A stretch of 58,094 bases of DNA from a virus, in the IMG/VR virus record IMGVR_UViG_3300020578_000081, positions 1 to 58,094 of that record. One strand, given 5' to 3'. Both the position numbers and the translations under genes were made by a program. The first letter of the stretch is position 1. Each line of letters opens with the position of its first letter. The notes beneath the pieces are model-generated. The model did no database searches. It worked only from the letters and a program-made list of their open reading frames with translations, and had not been told where the DNA came from. Below, piece by piece: positions 1-58,094 of this stretch.

Positions 1-426
1 AAGCTGTTCATCAACAGCGTCCCCAAGGCCAACAACCGCAAGGACGGCGGTGGAGTGTTCCACACCGTCCTCGTGGGAGTGCCCCGAGCCGAACTGAAGG
101 CCCTCACTGGGCTGGAGGACTCGGACCTCGACCGGCTCACGGTGACGATGGAGATCTTCCCCGAGAAGCTCGCCATCTACACCAAGGCCAAGGTGGCGTC
201 ACTGAAGAACAACTGGAAGCTGGTCCTCAACTGCGACGAGTTCGTCGTGACCGAGGTCAAGCCCAACGTCTACATCAAGGACGGCGAGACCATCAACGGT
301 CTGCAGGCCTCGGTGTGGAGCAAGGGTGAGTCGCAGCTCGACATCTTGAAGGGATCCTTCTCGGTGTCGGCTGAACTGGCTGACCTCATGGGCGAGCTGG
401 ACGACGACGAGGCCGAAACCCTCTAG
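1..426 (+). CDS. Small phage protein, 5'-truncated copy 1 of the duplicated gene
   Basis: The reading frame is open from the first base and lacks only the first three codons found in the second copy at 3859-4293, so the window edge cuts it. From the fourth codon it is identical to that copy. The protein is about 144 aa in full, hydrophilic, with an acidic C-terminus (DDDEAETL). It has a diverged paralogue at 7108-7530 that shares the start K-K-x-x-I-N, the segment FxTVLVG and the K-N-N-x-K-L-x-L-x-C-D motif. I do not recognise the family. Three homologues close together suggest an abundant or dosage-sensitive early protein, which is inference. Confidence 0.75.
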   Translation, partial: KLFINSVPKANNRKDGGGVFHTVLVGVPRAELKALTGLEDSDLDRLTVTMEIFPEKLAIYTKAKVASLKNNWKLVLNCDEFVVTEVKPNVYIKDGETINGLQASVWSKGESQLDILKGSFSVSAELADLMGELDDDEAETL

Positions 427-487
427 TCGACCAGTCGGCTTTCCTGCCCTGGCAAATAACCAGGGATTGCAATATCCACCACTAGTA

Positions 488-520
488 AGGGGGAGCCACA
501 CAGCCAGTGTGGTTTTCCCT
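488..520 (+). terminator. AGCCA-loop hairpin, copy 1
   Basis: A CCACAC/GTGTGG stem (496-501 with 507-512) closes an AGCCA loop and is followed by TTTTCCCTTT. An outer AAGGG/CCCTT pairing flanks it. Four further copies carry different but compensating stem bases, so the structure is conserved as RNA. It fits an intrinsic terminator between operons. The conserved bases after it (TTTAATGGTAGA) may belong to the promoter of the next gene. Confidence 0.7.
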
Positions 521-589
521 TTAATGGTAGACGTTAGGTCTATCAAACGCTACTAGACGGCGTCCGAGAGTCTAGAAAGGAGGTCTGCC

Positions 590-2551
590 ATGAGCGATCA
601 CCCTGTCCCATCCACCCACTACCAATCGGTCAATGGAGAACCGATACCAATCCCCATATTCATCCCACCAACACAGGAGGTTGTTTCTATGGATGAAATC
701 ACCCAAAACCCATTCAACGACATAAGGGAAGCAAAAACCTTGAAATACATGATGAGACGCAAAGATGGATCATTGTACGAGTTTGACATGTCCATCCTCA
801 CAAAGCCATTTGAGGAAATGTCAAACATGGAACTGGTCCTTGCATGGATCAAAGCACATCAGATATTTGATCTGCTTGAGAAGAAAATGCAGGCTTATAC
901 CGAAACAGATGAGTACTCGTTTCGAGATTGGAAGAAAGCAGTCAAGCTTGACAAAGAGACCTACGCGGTCGAAAGGTTGGCTGAAGAGTTCCTTTTCGAG
1001 AAGTTTCAGATGGAGAGCCACATTTTGGAAAGCAAAAGTGAACGGTTGCAGTCCGCCCGCCTAGGTCTTCACCCTGGCGAGTGGGTACAAACCCCAGCTA
1101 CTGTTCTCTGTCCCTGGGATGATGAGAACTACAATCCTGGATACGTGTACTCATACAGGATCCTGCAGCCGAAGATCAAAAAGCACACAGGTGAAGGATC
1201 TGTTGACATTACTGAATTCCTGGTCAGCGATATCACTGGAAGAAGCCAAGACGAAAAGCAGAAGCGCAGGCTGCTGATTGAATTCAACACTTACACAGCT
1301 AGCACTTCTGGTTCTCACTACAAGAAGAAGTGGCCATATGCCATGATGATCACTCGCACCAAAGATGGCTTGAGAATCATGTGGGTGAGAGTTCGCGGAA
1401 AGAAGGGTCAGAAGTTCATCTTCGGAGCATCGTACTCAATGATGGAAAGAAAGAAGCTTGTTCCAAAAGTGGGTCGCTCTGCAGGTACCAATCCAATTCC
1501 CCTGCGGATTTATGAGTACCTTCATCAGACAACTGAGGTTGCAGACTGGCTGCCGATTACAAAGTACATCACTGCTACGAGGATGAACTTCGACATCGCT
1601 ATGTTGCACCCGTTTGGGATTGACATGAGCCTGTTGTACTGGGTTGGTGGCTGCATGGATGTCAAGGAAATCATCAACAAGGCCTATGGAAAGAGTGGCG
1701 TCAACGGTGTCACAAAGCACATGTTTGGTGGTCGAAACAACATTGACTCGCTTGTCAAACTGCGTGTTGCAATCTGGTGGGCTCGTGTTCTGCGCGACTT
1801 TCCTTCAACAGTGTTCAACAATATTGATTTGGATCTCCATTTCCCACCAAATCTATCTGCCATTACGACTCATCCACTTCCACTGGTGATGATCAAGACC
1901 GAAGAAGAAACAAGGCGATTCTTCAAGATGTTTGGAGCAAAGCAGGCGTACATTGATGACCTCATGGATCCAACGAAAGAGGACGACACATACTACCTTG
2001 ATCGTTATGCCCATCGTTTGTACACACCGATTAGTTACATGCAGGACGTAGTCTCAGCGATGAAGTCGATCACAAACAAGACACATCGCACTGCAATCAT
2101 CACTCACGTCAAGAACAATTCAATGACAATTAGGGAGATTCACGACTATGTCATTGCTGAACACGCAAAGATCAAGCAGGAGAACAGAAAACTGAAGAAC
2201 ACCGTTTTCAACAAGAAGTTCTTGAAGCATCAGGGCACCTGGATCAACGATGACATTCAAGTAATTGTTCCAACTCAGACTCATGACTTGGTTGAGTGGG
2301 GAGCAGCGCAAGAGAATTGCATTGGTACCTACGGAGACATAGTTGTAAATGGCTCCTCAATGATCCTTGGTTTCAAGGATCGTAAAGGCAATTGGATCGG
2401 TCATGCCGAAATCACAAGTGCAATGCAACTTCGTCAGCTTCTGGGCAGGTTCAACGCTGCTCTTGAGGACGAGCACCGTAAGCCAATTGTCAAATTCATC
2501 AACCAGAAACTTGACGTCAACGTCAGTTCCACTTACTTGGGTGCCAACTAG
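590..2551 (+). CDS. PcfJ-like protein
   Basis: This 653-aa protein starts at an ATG preceded by AAAGGAGGTCTGCC, a strong ribosome-binding site. The C-terminal region (about residues 500-650) holds a basic helical stretch and then a PcfJ-type segment: L-V-E-W-G-x-A-x-x-N-C-I-G-T-Y-G-D-I-V followed by G-S-S-M-I-L-G-F. PcfJ domains occur in conjugative plasmids and phages, and their biochemical role is unknown. The first two-thirds has no recognisable domain. The first eleven residues are shared exactly with the protein at 4457 because the 623-bp repeat runs into both genes. A leading peptide recognised by a common partner is possible but unproven. Confidence 0.8.
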   Translation: MSDHPVPSTHYQSVNGEPIPIPIFIPPTQEVVSMDEITQNPFNDIREAKTLKYMMRRKDGSLYEFDMSILTKPFEEMSNMELVLAWIKAHQIFDLLEKKMQAYTETDEYSFRDWKKAVKLDKETYAVERLAEEFLFEKFQMESHILESKSERLQSARLGLHPGEWVQTPATVLCPWDDENYNPGYVYSYRILQPKIKKHTGEGSVDITEFLVSDITGRSQDEKQKRRLLIEFNTYTASTSGSHYKKKWPYAMMITRTKDGLRIMWVRVRGKKGQKFIFGASYSMMERKKLVPKVGRSAGTNPIPLRIYEYLHQTTEVADWLPITKYITATRMNFDIAMLHPFGIDMSLLYWVGGCMDVKEIINKAYGKSGVNGVTKHMFGGRNNIDSLVKLRVAIWWARVLRDFPSTVFNNIDLDLHFPPNLSAITTHPLPLVMIKTEEETRRFFKMFGAKQAYIDDLMDPTKEDDTYYLDRYAHRLYTPISYMQDVVSAMKSITNKTHRTAIITHVKNNSMTIREIHDYVIAEHAKIKQENRKLKNTVFNKKFLKHQGTWINDDIQVIVPTQTHDLVEWGAAQENCIGTYGDIVVNGSSMILGFKDRKGNWIGHAEITSAMQLRQLLGRFNAALEDEHRKPIVKFINQKLDVNVSSTYLGAN

Positions 2552-2580
2552 AAAACTAAAACGACAGAAAGGAAACAGAA

Positions 2581-2814
2581 ATGTCGAACAACAAGAAAAA
2601 CAGCCGTCGTAACTGGGAATACTCAGGATACAAGCAGTGTCACGAATGTAAGAATCATAATCACTATGAGTTTCACTATGACACACTTACATCAAGACAT
2701 CCCAATGTTTTGACTTTGTGCTGGGCATGTTACCAGTTCATCTATACGCACGACAGAAAAGAACAACCAACTCCAGTTTGCCCTTGGTACCACAAGCCAA
2801 CATTGTTTGAATAA
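2581..2814 (+). CDS. Small zinc-binding protein
   Basis: A 77-aa protein begins 29 bases after the PcfJ-like gene behind AAAGGAAACAGAA, so the two are probably co-transcribed. It has two knuckles, C-H-E-C near residue 21 and C-W-A-C near residue 49, as expected for one treble-clef or zinc-ribbon site. It may bind nucleic acid. The family is not recognised. Confidence 0.75.
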   Translation: MSNNKKNSRRNWEYSGYKQCHECKNHNHYEFHYDTLTSRHPNVLTLCWACYQFIYTHDRKEQPTPVCPWYHKPTLFE

Positions 2815-2860
2815 TAATAATAATTTTAAATACATAGGTATAACTAATTTTATAGTTAAA

Positions 2861-2892
2861 AGAGAACCACGCAGCCAGCGTGGTTTTCTCTT
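2861..2892 (+). terminator. AGCCA-loop hairpin, copy 2
   Basis: CCACGC (2867-2872) pairs with GCGTGG (2878-2883) around AGCCA, and an outer AAGAGA/TCTCTT stem and T-run follow. It lies 47 bases after the previous stop and about 50 bases before the next start, so it probably separates two transcripts. Confidence 0.7.
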
Positions 2893-2961
2893 TATGGGTA
2901 GAAACTAGACCACAAGGTCTGACCCAAATTCACGGAGGTTAAACGTGGAAGCAACAAACGG
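2866..2961 (+). repeat. About 96-bp duplicated leader, copy 1 (copy 2 at 3276-3371)
   Basis: The hairpin, the motif TTTATGGGTAGAAACTAGACC, an AGACC/GGTCT mini-hairpin, the ribosome-binding site CACGGAGGT and the first codons of the next gene recur 410 bases downstream with one mismatch. The block behaves as a copied control cassette placed before unrelated coding sequences. Confidence 0.85.
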
Positions 2962-3199
2962 GAAGGAAACAGCGATGTTTCTGGTGATTGCGTGGATGGG
3001 CGACACCCACTACGTCAACGGAGGTGGAATGTCTAGCGCAGCACTTGTGTGTGCGTTGAACAACCCAACTCCGTTCTGGAATGAAATGCCGCACAGGCGA
3101 GAGGCAGACGGCCTTGAGTTCCTGAGCGACACTCCTCCCACCTGTCAGTGGTGCTTGGAGATCGCAGGCGAAATCCAGTCCCGCAACGACAAGGCCTAA
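2945..3199 (+). CDS. Small hypothetical protein, GTG start
   Basis: An 84-aa protein starts at GTG eight bases after GGAGG. The GTG start is supported because the duplicated leader places an identical GTG before the gene at 3355. The first residues, E-A-T-N-G, come from the duplicated cassette and the rest is unrelated to the neighbour. A C-x-W-C-L-E segment near residue 68 could bind metal. The function is not recognised. Confidence 0.65.
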   Translation: MEATNGKETAMFLVIAWMGDTHYVNGGGMSSAALVCALNNPTPFWNEMPHRREADGLEFLSDTPPTCQWCLEIAGEIQSRNDKA

Positions 3200-3269
3200 A
3201 GCCATTCTGTTTGACTAAGGACTGACCATCCTATATATAGGCCGACTATACATCGGTGATAATTGGTTA

Positions 3270-3302
3270 AGAGATACCACGCAGCCAGCGTGGTTTTCTC
3301 TT
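3270..3302 (+). terminator. AGCCA-loop hairpin, copy 3
   Basis: CCACGC (3277-3282) and GCGTGG (3288-3293) enclose AGCCA, with outer AAGAGA/TCTCTT pairing and a T-run. It is the second copy within the 96-bp duplicated leader. Confidence 0.7.
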
Positions 3303-3354
3303 TATGGGTAGAAACTAGACCACAAGGTCTGACCCAAATTCACGGAGGTTAAAC

Positions 3355-3609
3355 GTGAAAGCAACAAACGGGGCAGCAACGACAGCTGCAAAACAGAAGC
3401 GGTACAAGAACCGCAAGAAGATGCCGAAGAATGTCGCAGACTACCTTTGGACAATCAACATGGTCGTAGAAGGCTTTTTTGACTACGGAAACTGGATGTT
3501 CGACGAGAACTGCTCCGAGTTCACGGCAGACATGGAAGAGCTTCGTCGGTTCTCCATGTACATCCTCGAGACCTACGAGGACAACATCAGGGACAGGAGG
3601 TTCCGCTAG
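3355..3609 (+). CDS. Small hypothetical protein, GTG start
   Basis: An 84-aa protein is translated from the GTG of the second leader copy behind GGAGG. It is basic at the N-terminus (K-R-Y-K-N-R-K-K) and acidic and helical afterwards. No family is recognised. It shares only its leader and first few residues with the gene at 2945. Confidence 0.65.
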   Translation: MKATNGAATTAAKQKRYKNRKKMPKNVADYLWTINMVVEGFFDYGNWMFDENCSEFTADMEELRRFSMYILETYEDNIRDRRFR

Positions 3610-3616
3610 ATAAAAG

Positions 3617-3650
3617 CAGGGATACCGTGCAGCCAGCACGGTTTTCCCTT
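3617..3650 (+). terminator. AGCCA-loop hairpin, copy 4
   Basis: The stem here is CCGTGC (3625-3630) with GCACGG (3636-3641) around AGCCA. Compared with copy 2, two base pairs are swapped and complementarity is kept, which is covariation. The outer stem is AGGGA/TCCCT instead of AAGAG/CTCTT. TTTTCCCTTT follows. Confidence 0.75.
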
Positions 3651-3858
3651 TATGGGTAGATCCTAGATCACCTACAGGGTTGGCTGTACTGTATAAATAT
3701 CGAGTCGCCCGGTCGTTACTTGAAACAAGACCGAGAGTCAAGCTTTAGGGGGATGTCCAATGGACTGAACTTGTAACTGAAGATGAGTTTCCTGCTGCGT
3801 TAACGTGGACGCACACAGCAGTACTTAGTCCACCTGACATGACAACTGGGAGGTTGCC
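3651..3858 (+). promoter_or_regulatory. Leader region before the second duplicated gene
   Basis: About 200 bases separate the hairpin from the next ATG. They contain TGTACTGTATAAATATC, a plausible -10 region, and GGGAGGTTGCC as ribosome-binding site eight bases before the ATG at 3859. No other coding frame with a good start is visible. The promoter assignment is inference. Confidence 0.4.
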
Positions 3859-4293
3859 ATGAAGAAGAAGCTGTTCATCAACAGCGTCCCCAAGGCCAAC
3901 AACCGCAAGGACGGCGGTGGAGTGTTCCACACCGTCCTCGTGGGAGTGCCCCGAGCCGAACTGAAGGCCCTCACTGGGCTGGAGGACTCGGACCTCGACC
4001 GGCTCACGGTGACGATGGAGATCTTCCCCGAGAAGCTCGCCATCTACACCAAGGCCAAGGTGGCGTCACTGAAGAACAACTGGAAGCTGGTCCTCAACTG
4101 CGACGAGTTCGTCGTGACCGAGGTCAAGCCCAACGTCTACATCAAGGACGGCGAGACCATCAACGGTCTGCAGGCCTCGGTGTGGAGCAAGGGTGAGTCG
4201 CAGCTCGACATCTTGAAGGGATCCTTCTCGGTGTCGGCTGAACTGGCTGACCTCATGGGCGAGCTGGACGACGACGAGGCCGAAACCCTCTAG
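3859..4293 (+). CDS. Small phage protein, intact copy 2
   Basis: This 144-aa protein is the complete form of the truncated gene at the window start and is identical from residue 4 on. It starts at ATG behind GGGAGGTT. It has a basic start (MKKKLFINS), a central lysine-rich segment and an acidic tail. A paralogue lies at 7108-7530. The family is unknown. An abundant nucleic-acid-associated protein is only a guess. Confidence 0.8.
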   Translation: MKKKLFINSVPKANNRKDGGGVFHTVLVGVPRAELKALTGLEDSDLDRLTVTMEIFPEKLAIYTKAKVASLKNNWKLVLNCDEFVVTEVKPNVYIKDGETINGLQASVWSKGESQLDILKGSFSVSAELADLMGELDDDEAETL

Positions 4294-4490
4294 TCGACCA
4301 GTCGGCTTTCCTGCCCTGGCAAATAACCAGGGATTGCAATATCCACCACTAGTAAGGGGGAGCCACACAGCCAGTGTGGTTTTCCCTTTAATGGTAGACG
4401 TTAGGTCTATCAAACGCTACTAGACGGCGTCCGAGAGTCTAGAAAGGAGGTCTGCCATGAGCGATCACCCTGTCCCATCCACCCACTACC
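3868..4490 (+). repeat. 623-bp exact direct repeat, copy 2
   Basis: This copy is identical to bases 1-623. The left boundary coincides with the window start, so the true duplication may be longer to the left. The right boundary lies 34 bases inside the polymerase-like gene. Confidence 0.95.
4355..4387 (+). terminator. AGCCA-loop hairpin, copy 5
   Basis: This is the same element as copy 1, carried in the second copy of the 623-bp repeat. It has a CCACAC/GTGTGG stem, an AGCCA loop and TTTTCCCTTT. Confidence 0.7.
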
Positions 4491-6949
4491 CACCAAATAC
4501 CGAACCCTCGGTATCAGATCCTGGCACTAGCCCGGAGAAAACCCAAACAACAAACCACCCAACAGGAGGTTCTTCCATGTTTCATGGAATCACAGCAAAC
4601 AACAACGGATGGCAGCGCGTTCTGACGTCCACACCACTCAAGGAGCAAGAGAAGATTCTGGACGAGTTCGACAACGGAACTTACTGGCCAGTGTTACTCG
4701 AGACCTTCTTCCCTGGCAAATACAGGGTTGAAGTGAGAAAGCACGGCAAAAAGTGGTACAACAGCGTCAAGTCTCATCCAGAACGGGCAACAATGAACCC
4801 CGAACCTGGTGAAGTTCTTCGCTGGTCAACAGATGAGGACCAGTACACGCTCTTCATTGACGGGGTCTATGACGACTCTTGGTTGACTCCTCTGACACAC
4901 ATTGGTCTCCTCGTGGGCAACTCAAAGAAGATGTCCAAGAGGTTTGCAGAGATTGCAAGGCTTTCATGTGCATGGCAGTACCGTCCTACTGGCGACATGA
5001 AGATTGAGGTCATTGATCATGAGGCTTTGGCTTACCTTGACAGTGATGTCGATGGCATCTCGGCAATCAGTCAGTCTTTTGCAATCAAGTGCTTTGCGGC
5101 AAATCACCTTGCAAACATGGAATGGGTTGGCACGATGATTGACAAAGTTGTCAGTGGCAAGATGACAGTTGTTCAACTGCGAGTCTTGACGCCAATGGGT
5201 TTGATCAAGGGCAATGCTCTGGTCCTTCCGGATCGCATGATGAAGGGGCAGGAAATCAGGACATTTAACCCAAACATCAAGTCAGAGTTGAAGACAAACG
5301 GATGGTGCTTGGCGACAATCGAGCCTTCGCATGGCGTCATTCCTGTTAAGAGCGATGATTTGACTCACTCAATCTACCAGGATGTGTCGGGACTTTACAC
5401 TGCACAAGACTTGTTGACAACTCTGCAGAACTACCTCAACCATGAGGATGAGTGCTTGCGTGACGGTCGACGCTCAGCATCAATGACAGCATTGGTTGAC
5501 AACGCTGACATCTTGGTGACTGCAACTGCTGAGGGTCCGGAAGACGACTTCAAGGATCCAAGGTCAAGTCTGCAGATGGTTCAGGAAGCAATCAGAGATC
5601 TTGACAAACTGGGTGTTCCATACGACGCAACTCAATCGTTGAGGTTCTTGACTGTTCATGGTGTGGCAACACAATTCATGGGTCAGGGATTCAATAATAC
5701 TGGAAAGATAAACAACATCTGGAGGGAAAAGTCTCGTCACTGGTTCCCTGTTGAATGGGCATTTGCTGCTCACATCATCACTCAAGAGGCGCTGGACATC
5801 TTTGGCTTCAGCAATGTGTACAATCAGAGCGGTTATTACCACAAGAAGACCCACTGCTTTGCTGTGCCTGGCAAGTTCTTCAGCGAAAATCTTGCAAATC
5901 ATGGTGGTCCAGACCTTGACGACACATTCAAGGTTCACATCCGTATGGCTGAGATTGACGGCGAGATGAAGATGGTTGCCTTCCTCTTGAGAAATCCCAA
6001 TGACTTTGGTGAGTGGTCTGTCATTGAAGTTGATGAACCCGGTCCGGTGTTCCACGCCTACACAGAAACGCCTCCTGTGATTGATATGAACGAATTGAGG
6101 ACAAAAGTTCCTCAGCTGTCCTATCTGCTGGAGAACCAACTGATCAAGCCTGGTTCTTTGGCCGGAATTCACAAGCTGACAATTCTCCCAGAGTTCTCGT
6201 TGATTGACGAAGCTCGTTCCAGGATGGTGTCTGCCGTGTTCCCTGGAGGAGTTGGATCTGCAGTGCTGCCCAAGATTGTGCACTACGCACTCATGAAGAC
6301 ATACATTGCACAGCCGGTCTGCAGCAATGAGGAAATGCTGGATGCCCTGACTCAAGGAATGCTCACTGTAGACGATGCCACAAAGATCCAGCAGTGGTGC
6401 AACAGGACGTTTGGTCGAATCATTGCTAAGCACGGCATGAATGGAACCAAAATGGATCTGTTCTGGATGGAAACACGTCTGCCCAAGCGGTTTGCAGAAG
6501 GCATTGAAGCAACTACCATGGAAGACTCTCCGTGGTGCGCATTGCACATCTTCAGAGAGATGCTTGTTCGTGTCAAGTACGCAGAAATGATTGACTATCT
6601 GAACACAACTCTTGTTCAGCCTGAGATCATTATGAACATTGAGTTCACAGAAGAAGAAATGCAAGCTGCTGCTGACCAGCATCAGAAGCTGTGTGTCAAG
6701 CAAAGGCAGACTACTGCAGACGAGTGGGTCAGTTACATGACCGGATTGCTTCAGAGGACCGATGACAATCCTGACAAGGGAATTGAGTTCACCAACAGGA
6801 AGATTCTGTTGCTGGCTCGTCAATCCTACATTGCAAAGGAAAGGTACCCACGTCAGAATCACGATCAGTGGCTGTTCACCTTCAGCCGCAAGAGTCAGTC
6901 TCAGGTGGTGGACTGGTACATCCGGGCACTCGAATCTATTCAACCATAG
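4457..6949 (+). CDS. Large protein resembling a diverged two-barrel (RdRp/YonO-type) RNA polymerase, paralogue 1
   Basis: An 830-aa protein starts at ATG behind GAAAGGAGGTCTGCC. It is a distant paralogue of the 853-aa protein at 18300. Both contain G-L-x-K-G-N-x-x-V, then an N-x-K-x-E-x/G-x-x-x-x-A block. Both also have G-G-x-D-x-D-D-x-F (here D486, D488, D489) and an R-x-P-N-x-x-G-E-[WY]-S segment. A G-x-V-G-x-x-V region with V-C-S-x-E follows. The three clustered aspartates and the order of blocks recall the DbDGD catalytic loop and later G-x-x-x-N/S-x-A-x-D region of cellular RdRp and phage YonO polymerases, but the central glycine is missing. This is a motif-level inference, not an established assignment. 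Confidence 0.5.
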   Translation: MSDHPVPSTHYPPNTEPSVSDPGTSPEKTQTTNHPTGGSSMFHGITANNNGWQRVLTSTPLKEQEKILDEFDNGTYWPVLLETFFPGKYRVEVRKHGKKWYNSVKSHPERATMNPEPGEVLRWSTDEDQYTLFIDGVYDDSWLTPLTHIGLLVGNSKKMSKRFAEIARLSCAWQYRPTGDMKIEVIDHEALAYLDSDVDGISAISQSFAIKCFAANHLANMEWVGTMIDKVVSGKMTVVQLRVLTPMGLIKGNALVLPDRMMKGQEIRTFNPNIKSELKTNGWCLATIEPSHGVIPVKSDDLTHSIYQDVSGLYTAQDLLTTLQNYLNHEDECLRDGRRSASMTALVDNADILVTATAEGPEDDFKDPRSSLQMVQEAIRDLDKLGVPYDATQSLRFLTVHGVATQFMGQGFNNTGKINNIWREKSRHWFPVEWAFAAHIITQEALDIFGFSNVYNQSGYYHKKTHCFAVPGKFFSENLANHGGPDLDDTFKVHIRMAEIDGEMKMVAFLLRNPNDFGEWSVIEVDEPGPVFHAYTETPPVIDMNELRTKVPQLSYLLENQLIKPGSLAGIHKLTILPEFSLIDEARSRMVSAVFPGGVGSAVLPKIVHYALMKTYIAQPVCSNEEMLDALTQGMLTVDDATKIQQWCNRTFGRIIAKHGMNGTKMDLFWMETRLPKRFAEGIEATTMEDSPWCALHIFREMLVRVKYAEMIDYLNTTLVQPEIIMNIEFTEEEMQAAADQHQKLCVKQRQTTADEWVSYMTGLLQRTDDNPDKGIEFTNRKILLLARQSYIAKERYPRQNHDQWLFTFSRKSQSQVVDWYIRALESIQP

Positions 6950-6955
6950 GAGAAA

Positions 6956-7107
6956 GAATAATAATTATTGAAAAGTCTTCTAAACCTTTAGTCTGGGTCT
7001 TGTCTAGAAAATATCTGTCGAGAACCTTCTAAACTAGTACTTATCTTCTAAAAAGAAGGGACTAGTTCCCAACAAACAACCAACCAATCACAAACGGAGT
7101 CAACACA
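6956..7107 (+). promoter_or_regulatory. Leader with CTTCTAAA repeats
   Basis: This intergenic stretch contains CTTCTAAA three times and two ACTAG boxes. A GGGACTAGTTCCC near-palindrome lies 30-40 bases before the start of the paralogue gene. It may be a promoter/operator region. No experimental basis is visible in the sequence. Confidence 0.35.
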
Positions 7108-7530
7108 ATGTCCAAGAAGTACATCTACATCAACACTGCACCCAAAGTCAACCACAAGACCAACGGTGACATCTTCTACACGGTCCTCGTGGGCCTGTCG
7201 AAGCAGACCCTGACCGAGGCAGGAATCGGCCACGTCGACACGCTCATGATGCAGGTCTTCGAGAACCAGCTCGAGACCATCACGCGTGCTGTGAAGGCCT
7301 GCAAGAAGAACAACGCCAAACTGGCCCTCGCCTGCGACAACATCGTCATCACCGAGCCCAAGGAGAACACCTTCTTGACCAAGTCCGGTGAGACGGTCAC
7401 GCAGATGCAGGCTTCGTGCTGGGCCGACGGTCCCTCCGAGCTGACCGTGGTCAAGCGGACACTCTCCGTGAGCGACGACCTGCAGGCCCTGCTCGAGAAC
7501 GACAGCCCCGTCGACGACGAGCTGTCCTGA
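7108..7530 (+). CDS. Paralogue of the duplicated 144-aa phage protein
   Basis: A 140-aa protein starts at ATG. The upstream CGGAG gives a weak ribosome-binding site. It aligns along its length with the protein at 3859: the basic start, FYTVLVGLSK, K-x-N-N-A-K-L-A-L-A-C-D and a Q-x-Q-A-S-x-W block, and an acidic tail. The upstream 150 bases hold three CTTCTAAA repeats and a CTAG-rich palindromic stretch instead of the AGCCA hairpin. The function is unknown. Confidence 0.75.
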   Translation: MSKKYIYINTAPKVNHKTNGDIFYTVLVGLSKQTLTEAGIGHVDTLMMQVFENQLETITRAVKACKKNNAKLALACDNIVITEPKENTFLTKSGETVTQMQASCWADGPSELTVVKRTLSVSDDLQALLENDSPVDDELS

Positions 7531-7546
7531 GCCCATCGGGAGACCC

Positions 7547-7590
7547 GGTCTCTGGCCCACCTTCGGGTTGGGTCAGAGGCCGTTTCTCTC
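7547..7590 (+). terminator. Intrinsic terminator with TTCG tetraloop
   Basis: GGTCTCTG (7547-7554) pairs with CAGAGGCC (7574-7581, one G-U). An inner CCCACC-TTCG-GGTTGGG hairpin sits inside, and GTTTCTCTCTTT follows. It lies just after the stop of the paralogue gene. Confidence 0.8.
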
Positions 7591-7661
7591 TTTAAGCCTA
7601 GACTACTGATCGCGTTCAAAAAAGAAGGGATACGTCCCACAACATTCATCTGGAGGTAAAG

Positions 7662-7829
7662 ATGAAGCTCAGACAACTCACCCAAGAAGAGTCGGACACC
7701 GTCCGTCTCCGGGACCTCATCGACGAGACCAAAGCAGGAATCACCCGTGCCGAGGACATCGCCGACGAAATCCGAAACCGGTTCAATCCCATGGCGGTGC
7801 ATTCCTGCAACTGCCGTCTCTGCCGATGA
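7662..7829 (+). CDS. Small Cys-rich-tailed protein
   Basis: A 55-aa ORF starts at ATG seven bases after TGGAGG, a strong ribosome-binding site. It is acidic and helical, ending in H-S-C-N-C-R-L-C-R, a possible metal site. The stop overlaps the next start as ATGA, so the pair is translationally coupled. No family is recognised. Confidence 0.7.
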   Translation: MKLRQLTQEESDTVRLRDLIDETKAGITRAEDIADEIRNRFNPMAVHSCNCRLCR

Positions 7830-8038
7830 TGACCTACGACGAGTTTCACCACAAAGTCGTGATGGTTCATGCCTCACAACCTGTGAAAGATGATTTGCGC
7901 CTCGGCCAGATTTACTTCAACATGTTGTGCGAAGTGCGACCAGTCATCGCAGAAGAGATTCGTGGGTCAATGCTCGACCCGTTCTTCAAAGAGCGAATCA
8001 CTCAAGTCGTCAGCAATTTCGTACGCGAACGCTGGTAG
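7826..8038 (+). CDS. Small hypothetical protein
   Basis: A 70-aa protein overlaps the previous stop by ATGA. It is mostly helical with mixed charge and has no recognised domain. Coupling to the preceding small gene suggests a shared role. Confidence 0.65.
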   Translation: MMTYDEFHHKVVMVHASQPVKDDLRLGQIYFNMLCEVRPVIAEEIRGSMLDPFFKERITQVVSNFVRERW

Positions 8039-8540
8039 ATTTCTTTCCCTTGAGCAAGGAAAGATTACATACTGACAACACCCATAAAACTACATACTGG
8101 TTCGGTCAGAAACCTATAGTATGTCGCGAGAAATAAAAACCTTTGTCCAATTCGGACTTACTGTGGTCAATGAGAGCAGACCACATGAATAATCTAAATA
8201 CTCTCGAGGCTGAATACCTCGAATAGTCCCGAGCATTGACTATAAAAGGCGGATGGTGGCCCCCTACCATCTCTACACGTCGTAGACTTAAGACGGACTG
8301 GGTCTTGCCTGTGCCCCAAGGAAATAGTTTCCCTCTTAACAATGGATTCAACAGGCCCATTCTCTAGACAATCTTGCGTGTCAACTCCCGGTACGGTGAG
8401 TGGAGAACCAATGTGCTTATCCGGTTCTTCACTCACCTGTACTGAATTTCTTTATTCTCTCTAATTTTTAAAGTAATGTTTTTTATTTATTTTCTAATTT
8501 TTCAAACTCCATCAAATAACATCACAAAAAGGAACAAACA
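8039..8540 (+). other. 500-bp gene-free region with serial hairpins
   Basis: No convincing coding frame is visible. In order it holds GTGGTC/GACCAC near 8173, TCGAGG/CCTCGA near 8207 and GATGGT/ACCATC near 8251. GGAAA/TTTCC follows near 8320, then a long GTGAGTGGAGAACC/GGTTCTTCACTCAC stem near 8395-8436 with one G-U pair. The last stem is followed by a T-rich tail and may terminate transcription. The series could be a structured non-coding RNA or a replication/control region. Confidence 0.45.
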
Positions 8541-8747
8541 ATGAAATCATTCATCAAAACAATCAAATTGCTCAACGCCGGATTCCTGTTTGGAACCGCT
8601 TTCTGGCTGTGGGTCATGTCCGAAGATGAAAAGAAGAAGAAAAACGTCAATTGGGCTGGCGACAATCCGTCCAAGATGGACGATATCTACAATCACTACA
8701 AGGAAAAGCAAACAACTGTTCGTGTACGACCCGAACCACCGATGTGA
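8541..8747 (+). CDS. Small single-pass membrane protein
   Basis: A 68-aa protein starts at ATG behind AAAAAGGAACAAACA. A hydrophobic segment at about residues 10-26 (L-N-A-G-F-L-F-G-T-A-F-W-L-W-V-M) is followed by a lysine-rich cytoplasmic-type stretch. No family is recognised. It opens a group of small genes. Confidence 0.7.
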   Translation: MKSFIKTIKLLNAGFLFGTAFWLWVMSEDEKKKKNVNWAGDNPSKMDDIYNHYKEKQTTVRVRPEPPM

Positions 8748-8776
8748 AAAATCGGCAAGGAAAGTAAAACAAAGTA

Positions 8777-8953
8777 ATGAATAAGTTCAATTCTTCAATT
8801 GAATATTACGTAGTTGACGTAGGAGACCAGTTCATTCTTTATTCCGGGTCGCTTGAAAATTGCATGCAATTCATGGATGAAAGCTATGGTGGTCTGCAGA
8901 TTCTCGACCACTCTGAGCTCACACAAAAAATGATTCAATCAATTACGGAATAA
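8777..8953 (+). CDS. Small hypothetical protein
   Basis: A 58-aa ORF (MNKFNSSIEYYVVDVG...) starts at ATG behind AAGGAAAGTAAAACAAAGTA. The beta-strand-like N-terminal half and acidic character suggest a folded small protein. The function is unknown. Confidence 0.55.
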   Translation: MNKFNSSIEYYVVDVGDQFILYSGSLENCMQFMDESYGGLQILDHSELTQKMIQSITE

Positions 8954-8976
8954 ACTTCAAACAAAGGAAAAACAAA

Positions 8977-9078
8977 ATGCGTAAGCACATCACAGTTGCA
9001 ATTACAACCGTGTGCTTTGTCATCGGCCTCTACACCGGCGACTGGGCACGCAACAAATACATCACAAGGAGCAAATAA
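8977..9078 (+). CDS. Small membrane peptide
   Basis: A 33-aa ORF starts behind AAAGGAAAAACAAA. It has one hydrophobic segment (V-A-I-T-T-V-C-F-V-I-G-L-Y). Its stop overlaps the next start in TAATG. Confidence 0.55.
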   Translation: MRKHITVAITTVCFVIGLYTGDWARNKYITRSK

Positions 9079-9365
9079 TGCAAACACTGACAAGCCTACA
9101 AGCATTTGAACTTGTTGACATTGCTGCCAACGAAAATAGGCTGTATCACTACAATGGTGGTCAGGCCTACATCCGCGTCAGCATGGACTCCAACGTTCTC
9201 ATGATTGTCGACCACACAGGAAGAAACCCAGAAGCCAACCTGTGTGACGGTACTGAGTACTTCAAGGCGTATCCCAGATACAACATTGAGCACTCTCGCC
9301 GGATTCGTGAACATGGTTCACTTGCACAATGGTACATTGACAATTACATAAAAGCAGTTGTTTGA
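9078..9365 (+). CDS. Small hypothetical protein
   Basis: A 95-aa protein starts at the ATG in TAATG at 9078, behind AAGGAGC. This start is preferred to an upstream in-frame codon at 9012 because it has the ribosome-binding site and coupling. It looks like a globular alpha/beta protein with an aromatic-rich C-terminus. No family is recognised. Confidence 0.7.
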   Translation: MQTLTSLQAFELVDIAANENRLYHYNGGQAYIRVSMDSNVLMIVDHTGRNPEANLCDGTEYFKAYPRYNIEHSRRIREHGSLAQWYIDNYIKAVV

Positions 9366-9412
9366 TCTTTTTTTATCTGTTAAACATTAAATACAGAAAA
9401 GAAAGGAGGACA

Positions 9413-9496
9413 ATGTACGATTGGTTAATGGATATGATTATATCATTCTTGGAAATGCTCATTCCAGGAGACAGCAGCAATAATTACGAGGAATGA
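9413..9496 (+). CDS. Very small membrane-active-type peptide
   Basis: A 27-aa ORF follows a near-perfect ribosome-binding site (AAAGGAGGACA). It is hydrophobic in the middle (MIISFLEMLI) with an acidic tail, and its stop overlaps the next start as ATGA. The strong translation signal and coupling are the main support. Confidence 0.5.
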   Translation: MYDWLMDMIISFLEMLIPGDSSNNYEE

Positions 9497-9747
9497 AAAC
9501 AATGAAAACAGAAAAAACAAGCAAGTGGTTTGGCAAGATAACTGCCAAAACAGTTTCAGGAACCGGATCAATAGCAGAGAAAACACTCAACGTGGTCAAA
9601 TCTACTCCGGGAAAGACGGCGAACATCACGAAAATCATCGGCAATGCTTATGCAGATGGTTGGCGAGAAGTGCGTCCCAAGACTGATGAATCCGATGAGG
9701 CAACTGAGTTGCACGAATTGGATGATGATCTCGCTACCGACAAGTAG
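9493..9747 (+). CDS. Small basic/acidic two-part protein
   Basis: An 84-aa protein coupled to the preceding peptide. The N-terminal half is Lys/Thr-rich and the C-terminal end acidic (TELHELDDDLATDK). No domain is recognised. Confidence 0.65.
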   Translation: MKTMKTEKTSKWFGKITAKTVSGTGSIAEKTLNVVKSTPGKTANITKIIGNAYADGWREVRPKTDESDEATELHELDDDLATDK

Positions 9748-9843
9748 AAGTAGCGCGAACAAAAAGAATGGGAATGTTTCGGCATGACCATTCACAAATA
9801 GCTCACAAACAAATAATCACATAAACACATTAGGAGATATCTA

Positions 9844-10839
9844 ATGAACACACAATCCATGTTGAACAAGTTCGGTCTCAACACCGATCTGTTCTCTTCA
9901 ATTGCGGACAACATCGACGCGCTCCAGTCGACGGCCCGCACCCAGCGACTGCACATCGACAAGACCGTGAAGTTCACTGGTTCCATCAACGGACAGAACG
10001 TCCCGGCAGAAGTCACTCTCCGTGAGGCTTCCCTGCGTCGTTTGTCCGTGCTTCGGCAGACCAGCCCGAACAACGTTGGACACGACTACCTGCTCGTCAC
10101 TGGCGTCATGAACCCTGTGCGTATGGACCTCAACGTCAACATCGACGGCGAGACCTACAGCATCGTGGACCTGCTCCAGACCATGACTGGCACGACTGAC
10201 CGTTCCAAGTTCGAGGCTTCGCTCGCTGCATCGGGGCTCAACTACATGAACGGCATGCCGTTGTTCTTCCAGCAGTTCGGTGCTTCCGAAGACGGCATCA
10301 AGCATGCCATCGAGGCGTTCAAGAGTGCAGGCGCTGTCAAGAGCAACATCGACAACCCCGGTCGCATCGTGGCCGCGTACCAGCACAAGACTGGCGTTCC
10401 AGTGACCGACTTCGAGCTCGGCACGACGGACCGCAAGATGTCTCGTACCAATCAGGGCTTCTTGAACCTTGTCGATGCTTCAGTCACCACCTTCCAGCGT
10501 GTCTACGGACTTCGTCTTGAGGCTCACATCCTCGAGCAGAAGTCCGATGATCTCCCGCAGGCAAAGGTCAAGGCTGCAGCCGAGAAGGCAGATGAGCTCA
10601 AGAAGCTTGCTCGCCAATGGGCATCGAACTGGTCAGGTAGCCAGCAACGAATCACCATTGCAAAGAATGGTGCCAAGACTCCCCAGAACATCTACGATCC
10701 GGTGAACGCTCCTTGCGGTCGATTCACCCTCGTGATCAATGGAGAGGAAGTTGCCTGTGACCTGTGGTCGAACTCGGCTCGTGCCGACCAGACCAGCACT
10801 GTCACGGACAAGGCGGTCGTCGAAGAGGACCCCTTCTGA
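9844..10839 (+). CDS. 331-aa protein with an SSB-like acidic tail
   Basis: The start is ATG behind TTAGGAGATATCTA. The protein is mixed alpha/beta, with a strand-rich segment near residues 40-65 and another near 285-305. It ends in V-V-E-E-D-P-F, very like the acidic Asp/Glu-Pro-Phe tip by which bacterial SSBs recruit partners. An abundant phage ssDNA-binding or recombination protein would fit. No OB fold can be confirmed by eye. A CCCCA/TGGGG stem follows the stop at 10852-10865. The coding sequence is GC-rich compared with everything downstream. Confidence 0.6.
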   Translation: MNTQSMLNKFGLNTDLFSSIADNIDALQSTARTQRLHIDKTVKFTGSINGQNVPAEVTLREASLRRLSVLRQTSPNNVGHDYLLVTGVMNPVRMDLNVNIDGETYSIVDLLQTMTGTTDRSKFEASLAASGLNYMNGMPLFFQQFGASEDGIKHAIEAFKSAGAVKSNIDNPGRIVAAYQHKTGVPVTDFELGTTDRKMSRTNQGFLNLVDASVTTFQRVYGLRLEAHILEQKSDDLPQAKVKAAAEKADELKKLARQWASNWSGSQQRITIAKNGAKTPQNIYDPVNAPCGRFTLVINGEEVACDLWSNSARADQTSTVTDKAVVEEDPF

Positions 10840-10889
10840 CCCAGGGCTAACCCCCAACTGTGGGGTGCGCATACAGTATAATAAACGCA

Positions 10890-10998
10890 CATCAAAAAAT
10901 GCTAGTTCTTACTTCACTGTAAGTTACAAGGATGGCCGTAAGCCTTGGTAAAATGAACGGACGGAGTTTGCATGTTCTCTGCACAAAAATATGCACAC
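10890..10998 (+). other. Possible structured upstream part of the tRNA-like RNA
   Basis: After a TATAAT box at about 10878 come CTTAC/GTAAG and TGCA/TGCA hairpins, with no coding frame. The stretch may be the 5' portion of a longer RNA ending at 11068, or simply leader sequence. Confidence 0.3.
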
Positions 10999-11068
10999 GG
11001 GGATGAAATGGCTTCGGGACTGCGGTTCGCCAATGTCCATCATCTGGGTTCGATTCCCAGCATCTCCA
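10999..11068 (+). ncRNA. tRNA/tmRNA-like element with abnormal body
   Basis: GGGGATG (10999-11005) pairs with CATCTCC (11061-11067, one G-U) as a seven-pair acceptor. CTGGG-TTCGATT-CCCAG forms a perfect T arm. The 38 bases between do not make standard D and anticodon arms. Instead GGAC/GTCC and GCG/CGC pairings fit. The 5' part (GGGG-TGA-GG-TTCG-GG) resembles the start of tmRNA, and the total length is only about 70 nt. It could be a decayed tRNA or a minimal tmRNA-like RNA. Confidence 0.4.
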
Positions 11069-11186
11069 CCGATTGTAGGGGAATGCGTGTCTAACGCTTC
11101 TTAAACGACACTGTGGTGTGCCCTACATCAATCTCTATAAACCTATATACACCTATTTTTAATTTCATACAAAAGAGGAAAACACA

Positions 11187-11489
11187 ATGTCCAACGAAGA
11201 AATCCACCAACACCTCGCGGAGTTCGGCAAGTCGCCGGAATTCCGTGAACTCGTCATGAACCAGAACATCGAGGTCATGAGGCGCATCGTCGATGTCCAA
11301 TCCGAGAAAATCGACAACCTCAAGACCATGATCGAGCTCTACAAGCAACAGATCAATACGCACAAGAGCATGCACGACACCCACCTCAAAGTCGTCGAGA
11401 CCTGGCTCAAGGCTCTCGAGAACGACGGACAGGATCTCGTCATGAAGTCCATGGACCGTTTCGTCAAAAACCACAAGGAGGTCCAGTAA
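11187..11489 (+). CDS. Coiled-coil protein
   Basis: A 100-aa, almost entirely helical and charged protein starts behind AAAAGAGGAAAACACA. Its heptad-like spacing suggests a coiled-coil dimer. It is coupled to the next gene by TAATG. No family is recognised. Confidence 0.7.
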   Translation: MSNEEIHQHLAEFGKSPEFRELVMNQNIEVMRRIVDVQSEKIDNLKTMIELYKQQINTHKSMHDTHLKVVETWLKALENDGQDLVMKSMDRFVKNHKEVQ

Positions 11490-11701
11490 TGAAAGAGTTC
11501 TGTGGAGAAATCATCTACGAAACTCCAGAAGGCAACGTTCACTCAGACATCTGCTTTCACTCGGCATACTTCGACGAACCTCAAGACGACTATCGCCAGT
11601 TTCTTCACAAGTGCCTGAACGAATGGTTGGACAAAAGTGACGGCACAGGGGCTTTCTGGGTCGGAGACCCGGAATACTTCAACAGTTGGGAGAAGGACTA
11701 A
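11489..11701 (+). CDS. Small hypothetical protein
   Basis: A 70-aa acidic protein starts at the TAATG overlap behind AAGGAGGTCCAG. It is rich in aromatic residues (FHSAYFDE, FWVGDPEYF). It couples onward to the gene at 11701 by a second TAATG. Confidence 0.65.
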   Translation: MKEFCGEIIYETPEGNVHSDICFHSAYFDEPQDDYRQFLHKCLNEWLDKSDGTGAFWVGDPEYFNSWEKD

Positions 11702-11940
11702 TGCAAGCACCTGATACACCCTGTCTCATATGTGAAAAAGCCATCATGTACTTGTGGCCAGATCACGTTCTTGAAGATGGTGGAGTTCCAAGCAATCTCA
11801 ACAATGCAGTTGATATAGACATCGTAGGCTCATACGGCTCAAGTTTTGACTTGAATGTCTATCACGCCATCATCTGCGATGACTGTCTAGACAAAGCAAT
11901 CCAGCGTCGTCGAGTCACATTCATCAAAAGTTACCTTTAA
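11701..11940 (+). CDS. Small zinc-ribbon protein
   Basis: The start at 11701 is set by the TAATG overlap and GGGAGAAGG. This 79-aa product has C-L-I-C near the N-terminus and C-D-D-C near the C-terminus, a four-cysteine zinc site. The last of three coupled genes, it is followed by a terminator. The function is unknown. Confidence 0.7.
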   Translation: MQAPDTPCLICEKAIMYLWPDHVLEDGGVPSNLNNAVDIDIVGSYGSSFDLNVYHAIICDDCLDKAIQRRRVTFIKSYL

Positions 11941-11948
11941 AAACTATA

Positions 11949-11989
11949 AAAAGCCAATGTACATAGTGAATGCTATCTATATTGGTTTT
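11949..11989 (+). terminator. Intrinsic terminator
   Basis: AAAGCCAAT...CATAG pairs with CTAT...ATTGGTTTTTT, giving a long stem ending in a T-run just after the three-gene operon. Confidence 0.8.
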
Positions 11990-11999
11990 TTATATTAAG

Positions 12000-12017
12000 A
12001 CTAGAGCGAGAATCGCC
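12000..12017 (+). repeat. 18-bp direct repeat ACTAGAGCGAGAATCGCC, copy 1
   Basis: The same 18 bases occur at 12462-12479. Each copy lies a short distance after a terminator and ahead of a gene, so a shared promoter or operator element is plausible. Confidence 0.6.
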
Positions 12018-12151
12018 CAATTTAAAATGTCAATTTTAATGATTGCGATTCGAGCGAAATATTTCTACTAATGTGTTGCTATTTTTATACGGCGATGATA
12101 TCATTATCATTGTCCAAATAAGCAGCACATTTAAAGGAGAAATTCAAAACT

Positions 12152-12370
12152 ATGCCTCGGCAACATCAGTCTTCAGCAATGAAGAAAATACTGACTGATT
12201 TAATTCGGTTAGGATTTACAGTTGAAAGAGCCAAGTCGGGCGTTTATAAGATACTCCCCCCTCCGAGTATCAAAGGCCCAATGTACATTACTCACGCTAC
12301 CGAATCTGCTCTACATCCCATGAGACGTGATTTCAAGCGAATGTACAATGTTGAATTGACTGTGCGTTAA
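12152..12370 (+). CDS. Small HicA-like/dsRBD-fold candidate
   Basis: A 72-aa basic protein starts behind AAAGGAGAAATTC. The pattern L-x-x-L-G-F-T-V-E-R-A-K-S-G-V-Y-K-I-L-P-P followed by an H-P-M-R-R-D-F-K-R helix resembles small HicA-like nucleic-acid-binding folds common in phages. This is similarity of pattern only. Confidence 0.55.
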   Translation: MPRQHQSSAMKKILTDLIRLGFTVERAKSGVYKILPPPSIKGPMYITHATESALHPMRRDFKRMYNVELTVR

Positions 12371-12385
12371 AATTTATGCGGGCAG

Positions 12386-12427
12386 ACAAGCCGGTGTAGG
12401 TATGGTGGTCACCTATACCGGCTTTGT
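12386..12427 (+). terminator. Strong intrinsic hairpin
   Basis: ACAAGCCGGTGTAGGT pairs with ACCTATACCGGCTTTGT around a nine-base loop, immediately after the previous gene. Confidence 0.8.
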
Positions 12428-12817
12428 CATATGCCTCTGTATTTAAAATATTTTTTTTAAAACTAGAGCGAGAATCGCCGCAAAAAATCTTGTCAGTATT
12501 TATAATTTATACGCATATATACACAGTATATGCTAACCTTTTAGTTGAAATATTAAAGAATATTTTAGGTTTTTTGTTGCCCAAACCACAAAACCTATGC
12601 TCTCGCAGGGGGGAACCCAGTTCCAACCTATGTACACCTCTATAAACCCCTTATGTGTACACCTGTACCTCTAGTGTGTACACTGTCTATCTTGTTTTAT
12701 CTACATATCTCGGACATAAACCTTCTTCTATTATGCCAAATAATTATTGTTCTAACAAAGAACAAGCTATTTATTCTAAAGTAGCTTTATTATTATTGTC
12801 TTACATAAGAAGTTACA
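12428..12817 (+). promoter_or_regulatory. AT-rich control region with GTGTACAC palindromes
   Basis: About 390 bases without a credible gene. It contains the second ACTAGAGCGAGAATCGCC copy (12462-12479). GTGTACAC palindromes lie at 12655-12662 and 12676-12683, 21 bases apart, and a related ATGTACAC lies at 12629-12636. The 21-base spacing equals two helical turns, as expected for a repressor binding one face of DNA. A regulator is not identified. Confidence 0.45.
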
Positions 12818-13090
12818 ATGCTCACTAGATTATTCAAGAATTTAGGCAGATTTTCTGCCAAGACTTATTCTCTCAAAGATAATAAAAGAGTTTTAAAGAG
12901 AGCAATGATCGCTATCTATTCTTTTGTCGCAATTGATCTACTTCTGGATACTTTTGTGACCATACCCTTGGCTGTAACCTTGTATGTAGCTGGCCAAGTC
13001 ACTTTGGCAATTTATATGATTGCGGGCGTTTTGCTTTTTAATCTCGCCATAATGTCACTTATTTACAATACTTCCATCTCTGCTTCCTAA
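12818..13090 (+). CDS. Membrane protein, two TM segments
   Basis: A 90-aa protein has a basic N-terminus (residues 1-32) and then two hydrophobic segments at about 34-55 and 58-85. The start is ATG with only a weak ribosome-binding site (AAGAAGT). Topology with a cytoplasmic basic head is likely. No family is recognised. Confidence 0.65.
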   Translation: MLTRLFKNLGRFSAKTYSLKDNKRVLKRAMIAIYSFVAIDLLLDTFVTIPLAVTLYVAGQVTLAIYMIAGVLLFNLAIMSLIYNTSISAS

Positions 13091-13107
13091 AAAGAAAGGC
13101 ATTTTAA

Positions 13108-13452
13108 ATGTTAAACCATAATCAAGTGTTAAGCCATGATCTTGATCATCCGATTCCTCTAGTCGATTGTGATTGGACCAACCAGGCTGAATCCTACAAG
13201 TCTATGATTGCTATCTATGACGCTATATTGAAAGCTCTTTTTGAAACTGTAGGTTATATATCTGGCGGATTTTGTCCAGAGCCTTGTGAACATACCACTC
13301 TTCAAAATACAGATCCCTATCTGTACGCTCGTTTGACCAACGTTTGGAGTGTGTACAAGAAAACCAACGAACTTGTGCAGCAGCTTAATCATCACTATGA
13401 TGTCGTGTTACCTACACATGCACGTGGTAAGCATTTCGACGAACCATTTTAA
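13108..13452 (+). CDS. Hypothetical helical protein
   Basis: A 114-aa protein starts behind AAAGAAAGGCATTTTAA. It is acidic at the start, then helical (Y-K-S-M-I-A-I-Y-D-A-I-L-K-A-L-F). His/Cys residues near 54-60 (C-P-E-P-C-E-H) could bind metal. No family is recognised. Confidence 0.65.
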   Translation: MLNHNQVLSHDLDHPIPLVDCDWTNQAESYKSMIAIYDAILKALFETVGYISGGFCPEPCEHTTLQNTDPYLYARLTNVWSVYKKTNELVQQLNHHYDVVLPTHARGKHFDEPF

Positions 13453-13602
13453 AAAAAAATAATCGCGCGATTTTGCACGCTTTAATATAAAATCTTATAT
13501 ATACTTAGTTTTTCTTGGGCATGAAAAATCCTGGAAAAACTTTGTATGTATCAAATTAAAGTAAGAATACCCTCCTTTTCTGCTTTTAAAAACTTACAAA
13601 GT

Positions 13603-13667
13603 GAGAGCTTGCTCTGGTCAATTACTTCCCTTTCCAATTGACCAGAGCGGCTCTCCCACATTTTTTA
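13603..13667 (+). terminator. Long nested terminator hairpin
   Basis: GCTCTGGTCAATT (13611-13623) pairs perfectly with AATTGACCAGAGC (13636-13648). An outer GAGAG/CTCTC stem encloses it and TTTTTTATTTT follows. Confidence 0.85.
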
Positions 13668-13690
13668 TTTTAGAAAGGCAATAGTTCATT

Positions 13691-13957
13691 GTGGATATTA
13701 CTCAACACTATAACTCATATGAACCTTTAGACAATCCAGAATTGATGAATTTAGAAGCTAATTTTTATGGTTTGTTGAATACATTTAATTCCGTCTACAA
13801 TAAATATTACGATTTGATATTTCGTGTCCCTATAAATCTAGAAGACAAAGAAGCTCTTTCTAAGCTTTTTGAAGGTTTGAAAATTCTTTCAGAATCCTTT
13901 TCTAATCTTCCTGAAGCTTACCGCGAATTGTGTTCCTGTAAGGGCGTAGAAATATAA
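13691..13957 (+). CDS. Helical hypothetical protein, GTG start
   Basis: An 88-aa protein starts at GTG behind AGAAAGGCAATAGTTCATT. It is largely helical and acidic and ends in a C-S-C pair. It resembles the 13108 protein in organisation but not in clear sequence. Confidence 0.6.
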   Translation: MDITQHYNSYEPLDNPELMNLEANFYGLLNTFNSVYNKYYDLIFRVPINLEDKEALSKLFEGLKILSESFSNLPEAYRELCSCKGVEI

Positions 13958-14140
13958 TTTTTGTTATATGCCCTATTTTATACACCTTAATTGGTTTTTA
14001 TGCTATAATATTATATGTTTGTAAGAGTTGTATCTAAAAAACTTCAGATATTTTAGATATATACTATAGTCTTACCTTATATTTATATATCTTTATATAT
14101 CTTAACAAGCAATAATCATCCCTCACGGAGGAGTATCAAA

Positions 14141-14389
14141 ATGCCAAGAGGTAAATCCAATGCGATTGAACAGCTCATCAATACCAAGTACAACAAAGGA
14201 GTTGAGATCACTGTTGCTCAGCTTGCATCAGAAGTTGGTTGCACTGTTCAAAACGTGTATATCTACATTAGAAAGAATCCTACTAGATTCTCTCAAATTC
14301 GTAGAGGCGTATATAAAATTAATCCATATGTTCCTGTCACTCCTAACCAAGTCAACTCTAGCAGCATGACTTTTAATTCAGATAATTAA
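14141..14389 (+). CDS. Helix-turn-helix DNA-binding protein
   Basis: An 82-aa protein starts at ATG behind CACGGAGGAGTATCAAA, one of the best ribosome-binding sites in the window. Residues about 22-50 (I-T-V-A-Q-L-A-S-E-V-G-C-T-V-Q-N-V-Y-I-Y-I) fit a helix-turn-helix, followed by a basic wing-like segment (FSQIRRGVYKI). It is probably a transcription regulator acting on nearby AT-rich promoters. The target is unknown. Confidence 0.75.
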   Translation: MPRGKSNAIEQLINTKYNKGVEITVAQLASEVGCTVQNVYIYIRKNPTRFSQIRRGVYKINPYVPVTPNQVNSSSMTFNSDN

Positions 14390-14480
14390 TTCTTTAAAAC
14401 TTTGTAATATTTTAAAATTACGGTACTATTTTAGAAACGTAATTAATATTACGAAGCGCAGGAGTACAATGTTTTCATGA

Positions 14481-14526
14481 AGTGTCCCCTGAGAGTTTAA
14501 ATATTTAGACTCTCAGGGGATACACT
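14481..14526 (+). terminator. Strong hairpin, probable terminator
   Basis: CCCCTGAGAGT pairs with ACTCTCAGGGG around an AT-rich loop, with outer AGTGT/ACACT pairing. The right arm is followed by TTTGTAC rather than a long T-run. Confidence 0.7.
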
Positions 14527-14594
14527 TTGTACAAAATGTATTCCTAAAAACGGAGGAAAAATCTGTTTAATTATAACTCACACTATCAGAATAT

Positions 14595-14603
14595 TGATAT
14601 AAT
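14595..14603 (+). promoter_or_regulatory. Extended -10 promoter
   Basis: TGATATAAT is an extended -10 element. No TTGACA-like -35 stands out upstream. Transcription from about 14610 would produce exactly the structured leader of the Rpf-like gene. Confidence 0.5.
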
Positions 14604-14604
14604 G

Positions 14605-14789
14605 TATAAATGCCCTAACGGGCAGGGGTAACATCCCCAACCTAATAGATAGTGATATCTACGAAGTCGGAGAGGCAACCTTGCCACTGTAACGGGCATC
14701 TCGTATGTGCCCGTGCAATCTTCGGTTTCGCAACCTGCGCGTTTGCTAATGAGACGTAAGTCTCAAACCCACACGAAAGGAGCGATACC
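14605..14789 (+). ncRNA. Structured 5' leader, riboswitch candidate
   Basis: About 180 bases before the secreted muralytic gene fold into successive hairpins. They are TGCCC/GGGCA, GGGG/CCCC, TAGATA/TATCTA, GGCA/TGCC and ACGGGCA/TGCCCGT, then GAGAC/GTCTC next to the ribosome-binding site AAAGGAGCG. GCCACTGTAA recalls the conserved core of cobalamin riboswitches, while Rpf genes in actinobacteria are known targets of c-di-AMP (ydaO) riboswitches. Neither consensus fits fully by eye, so the ligand class is open. Confidence 0.5.
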
Positions 14790-15758
14790 ATGCGCACATT
14801 ACGAAAAACAATGTTGTCATTTATTCTGGCAACTAGTGCAATTATCCTAACCACAGTTGCACCTACCGCTCAAGCAGTTCTTCCATCTGCTTCAATGTCA
14901 ACTTCTTCATCTGAGATTACTGATTCTTCTTTGATATTTATCAAGTGGAAAAAGTATAAAGTTACCTTTACTCCCACCATTGATTATTGGCAAAAAGTTG
15001 CACAATGTGAAACTGCCAATAATTGGAAAAATGGTGGTACATGGGCCGGTGGACTTGGTATATACACCAAGGGCAAATTTGGTTCTTCTTCTATGGGCAC
15101 TTGGGAAAGGTTTGGTGGCGAAGAATTCGCACCATCTCCTGACAAAGCAACCATGGAAGAACAGATCAAAGTTGCTAATCGCATAGCCGTTCTTGGTTAC
15201 AAAACCACAGTTTACCGTGACCCCCAAATTGCCAAAATCAAAGGTATACCAGCCGTTTACCAATACGATAAGGAACCTGTTGGATTTGGTGGCTGGGGCT
15301 GTGTTAAATCCAAATCGACAGGTAAATGGAGAATTGGATTACCCAAGAAGTGGACCAAGCACGCGTATGTAAAACTTCCCACCAATTCTTCCATGTATTG
15401 TAAAAAATGGGAACATTTGTTTGAATATTATCAACTTCCTGTTAAAGTTTTCAGTTATATTGCTTGGCGAGAATCTCGTTGTCAAACACATGTAATTGGT
15501 TTGAACTTCAAATCTGGAATGTCAAAGAACAATTGTCAATCTTTAACTCCACAATGCAAAGCTGTTTCTAGCTATGACTCAGGTATTTTGCAAATCAACA
15601 GTACTTGGAAAACTGTAACAAGTTTGGTTTGCAAATCTCCTCGCGGTGATATGTCAGTTCTCAAAGATCCACAATGCAACGTCAAAGTGGCCAAGTATCT
15701 TTATGACAGAGAACCAAAAAGACTTCATAGTTGGAGAATTAAAGTTTATTCAACTTGA
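14790..15758 (+). CDS. Secreted Rpf-like and lysozyme-like muralytic protein
   Basis: A 322-aa protein starts behind GAAAGGAGCGATACC. Residues 1-30 form a signal peptide ending near A-Q-A. Residues about 65-150 match the resuscitation-promoting-factor/transglycosylase-like domain: W-x-x-V-A-Q-C-E-T-A-N-N-W, then G-G-L-G-I and a Q-x-x-V-A-N-R block. The glutamate in C-E-T is the expected catalytic acid. Residues about 215-315 look like a second lytic-transglycosylase domain (A-W-R-E-S-R-C, then S-G-I-L-Q-I-N). It would cut actinobacterial peptidoglycan from outside the membrane, for lysis or wall remodelling. The isolated position and structured leader suggest regulated expression. Confidence 0.85.
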   Translation: MRTLRKTMLSFILATSAIILTTVAPTAQAVLPSASMSTSSSEITDSSLIFIKWKKYKVTFTPTIDYWQKVAQCETANNWKNGGTWAGGLGIYTKGKFGSSSMGTWERFGGEEFAPSPDKATMEEQIKVANRIAVLGYKTTVYRDPQIAKIKGIPAVYQYDKEPVGFGGWGCVKSKSTGKWRIGLPKKWTKHAYVKLPTNSSMYCKKWEHLFEYYQLPVKVFSYIAWRESRCQTHVIGLNFKSGMSKNNCQSLTPQCKAVSSYDSGILQINSTWKTVTSLVCKSPRGDMSVLKDPQCNVKVAKYLYDREPKRLHSWRIKVYST

Positions 15759-15865
15759 ACATAAAACATAGTAAATACCAAAAAAGGGGACAAGCACCAA
15801 TACGGGCTGTTCCCAGAATTAGCTCAAACAAAACAATAATACGTTTCACTATCAAGGAGACAAAT

Positions 15866-16216
15866 ATGGCTACACGCATCAAGGATCTCTCTTCAGAGAC
15901 CCAACTCATGACCCGTCCCGACAAGTTTGCTGTCACTCACACCAGCAAGCTTCTTACCGCTGTCACTGAGCCACCGTTCAACGTTGGACGTGGGCGTCCT
16001 CGCAATCCGATCTACACCGCTGTCTACGCGCAGTTGCTCAACAACCAAAATCAGTGGTTCCATGTCAACATCGCGTTTACCTCAAAGAAGGATTGTTACA
16101 ATTTCACCAACAATCTCTACAACCGTGCACGCAAGGATGTTCTTTCGCTGGCGCGTTCAACCGCCTACAACGACAAGACCAAGACTTGGGACCTCTGGGT
16201 GATGCTCACCCGCTGA
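15866..16216 (+). CDS. Hypothetical basic protein
   Basis: A 116-aa protein starts at ATG 15866 behind CAAGGAGACAAAT, preferred over an earlier in-frame ATG at 15755 that lacks a site. It is basic and strand-rich (R-G-R-P-R-N-P-I-Y-T-A-V-Y). Codon use is GC-richer than the neighbours, which suggests high expression or separate origin. A small nucleic-acid-binding protein is possible. Confidence 0.7.
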   Translation: MATRIKDLSSETQLMTRPDKFAVTHTSKLLTAVTEPPFNVGRGRPRNPIYTAVYAQLLNNQNQWFHVNIAFTSKKDCYNFTNNLYNRARKDVLSLARSTAYNDKTKTWDLWVMLTR

Positions 16217-16339
16217 TTTTCTCTATAGAATAGTGTTTTCCTGGGAGAACTTAAACCTACTACCATATGTGGCATTGGATTTGTTCTCTCGGGAAAAACT
16301 ATTTTTTTATTCATACAAAATATTATTAAACGGAGTATC

Positions 16340-16450
16340 ATGTCTGGATTTCGATTGTTTATTGACTTTATTGCTGTTCTCACAGTTTTTGCCACTGTTG
16401 CATCACTTGTGTATGTCCAGCATAAATTCGACAAAGAACAAAATAAATAA
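16340..16450 (+). CDS. Small membrane peptide
   Basis: A 36-aa ORF starts behind CGGAGTATC. One hydrophobic segment covers residues 5-27 and a charged tail follows (HKFDKEQNK). Confidence 0.55.
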   Translation: MSGFRLFIDFIAVLTVFATVASLVYVQHKFDKEQNK

Positions 16451-16473
16451 ATATTTAATAAAAAGGCTTTAAT

Positions 16474-16920
16474 ATGTTTATAATGATGATGATGTTGGCC
16501 ATTTCGTCGACTATTGTGGAGATGATGTTTGCGGCAAGATTTTCTGCTTGGCGCTATTACGCTCATAATTACAAATGGTTCAACATGCTCGTTTCGATCT
16601 TTTTATCATACGTTCTTGGTCTGGCGTTCGGTGCAAGCGGTTTGATTGCCCTTGGTGCAGCCATGGTTTCGACTGTTTTGTCTATACCTGGTTATGCTTT
16701 CTTGCATTGGAATTACGATTCAGCTCCTGCCAGAGCTGTTGGAGGCAATTTGTTTCAACATCATTGGGACAAATGGAAGGTTGCTCTTGTTGATCTTTCT
16801 AAGATAATTTACAAAGTAATTCGTTTCATTACTGCTCCCATTTGGATGTCCAGAATTGTCCTCCAAAAATACAAAGAAGCTTCTGCAAAATACAAAGCTT
16901 ACAAAACTGCTCGTGTTTAA
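16474..16920 (+). CDS. Multi-pass membrane protein
   Basis: A 148-aa protein has hydrophobic segments at about residues 2-19, 37-54 and 55-75 and a basic amphipathic C-terminus (YKEASAKYKAYK). The upstream AAAAGGC is a modest ribosome-binding site. No family is recognised. A holin or a membrane anchor for phage processes is possible. Confidence 0.65.
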   Translation: MFIMMMMLAISSTIVEMMFAARFSAWRYYAHNYKWFNMLVSIFLSYVLGLAFGASGLIALGAAMVSTVLSIPGYAFLHWNYDSAPARAVGGNLFQHHWDKWKVALVDLSKIIYKVIRFITAPIWMSRIVLQKYKEASAKYKAYKTARV

Positions 16921-16950
16921 TAAACCATAACAATACAGGAAATATTTAAT

Positions 16951-17718
16951 ATGTTCACTTTTACTCCTGCTCAAATCAAAGAACTCACTAATTTTTATCT
17001 AAAACTTGACAACCTTACGGATACTTTTTACGATCTTGTGGATCGTAACAAGATCTTGGTTACAAAGGGTGATCTCATTCTCCATCTTGAACAAAGTCTT
17101 GAATCTTCTATTCAAACAATTGATCGGGCAATCACTCCCTATGTAAGTTCAACTGTAGTGGGATCTTGGGCCATTTCTCAAATTGGCATTACTCCCACTA
17201 TTGCAGCTGCTCTTGGAACTTTTATTGACATCAACAATTTTGAAAATGTTGGTTCACTTTGGCGCCATGCTGGTCTTGATCCTACTCAGAAAAATTCTTC
17301 CTTTTCACACAATCCAGATTTCAAATCTTTGTGTTGGAAAATTGGTACGAATTTTGCTGATCGTTCAGAGGAAAAAAGCTGTTTTTACGGACAGCTTTAT
17401 CTTCAGGACAAGAAACGTCGTTTGACAAACAACGAACAGGGTAATTATTCTGAAAAAGCAGGAAAGATCTTGCAAGATCTTAATCCTCGTTTTAACAACG
17501 ACAAGACCACACTTCTTGAAGGTAAGCTTCCTGATGCACAGATTGATGCACAAGCAAGACGTTACGCAGTAAAGATCTTCTTGAGCCATTATTATGCTGT
17601 TGCTTATCAGGATCTCAACGCAGTTCCTGCCGACAGACCAACTAAGATTACTGTCAATGGCAAAAAGCAAACACTAGACATTCCAAACAACCCATTTACT
17701 GAAGAATCAATTTCTTAA
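16951..17718 (+). CDS. Protein with an IS110-type helix-hairpin-helix segment
   Basis: A 255-aa protein starts at ATG behind CAGGAAATATTTAAT. Residues about 78-112 (I-G-I-T-P-T-I-A-A-A-L-G-T-F-I-D-I-N-N-F, then W-R-H-A-G-L-D-P) follow the helix-hairpin-helix pattern at the C-terminus of IS110/IS116 transposases. The DEDD nuclease half of those enzymes is absent and no IS ends are visible, so it is probably a DNA-binding protein, not a transposase. An L-L-E-G-K-L-P-D-A segment near residue 190 recurs in the next protein. Confidence 0.55.
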   Translation: MFTFTPAQIKELTNFYLKLDNLTDTFYDLVDRNKILVTKGDLILHLEQSLESSIQTIDRAITPYVSSTVVGSWAISQIGITPTIAAALGTFIDINNFENVGSLWRHAGLDPTQKNSSFSHNPDFKSLCWKIGTNFADRSEEKSCFYGQLYLQDKKRRLTNNEQGNYSEKAGKILQDLNPRFNNDKTTLLEGKLPDAQIDAQARRYAVKIFLSHYYAVAYQDLNAVPADRPTKITVNGKKQTLDIPNNPFTEESIS

Positions 17719-17753
17719 GACTGTAAACACACAATCATAACAGGAATATTATT

Positions 17754-18200
17754 ATGACATATCCCAGTTACCCTGCCGAATGGCGCAACTGCTACCTTGT
17801 CTTGTACTCGGCTCCTGATGAGCTGTTCAATTACGACAAGAAAGTCACATACTGCAAACCAATTGTCCGTGCTCAGGACAAGGACAGAAACATTCTTGAT
17901 TTCTACGGCGTAGTAGCCAGTAAGTTTGGAATTGCTGTTCCCGCAAAGACAACGCACTGGGCAATTGCAATTCTTGGTGTTCCAAACCCAAAAATTCTTT
18001 TTGAGGGCAAGCTTCCTGATGCTCTTCAAGTTCTTGAAGTAGATGTCAGTGACACTCAAGAAATTGCAATCGTACGATACAACAAAAACATCAAATTTGC
18101 AATTGGCCAAAAGCATTCTCTTCGCTCAAAGAAATCGTCCAAAGCTTCGAAAGAAGATTCTTGGACTGTAGAAGAATCTCTTGAAATTCTTTTTGGTTAA
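17754..18200 (+). CDS. Hypothetical protein sharing an EGKLPDA motif with its neighbour
   Basis: A 148-aa protein starts behind ACAGGAATATTATT. It contains F-E-G-K-L-P-D-A near residue 82, matching the upstream protein. A Lys/Ser-rich linker and an acidic end (WTVEESLEILFG) follow. The shared motif suggests a common partner or substrate. The function is unknown. Confidence 0.6.
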   Translation: MTYPSYPAEWRNCYLVLYSAPDELFNYDKKVTYCKPIVRAQDKDRNILDFYGVVASKFGIAVPAKTTHWAIAILGVPNPKILFEGKLPDALQVLEVDVSDTQEIAIVRYNKNIKFAIGQKHSLRSKKSSKASKEDSWTVEESLEILFG

Positions 18201-18299
18201 TCACCACGATATCAAAACAATAAATGAATAACTTTGTTTTTTGATAAGGCAATAGTATATTCAGAAAAGAAAGGCAATAAAATCTCTTAAGGAGGGATT

Positions 18300-20861
18300 A
18301 TGAACTATTTCAACACATATCAACCAAAAGTCCGCATGAAAGCTTTCAAAAATGCTCCTCTTCGTTCCGGAGAGGGTTATCAAATTGGCTTTTACGACAT
18401 CGGTGTCATGCGCGAACTCATGGATCTTTCCGAAGATTCCGATGAGTTTCGAATTGCCATGATGCCCATTCCTGGGGATGTTTACGACCGTCAAAAGCTT
18501 TACGACATCATCACTCATCCTTCCATCCAGTATGCATTGGTAGACAAGCGCAAGGTTGTTGCTTGCACCATCAAGGGACAAACTGGCTGGATGTCTGCAC
18601 TCAATCAAGCTGGTTACACGGTCAAAGGTGGAGGCAAGACTTCCAAGCGTGCAAAGTCATTTCATCGCGCATCTTTGATCAATGCCCATTTTGACCATCT
18701 CAACATCAAGTGGGTTGAACCCACTGACTACACTCGTTACGATTTTGTCAATGGTGGATGGGCAGATTGGGTCAAGGACCCTTCCACTCTTGAGCGTCTT
18801 TTGGACGGTGGTTTCGTCATATCTTCTCGGTTGATCCAACAAGCACTTGACAATTTCCCTGTTTATCATCAAGAGGGTCAGTCTTTGGACAACAGTGATA
18901 TATATTACGATCCAGAATTTCGTCAAAAGCTTCTTCGTTACCTTTCATCTTCTAAAGTTTTCAATGCTCGATTGTTTACTTCTGAAGGTCTTCTCAAGGG
19001 CAATGTCTTTGTTTCTGATAATCTTCCTCTTGATATTGACGTGGTATCTTCCCGTACCAATCTCAAGAAAGAGATCACCTACTCCAATGGTTATCGTTTT
19101 CTTGCCGAGCCCCAAGGTCCCAAGTCTCGTGTCATCACCGACGATCAGACTGTGATCAACCTTCCCAAGTTGTTTCGCAAGTCTGACATGGAAATGTGGC
19201 TCAAGGAAGAATACGAAAAGATGTTTCAGGACGCAATCAACGGCAAGTTGCTTGCCAATTGGAGTTCAATTTTCGTTCGTCAGTTTTCTCGAGAAAATCG
19301 TGAAACAGAAGACCTTGAAGCCCAAGCTCGACTCAACTACGTGGGTCACCGCTGGGTGAGCATGGGTCTTTCTATCACTAACTCTCCTTGGCTTTTCAAG
19401 ACTTTGGCTATTTCTCATGCAATGCCTCTTGAGAATCGTATTCCGATTCCGTGCAGCGTTTATGAGCAAGTCATTCCAGAGTCTCTTGCCAAGATGGCAG
19501 GATACGACATACAGGTTGAAGAAGGCGATATTCACAGAATCAACGATCTTGGCGTTCATGTCGTGAACGACTTTGATTGGCTCGAGATGTACGAGTCTCA
19601 TGGCGGTCACGACCAAGACGACTTTTTCAAGCTGTTCTATCGCAAGATGGAAGGCGGAAATCAAGACGGAAAGAAAGTTGTAATTGTCGCTCGTTCACCA
19701 AACGGTTATGGCGAGTATTCAATTTTCAATTATGTTGAAGGTCAATGGTATCCGACTTGGAAGAAGTCCGACGGTACGAAGGTAACTTTTCCTTCTGTCA
19801 ATTCTCGTGGATGGCCAAAGCGTCTTTCTCAAGCTATTCGTCTCAACGAAGTTCGTTATGTCGGCCTTCCCAGCGAGTACGATCCAAAGCCTCCGCGTCA
19901 AGTTGGTGAAAACTATTCAGTTGAAGATGTGATGCACGATGTTGACATTGCAATGGGCGGCGGTAACGTCGGTCGCTATGTCAACGCATCCATGCTTCAT
20001 TCTTCTGTTATTCGCAAGCATCGTCCCGTTCAAGTTTGTTCTATGGAGTCAGCAATTGACGGCTGCACTCAAACATCTGATGGGCGTGATCGCGAAGCAA
20101 TTGACGCTGAAGCAGAATCCATCATTCAAGAAGTTCTCGATTCCGGTAAAGCTATTGATCGAGATCTTTGGACTGGTCGTTTTCAATCACTTGCCAAGAA
20201 GTATCCCGAAGTTGAAACCTACGAAGGAACTCTGACTCATCTCAACAGTCTTTGCGTGTCCTACTTCAACGCCTATGTTCAACGCGTCAACAAGTATGCA
20301 CAAGAAGACATTGAACTCTCCGATTCTGTACGACAGATTTCTGAACGTTTGTATTACCATGCAATTCCGGTTCTTCGCCAATTCCGCATGGGCATCTACA
20401 ATGCCAACGCTGATGATTCTGTTTACTCTGTTGGTGCAATCAAGCGAGATAAGTGGGATTCTCTTTACAACAACATTGTTGAAAAGATTCTTTCTTATGA
20501 GCGAATTGAAGATCAACACGACTTTGTGATTTCTCTTTATGCTGCAAGCATACTCATCCCCACTGGAAACGGCAGTTACTCCGATCAAATTGTCATGAAC
20601 CGAGTCGTTTATCCGTACCTTGAAAAAGCTCTCATTCATTATGGTATCGGCAACCGTGTCGCCATGACTTTTGCCAACGGCAAGTACACCCCTGTTTCCA
20701 CCTGTTATGATCAGTGGACCTACACTGATCCTGACGGTAAGACTCATGTGTTTGACAATCGAGTTGACTATCAGGCATTTCATGCCAACTACTCTCCGAT
20801 TGTGTTCACAAATGTCAAAGAGAAACCAAAAGTTACCAAACTCATTAATCATGAATTTTAA
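18300..20861 (+). CDS. Large protein resembling a diverged two-barrel RNA polymerase, paralogue 2
   Basis: An 853-aa protein starts at ATG behind TTAAGGAGGGATT. It shares a block order with the 830-aa protein at 4457. G-L-L-K-G-N-V-F-V comes first, then R-I-P-I-P-C-S-V-Y-E-Q-V. G-G-H-D-Q-D-D-F-F (D438, D440, D441) and a V-A-R-S-P-N-G-Y-G-E-Y-S segment follow, and then G-G-N-V-G-R-Y-V-N-A-S. The last block is V-C-S-M-E-S-A-I-D-G-C-T-Q. The final two blocks are laid out like the G-x-I-x-N ... L-A-x-x-x-S-x-A-V-D region after the catalytic loop of two-barrel RdRp/YonO enzymes. A phage transcriptase is the best hypothesis. An unknown enzyme family remains possible. Confidence 0.5.
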   Translation: MNYFNTYQPKVRMKAFKNAPLRSGEGYQIGFYDIGVMRELMDLSEDSDEFRIAMMPIPGDVYDRQKLYDIITHPSIQYALVDKRKVVACTIKGQTGWMSALNQAGYTVKGGGKTSKRAKSFHRASLINAHFDHLNIKWVEPTDYTRYDFVNGGWADWVKDPSTLERLLDGGFVISSRLIQQALDNFPVYHQEGQSLDNSDIYYDPEFRQKLLRYLSSSKVFNARLFTSEGLLKGNVFVSDNLPLDIDVVSSRTNLKKEITYSNGYRFLAEPQGPKSRVITDDQTVINLPKLFRKSDMEMWLKEEYEKMFQDAINGKLLANWSSIFVRQFSRENRETEDLEAQARLNYVGHRWVSMGLSITNSPWLFKTLAISHAMPLENRIPIPCSVYEQVIPESLAKMAGYDIQVEEGDIHRINDLGVHVVNDFDWLEMYESHGGHDQDDFFKLFYRKMEGGNQDGKKVVIVARSPNGYGEYSIFNYVEGQWYPTWKKSDGTKVTFPSVNSRGWPKRLSQAIRLNEVRYVGLPSEYDPKPPRQVGENYSVEDVMHDVDIAMGGGNVGRYVNASMLHSSVIRKHRPVQVCSMESAIDGCTQTSDGRDREAIDAEAESIIQEVLDSGKAIDRDLWTGRFQSLAKKYPEVETYEGTLTHLNSLCVSYFNAYVQRVNKYAQEDIELSDSVRQISERLYYHAIPVLRQFRMGIYNANADDSVYSVGAIKRDKWDSLYNNIVEKILSYERIEDQHDFVISLYAASILIPTGNGSYSDQIVMNRVVYPYLEKALIHYGIGNRVAMTFANGKYTPVSTCYDQWTYTDPDGKTHVFDNRVDYQAFHANYSPIVFTNVKEKPKVTKLINHEF

Positions 20862-20889
20862 TATTAATTTGTGATTTCGTTTGTACAAA

Positions 20890-20929
20890 AGGCGGTGTCC
20901 AGAGAATATTTGTTTTCTGGGCACCGCCT
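20890..20929 (+). terminator. Intrinsic terminator
   Basis: AGGCGGTGTCCAGAG pairs with TCTGGGCACCGCCT, followed by CTCTATTTAAA. It ends the polymerase-like transcript. Confidence 0.85.
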
Positions 20930-20947
20930 CTCTATTTAAAGGTATTT

Positions 20948-21610
20948 ATGTCTGACAAATCTTTTTTACTTGAATTTCAATCTCCTGAAAATTTTAATGA
21001 AAATACACAAGATATTCTTCCTGATGCCTGGTCAGAAGTAATTAAAATAACCAATTTTTTTTCTGGTTATATTAAATCAAACGGTCCCGATAGTTTTCTT
21101 CCTACTTGTGTTGTTTTCAACGCTGCAAAAGATATAGTTGGTATTTTTACTGTTAGGTCTTTTGACGGTAAAGAAGATCTTTATCAAGCTTTGTCTGAAA
21201 TTCTCTATTTTCCCATTGCAATCAACTCTTCTCTTTATATTGTTGTCGCAGACACGAATATAAGAGATCCACAAACAGGAGAAAAAACAAACGATGCTGT
21301 TAACATCTCTTTTGTTTCTTCTGAGTTTTGCTACATATACACTCTACCTTACACCTATGATTCTGACAATACTTTGACCTATCTTTATGATGAATCTGTT
21401 CTTGTTTCTGTCGACAAAAACAATGAAGAAAACTCATCAGCTTCTGGCGACATGATTGAATTGTTCTTTATATTTTCTCATGTTGACAACACAGGTCCGT
21501 TTACAATCGATGAACTTCTTTCGTACTATGACGAAAATGGTGTCACGTATGAAATTATCAATAAAGAAAATATAAACACAATTAAGAATAAAGTAATATT
21601 GAAAGACTAA
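20948..21610 (+). CDS. Acidic hypothetical protein
   Basis: A 220-aa, strand-rich, acidic protein (pattern V-V-F-N-A-A-K-D-I-V-G-I-F-T-V) starts behind AAAGGTATTT. It lies directly ahead of the helicase operon. No domain is recognised. Confidence 0.6.
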   Translation: MSDKSFLLEFQSPENFNENTQDILPDAWSEVIKITNFFSGYIKSNGPDSFLPTCVVFNAAKDIVGIFTVRSFDGKEDLYQALSEILYFPIAINSSLYIVVADTNIRDPQTGEKTNDAVNISFVSSEFCYIYTLPYTYDSDNTLTYLYDESVLVSVDKNNEENSSASGDMIELFFIFSHVDNTGPFTIDELLSYYDENGVTYEIINKENINTIKNKVILKD

Positions 21611-21615
21611 TTTAT

Positions 21616-21819
21616 ATGAATCCGATTTTGGAATCTCCGAAACAAGAAAGCGATGATTTTATTCCCTTACAACAAGACGATAATGGTGATATTATTTTTT
21701 GTTTTAAAGAGTCAAACACCATAGTTTGTGGTAAAATAACATATTTTAATTATGAAGATATTGATAAAAAAAGTACTTTTGAGCCATTCTTTGGAGAAAT
21801 AGATCTTTTTGGGTTTTGA
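21616..21819 (+). CDS. Small acidic protein
   Basis: A 67-aa acidic protein is coupled to the helicase by an overlapping stop/start (TTTTGATGAATATG). The ribosome-binding site is weak. The function is unknown. Coupling hints at a helicase partner. Confidence 0.55.
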   Translation: MNPILESPKQESDDFIPLQQDDNGDIIFCFKESNTIVCGKITYFNYEDIDKKSTFEPFFGEIDLFGF

Positions 21820-23501
21820 TGAATATGACTTATATTTTGCGTCCATATCAACAAGAAGCTATTGATTCTATCAACAGCCACTATGACCGAGGCATAACAA
21901 AACAATTGGTTGTATTGCCTACAGGCGCAGGTAAGACAGTCATATTTTCACATATTCCGAAGATCAATTCTTCCTTTTTACCCATGCTCGTTCTTGCACA
22001 CAGAGCAGAGTTGTTGGATCAAGCCAGGAATAAAATTATGGCTTCTAATCCCAATCTTACTGTAGAAATAGAGCAAGCAGAGCGTAAGGCAGGTTATGTC
22101 GACGTGGTGGTGGCTTCCGTTGCCACTTTGGGCCGTAATAACACCCCTCGTATTATGGCTTATCCGCAAGACTATTTTAGATCTATAGTCATAGACGAAG
22201 CGCACCACGCAGCTGCTCCTTCTTATCGTAGAATTATCGATAATTTTAAAACTAACTTTTTGCTGGGAGTAACAGCTACTCCTCAGCGATCAGATTCAAC
22301 AAGATTAATTGATGTTTTCGACGAAATTGTATATTATAAAACAATACAAGATTTAATAAAAGACAAGTGGCTTTGTCCTCTTGTCGGATATAGAATTAAG
22401 ACTGACACAGATATATCAGAAGTGGAGATGCAAAATGGCGATTATGCCCAAAACAAACTCGAAAGTGTCGTGGATAATCCTGGCCGCAACGCTACTGTCG
22501 TCGCTGCCTATACTAATCTGGCTTTTTCTAAGAAAGCCCTTGTATTCGCATCCGGCGTACGACACGCCCAAAACTTGGCCTTATCCTTTAGCCAAGCGTC
22601 CATAAACGCAGAAGTTATTTTGGGCACGACGCCCCAGGATCAAAGGGAAAAAATCTTTCAGAATTTTTCTTCAGGTTTGACCAAAGTGATAATCAATGTC
22701 GGTGTTCTGACCGAAGGTTATGATGAACCATCCATTGAAGCAATCATCTTGGCCAAACCCACACGCAGTGCTCTTCTTTACACTCAGATTGTCGGGCGAG
22801 GCACTCGTTTGCACGACGGCAAAAAGCATTGCATTGTGATAGATATATCTGATACCACCAAGGGAAAAAAGCCCATAGGTCTTCCGACTCTTCTCGGTCT
22901 TCCTCCAGATTTCGATTTGCAGGGCCAGTCTTTGACTGATGTTGCCGAAAAATTTGAAGAACTTGAGAACTATTGTCCCGGAGAAGCTGTTCGTGTTCTC
23001 ACTCCTGAGGACATCGAACTCGCCTACAAGCGCATCGATTTGTTCATGCCACCACCGCCCAATGTTGTTGTCCAACAATATTCCAAACTTGTGTGGGCCG
23101 AAATTGCAGAAGATGAATTTCATCTTGGTTTGAACAACAACGAATCAATGCGCATCAAATGTGACACTCTTGGAAGATGGAACATAACTCTTCATGACAA
23201 TCATCAGAAAACAACGAGACTTCTTGGTGTTGTTGATGAAATGAGAGAAGCCTTTGTCCGTTCTGACAAATGGGTTCAGACCAACAGATCAGCTTCTGTG
23301 GCGCTTCTTGATTCTTCATCTGCTTGGAGATCTGATCTTCCCACAGATGCCCAGAAGAGACTTCTTCGAAGAATTGCTGTTCCCATCACTGCTGATATGA
23401 CCAAGGGTATGGCCAGTCAAATCATATCTCGTCACTATGAAAACAATCCGAAACCCAAATGGCTTCAAAATAAAATTGATAATAACAAAAAGAGATTTTA
23501 G
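21816..23501 (+). CDS. SF2 DEAH-type helicase (RadD/UvsW-like)
   Basis: A 561-aa protein. The Q-like R-P-Y-Q-Q-E-A-I motif is near residue 8, Walker A L-P-T-G-A-G-K-T near 38, D-E-A-H-H at about 128 and G-V-T-A-T-P near 152. In the second RecA domain come A-S-G-V-R-H-A, T-E-G-Y-D-E-P and Q-I-V-G-R-G-T-R. It lacks a nuclease domain. A role in recombination or replication-fork remodelling fits the family. The start could be either of two adjacent ATGs or 21825. Translation is coupled to the upstream small gene. Confidence 0.9.
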   Translation: MMNMTYILRPYQQEAIDSINSHYDRGITKQLVVLPTGAGKTVIFSHIPKINSSFLPMLVLAHRAELLDQARNKIMASNPNLTVEIEQAERKAGYVDVVVASVATLGRNNTPRIMAYPQDYFRSIVIDEAHHAAAPSYRRIIDNFKTNFLLGVTATPQRSDSTRLIDVFDEIVYYKTIQDLIKDKWLCPLVGYRIKTDTDISEVEMQNGDYAQNKLESVVDNPGRNATVVAAYTNLAFSKKALVFASGVRHAQNLALSFSQASINAEVILGTTPQDQREKIFQNFSSGLTKVIINVGVLTEGYDEPSIEAIILAKPTRSALLYTQIVGRGTRLHDGKKHCIVIDISDTTKGKKPIGLPTLLGLPPDFDLQGQSLTDVAEKFEELENYCPGEAVRVLTPEDIELAYKRIDLFMPPPPNVVVQQYSKLVWAEIAEDEFHLGLNNNESMRIKCDTLGRWNITLHDNHQKTTRLLGVVDEMREAFVRSDKWVQTNRSASVALLDSSSAWRSDLPTDAQKRLLRRIAVPITADMTKGMASQIISRHYENNPKPKWLQNKIDNNKKRF

Positions 23502-23510
23502 TTTTAATTT

Positions 23511-23978
23511 ATGACACTCTTATCAACTCAAAGTTTTGTTTTTTATCCCTATGATGCTTACATCTATCATCCTACTCCTGTATCAACTAGGGACAAAAGC
23601 TTTCTTGCTGCTGCTGCCAAGTTAGCTCAAACTTCTGACAACAGGTTCAAAATGGCGTGCATTGCCGTCAGAGCTGGATCAGTTCTTGCTACTGACATAA
23701 ATGTCACAAAGAAACATCCCACAACTCCGCCCAATCGTTTCAGTACCCATGCTGAAATAGGTGCCATGAAAGGTTGTTCTGATCCATCCGATTCCACTTT
23801 GTATGTTGCCAGATTGAAGCTCGATGGCACTACTGCCATTGCGCGTCCGTGCTCTTGGTGCATGCAGCAAATACAAAAGAACAGGATTTACAGAGTAGTC
23901 TATACAACAGACTACTCTGATCCTGAATCTTTTTATATATCTGATATTCAATGGAGATACAATGTCCTACAAACTTAA
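23511..23978 (+). CDS. Cytidine/dCMP deaminase-like zinc enzyme
   Basis: A 155-aa protein has the zinc signature: T-H-A-E-I-G-A (H and catalytic E) near residue 79 and P-C-S-W-C near residue 112. That makes it a member of the cytidine deaminase superfamily. Phage versions usually adjust dCTP/dUTP pools, but the substrate cannot be read from the sequence. It overlaps the start of the subtilase gene by 17 bases. Confidence 0.85.
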   Translation: MTLLSTQSFVFYPYDAYIYHPTPVSTRDKSFLAAAAKLAQTSDNRFKMACIAVRAGSVLATDINVTKKHPTTPPNRFSTHAEIGAMKGCSDPSDSTLYVARLKLDGTTAIARPCSWCMQQIQKNRIYRVVYTTDYSDPESFYISDIQWRYNVLQT

Positions 23979-25485
23979 AAGAATTATTTTCACATTATTT
24001 TTGTTCTCTACTTTTTTTGTCAAGGCACCAGCAAGTGCCCAAAAACGAATTGTTGACGTAGCTTCTGCTACTTCTCCAGTTCGTTTTACTTTTAATCTTA
24101 CGAAATCGATACCTTTTGTTGCTGCAAACATTCCTTATGATTTAGGTTACAAAGGCCAAAATTCTCATATTGTAATTATTGACAGCGGTGTACAGAAAGA
24201 TCATCCCTTTTTTCAAGACAGAGTCGTTTTAGAAGCGTGCTTTTCTTTGAAATGTCCCAATAATCAAACATCCATGATTGGCCCTGGTGCAGCAGCTCCG
24301 GTGCATTGGCATGGTACCCATGTTGCCGGGATTGCTGCTGGCAGTTCTTCTTCCATGAGAGGAATTGCTCCACAGGCCAATATTATTGCTGTTAATGTCT
24401 TTGATTCAACTGGCTCATCATATGACAGCAATATTATTAGTGCTCTCAATTGGGTCAGTAGTATTTCTTCTCAGTACAACATTGCTTCTGTAAATATGTC
24501 TTTGGGAAGTTCTTCTGTTTTTTCTACTACTTGCGATAACTACATTCCTGAATTGACAACTGCAATTAAAAACTTGAAAGATTTGAATATTGCAACTGTT
24601 GTTTCTTCAGGCAACAGCTATGCTCACGGGATGAGTTCGCCTGCTTGTATTTCGCACACAGTTTCTGTTGCAGCTATGTATGTTAATTCTCCCAATGTTG
24701 CCAATTTTTCAAATATCAGCAAATTTACTACTTTTGCTGCACCTGGTCACAATGTTGCATCTTCCACTACACAATCTTCTTATAGGTCTTCATCTGGAAC
24801 TTCAATGGCAGCTCCCCATATTGCTGGAGCTTTTGCTGTTTACAGGTCAAAATTTGGAGTTCAGTCTGTTGACAGAGTAGTTTCTGATTTTAAGATGACT
24901 ACTCGCACCGCTACCGATTCCTATACTGGTATCAAAATTCCATATCTTCATTTTGCACATTTGTTCGATACTGTAATACCCATTCCCACAACTTCCACCA
25001 CAACCACTACATCTTCTACCACAACTACAACCACACTACCTGTAGTTGTGACCACCACCACCACTTCCACCACTTCTACTTCAACCACTTCTACTTCTAC
25101 AACTTCTACCACCACCACGATTCCTAGACCACCTTCTTATGGCGCTGTTTTTGCGCCTGTTCTTCATGAACTAGATGCTTCTTGGAAAACTTTTATTAAA
25201 GCTTATTACAGAGATCCTTATAGAGGTTATGCAAATATTTCTCATTATTCAATAATTTGCAACGATTCTGCCAATTATAATTTTGTTGTTCCAAGAACAT
25301 CAAGATATGGTTGGAATTCTTTTAATATTAAGATTTCTCCATCTCTTATTTCTTATTGCAAGATGAATACTCATGGTTATAATGGGAAAATTGTTTCTAC
25401 TAGATCAGTTTATACTACTCCTGTTAATCCAAATTCTCCCAGACCTTTTTCTGTTAATATAAATAAGAGAAAAAATGCAAAATAA
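23962..25485 (+). CDS. Secreted subtilisin-like (S8) serine protease
   Basis: A 507-aa protein. Residues 1-27 are a signal peptide ending in A-S-A-Q. The catalytic triad is complete: Asp in I-V-I-I-D-S-G, His in H-G-T-H-V-A-G and Ser in G-T-S-M-A-A-P. A Thr/Ser-rich linker (about residues 340-390) leads to a 110-aa C-terminal domain with two cysteines. No long propeptide is evident. A secreted phage protease may act on host surface proteins during lysis, exit or superinfection exclusion, which is inference. Confidence 0.88.
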   Translation: MSYKLKRIIFTLFLFSTFFVKAPASAQKRIVDVASATSPVRFTFNLTKSIPFVAANIPYDLGYKGQNSHIVIIDSGVQKDHPFFQDRVVLEACFSLKCPNNQTSMIGPGAAAPVHWHGTHVAGIAAGSSSSMRGIAPQANIIAVNVFDSTGSSYDSNIISALNWVSSISSQYNIASVNMSLGSSSVFSTTCDNYIPELTTAIKNLKDLNIATVVSSGNSYAHGMSSPACISHTVSVAAMYVNSPNVANFSNISKFTTFAAPGHNVASSTTQSSYRSSSGTSMAAPHIAGAFAVYRSKFGVQSVDRVVSDFKMTTRTATDSYTGIKIPYLHFAHLFDTVIPIPTTSTTTTTSSTTTTTTLPVVVTTTTTSTTSTSTTSTSTTSTTTTIPRPPSYGAVFAPVLHELDASWKTFIKAYYRDPYRGYANISHYSIICNDSANYNFVVPRTSRYGWNSFNIKISPSLISYCKMNTHGYNGKIVSTRSVYTTPVNPNSPRPFSVNINKRKNAK

Positions 25486-25499
25486 AGAGAAATTTCTTT

Positions 25500-25820
25500 G
25501 TGAAAGTTTGTATAAATATTCCGTATCAAAAAAATATTTTTCCAACAGTGCTTACTGATACTTATGAAAATATTTTGAATTATGTTTTTCAAACTCAGAA
25601 CGTTTATACTATGTCTGTTTCTGATTACTCTTTTGTTCTTTCATATGAACATTATTCTTATGAAAGCATAATAAACCACACTGCAACTTTAATTTATCGT
25701 GCATTGAAAAATGATCAACCAGATTCTGTTTTGTATGGTCCAGTTTTGCTGATATCAAATGATAATAAATTAGATCCAAATATATTAGAAAGAATTTGCT
25801 ACGTACATGCAAATTTATAA
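25500..25820 (+). CDS. Hypothetical protein, GTG start
   Basis: A 106-aa protein starts at GTG 25500, 15 bases after the protease stop, with a weak site (AAGAGAAA). It is rich in Tyr and Ser. No domain is recognised. Confidence 0.55.
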   Translation: MKVCINIPYQKNIFPTVLTDTYENILNYVFQTQNVYTMSVSDYSFVLSYEHYSYESIINHTATLIYRALKNDQPDSVLYGPVLLISNDNKLDPNILERICYVHANL

Positions 25821-25836
25821 TTAGGAGAAAATCCCA

Positions 25837-26088
25837 ATGACTACCGCAATGATGCTTACCTCATCATCTGACGATCTCAATATCATTGAGATAACAAGAA
25901 ATGTTATTTCTTTTACTTTACAAATTCTTGCTGAAGAAAATGTTATGATTGACGCAGCAAATGGTAAAGTTATAACAAGAGAAGATGCTAAACTAATTGA
26001 ATCTTATTACGAAACAATGTATAATTTTCTTACCAATCCCGGCATAACTGAAACAGAGTCTCGTGACATTCAAGAATCCAATTCTTAA
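25837..26088 (+). CDS. Small helical protein
   Basis: An 83-aa acidic helical protein starts at ATG behind TTAGGAGAAAATCCC. It overlaps a small zinc-ribbon ORF at its 3' end. The function is unknown. Confidence 0.65.
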   Translation: MTTAMMLTSSSDDLNIIEITRNVISFTLQILAEENVMIDAANGKVITREDAKLIESYYETMYNFLTNPGITETESRDIQESNS

Positions 26089-26224
26089 AAGGTACAATTC
26101 GATCACTAAAATTTGTTCTATTTGTAAGATCAAATCCAAAGAAGTTGAAATGTCTTTTAAATTTAGAAATCTTCTTTGTATTGATTGTCTGAAATCAAAA
26201 ATGATTGAAGACGCAAAAGAATAA
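26063..26224 (+). CDS. Very small four-Cys zinc-ribbon protein
   Basis: A 53-aa frame with GTG start overlaps the upstream gene by 26 bases. It contains C-S-I-C and C-I-D-C knuckles 20 residues apart, a strong sign that the frame is real. The start is uncertain because no clear ribosome-binding site is present. Confidence 0.5.
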   Translation: MTFKNPILKRYNSITKICSICKIKSKEVEMSFKFRNLLCIDCLKSKMIEDAKE

Positions 26225-26236
26225 TTCATGTCTCTT

Positions 26237-26322
26237 GCCCGAGTGGCGGAATAGGCAGACGCAAGAGACTTAAAATCTTTCGCCTTTAATCGGGCGTGCC
26301 GGTTCGAGTCCGGCCTCGGGTA
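26237..26322 (+). tRNA. tRNA-Leu (TAA)
   Basis: An acceptor of GCCCGAG with CTCGGGT, the anticodon loop CTTAAAA with TAA at 26271-26273 and a long variable arm typical of leucine tRNAs. GTTCGAGTC lies in the T loop. CCA is not encoded. TTA is an AT-rich codon that a GC-rich host would read poorly, a common reason for phages to carry it. Confidence 0.93.
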
Positions 26323-26353
26323 CTCAAATAAATTTATGATAAGGACCAAGATA

Positions 26354-26665
26354 ATGAGCAATCTATTTCAAAATATTGTTTTTGGCACTCGTTCAAATGA
26401 TGGATGTGTTCAACAACACCCTTCTTTAAACGATGCCTTAGAAACATTTATGTCAGAAGATGGATATCGTATAGATTTTCATTTTCCTGATGGAAGAATT
26501 TTGTACATACATAGAGCAGAGTACGGAGAAGATATTGAGTCTCCTCATTCTGATCATCCTCTTTTCAATTTGTACGACATAGCTAAAGCTAAGGTTATGT
26601 ATTATGACCCAAGCAAAACATCAAAGACAGTTGCGCCTGCAACAACAGCAGATGTTTTTGAGTAG
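26354..26665 (+). CDS. Hypothetical protein
   Basis: A 103-aa protein starts at ATG 26354 behind ATAAGGACCAAGATA, preferred over the in-frame ATG at 26336. A mixed alpha/beta pattern (YRIDFHFPDGRILYIHRA) is followed by a Thr/Ala tail. No family is recognised. Confidence 0.65.
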   Translation: MSNLFQNIVFGTRSNDGCVQQHPSLNDALETFMSEDGYRIDFHFPDGRILYIHRAEYGEDIESPHSDHPLFNLYDIAKAKVMYYDPSKTSKTVAPATTADVFE

Positions 26666-26676
26666 AATGGGTATTT

Positions 26677-26913
26677 ATGTTGTTTAAATTTAGGGCGTTT
26701 TTTACTGGCTTTGATTACGCTGTAAAAAATTATTCTAGGACTGAAGATTACCATTTTAATTCATTGCCGGGAGCAAAATGGTTTGATCCTAAAACACAAA
26801 AGACATACCGCAAAGGTATTGATTCTGGACGCAAGTATATGCAGTACAGACTAGAGCTTCTTACTTTAATTATTTTATTTGTTACCACATATTTGTTTGT
26901 ATTTGCTTGGTAA
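26677..26913 (+). CDS. Small protein with C-terminal membrane segment
   Basis: A 78-aa protein has a basic soluble part followed by a hydrophobic C-terminal stretch (L-T-L-I-I-L-F-V-T-T-Y-L-F-V-F-A-W). It is probably tail-anchored. The start ATG follows TGGGTATTT. Confidence 0.6.
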   Translation: MLFKFRAFFTGFDYAVKNYSRTEDYHFNSLPGAKWFDPKTQKTYRKGIDSGRKYMQYRLELLTLIILFVTTYLFVFAW

Positions 26914-26914
26914 T

Positions 26915-27199
26915 ATGCACGATTTCAATGAACTTCATTGGCATGACGAAATGCCTAACGTTATGTGTCTTGATTGTAATATTAACACTGTTACATCAGG
27001 TGAATATTACATGGTTCATAACCATGTGTGGTCTCAAACCGGTATTGGTCCGTACGACGGAATGCTTTGTATCATCTGTTTAGAAAAAAGAATTGGCAGA
27101 AAACTTACCTCACAAGATTTTACCGATTATCCGGTCAATGCAAATACTAAAAAAAAGTCACAGCTGTTACTTTTAAGGATGAACAATGGACGCATTTGA
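26915..27199 (+). CDS. Small zinc-binding phage protein
   Basis: A 94-aa protein starts at ATG 26915 just after the previous stop. It contains C-L-D-C and C-I-I-C knuckles around an H-N-H-V-W segment, with R-I-G-R-K-L-T after the second pair. Such four-Cys proteins are frequent in actinophages. The activity is unknown. Confidence 0.65.
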   Translation: MHDFNELHWHDEMPNVMCLDCNINTVTSGEYYMVHNHVWSQTGIGPYDGMLCIICLEKRIGRKLTSQDFTDYPVNANTKKKSQLLLLRMNNGRI

Positions 27200-27401
27200 A
27201 ATTGCAAAAGAATCTTTTCATTGGCTTGGTAAAAGAATCCAACTTATTAGCACCGATGATGAATATACCAAACTTCAGTATGGTGATCTTGGTACAATAG
27301 ATTATATAGATGATGTTGGTACAGTATTTGTCAGTTGGGATAATGGATCTAAGTTAGGTCTTATTCCGGGTGTTGATAAATGGAAAATTTTACATGATTG
27401 A
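27186..27401 (+). CDS. DUF4314 family protein
   Basis: A 71-aa protein with the DUF4314 pattern: G-K-R-I-Q-L-I-S-T-D-D, Y-G-D-L-G-T-I, V-S-W-D-N-G-S and L-I-P-G-V-D. The domain is a small beta-barrel of unknown function seen in actinobacteria and their mobile elements. It overlaps the genes on both sides. Confidence 0.8.
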   Translation: MDAFEIAKESFHWLGKRIQLISTDDEYTKLQYGDLGTIDYIDDVGTVFVSWDNGSKLGLIPGVDKWKILHD

Positions 27402-27672
27402 AAATCTTGATTGGTTTGAATCTGCTCCCTGCAAAGGGAAGACTGATTTGTTTTTTGGAAATCAAAACGAAAATATTAAAGAAAAGCGTCTTAGAGAACG
27501 TAAAGCTAAAACCATATGCTTTTCCTGTCCCAATATCCATGAATGTCGAGACTATGCTCGAAGACATAGAGAATATGGAATTTGGGGAGCGGAAACAGAA
27601 AATCAAAGACTTTCTAATGGTTATTATCCACCTCGTTTCAGAGTAAGAACGCGAAAAATTAATAATAAATAA
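27394..27672 (+). CDS. WhiB-family iron-sulfur transcription regulator
   Basis: A 92-aa protein from ATG 27394. All four iron-sulfur ligands are present: A-P-C near residue 11, I-C-F-S-C near 45-48 and H-E-C near 54. The turn G-I-W-G-A-E-T-E and a basic C-terminal tail (R-V-R-T-R-K) follow. WhiB proteins bind 4Fe-4S and the housekeeping sigma factor and are restricted to actinobacteria and their phages, so this fixes the host group. It probably diverts host transcription. It overlaps the DUF4314 gene by eight bases. Confidence 0.93.
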   Translation: MIENLDWFESAPCKGKTDLFFGNQNENIKEKRLRERKAKTICFSCPNIHECRDYARRHREYGIWGAETENQRLSNGYYPPRFRVRTRKINNK

Positions 27673-27702
27673 TATAGTTCCATTTTTTAGAAAGTAATTA
27701 TT

Positions 27703-27921
27703 ATGGTTTGGTTTGTTATTGCAACAATGTTACTCGTCTCTTTTGTACTTCTTCTTGGCACTTCAAAGTATCTTGATCACATTGATCGCAAAGTGCAAGA
27801 ACACTTTAAATCTACTCGTATGGCGATTGAGTATTTGGAAAAAACAAGGAATGACTGGTCCTTAAATAAAAATTATTCTTCATATCCCCACAAGCATTAT
27901 GAAAACTATGGTCAAGAATAA
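27703..27921 (+). CDS. Small N-terminally anchored membrane protein
   Basis: A 72-aa protein. Residues 2-20 are strongly hydrophobic, and a charged helix and Tyr-rich tail follow. Its stop overlaps the next start as TAATG. Confidence 0.65.
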   Translation: MVWFVIATMLLVSFVLLLGTSKYLDHIDRKVQEHFKSTRMAIEYLEKTRNDWSLNKNYSSYPHKHYENYGQE

Positions 27922-27998
27922 TGAATTATTTTAACCCTATAGGAAATTTGATTTTAATATCTTTGCTAGTGTATGCTATTATCAGTATTTACAAATGA
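27921..27998 (+). CDS. Very small membrane peptide
   Basis: A 25-aa ORF is coupled by TAATG. Nearly all of it is hydrophobic (L-I-L-I-S-L-L-V-Y-A-I-I). It is supported by coupling and position only. Confidence 0.45.
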   Translation: MNYFNPIGNLILISLLVYAIISIYK

Positions 27999-28004
27999 TT
28001 CGTT

Positions 28005-28077
28005 GGGTCTTTAGCTCAGTTGGTAGAGCAGTAGACTTTTAATCTATTGGTCGTGGGTTCGAGCCCCACAGGACCCA
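28005..28077 (+). tRNA. tRNA-Lys (TTT)
   Basis: A full cloverleaf: acceptor GGGTCTT/AGGACCC with one G-U, anticodon loop CTTTTAA with TTT at 28038-28040, T arm GTGGGTTCGAGCCCCAC. CCA is encoded at 28078-28080. Confidence 0.95.
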
Positions 28078-28108
28078 CCATAAACTCAATACTTCTTAAG
28101 GATTCTTT

Positions 28109-28387
28109 ATGACAAATGAATTAAATCTTAATAATCAATTGATGCTTGGCGACATTGTTGGCGACACCAAACGTATGGTTATTGCTCGCACCAAAGTAGC
28201 GGATAGAGATCCTGGTGAGTCTTTTGCTCAATGGGTTGCTATTTGTGCCAAGGAGGGCGAGTATCATCCATACGTAGTATGGAATGTAATTGCTCGCCCC
28301 GAAGGCTGGTCTGCTGAAACTGGCGATTATTGTTTTACTTTGCCTGAAGCTTTAAGTCATTATTACCAGAGAGGAGGAAAGGAATAA
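28109..28387 (+). CDS. Hypothetical protein
   Basis: A 92-aa protein starts at ATG behind TTAAGGATTCTTT. The central W-V-A-I-C-A-K-E-G-E-Y-H-P-Y-V-V-W pattern is alpha/beta. It is followed by two tightly spaced genes with good ribosome-binding sites. No family is recognised. Confidence 0.65.
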   Translation: MTNELNLNNQLMLGDIVGDTKRMVIARTKVADRDPGESFAQWVAICAKEGEYHPYVVWNVIARPEGWSAETGDYCFTLPEALSHYYQRGGKE

Positions 28388-28388
28388 A

Positions 28389-28721
28389 ATGCCTCCTTTT
28401 AAATCTAAAACTCAAAAAAAAGAAACTCGTTCTGACGAAGAAATTTCCATAGATTTTGCCAAGAACTCATCTTACACTTTGATGATTCCAATGAAAGATG
28501 CCCAGTACGTTCGCGTTAGAAATCCTATTACTGGAAAAGATCCCCATTTTTCTACTTCTGACACTCTTTTTTTTGATCTGCTTATTGAACTTTCCAACAA
28601 GGGTCTTCAATCAAAAATAGAGGAAGAATTTTCCTTCTTTGCACAAAAATATAATTCTGCTTGGTCGGATATAAAGAATAATTTTAACATCTATAAGGAG
28701 AGTTTGAATGAATCATCCTGA
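28389..28721 (+). CDS. Hypothetical protein
   Basis: A 110-aa protein starts one base after the previous stop, behind GAGGAGGAAAGGAATAAA. The N-terminus is Lys-rich and the C-terminus helical. It overlaps the next gene by 14 bases. The function is unknown. Confidence 0.65.
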   Translation: MPPFKSKTQKKETRSDEEISIDFAKNSSYTLMIPMKDAQYVRVRNPITGKDPHFSTSDTLFFDLLIELSNKGLQSKIEEEFSFFAQKYNSAWSDIKNNFNIYKESLNESS

Positions 28722-28902
28722 TTTTGATGATCTTGAAGAAGAACTTCGTTATCAATTTCTTCTTGAAGCTTATGAAGAACTTGATTCTGAAAACAAAATT
28801 CCTTATGGAATAGCTACTGGCGACGATGATATTTGGGATCAATACGGTCCTGTTGTCAGTCTTGCTAGGCTAAATTATGAAACTTCTTTCGAGGACGATT
28901 GA
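28708..28902 (+). CDS. Small acidic protein
   Basis: A 64-aa, strongly acidic protein (FDDLEEELRYQFLLEAYEEL) starts behind AAGGAGAGTTTGA. Such acidic small phage proteins often mimic DNA or inhibit host factors, but nothing specific is shown here. Confidence 0.65.
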   Translation: MNHPDFDDLEEELRYQFLLEAYEELDSENKIPYGIATGDDDIWDQYGPVVSLARLNYETSFEDD

Positions 28903-29041
28903 TAACTGTCATATTATTTTCGTCCACGATTGGGAGCCAACAGTCCCCATAAGCTTTACCAACCTACTTGCCCCCAGACCAAGTAAAAGTAACTGTTAAG
29001 TTTGTATAATAATAATCAATCAATAATAGAAAGACAAAACA
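28903..29041 (+). other. Intergenic gap
   Basis: About 140 bases without a gene. They contain a TATAAT box at about 29007 that could serve the downstream membrane-protein genes. No -35 or strong hairpin is evident. Confidence 0.3.
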
Positions 29042-29233
29042 ATGAAACCATTAAAAATTCTTAAGTCCACAACTATTTTGTCAGCTTTTGCTGGTCTTAT
29101 TTTGAGTATTTCGCTTTTCTTCAGCGGAGACACTGAAATGGACAAGCTCAATGGCATTTATGTTGGTATTTGGGTACCTTCTATTCTTGCTCTTGGCTCT
29201 TTCATGATAGCACTCAAAGATAGAGATTGGTGA
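29042..29233 (+). CDS. Small membrane protein, two TM
   Basis: A 63-aa protein starts behind AGAAAGACAAAACA. Hydrophobic segments at about residues 11-27 and 41-57 form a hairpin topology. A small holin-type protein is possible. Confidence 0.65.
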   Translation: MKPLKILKSTTILSAFAGLILSISLFFSGDTEMDKLNGIYVGIWVPSILALGSFMIALKDRDW

Positions 29234-29235
29234 TT

Positions 29236-29424
29236 GTGTCTGAAACAACTTTATTTTGCTTCGGAGCGGTGATTTTTCTTATTGCCTTTACAGGAGCAAT
29301 CTTGTATGGCATGTCCGCTACTGAGCAAGAATATTTAAAACAAACAAAACCCCGTGCAAAGAGTGCTTGGCAAGTTTCTTTGAATGGCATTATTTCAAAT
29401 TCAGATAAGGCTAGCACAAAATGA
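29236..29424 (+). CDS. Small membrane protein
   Basis: A 62-aa frame with a probable GTG start at 29236. One hydrophobic segment (F-G-A-V-I-F-L-I-A-F-T-G-A-I-L-Y) precedes a basic tail. It overlaps the next start by ATGA-type coupling. Confidence 0.55.
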   Translation: MSETTLFCFGAVIFLIAFTGAILYGMSATEQEYLKQTKPRAKSAWQVSLNGIISNSDKASTK

Positions 29425-29618
29425 ACAGGGACACTCACGATATAGAGGCTTATGAGAAAGAACTCGCTGAAGAGCTTGCAGGTACAAATGTTCAACCAGC
29501 TCTTTTAATTAAGCTGATGATGGAATCTGAACCTTGTTTATTTTCCAATAATTCTGAACCTGTCCCTGTTCAAAATAAACCCATTATCCTGCAAAATCCA
29601 ATTTGGCGAGAAGAATAA
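29421..29618 (+). CDS. Small acidic protein
   Basis: A 65-aa protein is coupled to the upstream membrane protein. The N-terminal half is acidic and helical. No domain is recognised. Confidence 0.6.
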   Translation: MNRDTHDIEAYEKELAEELAGTNVQPALLIKLMMESEPCLFSNNSEPVPVQNKPIILQNPIWREE

Positions 29619-29645
29619 TTAATTTAGGCACTTGCGTATGACTTG

Positions 29646-29719
<74 letters not shown>

Positions 29720-29740
29720 CAATGAGAAAGAAAGTTTACT

Positions 29741-29914
29741 ATGAGATCGTATTCTGCTCAAGGCTATCAACCAAAGCCTTCCAAAATTGTTAGTTCCACC
29801 GAACTTCGCAGATGTCAACACAAAAAATGCAAAACTATATTATCCAGATATAATTTTGCTGATTACTGCTCTATCCATGAACGTGATCATTCAAAACCAG
29901 AACGTTTCATCTAA
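29741..29914 (+). CDS. Small Cys/His-rich protein
   Basis: A 57-aa frame starts at ATG 29741 behind GAGAAAGAAAG. C-Q-H-K-K-C near residue 25 and C-S-I-H near residue 43 form a likely zinc site, which supports this frame over the longer overlapping alternatives. Confidence 0.55.
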   Translation: MRSYSAQGYQPKPSKIVSSTELRRCQHKKCKTILSRYNFADYCSIHERDHSKPERFI

Positions 29915-29963
29915 AACTTTCTGTGTAAGATTTTACCAATTATGCATTGTTGGTCAACTGATT

Positions 29964-30000
29964 TGTCGGTGGAGGTTCTTGGACATTGCCTCCACCGACA
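29964..30000 (+). terminator. Intrinsic terminator
   Basis: TGTCGGTGGAGG pairs perfectly with CCTCCACCGACA around a 13-base loop, followed by TCTAATTTT. Confidence 0.85.
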
Positions 30001-30027
30001 TCTAATTTTGAAAAAGAGGACATAAGC

Positions 30028-30282
30028 ATGGAAGAAATTGCTGTTCCACATGTCGTCATGTATTACGATGCCGAAATGAAAGGTTATGATGGTTTATGCT
30101 GGTGTGTAGAACTATTGCCTTCTTCTTCTACATATCGTTTTCCGACGTTGTATGATGCGCAAATGTTTATTGCTTTCAATTCTTCCTATTTCACTAATTT
30201 GGATTATCATTCAAATGTCAAAGAATCACAAATCGTCCCGATGACTGTCAGGCGTTATTTAAGGATCACAGAATGCGATTAG
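30028..30282 (+). CDS. Hypothetical protein
   Basis: An 84-aa protein starts at ATG 30028 behind AGAGGACATAAGC, after the terminator. Cys and Trp cluster near residue 23 (L-C-W-C-V-E). No family is recognised. Confidence 0.65.
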   Translation: MEEIAVPHVVMYYDAEMKGYDGLCWCVELLPSSSTYRFPTLYDAQMFIAFNSSYFTNLDYHSNVKESQIVPMTVRRYLRITECD

Positions 30283-30332
30283 TACATCGATTGCCCTTTC
30301 GAATATGTTTGGATACATCACCGCTATTTCAA

Positions 30333-30409
30333 GCGGGCGTATCCCCTCACTCTTATAAAGTGTAGAAAGGGTAGTTGGTGGCACGCGGGTTCAAATCCCG
30401 TCGCCCGCA
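30333..30409 (+). ncRNA. tRNA-like element lacking a normal D arm
   Basis: The acceptor GCGGGCG/CGCCCGC is perfect and the T arm GCGGG-TTCAAAT-CCCGT is good. A CACT/AGTG hairpin carries a seven-base loop CTTATAA, which would present TAT (Ile, AUA). Only a few bases separate it from the acceptor, so there is no D arm. About 21 bases (AGAAAGGGTAGTTGGTGGCAC) sit before the T arm and look like a displaced D arm. CCCTTTC at 30292 can pair with GAAAGGG at 30365. It is a rearranged tRNA, a pseudo-tRNA or a distinct RNA. Confidence 0.4.
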
Positions 30410-30447
30410 CTCAATTCAAAATATTGGACTTTTGATTAAGGAATTAT

Positions 30448-31092
30448 ATGTACAATGTAAATGACAATGATGATGATCTTTTTCATGATTCGTCTTTTGA
30501 TACTGAATCAAAACCCGCAGATGTCGATATTGATTCTTTTATAGATCGAACAAAAGAGAATAGCGATTCAACATACCTTAGTTCCAAAAACTTCATGTTT
30601 CGTGCCAGTCTTTCTACAACTTTGTATGAAGCCTGTGCACGCTTTATTTTTCAAACTGATTCTTTAAATCGCACAATTTTTGATCATTTGAATGCTCAAA
30701 CAAACGGTACTTTTGCAAGAGAATTGTATGCCAATGTTCTTGAAGAATCACTTATCAAGCGGTTCACTATTAAATCGTTTCTTGAAACTATTCTTGATGA
30801 AACAAATTCCGAAAATATCAGAGTCATCGCCAATGATCTAAAAGTGGATATCAATCCACAATTTATCAATATATATTTTGGATCGTTGATCAAAATTATG
30901 AACCACGCAATTAATCGCAGTATTGATATTTACGAAAAACTTTGTGTACAAATCAACAGATCTCCTGTTCAGCAAATTGTTGACAGGGATTATTCATATT
31001 TTGATTATACTGCATTGAGTTCTTCGATGCATATCGCACAATCTTTTGATTCTATTAAAAAGTCTTTAGGTTTTAATACCTATCTTTCATAA
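30448..31092 (+). CDS. Hypothetical protein at the head of the ubiquitin-like operon
   Basis: A 214-aa protein starts behind TTAAGGAATTAT. It has an acidic N-terminus and an all-helical remainder. Tight spacing to the next genes and the shared direction place it in the same transcript as the E2/JAMM/E1/Ubl genes. No domain is recognised. Confidence 0.65.
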   Translation: MYNVNDNDDDLFHDSSFDTESKPADVDIDSFIDRTKENSDSTYLSSKNFMFRASLSTTLYEACARFIFQTDSLNRTIFDHLNAQTNGTFARELYANVLEESLIKRFTIKSFLETILDETNSENIRVIANDLKVDINPQFINIYFGSLIKIMNHAINRSIDIYEKLCVQINRSPVQQIVDRDYSYFDYTALSSSMHIAQSFDSIKKSLGFNTYLS

Positions 31093-31100
31093 GGAGTATT

Positions 31101-31493
31101 GTGAGTTCTTATCCTGAAAAAATTCCGTCTTCTCTTAATCCTATTAAAAACTTTCATTATAATTTGGATTCTTCCAAAGAAGTTAAGCAACAACTTGAAT
31201 CACATATTTCAAAACTTAACGATAGAATAGATAAGATTATCGACAATATAACTATTGAAGATGTTCCTGTTCTCAAATTTATTATTAATATAACTGAAAA
31301 TAAACAAGATCTTAAAAAATTGGCTAAAGCTGTAGACCGCATAGCAGATCTTATTGATCTTAGAAATCAGCTTCTTCCTAAACTTCAAGTTATTAAAATG
31401 GCAGAGAAAGAACCAAATTGGTTCGCCAATACTTTTGGTGATTTTTCTTCTGACATTGACAAACATCTTGATGAATTATTGAATGGTGATTAA
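31101..31493 (+). CDS. Coiled-coil protein, GTG start
   Basis: A 130-aa protein starts at GTG behind AAGGAGTATT. Long charged helices (K-Q-Q-L-E-S-H-I-S-K-L-N-D-R-I-D-K-I) suggest a coiled coil. It ends one base before the E2-like fusion gene, so the two are co-translated. Confidence 0.7.
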   Translation: MSSYPEKIPSSLNPIKNFHYNLDSSKEVKQQLESHISKLNDRIDKIIDNITIEDVPVLKFIINITENKQDLKKLAKAVDRIADLIDLRNQLLPKLQVIKMAEKEPNWFANTFGDFSSDIDKHLDELLNGD

Positions 31494-31494
31494 A

Positions 31495-33396
31495 ATGACT
31501 GAAGTTAACGATAAATTTTCATATTCTCTTGTAAAGAATGAACAAGGTGCTTTTGCCGTTCGGTCTGTTGTTAGATCTTTTGATCTTGATCACGTAACCG
31601 ACAAAGACATTGTTTCTTTTTACAAGACATTTTCTCAGCATGCTTCTTTTGATACTGGTCTTTTGCCCCTTACTGGCACAGGTGTTCTTGCCATTCGTTC
31701 TGCTGGCAATCACACTCAGATTGTTGCCCAACATGCTCCTGGTCTTTATCACATAAACTGGGGTGCTTATGAAGGGGATTCAAAAGCTACTACGTATTAT
31801 CTTGCTCAGCCTTATCGTGTAGTCATCGGAGACTTTGATTGTGGCAATCTTCTTGGCGCAAGAATGTTTTATTCTCCTTATCCAATCACTTCTCCAGACA
31901 ATATTCTTTATCATGTGAATCTTCCCAACGTTAATTGCAAAGGATACCGCGGAAACGGTGTGGGATGGGTTTGTCTTTATCAAAATGATGATTGGTCATC
32001 TTTGCCTTTCAATGAAAAAGTTCTTCGTTTTATTGAACGTTGCTCTGGAGTAGAAACATACAATGACAACAACATGTCTGAAACAGATGGCCCTCGTTTT
32101 TATGCTTCTTACAACAAGCTAGAATATCTATGGGACCCTGCTGAATGGCAAGATAGGTCTGTAAGACATGGTTATGAGTGGACATTAGACGACCAACTTT
32201 GGATTCCTGTTCAAGTTAAAGGTATCGATGACCAACAAGGGCATCATGAAAATGGCCAATATCTCACTCTTGCCATGGCCATGCTTGGTAATTATAGGGC
32301 GTATTATAACGACAATAACGTCCCCAAGCTTTACAACGTTGTTTCTCGTCCTGACTTAGAACTTTCATCCACACAAATTGCTGACATTTTCAAAAGATCT
32401 TTTTCTTTGTCTCCTTCTATTGCTAGACATCAAACCAGAGACAATCCATATCAGTTTACTATTGAAAGTAGACAAAAGACCGGATCTGATGTCCTGCTTC
32501 CTATATTCAATGAAAATGAATCTGATTCTTCTTTTGTTTGTAGTTGCTGTGAAGAAGCCTATTCTGACCATGAACCCATTCCAACGGCCTACAATACATT
32601 GATTTGTGAACTTTGTGCTCAAGAAAATTATTGTTATATAGCGTCTACAAACAAATATTACGATACAAACGATGATTCTGTATGTTACTCACAAGAACAA
32701 GAATGCTATTATCATATAACTCATGATTCTGTTTTTGTTTGTGAAAATTGTTCTGATGCTTATGGTGTTTCTGGTGTGAGTCCTGAAAGTTCACAAAAAC
32801 TTAACCAACATATGTATACAAATTCCAAGTACGGTGTCATATGCGAATCTTGTTTCTACCAGTTTTTGCCAATGGATTCAGACGAACTTGTAAATTGTAA
32901 TTTTTGTTCCAAACCACTCATAAACGATCAAGATTATCAACCTTTTGATTATCATTACAAAACTTCCAATTGGAACGTTTCTACACTTTCTTCTGCGCCG
33001 ATGGGAACCTTCGACGAAGAAGGCAACTACACCCCGGCAGGAAATCCTGATTCTTTCAATGTCCAAGATTCTTATATATGCCACACGTGTCTGCCTAATT
33101 TTGTTTTGTGTCCTTGTGGTTTTCTCAAACAAAAGGAAGATGTCACTGCTTTCCCTCACCAAACAACTATTTCTGATGATTCTGGTGATCTATACACTGT
33201 TCAGCAATGCTGCATGTCTTGTATAGGTAACATTCATCTTGTTGTTCAGGAAGACGGAAGTCAAGAACTTGCGGCAGATTATGTGCCGATTTCTCAATCT
33301 GTTTTTGATCAAGTTATCAATTTCAAACTTTATCAACAAATGCATTTGCCTTATGTTGTAAATAACAAACCTATAAATTTATTTACGGAGATATAA
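31495..33396 (+). CDS. E2-like domain fused to multiple zinc fingers (possible E2/E3-like protein)
   Basis: A 633-aa protein from ATG 31495. Residues about 60-190 contain R-V-V-I-G-D-F, Y-S-P-Y-P-I, L-Y-H-V-N-L-P-N-V-N and G-V-G-W-V-C-L-Y (C160). These follow the strand, proline and catalytic-Cys layout of prokaryotic E2-like proteins. The C-terminal half (about 350-580) carries at least six C-x-x-C knuckles plus His residues, including C-S-C-C, C-E-L-C, C-E-N-C, C-E-S-C, C-N-F-C and C-H-T-C. A RING- or LIM-like treble-clef array is likely. The gene overlaps the JAMM gene by one base. Ubl transfer with substrate binding by the fingers is inference. Confidence 0.6.
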   Translation: MTEVNDKFSYSLVKNEQGAFAVRSVVRSFDLDHVTDKDIVSFYKTFSQHASFDTGLLPLTGTGVLAIRSAGNHTQIVAQHAPGLYHINWGAYEGDSKATTYYLAQPYRVVIGDFDCGNLLGARMFYSPYPITSPDNILYHVNLPNVNCKGYRGNGVGWVCLYQNDDWSSLPFNEKVLRFIERCSGVETYNDNNMSETDGPRFYASYNKLEYLWDPAEWQDRSVRHGYEWTLDDQLWIPVQVKGIDDQQGHHENGQYLTLAMAMLGNYRAYYNDNNVPKLYNVVSRPDLELSSTQIADIFKRSFSLSPSIARHQTRDNPYQFTIESRQKTGSDVLLPIFNENESDSSFVCSCCEEAYSDHEPIPTAYNTLICELCAQENYCYIASTNKYYDTNDDSVCYSQEQECYYHITHDSVFVCENCSDAYGVSGVSPESSQKLNQHMYTNSKYGVICESCFYQFLPMDSDELVNCNFCSKPLINDQDYQPFDYHYKTSNWNVSTLSSAPMGTFDEEGNYTPAGNPDSFNVQDSYICHTCLPNFVLCPCGFLKQKEDVTAFPHQTTISDDSGDLYTVQQCCMSCIGNIHLVVQEDGSQELAADYVPISQSVFDQVINFKLYQQMHLPYVVNNKPINLFTEI

Positions 33397-35042
33397 TGAC
33401 TACAGAACAAGAACCTTTGACATTGGAAGATCTAAATTATTTTTGGACTAAATCCGGCGTACCATGTTTTATGGCTGACCGCGACAACATAGAAGATATT
33501 ATTGAAAACCTTGGTTTTACTATCTATTATCTGATTTGCAACATTGCTGAAGATCGTAAAATAGAAAATAAAATATGGGACAAGGGTGTTCAAAAAGTCA
33601 ACACCACAATTTTGACTGACTTTTCTACTTCTATAGTAAAAGTCGTCAACAATTTTGTTGGTCGTTCTGTAACTCAAGTTAAGAATGAAGACATTTATGA
33701 TTTTCAGCCTGTTCGAGAAGGCGCTACATATTCTCTTCCTCCAATTCCCCGTGAAATTGTATCTAGACTTGATGAGTTCTTTAGGCTTGTTGACTTTCAA
33801 CATGGTACGGAGTCAATAGTTCTTTTGACATTTGATCCTAATTTTGTTGACAATTCTGAAGGTTGGGGAATTCTTGTTCCTGATCAAGTTAACACTTCTG
33901 TCCATTGTAAATATGATCCCGACAGTGTTGTTAATCAAAAGCCAGATCACGTTATGATTGTTGGTTCTGTCCACAGCCATCCCAACATGGCAGCTTACGC
34001 TTCTGGCGTTGATCACGACGATCAAGCTGATTTTGATGGTTTGCATATTACTTATGGTTGGCAAAAATCTGTCAACAATGGTGCCACTCAGTATCATATT
34101 GAAATGCAAATGAGTGGTTCTGTTTGGACACTAAAGCCAGAAGATGTTTTTGCTGACGTAACTTTTAATAAAGAACCAGATCCTCAAGTCATTGAATGGA
34201 CCTCTAAAGTAAAAAAAGTGCTACCCCCCCAGGGGGGTCCGCTTACGCTAACTCCGCCAACTCGCCCTATAGTTCAGGAGTTCAAGCCTCCTCAGCGGGA
34301 TTATATTCAAGTTGGTATTAAAGGCGATCCATTTCTCCAAGTATATCCTGACCCCAAAGATCCCAATCCATATATCGTCGTTGCCGAAGTGGACATTTCT
34401 AAAAATTTGTTGAATCTTAAGTGTCCTTCTTGCAATTCGGTTGTTCATGGTTACAGCCATGAATTTGTTTGCAATAATTGCGATATGTTATTTGCTCTTT
34501 GTGAAGATTCTCATCAAGATATACTTGAATCAGTTGATAGATACTTGGAAAGACGTAATAAATCTAAGAACGTTTCTGTTTATCTTTGGGTTGCGGAAGA
34601 TGATGATCAAGAGCAAATGATGCTCAAAATACAAGATTTTTACAATGTTTCATATTCAGATAATGAAATAGATGATGCAATGTCTAGTTCTTTCCTTGAA
34701 CCAAATAATCTTGATGCTTATTATTATGAAGGTTTTAACTATGAAAACACTGTTTGTTGCGACCGTCCTTTGAGTGATCTTTACCTCTCACCTTGCGATA
34801 AGTGCACTGTTCCTGTAACTTACAATGATATTGTGGATTATGATTATGATCATCCTCATAATGTTTACGATCCAACTGCCAGTTGCCATAATTGTGAACA
34901 CTATTACACTAGACAATGCGTTCCTTATCTCACATCCATTCTTGATCACGCAAAAGACAAAACAAAAATTCAAACATTAATAAAAGAATGTTCTTTGTTT
35001 GTACATTGGACTGTTAATAGCCTCGAAAAAGAATCTTACTGA
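33396..35042 (+). CDS. JAMM/JAB metallopeptidase with zinc fingers (PRTRC-A-like)
   Basis: A 548-aa protein starts behind TTACGGAGATATA. Residues about 125-235 form a JAB domain. The exact H-x-H-x10-D motif is present (H193, H195, D206, in V-H-S-H-P-N-M), with an upstream Glu in an S-E-G-W-G segment. JAMM enzymes cut isopeptide bonds or process Ubl C-termini. The C-terminal third holds C-P-S-C/C-N-N-C and later C-C-D-R, C-D-K-C and C-H-N-C knuckles, unusual for the family. In context it probably deconjugates or matures the Ubl at 35836. Confidence 0.82.
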   Translation: MTTEQEPLTLEDLNYFWTKSGVPCFMADRDNIEDIIENLGFTIYYLICNIAEDRKIENKIWDKGVQKVNTTILTDFSTSIVKVVNNFVGRSVTQVKNEDIYDFQPVREGATYSLPPIPREIVSRLDEFFRLVDFQHGTESIVLLTFDPNFVDNSEGWGILVPDQVNTSVHCKYDPDSVVNQKPDHVMIVGSVHSHPNMAAYASGVDHDDQADFDGLHITYGWQKSVNNGATQYHIEMQMSGSVWTLKPEDVFADVTFNKEPDPQVIEWTSKVKKVLPPQGGPLTLTPPTRPIVQEFKPPQRDYIQVGIKGDPFLQVYPDPKDPNPYIVVAEVDISKNLLNLKCPSCNSVVHGYSHEFVCNNCDMLFALCEDSHQDILESVDRYLERRNKSKNVSVYLWVAEDDDQEQMMLKIQDFYNVSYSDNEIDDAMSSSFLEPNNLDAYYYEGFNYENTVCCDRPLSDLYLSPCDKCTVPVTYNDIVDYDYDHPHNVYDPTASCHNCEHYYTRQCVPYLTSILDHAKDKTKIQTLIKECSLFVHWTVNSLEKESY

Positions 35043-35057
35043 AAGGGTTAAATTTTA

Positions 35058-35807
35058 ATGCAAGAGAATCAAAAACGAATTGTCCTTGTTGGTGCAGGAG
35101 GCATCGGCACTTGGCTTTCCGAAGGTTTGGCCAGATTGCTTGAATGGAAATATCCCAACTCGGCTATGCTAATTGTCGACGGTGACAATTTTGAGCAGAA
35201 GAATCTTGAACGCCAATCTTTTACTCAAATGGGCAACAAGGCTTCTGTGAAGGCTCTTGAGCTTACTGAGAAGTTTCATAATACAATTATCATACCCGTT
35301 CCAAAATGGGTTGTTTCTGATCAGCATCCTCCAACCGACGATGATTCGAACAAAATCAAGGCTTCCGATCTTATTAGAGAAAATGACATTGTAATCGCCG
35401 TTGTTGACAATTTTGCTGCACGTAAAATATTGTTTGACGCTGCATCGAAAATCAATAACGTAGATGTTTTCACTGGAGGTAATGACGATGCGTTGTTTGG
35501 TAGTGTCTACCACTATCAAAGACGCAACGGTCATGATATTACTGCTCATCCAGTGGAAACACACCCAGAATATCAAAACCCACCAGACCGTAATCCAGGC
35601 GAAATGTCCTGTCAAGAAAGAGCAGAAATAGACGGTGGTACCCAAATTTTGGCTACCAACATGGCTGTTGCTGCAATTATACTTGGTCGGATTCAACACA
35701 CCATAGTGTTTGAACAAAGTCCAGAACAATCAGAGATATACTTTGATTTGGCTTTGGGTATGGCTCAGCCATACAATCGCATGGTAACATCTCAAATTTT
35801 GGTTTAA
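35058..35807 (+). CDS. E1/ThiF-family adenylating enzyme
   Basis: A 249-aa protein has the nucleotide-binding G-A-G-G-I-G at residues about 12-17, then the D-G-D-x-x-E-x-x-N-L-x-R-Q signature of ThiF/MoeB/E1 enzymes, V-V-D-N-F and C185 in G-E-M-S-C-Q-E as the likely acceptor cysteine. It would adenylate the C-terminus of the Ubl and pass it to an E2 cysteine. The length is that of a minimal E1. It sits between the JAMM and Ubl genes, as in PRTRC cassettes. Confidence 0.9.
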   Translation: MQENQKRIVLVGAGGIGTWLSEGLARLLEWKYPNSAMLIVDGDNFEQKNLERQSFTQMGNKASVKALELTEKFHNTIIIPVPKWVVSDQHPPTDDDSNKIKASDLIRENDIVIAVVDNFAARKILFDAASKINNVDVFTGGNDDALFGSVYHYQRRNGHDITAHPVETHPEYQNPPDRNPGEMSCQERAEIDGGTQILATNMAVAAIILGRIQHTIVFEQSPEQSEIYFDLALGMAQPYNRMVTSQILV

Positions 35808-35835
35808 ATTCATCAATTAATAATAGGAGAAAATC

Positions 35836-36087
35836 ATGGAACTCAATTCCAATCAGACCAACATTTCCAATCAAAACGCACCTGCTAACATCCGTTATGG
35901 TGTTTACAATCAGCCTGCTCCAGTTTCCGGTAAGACTGTATCTGACGTTCGTCAGCAGTTTTCCAAGCTTTGGGGCATTGCTTCCGACGCCATTGCCTAC
36001 AAGGGCAAGGACAAGCTTGACGAGAACTATGTTATTCAGCCTGGTGACAACGTAGAGTTCCATCGTCGCGCAGGCGAAAAGGGCTGA
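35836..36087 (+). CDS. Ubiquitin-like (Prok_Ub / PRTRC-C-type) protein
   Basis: An 83-aa protein starts at ATG behind AATAGGAGAAAATC. The pattern V-S-D-V-R-Q-Q-F, W-G-I, Y-K-G-K-D-x-L-D-E-N-Y-V-I-Q-P-G-D-N-V-E-F follows a beta-grasp fold. The end R-R-A-G-E-K-G is characteristic of PRTRC protein C/Prok_Ub members, which terminate in a single glycine. If so, no proteolytic maturation is needed. Visibly GC-richer codon use than its neighbours suggests strong expression. It probably serves as the modifier for E1 35058. Confidence 0.82.
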   Translation: MELNSNQTNISNQNAPANIRYGVYNQPAPVSGKTVSDVRQQFSKLWGIASDAIAYKGKDKLDENYVIQPGDNVEFHRRAGEKG

Positions 36088-36123
36088 TTATTTTCGCGAA
36101 AGACTTTTGTCTTTCCAAATTTT

Positions 36124-36196
36124 GGGGGGGGACTATTAAATTAAATTTTATAATTTGAATTTGATTTATTAAATTCATTATGAATGGTCCCCCCCC
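36124..36196 (+). repeat. G8/C8 inverted repeat between the Ubl and ATPase genes
   Basis: Eight Gs at 36124-36131, followed by ACTATT, mirror ATGGT followed by eight Cs at 36189-36196. They form a 13-pair stem (one G-U) around an AT-only loop. T-runs follow. It could terminate the Ubl transcript, and the tract lengths make it prone to slippage. Confidence 0.65.
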
Positions 36197-36243
36197 AATT
36201 TTTTATAGAGGCTTTAATTTATAATTTTGATATTGGAGACTTG

Positions 36244-37842
36244 ATGTTGTTTCAACAAATTCAAATAGGAACTCCTGCGATATGGGTTAAGACAGTAGAC
36301 CCTTATCGCATTGAGGATCTAATTACCTCTTTTGCTAAAAGGTCTTATTTTACAATTAACAAAAATGGGTTTTCTCATTTTGTATCTGGAAAATGGAAAC
36401 CTTTGTTGATTACAATTCCAAATTCAGAAAGTCCGTCAAATCCCATAGTTACTACCACTGCAGATGTATCTGTGGCATTTGATTTTATGAAAAATTCTCC
36501 TGACTTTAAAGATCATACAAAAACTTTTATACATCATCAACATGGAGATCCTAAAGCATTCTCTATGATGTTTGGTTCATATATTGCTTCTTCTAGTTAT
36601 GAATATCGTTCTTCTTTCATGAACGACGATATATCATTGCTTCCCATTCAAGTAATTGTTCTTTCTCCATTTGATCCACCAGAAGATATTGCTCATATGG
36701 TTTATTTTCATGAAGATCTCTATCCCACTTTTGACGAATTGCATGATATTCTATATCACATATATCAATCGACTGGAAGCGACATAGTAGATAAAGCGAA
36801 GGCAAAAGATATCGCAAATTCGGGACTTGGTCTTTCTGAGTCTAAGTTCATTAATCTTTGTTTGACTTCAATTCTTGAAACCGGTTCTGTAGATGCTCAG
36901 TATATTTACAAATCCAAGATGTCTGATATCAAGAAAAATGGTATTCTTGAGATCATCAAACCTAAAATAGATTTTGATAGCATTGGTGGACTTGACAATA
37001 TCAAAAATATAATCAGCAACAACCTATATTTCTGGAACAACCCACAAGAAGCGCAGAAATACGGCATACAACCTTTGCGCAGAATTCTTACTGTTGGCGT
37101 TCCAGGCACTGGTAAATCAGCTATTTGTGAAGCCACCGCTAATGCTCTGGGTCTTGACCTTGCACGCACCGGTGTTAGTCAAGTCATGAATTCATTCATT
37201 GGCCAATCAGAAGCAAACATGCGCATGGTTTTTCGTCAAATCAAAGCAATGGCTCCTCTTTGTGTATGGATCGATGAGTTCGGTCGCGATATGTCTGGCG
37301 GTCAATCTTCCAGCCATGTAGACGGTGGCACTACTGATCGTGTTCATGGCGAATTTTTGACAGGACTTCAAGAACTTCCTGACAACGTATTCTTGATGTG
37401 CGCAGCAAATCAGCTTACCCATCTCAAGCCCGAAATGCTTCGCGCAGAGCGTTTTGACAAAATTTTCTTTGTTGGTCTTCCTTCTTTTGCTGAAAGAATT
37501 GATATTCTTAAAATATATCTTCCTAACTTTGATTTTAATCTTGAACAAATTGCTCATTCTATCAAGTATTTTACTGGTGCAGAAATTAAATCTTTGATTA
37601 AAGAAGTTACTTTTAATATTGTTTCTTTATATCGTCGTCCTATAACAACTCAAGATATTCTTGCTCAAGTTCCTTTGACCAAGAATATTCTTTGGAACAA
37701 AGACCGTCAAATGATTAAAGATTTATATGCATATGCGATGAACAATTGGGATTGGGCCTCTACCGCTCAGTACGATGAGTCATCTGATATACTTGGTAAA
37801 ACAAAAACCAACCAAAGTTCTAATTGGACAATCAAAGCTTAG
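36244..37842 (+). CDS. Ycf46-like AAA ATPase
   Basis: A 532-aa protein from ATG 36244, which follows TTGGAG at five bases. An earlier in-frame ATG at 36184 lies inside the C8 hairpin. The N-terminal half is unclassified. The AAA module has F-D-S-I-G-G-L-D, Walker A G-V-P-G-T-G-K-S (285-292), pore-side and Walker B V-W-I-D-E-F (D344, E345), sensor C-A-A-N-Q and an R-A-E-R-F-D arginine-finger region. It is closest in pattern to Ycf46/spoVK-type ATPases. No C-terminal hydrophobic-Tyr-x proteasome-docking motif is present (it ends WTIKA). A remodelling or unfolding role with the Ubl system is inference. Confidence 0.85.
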   Translation: MLFQQIQIGTPAIWVKTVDPYRIEDLITSFAKRSYFTINKNGFSHFVSGKWKPLLITIPNSESPSNPIVTTTADVSVAFDFMKNSPDFKDHTKTFIHHQHGDPKAFSMMFGSYIASSSYEYRSSFMNDDISLLPIQVIVLSPFDPPEDIAHMVYFHEDLYPTFDELHDILYHIYQSTGSDIVDKAKAKDIANSGLGLSESKFINLCLTSILETGSVDAQYIYKSKMSDIKKNGILEIIKPKIDFDSIGGLDNIKNIISNNLYFWNNPQEAQKYGIQPLRRILTVGVPGTGKSAICEATANALGLDLARTGVSQVMNSFIGQSEANMRMVFRQIKAMAPLCVWIDEFGRDMSGGQSSSHVDGGTTDRVHGEFLTGLQELPDNVFLMCAANQLTHLKPEMLRAERFDKIFFVGLPSFAERIDILKIYLPNFDFNLEQIAHSIKYFTGAEIKSLIKEVTFNIVSLYRRPITTQDILAQVPLTKNILWNKDRQMIKDLYAYAMNNWDWASTAQYDESSDILGKTKTNQSSNWTIKA

Positions 37843-37851
37843 CGAGGAATT

Positions 37852-38466
37852 ATGTCTATTGAAAAAACAGTTGACGATTTTATAGAATCAATTGAAATTG
37901 TTTCAGATGATTCTCCCAAATACACAAACACTCTTTACAAAAAGTGGTTTAAATCAAAGACTCAAAGTGGATTTCTTGCTATTAAACCCTGGTTTGATGG
38001 CATGAAATTTTCTATTGACATTGGCAAAACAAATTCTGCTGGTAAATTGGAGAGTAGTACGAATTGTTTTGTAGATGCTGTTGACTTTGCAGCATATCTT
38101 CGTTCTGTTGTTAGCGGAACAGCAGTAGCTAATTTTCCCCCAAACGAAAGATTGAATTTGTCTTATCCTGAATCTTTTGTTTCCTACGGTGGAACTATGA
38201 CAGCTGCTGGTTCTCCTATTAGCAGAATATTTAAAATTCAATATTATACTAACGGTGGTACTGCTGATCTTTTCAACTTTATTTGGAAAGTTGGTCATTT
38301 TAAAGCTAGAAAATCAGATACTGGAGCTTTCATTCCTGATATGAAAGCTCCTTTGTCTGTTGATTTTATAAGAGTTTCTAGACAAGACACTGTAAGTATA
38401 TCCTATCTTTGTGATCTTGCTCTTACTTCGTATGCCACTAACAACACAGAATGGTATGATGCGTAA
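37852..38466 (+). CDS. Hypothetical protein in the Ubl operon
   Basis: A 204-aa strand-rich protein starts behind AGCGAGGAATT. Segments such as F-L-A-I-K-P-W-F-D-G-M-K-F-S-I-D-I-G suggest a beta fold. It overlaps the next gene by one base. No family is recognised. Operon position is the only link to Ubl conjugation. Confidence 0.65.
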   Translation: MSIEKTVDDFIESIEIVSDDSPKYTNTLYKKWFKSKTQSGFLAIKPWFDGMKFSIDIGKTNSAGKLESSTNCFVDAVDFAAYLRSVVSGTAVANFPPNERLNLSYPESFVSYGGTMTAAGSPISRIFKIQYYTNGGTADLFNFIWKVGHFKARKSDTGAFIPDMKAPLSVDFIRVSRQDTVSISYLCDLALTSYATNNTEWYDA

Positions 38467-38837
38467 TGTCTGACAATATGTTTACTTCTGTGACATTGGA
38501 AGAAATGCAAAAGCAGGTCCAAGATCTTTTGATTGCGTTTGCTGCAAAGCTTGAATCTAGATTTGAAGATATTGAAAAATCGATTGAAAAGATTGAAGAG
38601 CAAATAGCTACATTGGTACTTGGTTTTGGCGAACAAGCTGTAAACATGGAAGGTCTTCTTGCTCAGTTGAGATTTTCTTCTCCTGAATCACAGAAGATAT
38701 TCATGGACACAATCGCCGAAAGCAGAAAGAAAATGCTCGAGGTCATGAGAGAAGGCGCTAATGATTTACTGGCTGGACAAAATCCAAAACTTGCCTCAAC
38801 CATTGAGAACTTGGCTGCAGAAAAGCTACTTGACTGA
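38466..38837 (+). CDS. Coiled-coil protein
   Basis: A 123-aa protein with a long charged heptad region (residues about 10-45: L-E-S-R-F-E-D-I-E-K-S-I-E-K-I-E-E-Q-I) and a second helical half. It could oligomerise as a scaffold. The function is unknown. Confidence 0.7.
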   Translation: MSDNMFTSVTLEEMQKQVQDLLIAFAAKLESRFEDIEKSIEKIEEQIATLVLGFGEQAVNMEGLLAQLRFSSPESQKIFMDTIAESRKKMLEVMREGANDLLAGQNPKLASTIENLAAEKLLD

Positions 38838-39039
38838 ACCCGTTAATGGTTCCAGTGTTCTTTTTGTAGACGAGGAACATTCTAATATTCTTTCTGATCC
38901 ATTTTATATATCCAAAATATATCCTTTGGCTAAGCAGGTTTATCCAGATATTTTATCTTTGCATATTGCTTCTATTGCTTTTCATTCTTTAATTGAGAAT
39001 GGAACTTTAATATTTGATTCCATACAGGTTGACTTATGA
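38830..39039 (+). CDS. Small hypothetical protein, uncertain start
   Basis: The frame is open from 38761, but most of that part overlaps the coiled-coil gene. A TTG at 38830 with four-base coupling is the most economical start, giving about 69 aa. It overlaps the next ATG by four bases. No domain is recognised. Confidence 0.5.
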   Translation: MTEPVNGSSVLFVDEEHSNILSDPFYISKIYPLAKQVYPDILSLHIASIAFHSLIENGTLIFDSIQVDL

Positions 39040-39677
39040 TATCTATTGATTCTATACGTGATCCAGATCTATCCGATTCTATAATTAACACTCTTGTTTT
39101 TCGGTTGGACGATTATCTTTATCCTTTGAATGATTTTACTACTTATCACCTTGCAACCAAAAACAATGCATATCTAAGATCTTTTGCACGTGACAATCCC
39201 ACCAATCAATGTTCTGTTACTTTATATCAAACTTTTATAGCTTCCATGCCTGTTAGCCAAATAGAAATTGCTCGTTCTTGGCGATCCAATCAAGCAGAAA
39301 GTTTTGATTATTTTTATATTGGTTCTAAAAACGGACTAAAAAATACTTTTTTTTACGATTATCTACCTTCTGCTTTTGATTATATTTTTACCTATTTTAT
39401 TACCAACTTATATATCAAACAAATAGGATCTGGTCTTGGTTCGGCTTTTTTGTTTGATACTTCTAAGTTTAGAGCTTTTGAAACACCTGTTCAAGATTTG
39501 GTTTCTTATACATCTTCCATCAATAATATCGTTACTTCTATTGCGGGACTTCAATCTGATCGTGATTATCTTCTACAAATAGTTGAAGTTCAAAAGTCTC
39601 AAATTCAAAGTTTACATCAACAGATAGATGAACTTAATAAAAAGATTTACTATCAATCTCAGATGACTTGGAGATAA
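39036..39677 (+). CDS. Hypothetical protein with C-terminal coiled coil
   Basis: A 213-aa protein is coupled by ATGA. The C-terminal 40 residues (L-L-Q-I-V-E-V-Q-K-S-Q-I-Q-S-L-H-Q-Q) form a coiled coil. The N-terminal part is Tyr- and Phe-rich. No family is recognised. Confidence 0.65.
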   Translation: MISIDSIRDPDLSDSIINTLVFRLDDYLYPLNDFTTYHLATKNNAYLRSFARDNPTNQCSVTLYQTFIASMPVSQIEIARSWRSNQAESFDYFYIGSKNGLKNTFFYDYLPSAFDYIFTYFITNLYIKQIGSGLGSAFLFDTSKFRAFETPVQDLVSYTSSINNIVTSIAGLQSDRDYLLQIVEVQKSQIQSLHQQIDELNKKIYYQSQMTWR

Positions 39678-39678
39678 T

Positions 39679-40326
39679 ATGTCTGACGATCTACCCGATA
39701 TTGAACGTATTAAAAAAATACTTGATTCTGTTAATGCTAGTATGAAATCTTTTTCTACTATTGATACAGTTCATGAAGATATTAAGCGCGCATTTAAAAT
39801 CATAGTTGAAACTTCTCAGACTCCTCCGATTTGTTCTTATTTTTCTTCTCCTGACATTCACAATCTAAGTTCAACATATGAATACGCAAACAAGCCTCCT
39901 GTTTATAATTGTTCTTATCTTGAAAAATCTCAGCCCGTAAATTCAGACTTTAAGTTTTGCTTTTTCCCTTCTCGGCAAACATCTTGCATGATGTACAATC
40001 CAGATATCAAGGTAATAGCTTCTACTAAAGTAAGTAATTTTTCTTCAGATACTTTTGAACTCATTGTATACCTTATCCGTTATCGTTCTTACAGTGGATC
40101 TTATCTTTACAAGATATATGACACTAACGACAATGTTTATTATGATCTCGATTATCAATCTGAAAAGGCTGATGATCAACTTGACCAAGAAGCAATTCAA
40201 ATTTATGTTGATTTTATGACTTTTTCTTTTCCAAATTTTCAATTTCAAGATATTTGTTTTCAGCAAGTAGTTGATACGAAAAAGTCTTTCCTGAAAAATT
40301 TAGTTTTTTCTGAGGTTAGTTTATGA
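39679..40326 (+). CDS. Hypothetical protein preceding the E2-like pair
   Basis: A 215-aa protein starts one base after the previous stop behind TTGGAGATAAT and overlaps the E2-like gene by ATGA. It contains five cysteines without a C-x-x-C pair. The C-terminal F-P-N-F-Q-F-Q-D-I-C segment could be a degenerate E2-like core, but this is weak. Unknown. Confidence 0.6.
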   Translation: MSDDLPDIERIKKILDSVNASMKSFSTIDTVHEDIKRAFKIIVETSQTPPICSYFSSPDIHNLSSTYEYANKPPVYNCSYLEKSQPVNSDFKFCFFPSRQTSCMMYNPDIKVIASTKVSNFSSDTFELIVYLIRYRSYSGSYLYKIYDTNDNVYYDLDYQSEKADDQLDQEAIQIYVDFMTFSFPNFQFQDICFQQVVDTKKSFLKNLVFSEVSL

Positions 40327-41483
40327 TGAATGATTATATCTTGTCTACTCCAAGTCATATTTTTAATTTGAGCTGTGCTGGTTGGACTGATCTTTCTGAC
40401 GATTTACATATTGTTTATGATGTACATTTTACAGATCTTGAAGCTTATTGGTCGGCAATAAATGATGTTCGGATCCCTAAGGCTCCAAAAGATTTATTGC
40501 CTTTGGCTGTTCGTTATGTCTCTCAAGACAAAACTTTTTATGTTATTGAAAGACCTCCTTTTCAAACACCAGTGGATTTTTCTGGCTCTCATTCTTACAA
40601 TGTTAGAAAACCCATCAAGATTATTCAAGATAGAGTCATTTGGGTTCCTTGGACCATTACCACTATAAATTTACTTCCAGATGATACTCTTCGTTTTCAC
40701 CTTTATTTCAACGATGGTCCCATGACTTCCCTAGACGAAAAATTGGTTCCATCTTTTTATCCTAATTCTTCTACTGGCGCTATTTGCATGGGGTCTGATT
40801 CTCAGATACTTTCCAACATGTACAAAGAAAACTGTACTATAACAGATATTTACAATTTTTTTTTCAATTCATATTTTTCTGGTTGGAATTGTGACATTTA
40901 CAATGACATCCCTGAATATGATTATCTTATTAAAAATTTGAAAATCCATCAACAAATTGCTTCTCAATCTGGTTCAAAAGCTGCTAAGTTTTTCGACAAA
41001 CCTTACGCGTTCAATACGAAAAATAATTATACAAGAATGTTTTTGATCATGTCTCACATGAATCTTTCTCAAATGAATGATTATATTTTGCGGATTAAAA
41101 CACAACCACAACATTTAACTTTTTCAAATTCCATAAAAAGATACATGGATTCTTTGCGTCAAGATACTCAACAAGATGCATGGTCATCTCAAAAATATCG
41201 ACCGTATTACTCTTATATTGATTCTCTTGCTATTGGAAATTATACCAAATACAAAAGGCTTCGCGTTGTTGTATCTGATTACCATAAAAATTTGGTTCAT
41301 GAGTATGCTTCAAATCCGTATTTGATATATCAAATTTACAAGTATACCGTTGAAGCACACTACAACATCGTTAGCACGAGCCCTCATTTTCGTTATTTTG
41401 AAGCCTCTCAACGCTTTTTATATACACACGATGAACTAAAGCCTCATATGAATTCGGAGTTTAAAGATGCGCTCTCCAATTGA
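40323..41483 (+). CDS. E2-like protein A (Prok-E2_D / PRTRC-B-like)
   Basis: A 386-aa protein. The core reads Y-V-I-E-R-P-P-F, V-P-W-T, L-R-F-H-L-Y-F, then V-P-S-F-Y-P-N-S-S-T-G-A-I-C-M-G (C155), followed by F-F-N-S-Y-F-S-G. This is the pattern of PRTRC protein B (prokaryotic E2 family D): aromatic-Pro-Asn, a short turn, G-x-[IV]-C-x-G and a later F-F-x-S-x-F helix. The C-terminal 200 residues are helical and unclassified. It is a paralogue of the next gene and the likely Ubl carrier. Confidence 0.65.
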   Translation: MMNDYILSTPSHIFNLSCAGWTDLSDDLHIVYDVHFTDLEAYWSAINDVRIPKAPKDLLPLAVRYVSQDKTFYVIERPPFQTPVDFSGSHSYNVRKPIKIIQDRVIWVPWTITTINLLPDDTLRFHLYFNDGPMTSLDEKLVPSFYPNSSTGAICMGSDSQILSNMYKENCTITDIYNFFFNSYFSGWNCDIYNDIPEYDYLIKNLKIHQQIASQSGSKAAKFFDKPYAFNTKNNYTRMFLIMSHMNLSQMNDYILRIKTQPQHLTFSNSIKRYMDSLRQDTQQDAWSSQKYRPYYSYIDSLAIGNYTKYKRLRVVVSDYHKNLVHEYASNPYLIYQIYKYTVEAHYNIVSTSPHFRYFEASQRFLYTHDELKPHMNSEFKDALSN

Positions 41484-42774
41484 TTACATTAAACAAGACC
41501 CTCTTCTTTCAAGTTTTGTAACTTACAAAGATTCTATAACTTACCAACATTCACGGATTCTTGAAAAACAATATAACTATACAGAAATTAATGATTTAGA
41601 TAAAAATTCTGAAAATTCTGTTTTTGTTCAACATTTTAATCCTCATCTTACTTTTGAACCTATTAATGTTTCTGTTCCAAAGATTTTTACTTCAGAATTT
41701 TTTAAGTCTTTTTCATCTGAATACAATCCTCAATCAGATCAAAAATTTGATTTGCAAGAAATTCTGTTTCCCGGAATTAGATACCTTGCGCCCGGCATAG
41801 TGGTTTTTGAAAGGCCTCCTGCTCATCATGTTATTTCTGTTGCTCAAGATTATAGAGACGCTATAGGGCGCGATACTGATAAATCTACATATTACATACC
41901 AATACCCTGGCAAGTTTATGTGTGTCTGTACAATCCCAACGACATGCGTTTGTTTTCAGTTAAAATGTTTTTTACTCATTCTAGTTTGACAAACATAGAT
42001 CAGCCTATTTATGCTCCTCCGATTTTTAATTTTTATGCCGATGGTTCTTTGTGTAGGCCATTTTTTGATTCTATTGAAGATGTTGAAAGATACCCTCAAA
42101 ATGTGTCTGGAGTAATAGCTTCAGCTTTTGATTGGATTTGGAACAGTGGTTATAATCTTGACATTACTGACAATATAAATTTCTTTTTGACTGTTGTCAA
42201 AGGTCAGTTTCAATTTGATCAATACGTTTCTGATCAAATGAGAGATGTTTATAATAGTTTTGCTAGAATTAAATATCATTCTTTAGGATCGAATCTTTCT
42301 TTTCTCGTATCTAATGCATTTTTTAGATTGTGGGAATCACTTCCTATTGAAATTGTTTCTAATTTAACATGGAATCCTATTTCTCGTACTCATGAGTTTT
42401 GGTATTCCTTGTATCGAGATAATCTTAGTTCAATCATTGAACAATATGCAAAAGCAAACAATCTCTTTCTTTCCGAATGTGACCATGAATGTCATTGTGA
42501 TGATTGTTGTGAAGACGATGAAAGTGTTTACGAATGCGCTAGATACCATGAAGACATGCCCAATAATAATATTGTTACATATGATTATGTCAGAGAAAAT
42601 GTAAATTTATATCCTTACTTTTATGATTTATATTGCTCATCTTTAAACAATACGTTGTCTTCTGTTATTGAATCTTCTATTAAACTCTTAGAAGATACTG
42701 GTTTATTTACAACCAAATCAACTAACACTGTTTTTGGATTGTTTCAATCTAAGATTTCTTCTATTTTAAGTTGA
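41467..42774 (+). CDS. E2-like protein B, paralogue
   Basis: A 435-aa protein overlaps protein A by 17 bases. It repeats the plan I-V-V-F-E-R-P-P-A, I-P-W-Q-V-Y, A-P-P-I-F-N-F-Y-A-D-G-S-L-C-R-P-F (C196), then F-D-W-I-W-N-S-G-Y. The residue after the Cys differs from protein A. An added H-E-C-H-C-D-D-C-C-E segment near residue 340 may bind metal. Two E2-like paralogues side by side could form a heterodimer like eukaryotic E2/E2-variant pairs, which is inference. Confidence 0.6.
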   Translation: MRSPIDYIKQDPLLSSFVTYKDSITYQHSRILEKQYNYTEINDLDKNSENSVFVQHFNPHLTFEPINVSVPKIFTSEFFKSFSSEYNPQSDQKFDLQEILFPGIRYLAPGIVVFERPPAHHVISVAQDYRDAIGRDTDKSTYYIPIPWQVYVCLYNPNDMRLFSVKMFFTHSSLTNIDQPIYAPPIFNFYADGSLCRPFFDSIEDVERYPQNVSGVIASAFDWIWNSGYNLDITDNINFFLTVVKGQFQFDQYVSDQMRDVYNSFARIKYHSLGSNLSFLVSNAFFRLWESLPIEIVSNLTWNPISRTHEFWYSLYRDNLSSIIEQYAKANNLFLSECDHECHCDDCCEDDESVYECARYHEDMPNNNIVTYDYVRENVNLYPYFYDLYCSSLNNTLSSVIESSIKLLEDTGLFTTKSTNTVFGLFQSKISSILS

Positions 42775-42832
42775 TTTTTATATACCTTTTTGATATTATA
42801 TATACTACAAACTTTAAAAAAGGTAGTAAAAC

Positions 42833-43147
42833 ATGCCAAAAAGCAAATCTATTCAGCCAACTTTTAATAGATCTGAAGCTGCTAAGATATTAAACATCTC
42901 TACTCTCACTATTGCGAACAGAGAAAAGAACAATAAATATCCTGATCCTAAGAGAGATCTTAATAATTATAGAGTTTACACAATAAACGATATATTAACT
43001 TTGCAGTTAATAACATATAATCATCTTGATCCTAAACCGATCATATCTGTTCTTTACGACAAAGGTTATAGAGACAATAAGTCTTTAGCTCAAATGATTG
43101 ATGAAGCAATGTCTAATAGGGTGAATTCAAATGCAGACAGAAAATAA
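42833..43147 (+). CDS. MerR-like HTH DNA-binding protein
   Basis: A 104-aa protein. Residues about 12-55 (S-E-A-A-K-I-L-N-I-S-T-L-T-I-A-N-R-E-K) match the winged HTH of MerR/excisionase-type proteins. A TTGATA...TATACT promoter-like pair precedes it, so it may start a new transcript. It probably regulates the neighbouring replication genes. Confidence 0.75.
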   Translation: MPKSKSIQPTFNRSEAAKILNISTLTIANREKNNKYPDPKRDLNNYRVYTINDILTLQLITYNHLDPKPIISVLYDKGYRDNKSLAQMIDEAMSNRVNSNADRK

Positions 43148-43379
43148 TAGTTCTAACAAAGATGATGAAGAAATAAGATTAGTACAAGAAGTTCCTGAAG
43201 GTACTTCTACCGATATTATTGTTGACCTGAAGTCTGGAATATACAATTTGTTCCTATCTTTTCTTCAACATCTTATGATAGAATATGGGCCAGTAGAAGC
43301 TGTAAAAATTTCTACTGCCTTTTTAGATCAAATATCTAATACATTTAAAGAAACCCTTGAAAAAGATAATAAAGACTGA
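43131..43379 (+). CDS. Small acidic protein
   Basis: An 82-aa acidic protein overlaps the HTH gene by 17 bases. A central hydrophobic helix (I-Y-N-L-F-L-S-F-L-Q-H-L) is flanked by charged ends. No family is recognised. Confidence 0.6.
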   Translation: MQTENNSSNKDDEEIRLVQEVPEGTSTDIIVDLKSGIYNLFLSFLQHLMIEYGPVEAVKISTAFLDQISNTFKETLEKDNKD

Positions 43380-43393
43380 TTGGAAACTGACTA

Positions 43394-43828
43394 ATGATAG
43401 ATCCACGCAACACAATAAACCTCACTGCTGCTATAGTTTCAGACCCTGAAACGGTTGCCAACGGCAATATTCTAAAGCTTAGAATTGCTGTTGACTACGC
43501 AGGCAGTGAGAAAGGTGCCGGCAATAGTTCCGGCTATTTTGATGTAACATATTTTCTGAAAGACGGCTCCAACTTTGCTTCTAAAAATGCAGAGTTTGTG
43601 TCTCGTCAAATTTCAGAAAAGAAAATGAAGAAAGGTAGCACTGTTCAAATTCTTGGCCGACTCGTTCAAGAGCGCTGGCAGCAGGATAATCAGTCCCGTT
43701 CCAAAGTTGTCGTGGTCGCAGAAGCTTTGACTTACGCTTCTTTGAATTACCAAAAAGCTGATTCAGCTACTTCTTCATCTGATACTTCTTCTGGTCAGGC
43801 AACAGTGTCTGTTCCAGATGAGTTCTGA
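43394..43828 (+). CDS. ssb: Single-stranded DNA-binding protein
   Basis: A 144-aa protein with an OB-fold pattern of the bacterial SSB family: N-T-I-N-L-T-A-A-I-V, L-K-L-R-I-A-V-D-Y, F-D-V-T-Y-F, K-G-S-T-V-Q-I-L-G-R-L. A Ser-rich linker leads to the tip V-P-D-E-F, a variant of the acidic partner-binding tail. Codon use is GC-richer than adjacent genes. It overlaps the UDG-like gene. Confidence 0.85.
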   Translation: MIDPRNTINLTAAIVSDPETVANGNILKLRIAVDYAGSEKGAGNSSGYFDVTYFLKDGSNFASKNAEFVSRQISEKKMKKGSTVQILGRLVQERWQQDNQSRSKVVVVAEALTYASLNYQKADSATSSSDTSSGQATVSVPDEF

Positions 43829-44567
43829 TTCTTACGAAGAAACTCTTAATGATATATTGGTTGAGGCTTTGTCTGAACTTCCTGAAAGATCCTATGGTCA
43901 ATTGGGCTTTATGGAAACAGACATTGTCTCATCGATATATTCTTCTTTAGAAGGAAAGATTTCTAATGCTGACATCGTCAGCGCTATTAAAGAGGCAAGA
44001 GTTTCTGCAATATCTTCCAAGGTTTCTTTGAGAATAACTGATTTGCATACTCTTGCTCATAATTGCCGAAAATGCAAATTTAATTCGATCACTCCAGCTC
44101 TTCCCAAGTGGAATGTAATTGATCCTGACGTTTTGTTTGTGTTAGAATCATCTTATTTAGATTCTGCTTCTTCTGATTATTTTATTAAATCACTCAAAGA
44201 AGCTGGATTTTCATCTGAAAAAATATGTTTGACTTATTTATTGAGATGTCCAACTAAAGAAATTAGCGACAACTACATCAACAATTGTGTATCTTATCTT
44301 CATTCTGAAATCCAAATAATGAATCCTAAAATAATTTGTACTTTCGGTGCAAATGTATTATCTTCTATATTTGGAACTGAATTGAAAATAAAAGATTATA
44401 AACAAAAAATAACTTGGTTGGGTTCATGGGCTATATATCCTTTATATTCTTTAAATTATATTTTAAAATCAGGAGATCAAGCTCAAGAATCTTTTAAACA
44501 GGACATAATGCAGATATATCAACTTTGTTACAAGAAAGAAACACGTGATAATGAAATACTTAGCTGA
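43818..44567 (+). CDS. Uracil-DNA glycosylase superfamily-like protein
   Basis: A 249-aa protein. C-R-K-C near residue 92 and L-L-R-C ... N-N-C about 50 residues later give four cysteines as in iron-sulfur (family 4/5) UDGs, followed by I-I-C-T-F-G-A-N-V-L, the usual K-x-x-V-x-L-G-x-x-A strand region. The G-E-A-P-G motif is replaced by L-E-S-S-Y, so glycosylase activity is doubtful. The SSB neighbour supports a DNA role. Confidence 0.65.
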   Translation: MSSDSYEETLNDILVEALSELPERSYGQLGFMETDIVSSIYSSLEGKISNADIVSAIKEARVSAISSKVSLRITDLHTLAHNCRKCKFNSITPALPKWNVIDPDVLFVLESSYLDSASSDYFIKSLKEAGFSSEKICLTYLLRCPTKEISDNYINNCVSYLHSEIQIMNPKIICTFGANVLSSIFGTELKIKDYKQKITWLGSWAIYPLYSLNYILKSGDQAQESFKQDIMQIYQLCYKKETRDNEILS

Positions 44568-44928
44568 AACCACCATAGATTCTATTACTAAAAATGATTT
44601 TTCTGACTTTCAAAAAATTGTTATCAATGATGTAAAATCTGAATCTTCACAAGAAATTATTCAGTATCTTCATGATCATGTTGACCTTTGGCACTATACT
44701 TTACAAATTCTCAGAAGAGATATAGAGCTTCAGCTTTCTTGTCAAAAGTCTAAAATAGAAATGCATAAAAATAATTTAAAGCTAAATAATTCTGAGTATT
44801 CTGAGACTCAAGTTTTAGATTATATTAACAAACAGCACAACTGGAGAATGACAGCAGTTAAGTTTCTTTCGAATATAGAGAGAAAAACTTTGTATGTTAA
44901 GTTGTTGATAAAATCTAAAACTTCTTGA
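44551..44928 (+). CDS. Helical hypothetical protein
   Basis: A 125-aa, helical, Lys/Gln-rich protein starts at ATG 44551 overlapping the UDG-like gene. It resembles small phage DNA-associated proteins in composition only. It is followed after one base by the next start. Confidence 0.6.
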   Translation: MKYLAETTIDSITKNDFSDFQKIVINDVKSESSQEIIQYLHDHVDLWHYTLQILRRDIELQLSCQKSKIEMHKNNLKLNNSEYSETQVLDYINKQHNWRMTAVKFLSNIERKTLYVKLLIKSKTS

Positions 44929-44929
44929 T

Positions 44930-45367
44930 ATGTCTGAAAATTTTTTTATAGAATATATATCAATAGTTGATCCTACTTTGTACGAAGAAGATTCTTATGA
45001 TTTTCTTCAGTTCTATCAGTTTTATTATGATTGGCATGTTTACGACACACTAACTCACGATTATAATCTAGTCTATTCTTTGACTGAAAACTTTATTAAT
45101 TTTCATGGAAAAATTTCTTTTCCTGAAGATTTAAAGTTAAACGATTCTTATTGGAGCGTTTATCCTTTGGGAGTTTTCAAATATAAATTATTATCTGATG
45201 CGACTTGTGGTCATATTGCAGATTACGACACTAGACCTGGTTATTTAGTAGAAGGAATGTATTGGCAAAACGGGTTTTTTTATTTGGTTAAAGATCAAAA
45301 TAAAGTTATTCAAATAAAACTTTTTATTGATTCTGACACAAAAAGAAATTACGCATATCCAGAATAA
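44930..45367 (+). CDS. Hypothetical protein, last gene of the long operon
   Basis: A 145-aa acidic, Tyr-rich protein (Q-F-Y-Q-F-Y-Y-D-W-H-V-Y) ends just before the tRNA-Arg gene. No domain is recognised. Confidence 0.6.
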   Translation: MSENFFIEYISIVDPTLYEEDSYDFLQFYQFYYDWHVYDTLTHDYNLVYSLTENFINFHGKISFPEDLKLNDSYWSVYPLGVFKYKLLSDATCGHIADYDTRPGYLVEGMYWQNGFFYLVKDQNKVIQIKLFIDSDTKRNYAYPE

Positions 45368-45373
45368 CATAAA

Positions 45374-45447
45374 GCCCTCGTAGCTCAGCTGGATAGAGCA
45401 TCGGACTTCTAATCCGCAGGTCGTATGTTCGAATCATACCGAGGGCG
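45374..45447 (+). tRNA. tRNA-Arg (TCT)
   Basis: Acceptor GCCCTCG/CGAGGGC, anticodon loop CTTCTAA with TCT at 45408-45410, T arm GTATGTTCGAATCATAC. It reads AGA, frequent in the AT-rich genes here. Confidence 0.95.
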
Positions 45448-45589
45448 CCCGCAAGTTCAAAATAAAGAACGCCAGCGACTCCCTATTACTCGCTGGACAG
45501 GACACGTATGTCAGCATGACTAGCTAGACCTTATCCTACGGAATAGGCTAGAGATAAGTGTGCTAGAAGGCTCTACAGCGTGTCTGGAC
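45448..45589 (+). other. Structured spacer between two tRNAs
   Basis: About 140 bases without a gene contain a CCAGCGA/TCGCTGG hairpin near 45470-45494 and several CTAG-rich short stems. It may be a processing spacer or an unclassified RNA. Confidence 0.35.
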
Positions 45590-45661
45590 GCCCTTGTAGC
45601 TCAGTGGTAGAGCAACCGCCTTGTAAGCGGTAGGTCGACAGTTCGATCCTGTCTGAGGGCT
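45590..45661 (+). tRNA. tRNA-Thr (TGT)
   Basis: Acceptor GCCCTTG/TGAGGGC with G-U pairs, anticodon stem ACCGC/GCGGT with loop CTTGTAA (TGT), T arm GACAGTTCGATCCTGTC. It reads ACA. Confidence 0.94.
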
Positions 45662-45683
45662 CTGATATAATTTGGAGACTATA

Positions 45684-45839
45684 ATGGAAATATTTTGGTT
45701 TTTATTTGGACTAAGCGTTGGTCTTTTAGCCGATTTCCTACTAGTCTTATACATGCTTAAGCCCATAAAAAAGCGTATATCTAAACTGGAGATTTTAACT
45801 GGAGATTTTAATGCAAAAAATAATTCTAAAGTCTTTTGA
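45684..45839 (+). CDS. Small membrane protein
   Basis: A 51-aa frame starts at ATG behind TTTGGAGACTATA. Residues 3-25 are hydrophobic (F-W-F-L-F-G-L-S-V-G-L-L) and a basic tail follows. It overlaps the KTSC gene by 29 bases. Confidence 0.6.
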   Translation: MEIFWFLFGLSVGLLADFLLVLYMLKPIKKRISKLEILTGDFNAKNNSKVF

Positions 45840-46056
45840 AAATAGTTCAGTTATTAAATTATCTATGTGGAATCCTGACACGCAAGATTTAATAATTGTT
45901 TTTAGCAGTGGTTCTATTTGGCGTTATGCTAAAGTACCTTACGTTGTTTGTTGGTCTTTATATTCTGCTGAGTCTTCTGGTAATTATTTTAATAAAAATA
46001 TTAGAGGCAAGTATGAAGAATTTTCTATATATAAGCCTGGAGTACCCATTGTCTAA
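45811..46056 (+). CDS. KTSC-domain protein
   Basis: An 81-aa protein with the KTSC pattern: S-S-V-I-K-L-S-M-W, L-I-I-V-F-S-S-G-S-I-W-R-Y, V-P-Y-V-V, A-E-S-S-G-N-Y-F-N-K-N-I-R-G-K-Y. The domain is a small beta fold common in phages with unknown binding role. The start follows AACTGGAGATTTTA. Confidence 0.8.
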   Translation: MQKIILKSFENSSVIKLSMWNPDTQDLIIVFSSGSIWRYAKVPYVVCWSLYSAESSGNYFNKNIRGKYEEFSIYKPGVPIV

Positions 46057-46198
46057 GAAGAAAAAAAATAAAAACAAACGTAGACCCAAAAAATCTTCTT
46101 ATCTTTACTGTACTGATTCCCCAGAACAAATTAAAACTATAGCAATGAAGGTGTTTGGTTCTATTTATTTTTCTCCATCTTCTTTAAATGACAATTAA
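46013..46198 (+). CDS. Small lysine-rich protein, uncertain start
   Basis: This frame overlaps the 3' end of the KTSC gene. From ATG 46013 it gives 61 aa with a very basic stretch (S-K-K-K-K-N-K-N-K-R-R-P-K-K-S-S). A TTG at 46050 would remove the overlap. It may be an RNA- or DNA-binding peptide. Confidence 0.4.
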   Translation: MKNFLYISLEYPLSKKKKNKNKRRPKKSSYLYCTDSPEQIKTIAMKVFGSIYFSPSSLNDN

Positions 46199-46200
46199 AA

Positions 46201-46229
46201 TTGTTTTTTACACATCTCTGTAGTATAAT
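46201..46229 (+). promoter_or_regulatory. Sigma-70-type promoter of the protease gene
   Basis: TTGTTT (46201-46206), a 17-base spacer and TATAAT (46224-46229) give a well-formed promoter, with start expected near 46236, 27 bases before the proteasome-like ATG. Confidence 0.65.
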
Positions 46230-46262
46230 CCATGTGTTACTAGTTCAAAACCAAGGATTACC

Positions 46263-46871
46263 ATGACTACTATTTTAGGTGTTCAAGGAGAAGGTTTCAG
46301 TGTCATTTGCACTGACTCAAGAATTTCATCTATGGATGAAAGCGGTTTTACATCTCAAATAATAACTTTAGCCAAGAATTCTTCTAAAGTTGCTGTCAAT
46401 GGCAAGTATCTTTTGGGTGCCGCTGGTGATGTTAGGGCTATCAATATCTTGCATCACGTTTTTGTTCCACCTGTTCCATCTCCTGGGTTGTCTGGATCAA
46501 AGTTGGACAGTTTTTTTACCAATAAATTTGTTCCTACTTTGAGAAATACATTTGAAGTTCAAGGTTATGCTGCTCCTGAAAGAGATAATTCATCTCACAT
46601 TGCTGAGCAGGGATCTACCGTTATATGCTCTGTTCATGGATACATATATGTTGTAGACGGAGATTATTCTTGGACTTCTGATGCAACTGGTTTATATGCT
46701 TTAGGAACTGGAAGTGCTTATGGTTTAGGTGCTCTTTCTGTTTTGTTTAACAAGAAAAAAGAACTTAATCCACTTCAAACAAAGTCTCTTTGTCTTAAAG
46801 CTATTGCTATAGCTGCAAAGTATGACCCCCATACTGGTCCTCCTTACTATACTTACATACAGGAACAGTAG
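46263..46871 (+). CDS. Proteasome beta/HslV-like Ntn-hydrolase
   Basis: A 202-aa protein begins M-T-T-I-L-G-V. Removal of Met would expose Thr1. D17 falls in I-C-T-D-S-R exactly as in proteasome beta subunits. K37 aligns with catalytic K33 after a four-residue insertion, followed by L-L-G-A-A-G-D-V like the conserved A-G-x-x-G-D. An S-D-A-T-G-L-Y-A-L-G-T-G-S-A-Y-G segment matches the later G-x-G-x-x-[SA] region. No propeptide is present, as in HslV. It is the likely proteolytic partner of the Ubl/AAA genes about 10 kb upstream. A stand-alone Ntn hydrolase is the alternative. Confidence 0.82.
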   Translation: MTTILGVQGEGFSVICTDSRISSMDESGFTSQIITLAKNSSKVAVNGKYLLGAAGDVRAINILHHVFVPPVPSPGLSGSKLDSFFTNKFVPTLRNTFEVQGYAAPERDNSSHIAEQGSTVICSVHGYIYVVDGDYSWTSDATGLYALGTGSAYGLGALSVLFNKKKELNPLQTKSLCLKAIAIAAKYDPHTGPPYYTYIQEQ

Positions 46872-46886
46872 ATAAGGAATATCAAC

Positions 46887-47192
46887 ATGGAAAGAGAAAA
46901 ACTTTTTTGCGATTCTTGTAAAAAAGTTTGGAGTCGCACAAAAACAAGAGGCAGAAAGCCACGTATTTGTCCAAATTGTGTTGCTCAAATAATTATTGAT
47001 CAGCAAGAAGAAGACGTAGAACTTTCTGTTGTTCAAGAAGATTCTCCAGCACCAACCAAGTACCCTCCCAATACCAAGTGGCATTGCCCTTCTTGTCGTG
47101 CATCTGTAAAAATATGTATTGGAATTAATTACCCTCCGACTCACCAATGTCCAAAAAGACTCAGAAGAGTTTATCAATTGGAAATGATATAA
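46887..47192 (+). CDS. Two-zinc-ribbon protein
   Basis: A 101-aa protein follows the protease gene by 15 bases behind AAGGAATATCAAC. C-D-S-C and C-P-N-C form one ribbon, and C-P-S-C with a later C-P-K form another, separated by an acidic linker. It may be a substrate adaptor for the protease or a nucleic-acid binder. No family is recognised. Confidence 0.7.
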   Translation: MEREKLFCDSCKKVWSRTKTRGRKPRICPNCVAQIIIDQQEEDVELSVVQEDSPAPTKYPPNTKWHCPSCRASVKICIGINYPPTHQCPKRLRRVYQLEMI

Positions 47193-47195
47193 AAA

Positions 47196-47417
47196 ATGAC
47201 ATTTGCAAATTCTCCATTGCCACAAATCCAAAATATTATCAATGAATTGGAAAACCAAATTTCCAAGGACACAATAGATCAATATGTAGCTAAAACGCTT
47301 ATGATTTTTGCTGTTAACCGTTTTAACTTATTGATTTCTTATATCGATTCTCTTGAATCGAAACTTGAATCGGCAGTTGCGGAAAATCAAAGATTACAAA
47401 ATATTGCAGTTTACTGA
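47196..47417 (+). CDS. Coiled-coil protein
   Basis: A 73-aa helical protein (residues about 45-70: I-D-S-L-E-S-K-L-E-S-A-V-A-E-N-Q-R-L-Q) starts three bases after the zinc-ribbon gene. A leucine-zipper-type dimer is likely. Confidence 0.65.
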   Translation: MTFANSPLPQIQNIINELENQISKDTIDQYVAKTLMIFAVNRFNLLISYIDSLESKLESAVAENQRLQNIAVY

Positions 47418-47458
47418 ACATTAAAAAAATTTATATTAAAAAGGACTAGTGCTTTAAA

Positions 47459-47665
47459 GTGCCGATAATTATTACTAACGAACATGATCATCCGTGCATC
47501 AACGCTCATCAATCAAAAGGATATTTATTTTTAAGAAATGGAACTTCTTTATTTTTTGATGTTTTGTACTATAATGATTCTTGCTACTATCTTGAATATG
47601 TTGAAGATGAGCGCAGCACCATCGTTTTAACTTCAAATATAGTAGAAATGATAAAGTATATTTAA
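47459..47665 (+). CDS. Hypothetical protein, GTG start
   Basis: A 68-aa strand-rich protein with GTG start, 18 bases downstream of AAGGACTAG, hence a weak site. No family is recognised. Confidence 0.5.
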   Translation: MPIIITNEHDHPCINAHQSKGYLFLRNGTSLFFDVLYYNDSCYYLEYVEDERSTIVLTSNIVEMIKYI

Positions 47666-47693
47666 TACAATATAAGCCAGATGAAAGAACAGT

Positions 47694-48344
47694 ATGCCAG
47701 AACTAAATGCAAATATTCCTCCAATTGAGTGCTATGTTCGTGGCAATTATTTAAGGGATCAAAAAGATTCTCATAATAAATATTTTCCCTGCATGATCTT
47801 TGGCGTTGCCTCAATCCAGGGTAGGAGTCCCTTGTTTCATTTCTTGATGGAAGATGGTGGTGTTTGGTGGAGAATGCCAATAAGTGCTTTTTGCGAAGAG
47901 CCAGGAGTGCCAGAAATAGACATTCACGATTTGGTTTTGTGGAACTCTTTTAGCCCACATATCACTGTAACTGAATTTCAAGCAATGAGAAATATGAGAA
48001 TGGAATATGTATCAAGGAGCGGAAAGTTTATAAAAGGAAAATATTTATTTACGCTTGATTGGCACGCTCCCGATGATAACACAACCAACTTGGGTTTTAG
48101 CACAAATCCAGGGCAGCACAAGTGCGGTCACGTAATCATAAGAGACGATGGCAATTATGCTATTCAACCCAACAATAGGGTTCGCCTATATGACCCTTCT
48201 TACACAACTAAAAAAGTAAATTTAATTGATCGTCTTATAAATACTAGACAATGGGATGTTGAAGATGCAGACAAATGGGTAACTTCAGACGATGACCGCT
48301 ATCACTATGGAGTTGTCAGTGAGGCAAAAGAATCACAATTTTAA
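47694..48344 (+). CDS. Hypothetical conserved-looking phage protein
   Basis: A 216-aa protein with a GC-neutral composition and aromatic-rich segments (G-G-V-W-W-R-M-P-I, F-T-L-D-W-H-A-P-D-D-N). H-K-C-G-H near residue 143 could bind metal. The start at 47694 has a weak site (AAGAACAGT). It is the last forward gene before the reverse-strand late block. Confidence 0.65.
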   Translation: MPELNANIPPIECYVRGNYLRDQKDSHNKYFPCMIFGVASIQGRSPLFHFLMEDGGVWWRMPISAFCEEPGVPEIDIHDLVLWNSFSPHITVTEFQAMRNMRMEYVSRSGKFIKGKYLFTLDWHAPDDNTTNLGFSTNPGQHKCGHVIIRDDGNYAIQPNNRVRLYDPSYTTKKVNLIDRLINTRQWDVEDADKWVTSDDDRYHYGVVSEAKESQF

Positions 48345-48433
48345 AATCCTATATAGGGTAAATTTGAAAAAAATTTTTGAGGCCCTTTTTCTGTTTTAAC
48401 TTTTTTTTGATTTTTTGGTTTATACAAAAAATA

Positions 48434-48766
48434 CTAAAAGATTCCACTTAATCCAGATTTAATTACTCTTCTTGCTACGTCTGTATCTCTTTCTAGCATT
48501 TGTTGGCTTTTGTTTATACCTGTTTTAATTGTACTAAATATATCTTTTGCGTGATGTCCAACAACAGCTCTAGTTCCTAACCCTATTTGCTCAACAATTT
48601 CTCCTGCACCTACATATCCTAATGCTGATACTCCCACTATACTTGCGGCAGATCCACTTGTTCCTACGGGTCCTTGTCCTCCAGAAGCTTTGTTGACTAC
48701 TTGTCCTCCACCAAACATTCCTGCTCCAAAGGCTATCATTTTTTTATCTGTTCTACTCAGCGCCAT
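48434..48766 (-). CDS. Gly/Ala-rich virion-type protein
   Basis: A 110-aa protein starts at ATG behind CAGGAGAGCACATGG on the reverse strand. A Gly/Ala-rich middle (residues 15-55) is followed by a basic helical tail. The composition and position beside other Ala-rich reverse genes suggest a virion or injected protein. The family is unknown. Confidence 0.65.
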   Translation of the reverse strand: MALSRTDKKMIAFGAGMFGGGQVVNKASGGQGPVGTSGSAASIVGVSALGYVGAGEIVEQIGLGTRAVVGHHAKDIFSTIKTGINKSQQMLERDTDVARRVIKSGLSGIF

Positions 48767-48903
48767 GTGCTCTCCTGTTCTGCTTTGATAATAGTAATTT
48801 TTTATGCTTTCAAAGTTATTTTTTTTTATATGTCACATCATCTTTGGGAACTGTTTTACAAAAAATGCTGTTATTATTATGGTTAAAATCTTTAAGGAGA
48901 AAA

Positions 48904-49029
48904 ATGTCTTTTTTTGAATCAGAACTAGCAAAAATTAAATACAATTCAAAGCTTCATAACAGCAACTCAGCTTTAAGAATTAAGATGAGAGTTAAAAATC
49001 GTAAGAAAAAAGATAGAGTTTTAAACTAA
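48904..49029 (+). CDS. Small basic protein
   Basis: A 41-aa frame starts behind TTAAGGAGAAAA. The C-terminus is very basic (R-V-K-N-R-K-K-K-D-R). A promoter-like TATTATTATGG stretch lies upstream, between divergently placed late genes. Confidence 0.55.
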   Translation: MSFFESELAKIKYNSKLHNSNSALRIKMRVKNRKKKDRVLN

Positions 49030-49061
49030 CTTTTTAAAATCTTAGAGATTTAAATCGCCGA

Positions 49062-50133
49062 TTATAATATTTCGCCGAGTAATCCTTCGCCAATATCGCT
49101 TGCGGTTAGACCCTTTTTACCTCGTGCAGCCACTGCTGCTGCAGCTCGAAGAGCGCCTAAAACTCCTTTAAGAGTTTTCTTTGACATAACCCCAACTCTT
49201 TTGCCTGCAATTTCTTTAGCTGGTCCTTCCATTAATTCTTTTATTGGTTCAAATTTTCTTGCAACGCCGGGATATTTATCTGAATATCCATGAAATCTGG
49301 ATTCAATTGCCGCATCAACAACCGCTTGCATTCCGCCAGCCCCCCTTATGAAAGCTTCCTCTGCTTCTTTTATTTTATCAAGTCCAGTCTGCAAAACTGT
49401 AGCTGCTGCTGCTCTTCCGCTGCGAACAGGAGTGAGAATAAGAGCAGCTTCTCGTGGTTTTCGTTCTTTTGCAATTTCAAGTGCGGCCATTGCGACTTCT
49501 CTTCTTCTATGGGCACTTGGCTCCGAAAGATCCGATATATGGTCCTGCAAAAATTGTTTTCCGACTGATTCTTGAGTAGCTTCAAGAGCAGCGTTTGCTC
49601 TATCTGATACAGTCAATCCGTAGATTTACAAGAGCTGATTCTTCAACTGTTCTTGGAGATAAATCAACTCCAAGATCTCTTCCCAAAACTCCAAGCTTAT
49701 CTCTTATTCTTACAGAAAAATCTTCAACACTTTCATTTGGCAGCCTCGAGATGCTAGCAAGAATTGTTTGTTCACCCCTTACAGCTCTAGATAAAGAATT
49801 GGGAACGTTTAAATCTGGATGTATTTGAGATTCGTCGGCTACTGTTATATAAACGTGTGGTGATGGATTATCATTTGAAAAACCTCCTCCACGTATGGCG
49901 TTTGTGACTGCTTCTGGATCTCGTGCGTCCCAACCGTATGAAAATCCAGCAAAGGCATCACCAGCTGTAGATTGTTTTAATCCAGGAGATCCAGAAGCTA
50001 GTATCTTCTCTCCAACTTCTAATCTAGTACGAGAGTGATGTAATAAATAAACTTTGCCATCTATGTCTATTTTAAGAGCATCTTCTGGTATGTCTTCTGC
50101 AGCTTCTCCTAGTTTTCTTGTGACACCGTCCAT
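49062..50133 (-). CDS. Ala-rich virion-type protein in two frames (apparent +1 shift at 49618-49620)
   Basis: The first frame starts at ATG 50133 and runs 177 residues to a TAG at 49600. The second frame covers 49616-49062 (184 aa). On its own it would need a TTG start without a ribosome-binding site. The joined product reads ...S-A-L-V-N-L then, after skipping one base at the in-frame CGG, L-T-V-S-D-R-A-N-A-A-L, about 360 aa. The C-terminal half is Ala-rich. This CGG is the only one I find in frame in the gene. Two independent genes or a sequence error are the alternatives. Confidence 0.6.
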
Positions 50134-50266
50134 AATATATTAAAAGCTTTTCTTATCCTGTTTTTTAAAAAATCACAAGTTTATAGTACTGATTTTTTTG
50201 TTTTTTTTATGGTATAATTAATGTCCTAGAATTTAAAGCGCCGAACTTTTGCAAAGGATACAAAAA

Positions 50267-50542
50267 ATGAACTACACAAAAGTGTACAGACAAGTGTATG
50301 AGGTCTTGTCAAAAACAGGATTAGAGCACGAAAAAATACACAATGCTTCCCTAAGAATAACAAATGCTCTTAGCGAAATATACATTTATACTAACAAGCA
50401 GTTTCCAGAAGCGCTTGACCCAATATTGCAAATAGCAGAAAATTTCTGCTCTCAGGTCAAGGTTGGTGGATATGATTTAGACGACAAGGGACTGCCGTCT
50501 GGTTACGGAATCAGTGCAAGCGGATTAAAAAATAAAGAATGA
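50267..50542 (+). CDS. Hypothetical helical protein
   Basis: A 91-aa protein starts at ATG 50267 behind AAAGGATACAAAAA, and a TATAAT box lies about 55 bases upstream. It is mostly helical with a Gly-rich end (G-L-P-S-G-Y-G-I-S-A-S-G). The function is unknown. Confidence 0.65.
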   Translation: MNYTKVYRQVYEVLSKTGLEHEKIHNASLRITNALSEIYIYTNKQFPEALDPILQIAENFCSQVKVGGYDLDDKGLPSGYGISASGLKNKE

Positions 50543-50620
50543 TAGGCGCGCCAGCTACAAATGATGGTTAGAAACAATAGAATAATATTTATAAAGCTCA
50601 TAAGCACATAGTAAGGCTTT

Positions 50621-50691
<71 letters not shown>

Positions 50692-50716
50692 CCATCTAAA
50701 ATAAAAGGAAATAACA

Positions 50717-51727
50717 ATGAATAAAAGAGTGTTTTTAACAGGAGCTGGTGGATTTGTAGGCCATCATACTCTGGAGCACATTTTGAAAACAACTGACTGG
50801 GATGTTGTCATCAGTGATTCGTTCCGTCATCGAGGAGTAACTGACCGCATTACTTCCATTGGGTGCTGGGAAGCAGAAAGACATCGTGTTCAGTTAATTA
50901 CTCATGATCTAACTGTTCCATTTTCTGATGTAATGATTAAAGATATGGGGCACATTGATTATATTATTTCTATGGCATCTGATTCACATGTTGACAGATC
51001 AATTACCGACCCTGCACCATTTATTTTGAACAACGTTGCACTTGTCGTAAACATGTTGGAATTGGCTAGAAAAATTCAGCCAGAAGTATTTCTTCACGTT
51101 TCAACAGATGAGGTATACGGTCCGGCACCAAAGGGGTATGCTCACATAGAGTGGGACACAATCTTGCCGTCCAATCCTTACTCTGGATCAAAAGCTGCAC
51201 AAGAGGCTGCATGCATTTCTTATTGGAGAACATTTGAAGTTCCGGTTGTAATCACTAATACAATGAACATTATTGGAGAACGTCAAGATCCAGAGAAGTT
51301 TGTTCCAAAGATCATGTATTGCCTAGAGAAAAACGTTCCTATGACAATTCATGGAACACCAGAGAATATTGGTTCCAGATATTATCTTCACGCAAGAAAT
51401 CAAGCAGACGCTTTATTATTTATACTAAAAAATCTTCCAGCGATCTCCTACCCAAATGCTGACAGACCAGACAAGTATCACATTGTTGGAGAAAGAGAAG
51501 TAGACAACCTAGAGATGGCAAAGATGGTTGCTTTCTACTGGGGCAAGGAACTTCAGTTTGAGTTTGAAGATTTTCACACTACACGTCCTGGGCACGATCT
51601 TCGTTATGCCCTAGACGGAACAAAGCTAGCCAAAGCTGGATGGGTTGCCCCAATTCCTTTGGAGCAGTCTTTGCAAACTACAGTTGAATGGACAAAGAAA
51701 CATCCAGAATGGCTTTGGAGAAGCTAA
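50717..51727 (+). CDS. NAD-dependent sugar-nucleotide epimerase/dehydratase (RmlB-like)
   Basis: A 336-aa extended SDR protein. The Rossmann G-A-G-G-F-V-G is at residues 9-15, S-T-D-E-V-Y-G near 132 and the catalytic Y-S-G-S-K near 155. D-E in the S-T-D-E-V motif matches dTDP-glucose 4,6-dehydratases. The start is ATG behind AAAAGGAAATAACA. It may make a sugar nucleotide for virion, host surface or DNA glycosylation. No glycosyltransferase is seen in the window. Confidence 0.9.
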   Translation: MNKRVFLTGAGGFVGHHTLEHILKTTDWDVVISDSFRHRGVTDRITSIGCWEAERHRVQLITHDLTVPFSDVMIKDMGHIDYIISMASDSHVDRSITDPAPFILNNVALVVNMLELARKIQPEVFLHVSTDEVYGPAPKGYAHIEWDTILPSNPYSGSKAAQEAACISYWRTFEVPVVITNTMNIIGERQDPEKFVPKIMYCLEKNVPMTIHGTPENIGSRYYLHARNQADALLFILKNLPAISYPNADRPDKYHIVGEREVDNLEMAKMVAFYWGKELQFEFEDFHTTRPGHDLRYALDGTKLAKAGWVAPIPLEQSLQTTVEWTKKHPEWLWRS

Positions 51728-53359
51728 CGAAATAGTCTTCCAAAGTTAGTTCCTCTAAGAAGTTTTACTGCTCTTGCTCCTAAACCTTTAGACGCCTTAG
51801 TTCCTGTTGAAACTGCACTAGCTACTTCTGCTGCAGCATGAAGGTTCCTTTTGGTAGCTGATGCAGATCCACCTAAGGCACGAGCGGCAACAGGGGCTGC
51901 CCTTGAAGCTGTAGTAGATGCAGCAGCGGCTGCAGTAGTAGCTACAGAAGCGGCCATTTTTTGTTCATTTGGAATAATTTCAACCACTCTACCTATGTCT
52001 TCTGGAACGGTTGGGTTTTTTCCTGCTAATATTTCTTTTGTTTTTTCCATTAAACCAGGAAAAGGAACACCTTCTTGACCAAGTCCGGCGACTCCAGCTT
52101 CTACCCCAAGAATTTTACTCTCTACGACATATTCAGCATGACTAAAAAAACTTTGTGGATCAATGTGGATGCCGGCCCTCTCGAGCATGACGTGGGCGGC
52201 ACCCCCGGGGATGAATCCCGTACCGGGGGCGGCGGGCTTGAGCAAGAGACCTTAGCATTCCAGCATTATAAACCGACGCCCCCTGCATCTGTAGTTCTTG
52301 TGCAATGTGACTGGTAAAAAATGCAGAATCTTCGGGGGTATACAAAGAGCCATCTGGTTTTCTAATCAAACCTCTCTTAACCATTTCTACAACTTGTTCA
52401 CTCAATAATCCAAGAGGCCCTTCAGAGTATGGGCCAAAAGAGGACGGGCTATGATACCCAGTAAGAATAATTGATCTGGTTAATGGAATTCCAGCTCTTT
52501 CAGCAAAAGCAATAGACCCTACTTGGGCAGTGACTTCTTCAACAGCTTGCTGGTTCATTACGAACCTAGCAGCGTCCATGGCGTTGACTACAACAGGGTC
52601 ATCGAAAGTCATAGATCCTGGAGCGGCAGTGGATATGTGATGCCTAAGATTTCCTATTTGATGAAGCAACAGAGCGTCTGCAAAAGATTGAGACCTTTTG
52701 TATTCAAAGGAAGAAGCTGCGTGCGTTAATTCGTGTGCAACTGTACTAAAAGCGTCAAGTGGAGCTGGAATTGAACTTTTTTGTCCTCCTTCTCCAATTG
52801 CCTGAATAAGCTCATAATCATATTTAGCTATTTTATCTCTAATAGCAATTAAACTAGTTGCAGTAGGGTGCTGGGCTATATCGATTCCTGAATCAGCTAA
52901 AACCTTTTTGTGTTCGGGGTCGAAGAGGGCTCCTGATGAATAAAAACCAAGCGTAGTATCTGATTCATCCATAGCTTGAAAAGCTTTTTCTCCGAGAATG
53001 GCAACAATGTTTTCTTCTGCAATTTCGGAAATTGGAACAGGAATACCAATTGGTAAGATTCCTCTTGAGTCTATAGAAGATATACGAATGCTGGAGTCGT
53101 CAAATTTTCCTCCTCCAAAAAGAGTTTTAAGATCAGACACTAGATCTAAAGTAGTATCAACGCGCTCGAACGGGAAGACATCCTTCAATAGGGGAATTGG
53201 TCCTATAGGCTCTATGGTTGAGTCGCTAAAAATTATATCTTCTAATTTAGATAATTTAAAAGTTTTTGGATATAGCGCAGCTTGATATTGTTGCTGAGAC
53301 CTTTCAAGTTCTTCTTGAATACTTTGAATTTTTTGTTTTAAACTGGAGAACAATCCCAT
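51724..53359 (-). CDS. Zinc metallopeptidase-like virion protein in two frames (apparent +1 shift near 52223)
   Basis: The first frame (53359-52160) has a coiled N-terminus, then V-A-H-E-L-T-H-A-A near residue 210, an H-E-x-x-H zinc site, with a later E in Q-A-V-E-E-V-T-A. After residue about 370 it enters a GC-rich patch and reads Arg-rich nonsense to a stop. The other frame (to 51724) continues with P-G-T-G-F-I-P-G-G-A-A-H-V-M-L-E and an Ala-rich tail. Joining at CCC-CGG-T by skipping one base gives about 540 aa. Its neighbours suggest a virion-associated protease. Confidence 0.6.
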
Positions 53360-53441
53360 AAAAATAAACCCAAATCAACAATCGTGAATAAAATTGAACA
53401 GTTACTATTAACATATAGTAATGTAAAATTGAAGGTAGGCC

Positions 53442-53645
53442 ATGGCAGGTAAAAAACCAGCTAAAGTAAATTCAGGAAACAAAAAACAGAATTTAGTTTT
53501 GCCAGGAAAAACTATACTTTATTATGGAGGCAAAGGTGCAGATCCATATGTTTGCCCGACCTGCAAAAGATCTTTAATTAAAGGTATAATATATGAGCAT
53601 GTTGACAATATTTTTTATTGCAAAAGAGTTTGTATACCAAATTAA
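53442..53645 (+). CDS. Small zinc-binding protein
   Basis: A 67-aa basic protein has C-P-T-C and C-K-R-V-C pairs 21 residues apart, probably one zinc site, after a Lys-rich N-terminus (G-K-K-P-A-K-V-N-S-G-N-K-K). The start ATG follows GTAGGCC. Confidence 0.6.
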   Translation: MAGKKPAKVNSGNKKQNLVLPGKTILYYGGKGADPYVCPTCKRSLIKGIIYEHVDNIFYCKRVCIPN

Positions 53646-53661
53646 CATACGGTAGGTTAAA

Positions 53662-54531
53662 ATGAATGAGATAAATTCTCCGGAAGATGAAGACAAGGAT
53701 TCATTATCCTTTAAACCCAATGAAGAAAAACCTTTGGAAAAAGCTTCTAGAACAGTAATAGACAAAGCTGTATCAGTTGACCAAAAATCTGTAACACCAT
53801 CTCCAAATTCGCCATCTCAACCAAAACCATCTGCTCCATCAACTAATCAAAAACCAAAAGATGATAAAAAAGCAGAAGAAGAATCAAAAGATGTCGTAGA
53901 TAAAATTAGCGAAAAAGCTGAAGCGAAAATTGAAAAACAACTACAAGATCAAGTCCAAAAAACAATAGGCGCAGACGGAGATAAAAAAGAAGGCCTTAAA
54001 GAACTTTATGATATAGCTGTAGAAGAAATAGAAAGAGCTGTAGATAAACATCAACAAAAAAGATCTGGAGTAGCAGCTGGGACTAGGGCTCAAAATGTTT
54101 CTACAACAGTAGGAAATACTGGAAGTGTATCTCCTGTAAATGTTTCAAACCCAAATGCAGCGGTTTCTGCAAATGCTGTTCCTACTCCTCCACCAAGTAC
54201 AGCCAGAACAGTTGCGTCAGCTTCTGCGCCATCAAATGCCGTATTGAGAAGTGCTGCCGGACATGGAACGCCTCCTGTAGCGGCGCCAAGTGTATCTTCA
54301 GCAAGAGTGGCTGGCGGAATAACAGAAGAGCTTATGGAAGCTTCAAAAGCTTTATCTAAAAGGGTTTATCAAGGAGCAAAAGCATCAAAAAACATAAGGG
54401 CTGCAGGAGTTGCTGCTCTTGCTTCTGCTGCAGGATTTGGTATCGGTAAAGTAAAAAATAGAAATCAAAAAGCTGAATTTGAATATAATCGTCAAAGAGC
54501 TTTAAGACAATCTTTAATGTCGGACGGATAA
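53662..54531 (+). CDS. Pro/Ala-rich low-complexity protein
   Basis: A 289-aa protein. It has an acidic N-terminus, a Pro/Ser-rich stretch, a charged coiled coil (residues about 70-130), an Ala/Pro/Ser-rich linker and a helical Ala-rich end (A-G-V-A-A-L-A-S-A-A-G-F-G). The organisation suggests a scaffold or injected virion protein. No domain is recognised. Confidence 0.65.
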   Translation: MNEINSPEDEDKDSLSFKPNEEKPLEKASRTVIDKAVSVDQKSVTPSPNSPSQPKPSAPSTNQKPKDDKKAEEESKDVVDKISEKAEAKIEKQLQDQVQKTIGADGDKKEGLKELYDIAVEEIERAVDKHQQKRSGVAAGTRAQNVSTTVGNTGSVSPVNVSNPNAAVSANAVPTPPPSTARTVASASAPSNAVLRSAAGHGTPPVAAPSVSSARVAGGITEELMEASKALSKRVYQGAKASKNIRAAGVAALASAAGFGIGKVKNRNQKAEFEYNRQRALRQSLMSDG

Positions 54532-54532
54532 C

Positions 54533-54610
54533 ATGATTCCGGCTATACTAATGACATCTTTAATTTTAATGTGGATATTGGGATATATATTTGCTAAAAA
54601 TGATAAGTAG
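54533..54610 (+). CDS. Very small membrane peptide
   Basis: A 25-aa ORF starts two bases after the previous stop. It is hydrophobic throughout (L-M-T-S-L-I-L-M-W-I-L-G-Y-I-F) and ends K-N-D-K. It lies directly ahead of the next gene. Confidence 0.45.
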   Translation: MIPAILMTSLILMWILGYIFAKNDK

Positions 54611-54613
54611 GTT

Positions 54614-54931
54614 ATGATGAAAGAATATTGGTTAGCTGAATTTTTAAAACAAATTGAAATGCAAATGCCAGCTGCAGAACAAGAGTACGTTAACGCAATG
54701 TTAACAATAGTTTCCAAGTATGGTAAGCTATCTAATGGTGATGGCAATGGTATTTGGGTTGGCTATGTTCCAGGGATAGAAAATGACAATCTATCAATAG
54801 GAGTTAAATGCGGAAATTGTGCCATGTACGAGGGCAATGGTGTATGCAAAATAGTCGCACAAAAAGTTGAAGACAATGGATATTGTAGATTGGCTGCAAT
54901 ACCTGATGGCCTAGTAAAAGGATATAAATAA
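54614..54931 (+). CDS. Small four-Cys protein
   Basis: A 105-aa protein. A helical N-terminus (K-E-Y-W-L-A-E-F-L-K-Q-I) precedes C-G-N-C, a further Cys and G-Y-C-R, four cysteines suited to a metal or iron-sulfur site. The A-I-P-D-G-L-V-K-G-Y end resembles phage structural or capsid-associated Cys proteins. It is followed by a nine-codon fragment (54931) that repeats its start. Confidence 0.65.
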   Translation: MMKEYWLAEFLKQIEMQMPAAEQEYVNAMLTIVSKYGKLSNGDGNGIWVGYVPGIENDNLSIGVKCGNCAMYEGNGVCKIVAQKVEDNGYCRLAAIPDGLVKGYK

Positions 54932-54964
54932 TGAAAAACTATTGGTTATCAGAAGTTTAAATAG

Positions 54965-55210
54965 TTACCATTTTTGCAATGGGCATGATGCATGCAATAA
55001 TTTTGTTTTTGCTGGCATAAAACAGCCGCATTCTTTACACGTTTTTGCTATAGTTAATTTATCACAGTCTTCACAAATTGAAAAACGTTTATTTTGATCT
55101 TCTTCTAAAACATATTCTGTTTCAGGATTAGCAAAATCCCAAGGACGAACTATACCAGTAGCTTGACGTTCTATGTTTTTCTTTTTCCATTCTTGCCATG
55201 GATTGGTCAT
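54965..55210 (-). CDS. DUF6171-like Cys-rich protein
   Basis: An 81-aa reverse-strand protein. R-F-S-I-C-E-D-C, T-C-K-E-C-G-C-F-M and S-C-P-L-Q-K-W follow the pattern of DUF6171 phage proteins, with a zinc site of unknown role. It begins three bases after the next upstream gene. Confidence 0.75.
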   Translation of the reverse strand: MTNPWQEWKKKNIERQATGIVRPWDFANPETEYVLEEDQNKRFSICEDCDKLTIAKTCKECGCFMPAKTKLLHASCPLQKW

Positions 55211-55213
55211 ACT

Positions 55214-55429
55214 TTACACCTCTGGCGGACTAAAGGATGTTCCATCCCAAATATGTCCTTCTTCTACAGCCCCATAGTCTTCTGTTAATTCAATTACAAT
55301 TGGTTTACTTTTTAAAATCGCATGCAAACGTTCTAAATTTGGCGGAAGATCAGTTGAACCATCTATCATATCCGGAACTTGAAATATTGCAGCCACTTCT
55401 CTATCCACAATATAAGAATATCTACTCAT
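55214..55429 (-). CDS. Small hypothetical protein
   Basis: A 71-aa acidic protein starts at ATG on the reverse strand behind AAAGGAGTTTTTT. The end (H-I-W-D-G-T-S-F-S-P-P) resembles the W-D-G-x-x-F-x-P tail-accessory pattern found near phage tail-fibre genes. Confidence 0.6.
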   Translation of the reverse strand: MSRYSYIVDREVAAIFQVPDMIDGSTDLPPNLERLHAILKSKPIVIELTEDYGAVEEGHIWDGTSFSPPEV

Positions 55430-55478
55430 AAAAAACTCCTTTAAATTATATTATATCATATGTAGGTTTATTTAAATA

Positions 55479-56319
55479 CTAACAGCACGAAACATCCAGA
55501 CATGCGCTACCATTTGCTCTATAGCCGCCACTCGCAGAACAATATTCTAAATTGTTTGTACCAGTCAAACCACTACCACAGCTAGAAGCATTGTTACATC
55601 CGCTATCAGAATAATAAATCCATCCGGAGCCAAGCACGTTTTGGGAGTAATAACCAGTTGCGGCACCATTTATGCCTGTTGCGTACACACAAGCATATGT
55701 GCTTGCGGTAGTCCACGCAGTGCATCCGCTACAAGAACCGCAAGCTCCAAAATTGCCGCAAGCTCCAAAACTACCACAGGCTCCATAGCCACCACAGTCT
55801 ACAAGACCAGAAGAAGTAGATCCAGCTCTAGTGTACCTATAGCAAGTTCTTGATTTTGTTCCAGTTTTTGTTCCAGTTCTAGTTCCGGTATTGGCACCAC
55901 AATCACAAGGTCCACAACTACATGATTCAGAACACGATTCTGAACAGGAGGCTGAATCTGATTCAGGATTATAACCCCATACAACTGTTCCAGAACTTGA
56001 TATATTGCTATAGTCTCCAAAGCCAGCTGCATTATAAGCTCTAACCCTAATTCTAAATGAGCTTGCACTATATTGAGTATTTAATGTAGCAGAAGCTGTA
56101 TAGATAATTGTTTCAGCGCTCCAGGTAGAACCATTATTCGTGCTAGTTTGATATCCATATTGAGTGATTTCAAGTCCGCCATTTGGTGGAGCGGACCAGC
56201 TGAAAGTGTCGTTTGCATCACCAGCAGTTAGTGTTATTGACCCAACTGCTGCTGGTATTCCTCCAAGTGAAAATATTCTTCCGCGATCTTGCCCCTGATA
56301 TTGAACCTATGAATGGCAT
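55479..56319 (-). CDS. Fn3-like, Cys-rich tail protein in two frames (apparent +1 shift at 56281-56283)
   Basis: ATG 56319 gives M-P-F-I-G-S-I-S-G-A-R-S. The in-frame CGG at 56283-56281 must be shifted by one base to continue G-R-I-F-S-L-G-G-I-P-A-A. The body has a fibronectin-type-III-like region (S-W-S-A-P-P-N-G-G ... I-R-V-R-A-Y-N-A-A-G). A C-terminal part with more than 20 cysteines in C-x-x-C-G repeats ends D-V-S-C-C. It is probably a tail tip or fibre protein with disulfides or bound metal. It starts nine bases after the preceding gene's stop. Confidence 0.65.
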
Positions 56320-56327
56320 TGTAAAAC

Positions 56328-57038
56328 CTAGTAATTATTACTTGCGCTGCCAAGAATTACCCAAGCACTAGATACTCTAATTAATGTAAAATTATAAATA
56401 TCTATTTTATTTGCGTTTACAGATGGAGCGGTGTTGTTGACCCATCTAATAGTTTCACTAGATCCTGAGTTTATTGTTAAGCTTGAAGGATAGCGTCCAG
56501 TAGCTCCTTGATTGACTATAATTGAAATAGTTATAGCGTAGTTATTATCTGTTGGAACGTTCGTGACATTAACACTGAAGTTGGCAGTAACGCCACTCAT
56601 GCTAGCTATATAGAAAACACAGCCTGAAGTATAGTCACAAGTTAAAACGCCTGTTGAAATAGATACACTAGAAACAGTTTCTCTTATTTCTGATACGTCA
56701 GTTCTTCCAGATATCTCTAAAGAAGATAAGGTTCCAACTGAAGTCAAGGAAGAGCTCACAACAGAAGAACCAAGGGATGTAGCAGTTACAACATCTGCTC
56801 CATCTATCTTATAGGTATGCCCTGAAGCTAAATCAAAACTATCATCCGTTTTAAGTGTATTAGATGCGGATCTATATAATGTAGTGTCTGCTGTGTCAGA
56901 GCCAGAAGACCATTTTAATTTTCCGCCCTGCTTCTATTACAAAATTAGGTGTTGCACTTGAGCTGGGTGCTATTTCTACAGCAGTGTCAGCTGCTGTAGA
57001 AAATTTTCTTGCTCTTAATAAATTGTAAAAATTAGGCA
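56328..57038 (-). CDS. Tail-fibre-like protein in two frames (apparent +1 shift at 56923-56925)
   Basis: ATG 57038 gives M-P-N-F-Y-N-L-L-R-A-R-K. After ...F-V-I-E-A-G the frame reaches an in-frame CGG and then a stop. Skipping one base restores G-K-L-K-W-S-S-G-S-D-T-A-D-T-T-L-Y, a sequence style common in phage fibre proteins, which runs on to ...G-S-A-S-N-N-Y at 56328. The restored product is about 236 aa. The adhesin-like C-terminal half is Ser/Thr/Val-rich. It is co-oriented with the holin-like and Cys-rich tail genes. Confidence 0.68.
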
Positions 57039-57090
57039 TGGCCTCAACCAATCCCTTGTTTATTAACTAAGCCCTCAAGCTTTGTTTGTT

Positions 57091-57351
57091 TTATTTATTT
57101 TCTTGACTTGAATTTGGTTTCTTTTTTTCAAGTCTATTAAAAACTTCGTTGATTTCTGTAGCTGAAAGTTTTCCATCATCAAGGAATGCCCTAGAAAGAC
57201 CTTCAACCACAGTTGCAACACCAGCCATTCCAGCCATAAAACAGGCTTTCCATAGCGGCACCCCAGCTATAGCTCCAGCGCCTATAACGCTAAGCCCTGA
57301 TGCGGCAAAAGTAGCTACGATTCTTAATAAAATATTATATGTTGTTTTCAA
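57091..57351 (-). CDS. Holin-like membrane protein
   Basis: An 86-aa protein. Hydrophobic segments at about residues 7-28 and 32-48 are followed by F-L-D-D-G-K-L-S-A-T-E-I-N-E-V-F and a charged Lys/Glu tail, the layout of many actinophage holins. The start ATG has a GGAGAGGGAAATTG site upstream. Confidence 0.7.
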   Translation of the reverse strand: MKTTYNILLRIVATFAASGLSVIGAGAIAGVPLWKACFMAGMAGVATVVEGLSRAFLDDGKLSATEINEVFNRLEKKKPNSSQENK

Positions 57352-57384
57352 TTTCCCTCTCCATAGTAATAATTAAATTTGTAT

Positions 57385-57579
57385 TTATTCATCATTTTGC
57401 AGCATTGCGTTTATATAGTGGACCGCAAACGCGCAACTGGTGGCTATTAAAGTAATTTTTCTTGTGTCTCCGGAAAGGGTTGCAAAAACAATCACTGTAC
57501 CAGATATAGTAAACGCTAATGCTGCTGTTTCTTTTGCGAACTTTTTAATAAAACCCCAAGGATTAAAAGTTCTTTTCAT
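57385..57579 (-). CDS. Possible separate 64-aa membrane protein (internal start)
   Basis: ATG 57579 is preceded by AGGAGGG at the ideal distance although it lies in frame inside the longer ORF. From it the product has two hydrophobic segments (A-A-L-A-F-T-I-S-G-T-V-I-V-F-A and I-T-L-I-A-T-S-C-A-F-A-V) and would look like a small holin. It lies next to the holin-like gene at 57091. Read-through fusion and internal initiation may both occur. Confidence 0.55.
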   Translation of the reverse strand: MKRTFNPWGFIKKFAKETAALAFTISGTVIVFATLSGDTRKITLIATSCAFAVHYINAMLQNDE

Positions 57580-58094
57580 TGTTCCCTCCTGATATTTGAA
57601 TATAGTATTTTTAGTAAAGGTATTTTCTTCTTCGTCCCCTTCTGGACCTTCTATTTCTACTTCCTCTTCTTCTTCTTCTTCTGACTCATCTTCTTTTCTG
57701 GCGGCATTGTTTGAGCCTGATCCACCAGATTCACCACCTCCAGATGGCGATGGACCGCGAGAAGAAGGACCACTAGAACCACCAGATGCTGCTGCTTGAA
57801 CTGTTACAGTCGAAAGAACTGTAGTTGCAGCTATAAGACTTCTTCTAGTTCCAACATCAATTACCGAACCGACTGGCACATAATCGTCAAATCCATCCGC
57901 ATAGATATTTATTTCTTCTTCAAAAGCTTCTCTGACTTCTGCCGGGGCATCCTGAACAGCTTCAATGATTTGAGTTTTTTCTTCTTCTGTTATATCTGAA
58001 GTATCAATTGATTGAAAAACCTGTGTGGCTTGTTCTTGCGTTATTTCTTGCAAAACATCTTTATTTGTAGCCAAATCAACAGCTTCTTCTGTTG
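57385..58094 (-). CDS. Membrane protein with acidic linker, 5' end cut by window
   Basis: The frame is open through the right edge (T-E-E-A-V-D-L-A-T-N-K). It contains repeats of E-E-A-x-x-x-V-L-Q-x-x-T-x-E-Q-A-x-x-V-F type followed by D-A-P-A-E-V-R-E-A-F-E-E-E-I-N. Y-V-P-V-G-S-V-I-D-V-G-T-R-R and one hydrophobic segment come next, then a Gly/Ser-rich part and a Glu-rich run. This organisation is familiar from large phage surface-type proteins of unknown role. The last 64 residues may be a separate gene (57385-57579). Confidence 0.65.
   Translation of the reverse strand, partial: TEEAVDLATNKDVLQEITQEQATQVFQSIDTSDITEEEKTQIIEAVQDAPAEVREAFEEEINIYADGFDDYVPVGSVIDVGTRRSLIAATTVLSTVTVQAAASGGSSGPSSRGPSPSGGGESGGSGSNNAARKEDESEEEEEEEVEIEGPEGDEEENTFTKNTIFKYQEGTMKRTFNPWGFIKKFAKETAALAFTISGTVIVFATLSGDTRKITLIATSCAFAVHYINAMLQNDE

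Follow-up and report, generated by a model that had tools for sequence, protein, structure and literature searches.

Gene content and conservation of the cassette

The window, meaning the whole stretch of DNA that was analysed, is a 58,094-base virus record of IMG/VR. It carries six tRNA genes together with genes for SSB, UDG, a helicase, a subtilase, a cytidine deaminase and a WhiB-family protein (27370; PF02467, 1e-12). The cassette is located at 31495–42774 (Table 1). All of its genes share one strand and either overlap or are separated by short gaps, the largest of which (156 bases) precedes the AAA gene. A phage-borne ubiquitin-like (Ubl) conjugation cassette had been predicted here from the sequence alone, and all of the open reading frames named in that original prediction are present in place and on the same strand.

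Table 1. Features of the cassette and its neighbourhood (window positions).
Position	Strand	Feature	Basis
30448..31092	+	Conserved upstream gene, unknown function, possible operon member	In part of family
31101..31493	+	Conserved 130-aa protein directly before 31495, possible operon member	Syntenic in nearly all relatives
31495..33396	+	Probable third E2-like protein, 633 aa; N-terminal ~340 aa with invariant C148 and C160, C-terminal tail with 7 CxxC (zinc-binding)	Profile match to 41467 family; conserved C160
33396..35042	+	JAMM/JAB metallopeptidase, 548 aa, cysteine-rich C-terminal region	HxHx10D; PRTRC-A profile
35058..35807	+	E1-like adenylating enzyme, 249 aa, single cysteine C185 in PGE[ML]SCQ	ThiF, PRTRC_ThiF profiles
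35836..36087	+	Ubiquitin-like modifier, 83 aa, C-terminus RRAGEKG	AlphaFold2 model, PDB fold matches
36244..37842	+	AAA+ ATPase, CDC48/PAN-like, phrog_8638	PF00004, CDC48/PAN models, phrog_8638
37852..38466	+	Conserved 204-aa protein, function unknown, always adjoins AAA gene in phage family	27 non-identical members, 45–75% identity
38466..38837	+	Conserved small protein, probably coiled-coil, no function assigned	Syntenic in family
38761..39039	+	Conserved 92-aa protein	Syntenic in family
39036..39677	+	Variable protein with C-terminal coiled coil	In part of family
39679..40326	+	Variable protein, function unknown	In part of family
40323..41483	+	E2_D-like protein, 386 aa, active-site-like C155, long C-terminal extension	HMM outside hits; paralog of 41467
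41467..42774	+	E2_D-like protein, 435 aa, active-site-like C196, long C-terminal extension	PRTRC-B profile; weak Pfam Prok-E2_D
46263..46871	+	Proteasome/HslV-like Thr peptidase (MTTI..D..K), possible downstream partner	PF00227; conserved T1/D17/K

Relatives were collected by two E1 scans of IMG/VR (L001–L010 and L023–L053), which gave 41 loci on 40 records with E1 identities of 55–86%. The same gene set was present in essentially all relatives whose contig reaches far enough, and synteny of the block extends to about 40 loci. Against the nearest relative, the dN/dS values were about 0.04 (E1), 0.12 (Ubl), 0.15 (AAA ATPase) and 0.39–0.48 (41467 and 40323); they are rough because dS is near saturation. 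Synteny at about 40 viral loci and strong purifying selection on the E1 are thus shown, and therefore the cassette is not a product of chance. The fast divergence of the E2-like proteins beside a conserved core is as expected if the E2s pick the targets.

The terminase large subunit was found in 12 of the 14 related contigs longer than 150 kb. Therefore, the carriers of the cassette are large tailed phages of jumbo size (about 200 kb), and the assignment of the window to a phage genome held. In 24 distinct relatives, too, a WhiB gene lies close to the cassette. Since WhiB is an actinobacterial family, the hosts are inferred to be Actinomycetota, which is likely. With tblastn, the E1 had no match in 50,697 phage records. 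One scan of genome contigs returned only a 10-kb contig, in an Ectothiorhodospiraceae MAG, and therefore no host-encoded version was found in it.

The E1-like enzyme

The product of 35058 matched Pfam ThiF (1.3e-13), and its closest named model was PRTRC_ThiF (3e-9). Homology to the latter was also evident from the profile–profile comparison (98.8%, 4e-17). However, the score with the PRTRC_ThiF model TIGR03736 was only 36.5 bits against a cut-off of 144.75. C185 in the motif PGE[ML]SCQ was conserved in 28 of 28 sequences, being the sole cysteine in most members. On this basis, which is sequence alone, C185 is inferred to be the thioester cysteine. In the E1 tree, the phage cassette forms one clade (100/99), PRTRC another (99/98), and short phage E1s located beside JAB genes a third, with the bootstrap not fully settled.

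The E2-like proteins

A controlled ranking was performed with the PRTRC-B profile against 68 profiles, namely 34 neighbourhood families and 34 reversed decoys. The first was 41467 (95%, 2e-8), the second 40323 (53%, 1e-4) and the third 31495 (3.6%, 0.012), and the decoys came next. Matches of 41467 to PRTRC-B ranged over 94–95% (2e-8 to 1.4e-7), and C196 falls on the PRTRC-B cysteine. Its match with Pfam Prok-E2_D was weak (E 0.03, 14.4 bits against a cut-off of 25). The proteins 40323 and 41467 are paralogs (profile match 99%, 5e-19). When every ORF of every locus was searched with their HMMs, the best outside matches were L084:4884-5558, L081:4237-4965 and L085:1745-2479 for 40323 and L083:4168-4956 for 41467. 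All of these are Prok-E2_D above the Pfam cut-off, mostly beside E1s. Thus 40323 and 41467 are likely to be E2_D (PRTRC-B)-like paralogs, as judged by sequence profiles only. The E2 nature of PRTRC-B is itself a prediction by Iyer et al. (PMC1779556), for which no solved structure was found.

The cysteines C155 (40323), C196 (41467) and C160 (31495) were conserved in every aligned relative, C160 in 34 of 34. Leading up to the cysteine is the motif N-F-Y-x-x-G-x-L-C or P-N-x(6-7)-C, which is similar to P-P-Y-F-N-T-W-D-H-G-S-I-C of PRTRC-B. On the other hand, the downstream histidine conserved in PRTRC-B (PMC1779556) is not conserved in the phage E2-like proteins, which show W-N-x-D or Y-N-D in that region. 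The profile of 31495 matched that of 41467 (89–92%) and hardly that of 40323. In the fold search with the 31495 model (pLDDT 80), none of the PDB matches reached E<=0.001, and the 50 listed did not include an E2. Therefore, only the profiles and the cysteine speak for an E2 here, and 31495 is a probable third E2.

The ubiquitin-like modifier

The 83-aa product of 35836 is not recognised by database profiles, with no match in Pfam, PF14454 (Prok_Ub) included. The PRTRC-C profile ranked it first among the 68, yet at only 10% probability, and over both comparisons made the similarity to PRTRC-C was weak (7–10%). The model built by AlphaFold2 from 26 sequences (mean pLDDT 78) has the order beta-beta-alpha-beta-beta-beta, with strands at 17–21 and 24–28, a helix at 35–46, strands at 53–56, 59–61 and 72–76, and a loose tail from residue 77. 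The 50 best PDB matches of the model were all ubiquitin or Ubl folds (probability 1.00, query TM-scores about 0.5–0.64), and many of its matches among viral proteins were ubiquitins of giant viruses and baculoviruses. The C-terminal GEKG is invariant in 26 sequences and aligns with RAAGAKG or similar in PRTRC-C. Two relatives carry two residues past it (GEKGSL and GEKGNI). Therefore, trimming would be needed in these, as in processed precursors. Taken as predicted by the model, 35836 very likely encodes a beta-grasp modifier with a free C-terminal tail ending in Gly; its covalent conjugation is inferred.

The search of the Ubl against 50,697 phage records gave only weak matches, in SIRV, and sequence searches of the PDB with the Ubl, 41467 and JAMM alignments yielded no convincing match. 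A Pup-type modifier, which is disordered and ends in GGE or GGQ, was ruled out, as 35836 is predicted to be a folded beta-grasp protein ending in EKG.

The JAMM peptidase and the AAA ATPase

The HxHx10D motif of 33396 (residues 193–206) was kept in 31 of 31 full-length relatives in the form HSHPxMxAxASG[TV]D, some of them having F in place of Y. The Pfam Prok-JAB match was weak (E 0.007). Against the PRTRC-A profile, 33396 was first-ranked of the 68 (91%, E 9e-7 over the JAB core), although it scored 15.5 bits with the model TIGR03735, below the cut-off of 101.8.

The AAA ATPase of 36244 matched PF00004 (2e-22), CDC48/PAN models (1e-29 to 4e-30) and phrog_8638 (4e-65). Related AAA proteins occur in 115 phage records, and the E1 was detected in none of the phage records searched. 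Therefore, this AAA family has uses apart from the Ubl, and the two are tied by neighbourhood only. No homolog of 37852 was found behind the AAA gene of Rhodobacter/Corndog-type phages.

The observation behind the original prediction held, and its interpretation is largely supported. The E1/ThiF enzyme, the JAMM peptidase with an exact HxHx10D, the modifier ending AGEKG and the beta-grasp fold required of it were all borne out; for the proposed Prok_Ub/PRTRC-C type of the modifier there is no PF14454 match, and kinship with PRTRC-C by sequence is weak. The AAA ATPase is confirmed and orthologs support its start at 36244, but it is CDC48/PAN-like without a specific match to Ycf46, the label it had been given. 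The claim of three E2-like cores held in part: the three cysteines are conserved as named and 40323 and 41467 are well supported by profiles, whereas 31495, for which the proposed structural check was negative, is probable without a confirmed E2 fold and is the weak point. The zinc-finger-like and other extensions exist, except that the L040 version of 31495 (359 aa) has no CxxC and lacks the cysteine-rich tail.

Relation to PRTRC and plasmid systems

The cassette has the gene content of operon type 6d (Iyer et al. 2006, PMC1779556), and on the same ground we take that type to be the PRTRC system. PRTRC systems are common on plasmids (206 records). Both sets combine, in one operon, a small beta-grasp Ubl with a C-terminal KG region, a ThiF-like E1, Prok-E2_D (on the phage side as judged by profiles) and JAB. 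However, the phage cassette resides in phage genomes, has two to three long-tailed E2-like genes, and includes an AAA ATPase. ParB, whose absence had been predicted, gave no PF02195 match in any of 14 large relatives (control genomes were positive), and PRTRC-E and PRTRC-F had no profile match above decoys among the 34 neighbourhood families. All PRTRC models score below cut-off on the cassette proteins. Therefore, the cassette is called a diverged PRTRC-type core rather than a PRTRC system, with the E1 outside the PRTRC clade.

Plasmid sets of Alicyclobacillus (L083) and Thermoanaerobacterium (L084) also have Prok-E2_D, a Ubl-like segment ending in KKG, E1 and, in L083, JAMM side by side. The Ubl-like segment is fused to JAMM in L083 and lies in its own extended protein in L084. 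These sets differ from the phage cassette in having one E2 and no adjoining AAA, and in being on plasmids.

Proposed pathway and alternatives

The overall result indicates that the cassette likely encodes a phage-borne reversible Ubl-conjugation pathway (probability about 0.7), in which every biochemical step is inferred. The E1 would adenylate the C-terminal glycine of the Ubl and then hold the Ubl as a thioester on C185. The Ubl would pass to the E2_D-like cysteine, C155 of 40323, C196 of 41467 and probably C160 of 31495. Since no separate E3 was recognised, the variable E2 tails may serve as their own ligase parts and pick different targets. JAMM would trim the precursor Ubl and strip the Ubl from targets. 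The AAA ATPase may unfold or extract tagged proteins; this role is inferred, and whether the pathway is coupled to the unfoldase could be argued equally either way. The targets, also inferred, are possibly replication-time proteins, for which the position beside SSB and UDG is a weak hint. The suggested roles of tagging host or virion proteins or evading defence are only inferred. A sliding clamp was considered, given the idea of clamp modification and the dnaN beside two plasmid cassettes, and was rejected because no PF00712 match was found in 14 phages.

An alternative is ubiquitin-proteasome-like degradation, in which the Ubl marks, the CDC48/PAN-like AAA unfolds and the Thr peptidase of 46263 destroys. 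The peptidase is located 3.5 kb downstream of the cassette on the same strand. Of 41 related records, 27 have it, as do 10 of 14 contigs longer than 150 kb. Its product starts MTTILG, and T1, D17 and Lys (K41 by this count) are conserved in all 11 relatives compared; its PF00227 match (1.7e-4, 21.7 bits) is just under the cut-off of 22.4. The AAA ATPase also resembles proteasome-activating ATPases. However, the remaining 4 of 14 long contigs have the cassette only, and a profile search for the peptidase in the subclade lacking it found nothing. In addition, the Actinomycetia phage DSL-LC01 carries a 46% identical peptidase with no E1 found there. Many of the AAA tails compared finish with an aromatic residue and Lys (TWKI, FKW, SWDLKV), and no HbYX motif was present in the tails. 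The peptidase as an obligate part of the cassette is therefore rejected, and it may be a partner that is not required. Degradation is thus unlikely. The bolder reading of a complete viral degradation pathway, with Ubl, E1, three specialised E2s doubling as ligases, deconjugase, unfoldase and peptidase, is likewise doubtful.

Counter-defence was also considered. BilABCD and CBASS Cap2/Cap3 share E1, E2, JAMM and a conjugated protein with the cassette (PMC11354881, PMC10097602), but they are host defence systems, and BilA has two Ubl domains. The E1 and E2 of CBASS are fused. The phage pathway could compete with or reverse such host Ubl defence, with JAMM and Ubl active and the E2s as decoys. 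In its favour, Ubl conjugation in bacteria disturbs the assembly of phages (Hor 2024, cited in PMC12660748), the JAMM deconjugases found on Borg elements have been proposed to act in counter-defence (PMC12660748), and the E1 matches PADLOC E1-E2 models, if only weakly. Against it, a full E1-Ubl-E2 set under purifying selection exceeds the needs of a decoy, and PADLOC recognised neither the Ubl nor JAMM and assigned no E2 model to the E2-like proteins. This reading is also improbable.

The weakest alternative is a sulfur carrier, in which a ThiS/MoaD-like Ubl is thiocarboxylated by the E1 and released by JAMM as in CysO/ThiS operons; although the small E1 is of ThiF/MoeB size and sulfur operons also have JAMM and a Ubl with a C-terminal Gly (PMC1779556), the two to three E2-like proteins with an invariant cysteine, the KG rather than GG ending of the Ubl and the lack of rhodanese or sulfur genes among the scanned neighbours make it very unlikely.

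Significance and related phage genes

Bacterial Ubl conjugation with dedicated E1 and E2 is known mainly from plasmid PRTRC operons, whose function is unknown, and from antiviral Bil/CBASS systems, not from phages. A conserved and selected set across a family of large phages reverses the question: what purpose does ubiquitin-like tagging serve for a virus? The puzzle of PRTRC function also becomes testable, since infection is a clear setting for finding targets. No earlier report of a phage Ubl-conjugation cassette was found in the literature searched (one library only), and JAB, Ub-like and E1-like genes all go unmentioned in a jumbo-phage survey (PMC7824862).

Parts of such a set are found in other phages. 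The lambda-type tail assembly proteins I (Ubl) and K (JAB) likewise pair a phage Ubl having a C-terminal Gly with a JAB (PMC1779556), but they are tail assembly genes without E1 or E2. Other IMG/VR phages, of the L055 and L060 type, carry a JAB gene adjacent to a short ThiF-like E1. These pairs differ in that the E1 is of 200 aa and in a separate clade, with no E2_D found; the L055 pair lies beside sigma-70 and PolA.

Genes around the cassette

Three window genes outside the cassette are listed in the table. The WhiB-family gene indicates actinobacterial hosts, which are the likely hosts of the phage family.

Window genes outside the cassette
Feature	Position	Remark
Proteasome/HslV-like Thr peptidase	46263-46871	Kept in most relatives of the window phage, not all
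WhiB-family regulator	27370-27672	Recurs close to the cassette across the phage family
PcfJ-like protein	590-2551	PF14284, 1e-11

Window bases 1-623 were repeated exactly at 3868-4490 (623 bases), and the two ORFs following the repeat copies share identical initial residues. The GC content dropped from 47-51% over the first 12 kb to 33-42% in the remainder. The repeat and the GC shift could reflect either a real duplication or an assembly join. The PcfJ-like family is mostly encountered on plasmids.

The AAA proteins (36244-37842 and its relatives) end in a short aromatic/Lys C-terminal tail (TWKI, FKW, KSNW, SWDLKV) preceded by a variable linker. The tail might be a docking motif.

Related loci in phages and plasmids

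In 18 distinct relatives, the cassette is immediately preceded by a gene for a HELAH-motif membrane protein (M50-like peptidase; L007:4124-4609 in one viral relative), to which the window has no match. Two related viral loci, L026 and L043, belong to one record of 267,766 bases (IMGVR_UViG_3300042868_009074), in which both cassette and peptidase occur twice as diverged copies; a true duplication and two phages within one record are both conceivable. A cassette-type E1 (58%) was also observed on a 10-kb contig from an Ectothiorhodospiraceae MAG bin, where the contig is probably phage DNA.

In plasmids, proteins of Alicyclobacillus (L083:4973-5914) and Thermoanaerobacterium (L084:5579-5953) carry a Ubl-like segment with a KKG end, which is fused to JAMM in the former. 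The sliding clamp gene dnaN lies near PRTRC-type genes in two unrelated plasmids (L083:803-1963 and L095:2546-3673).

A separate phage set (L055, L056, L060, L062, L063 and L064) has a short ThiF-like E1 adjoined by a JAB-type gene, the latter confirmed for L055 and L060 among the six loci. The L055 pair has sigma-70 and DNA polymerase A genes as neighbours.
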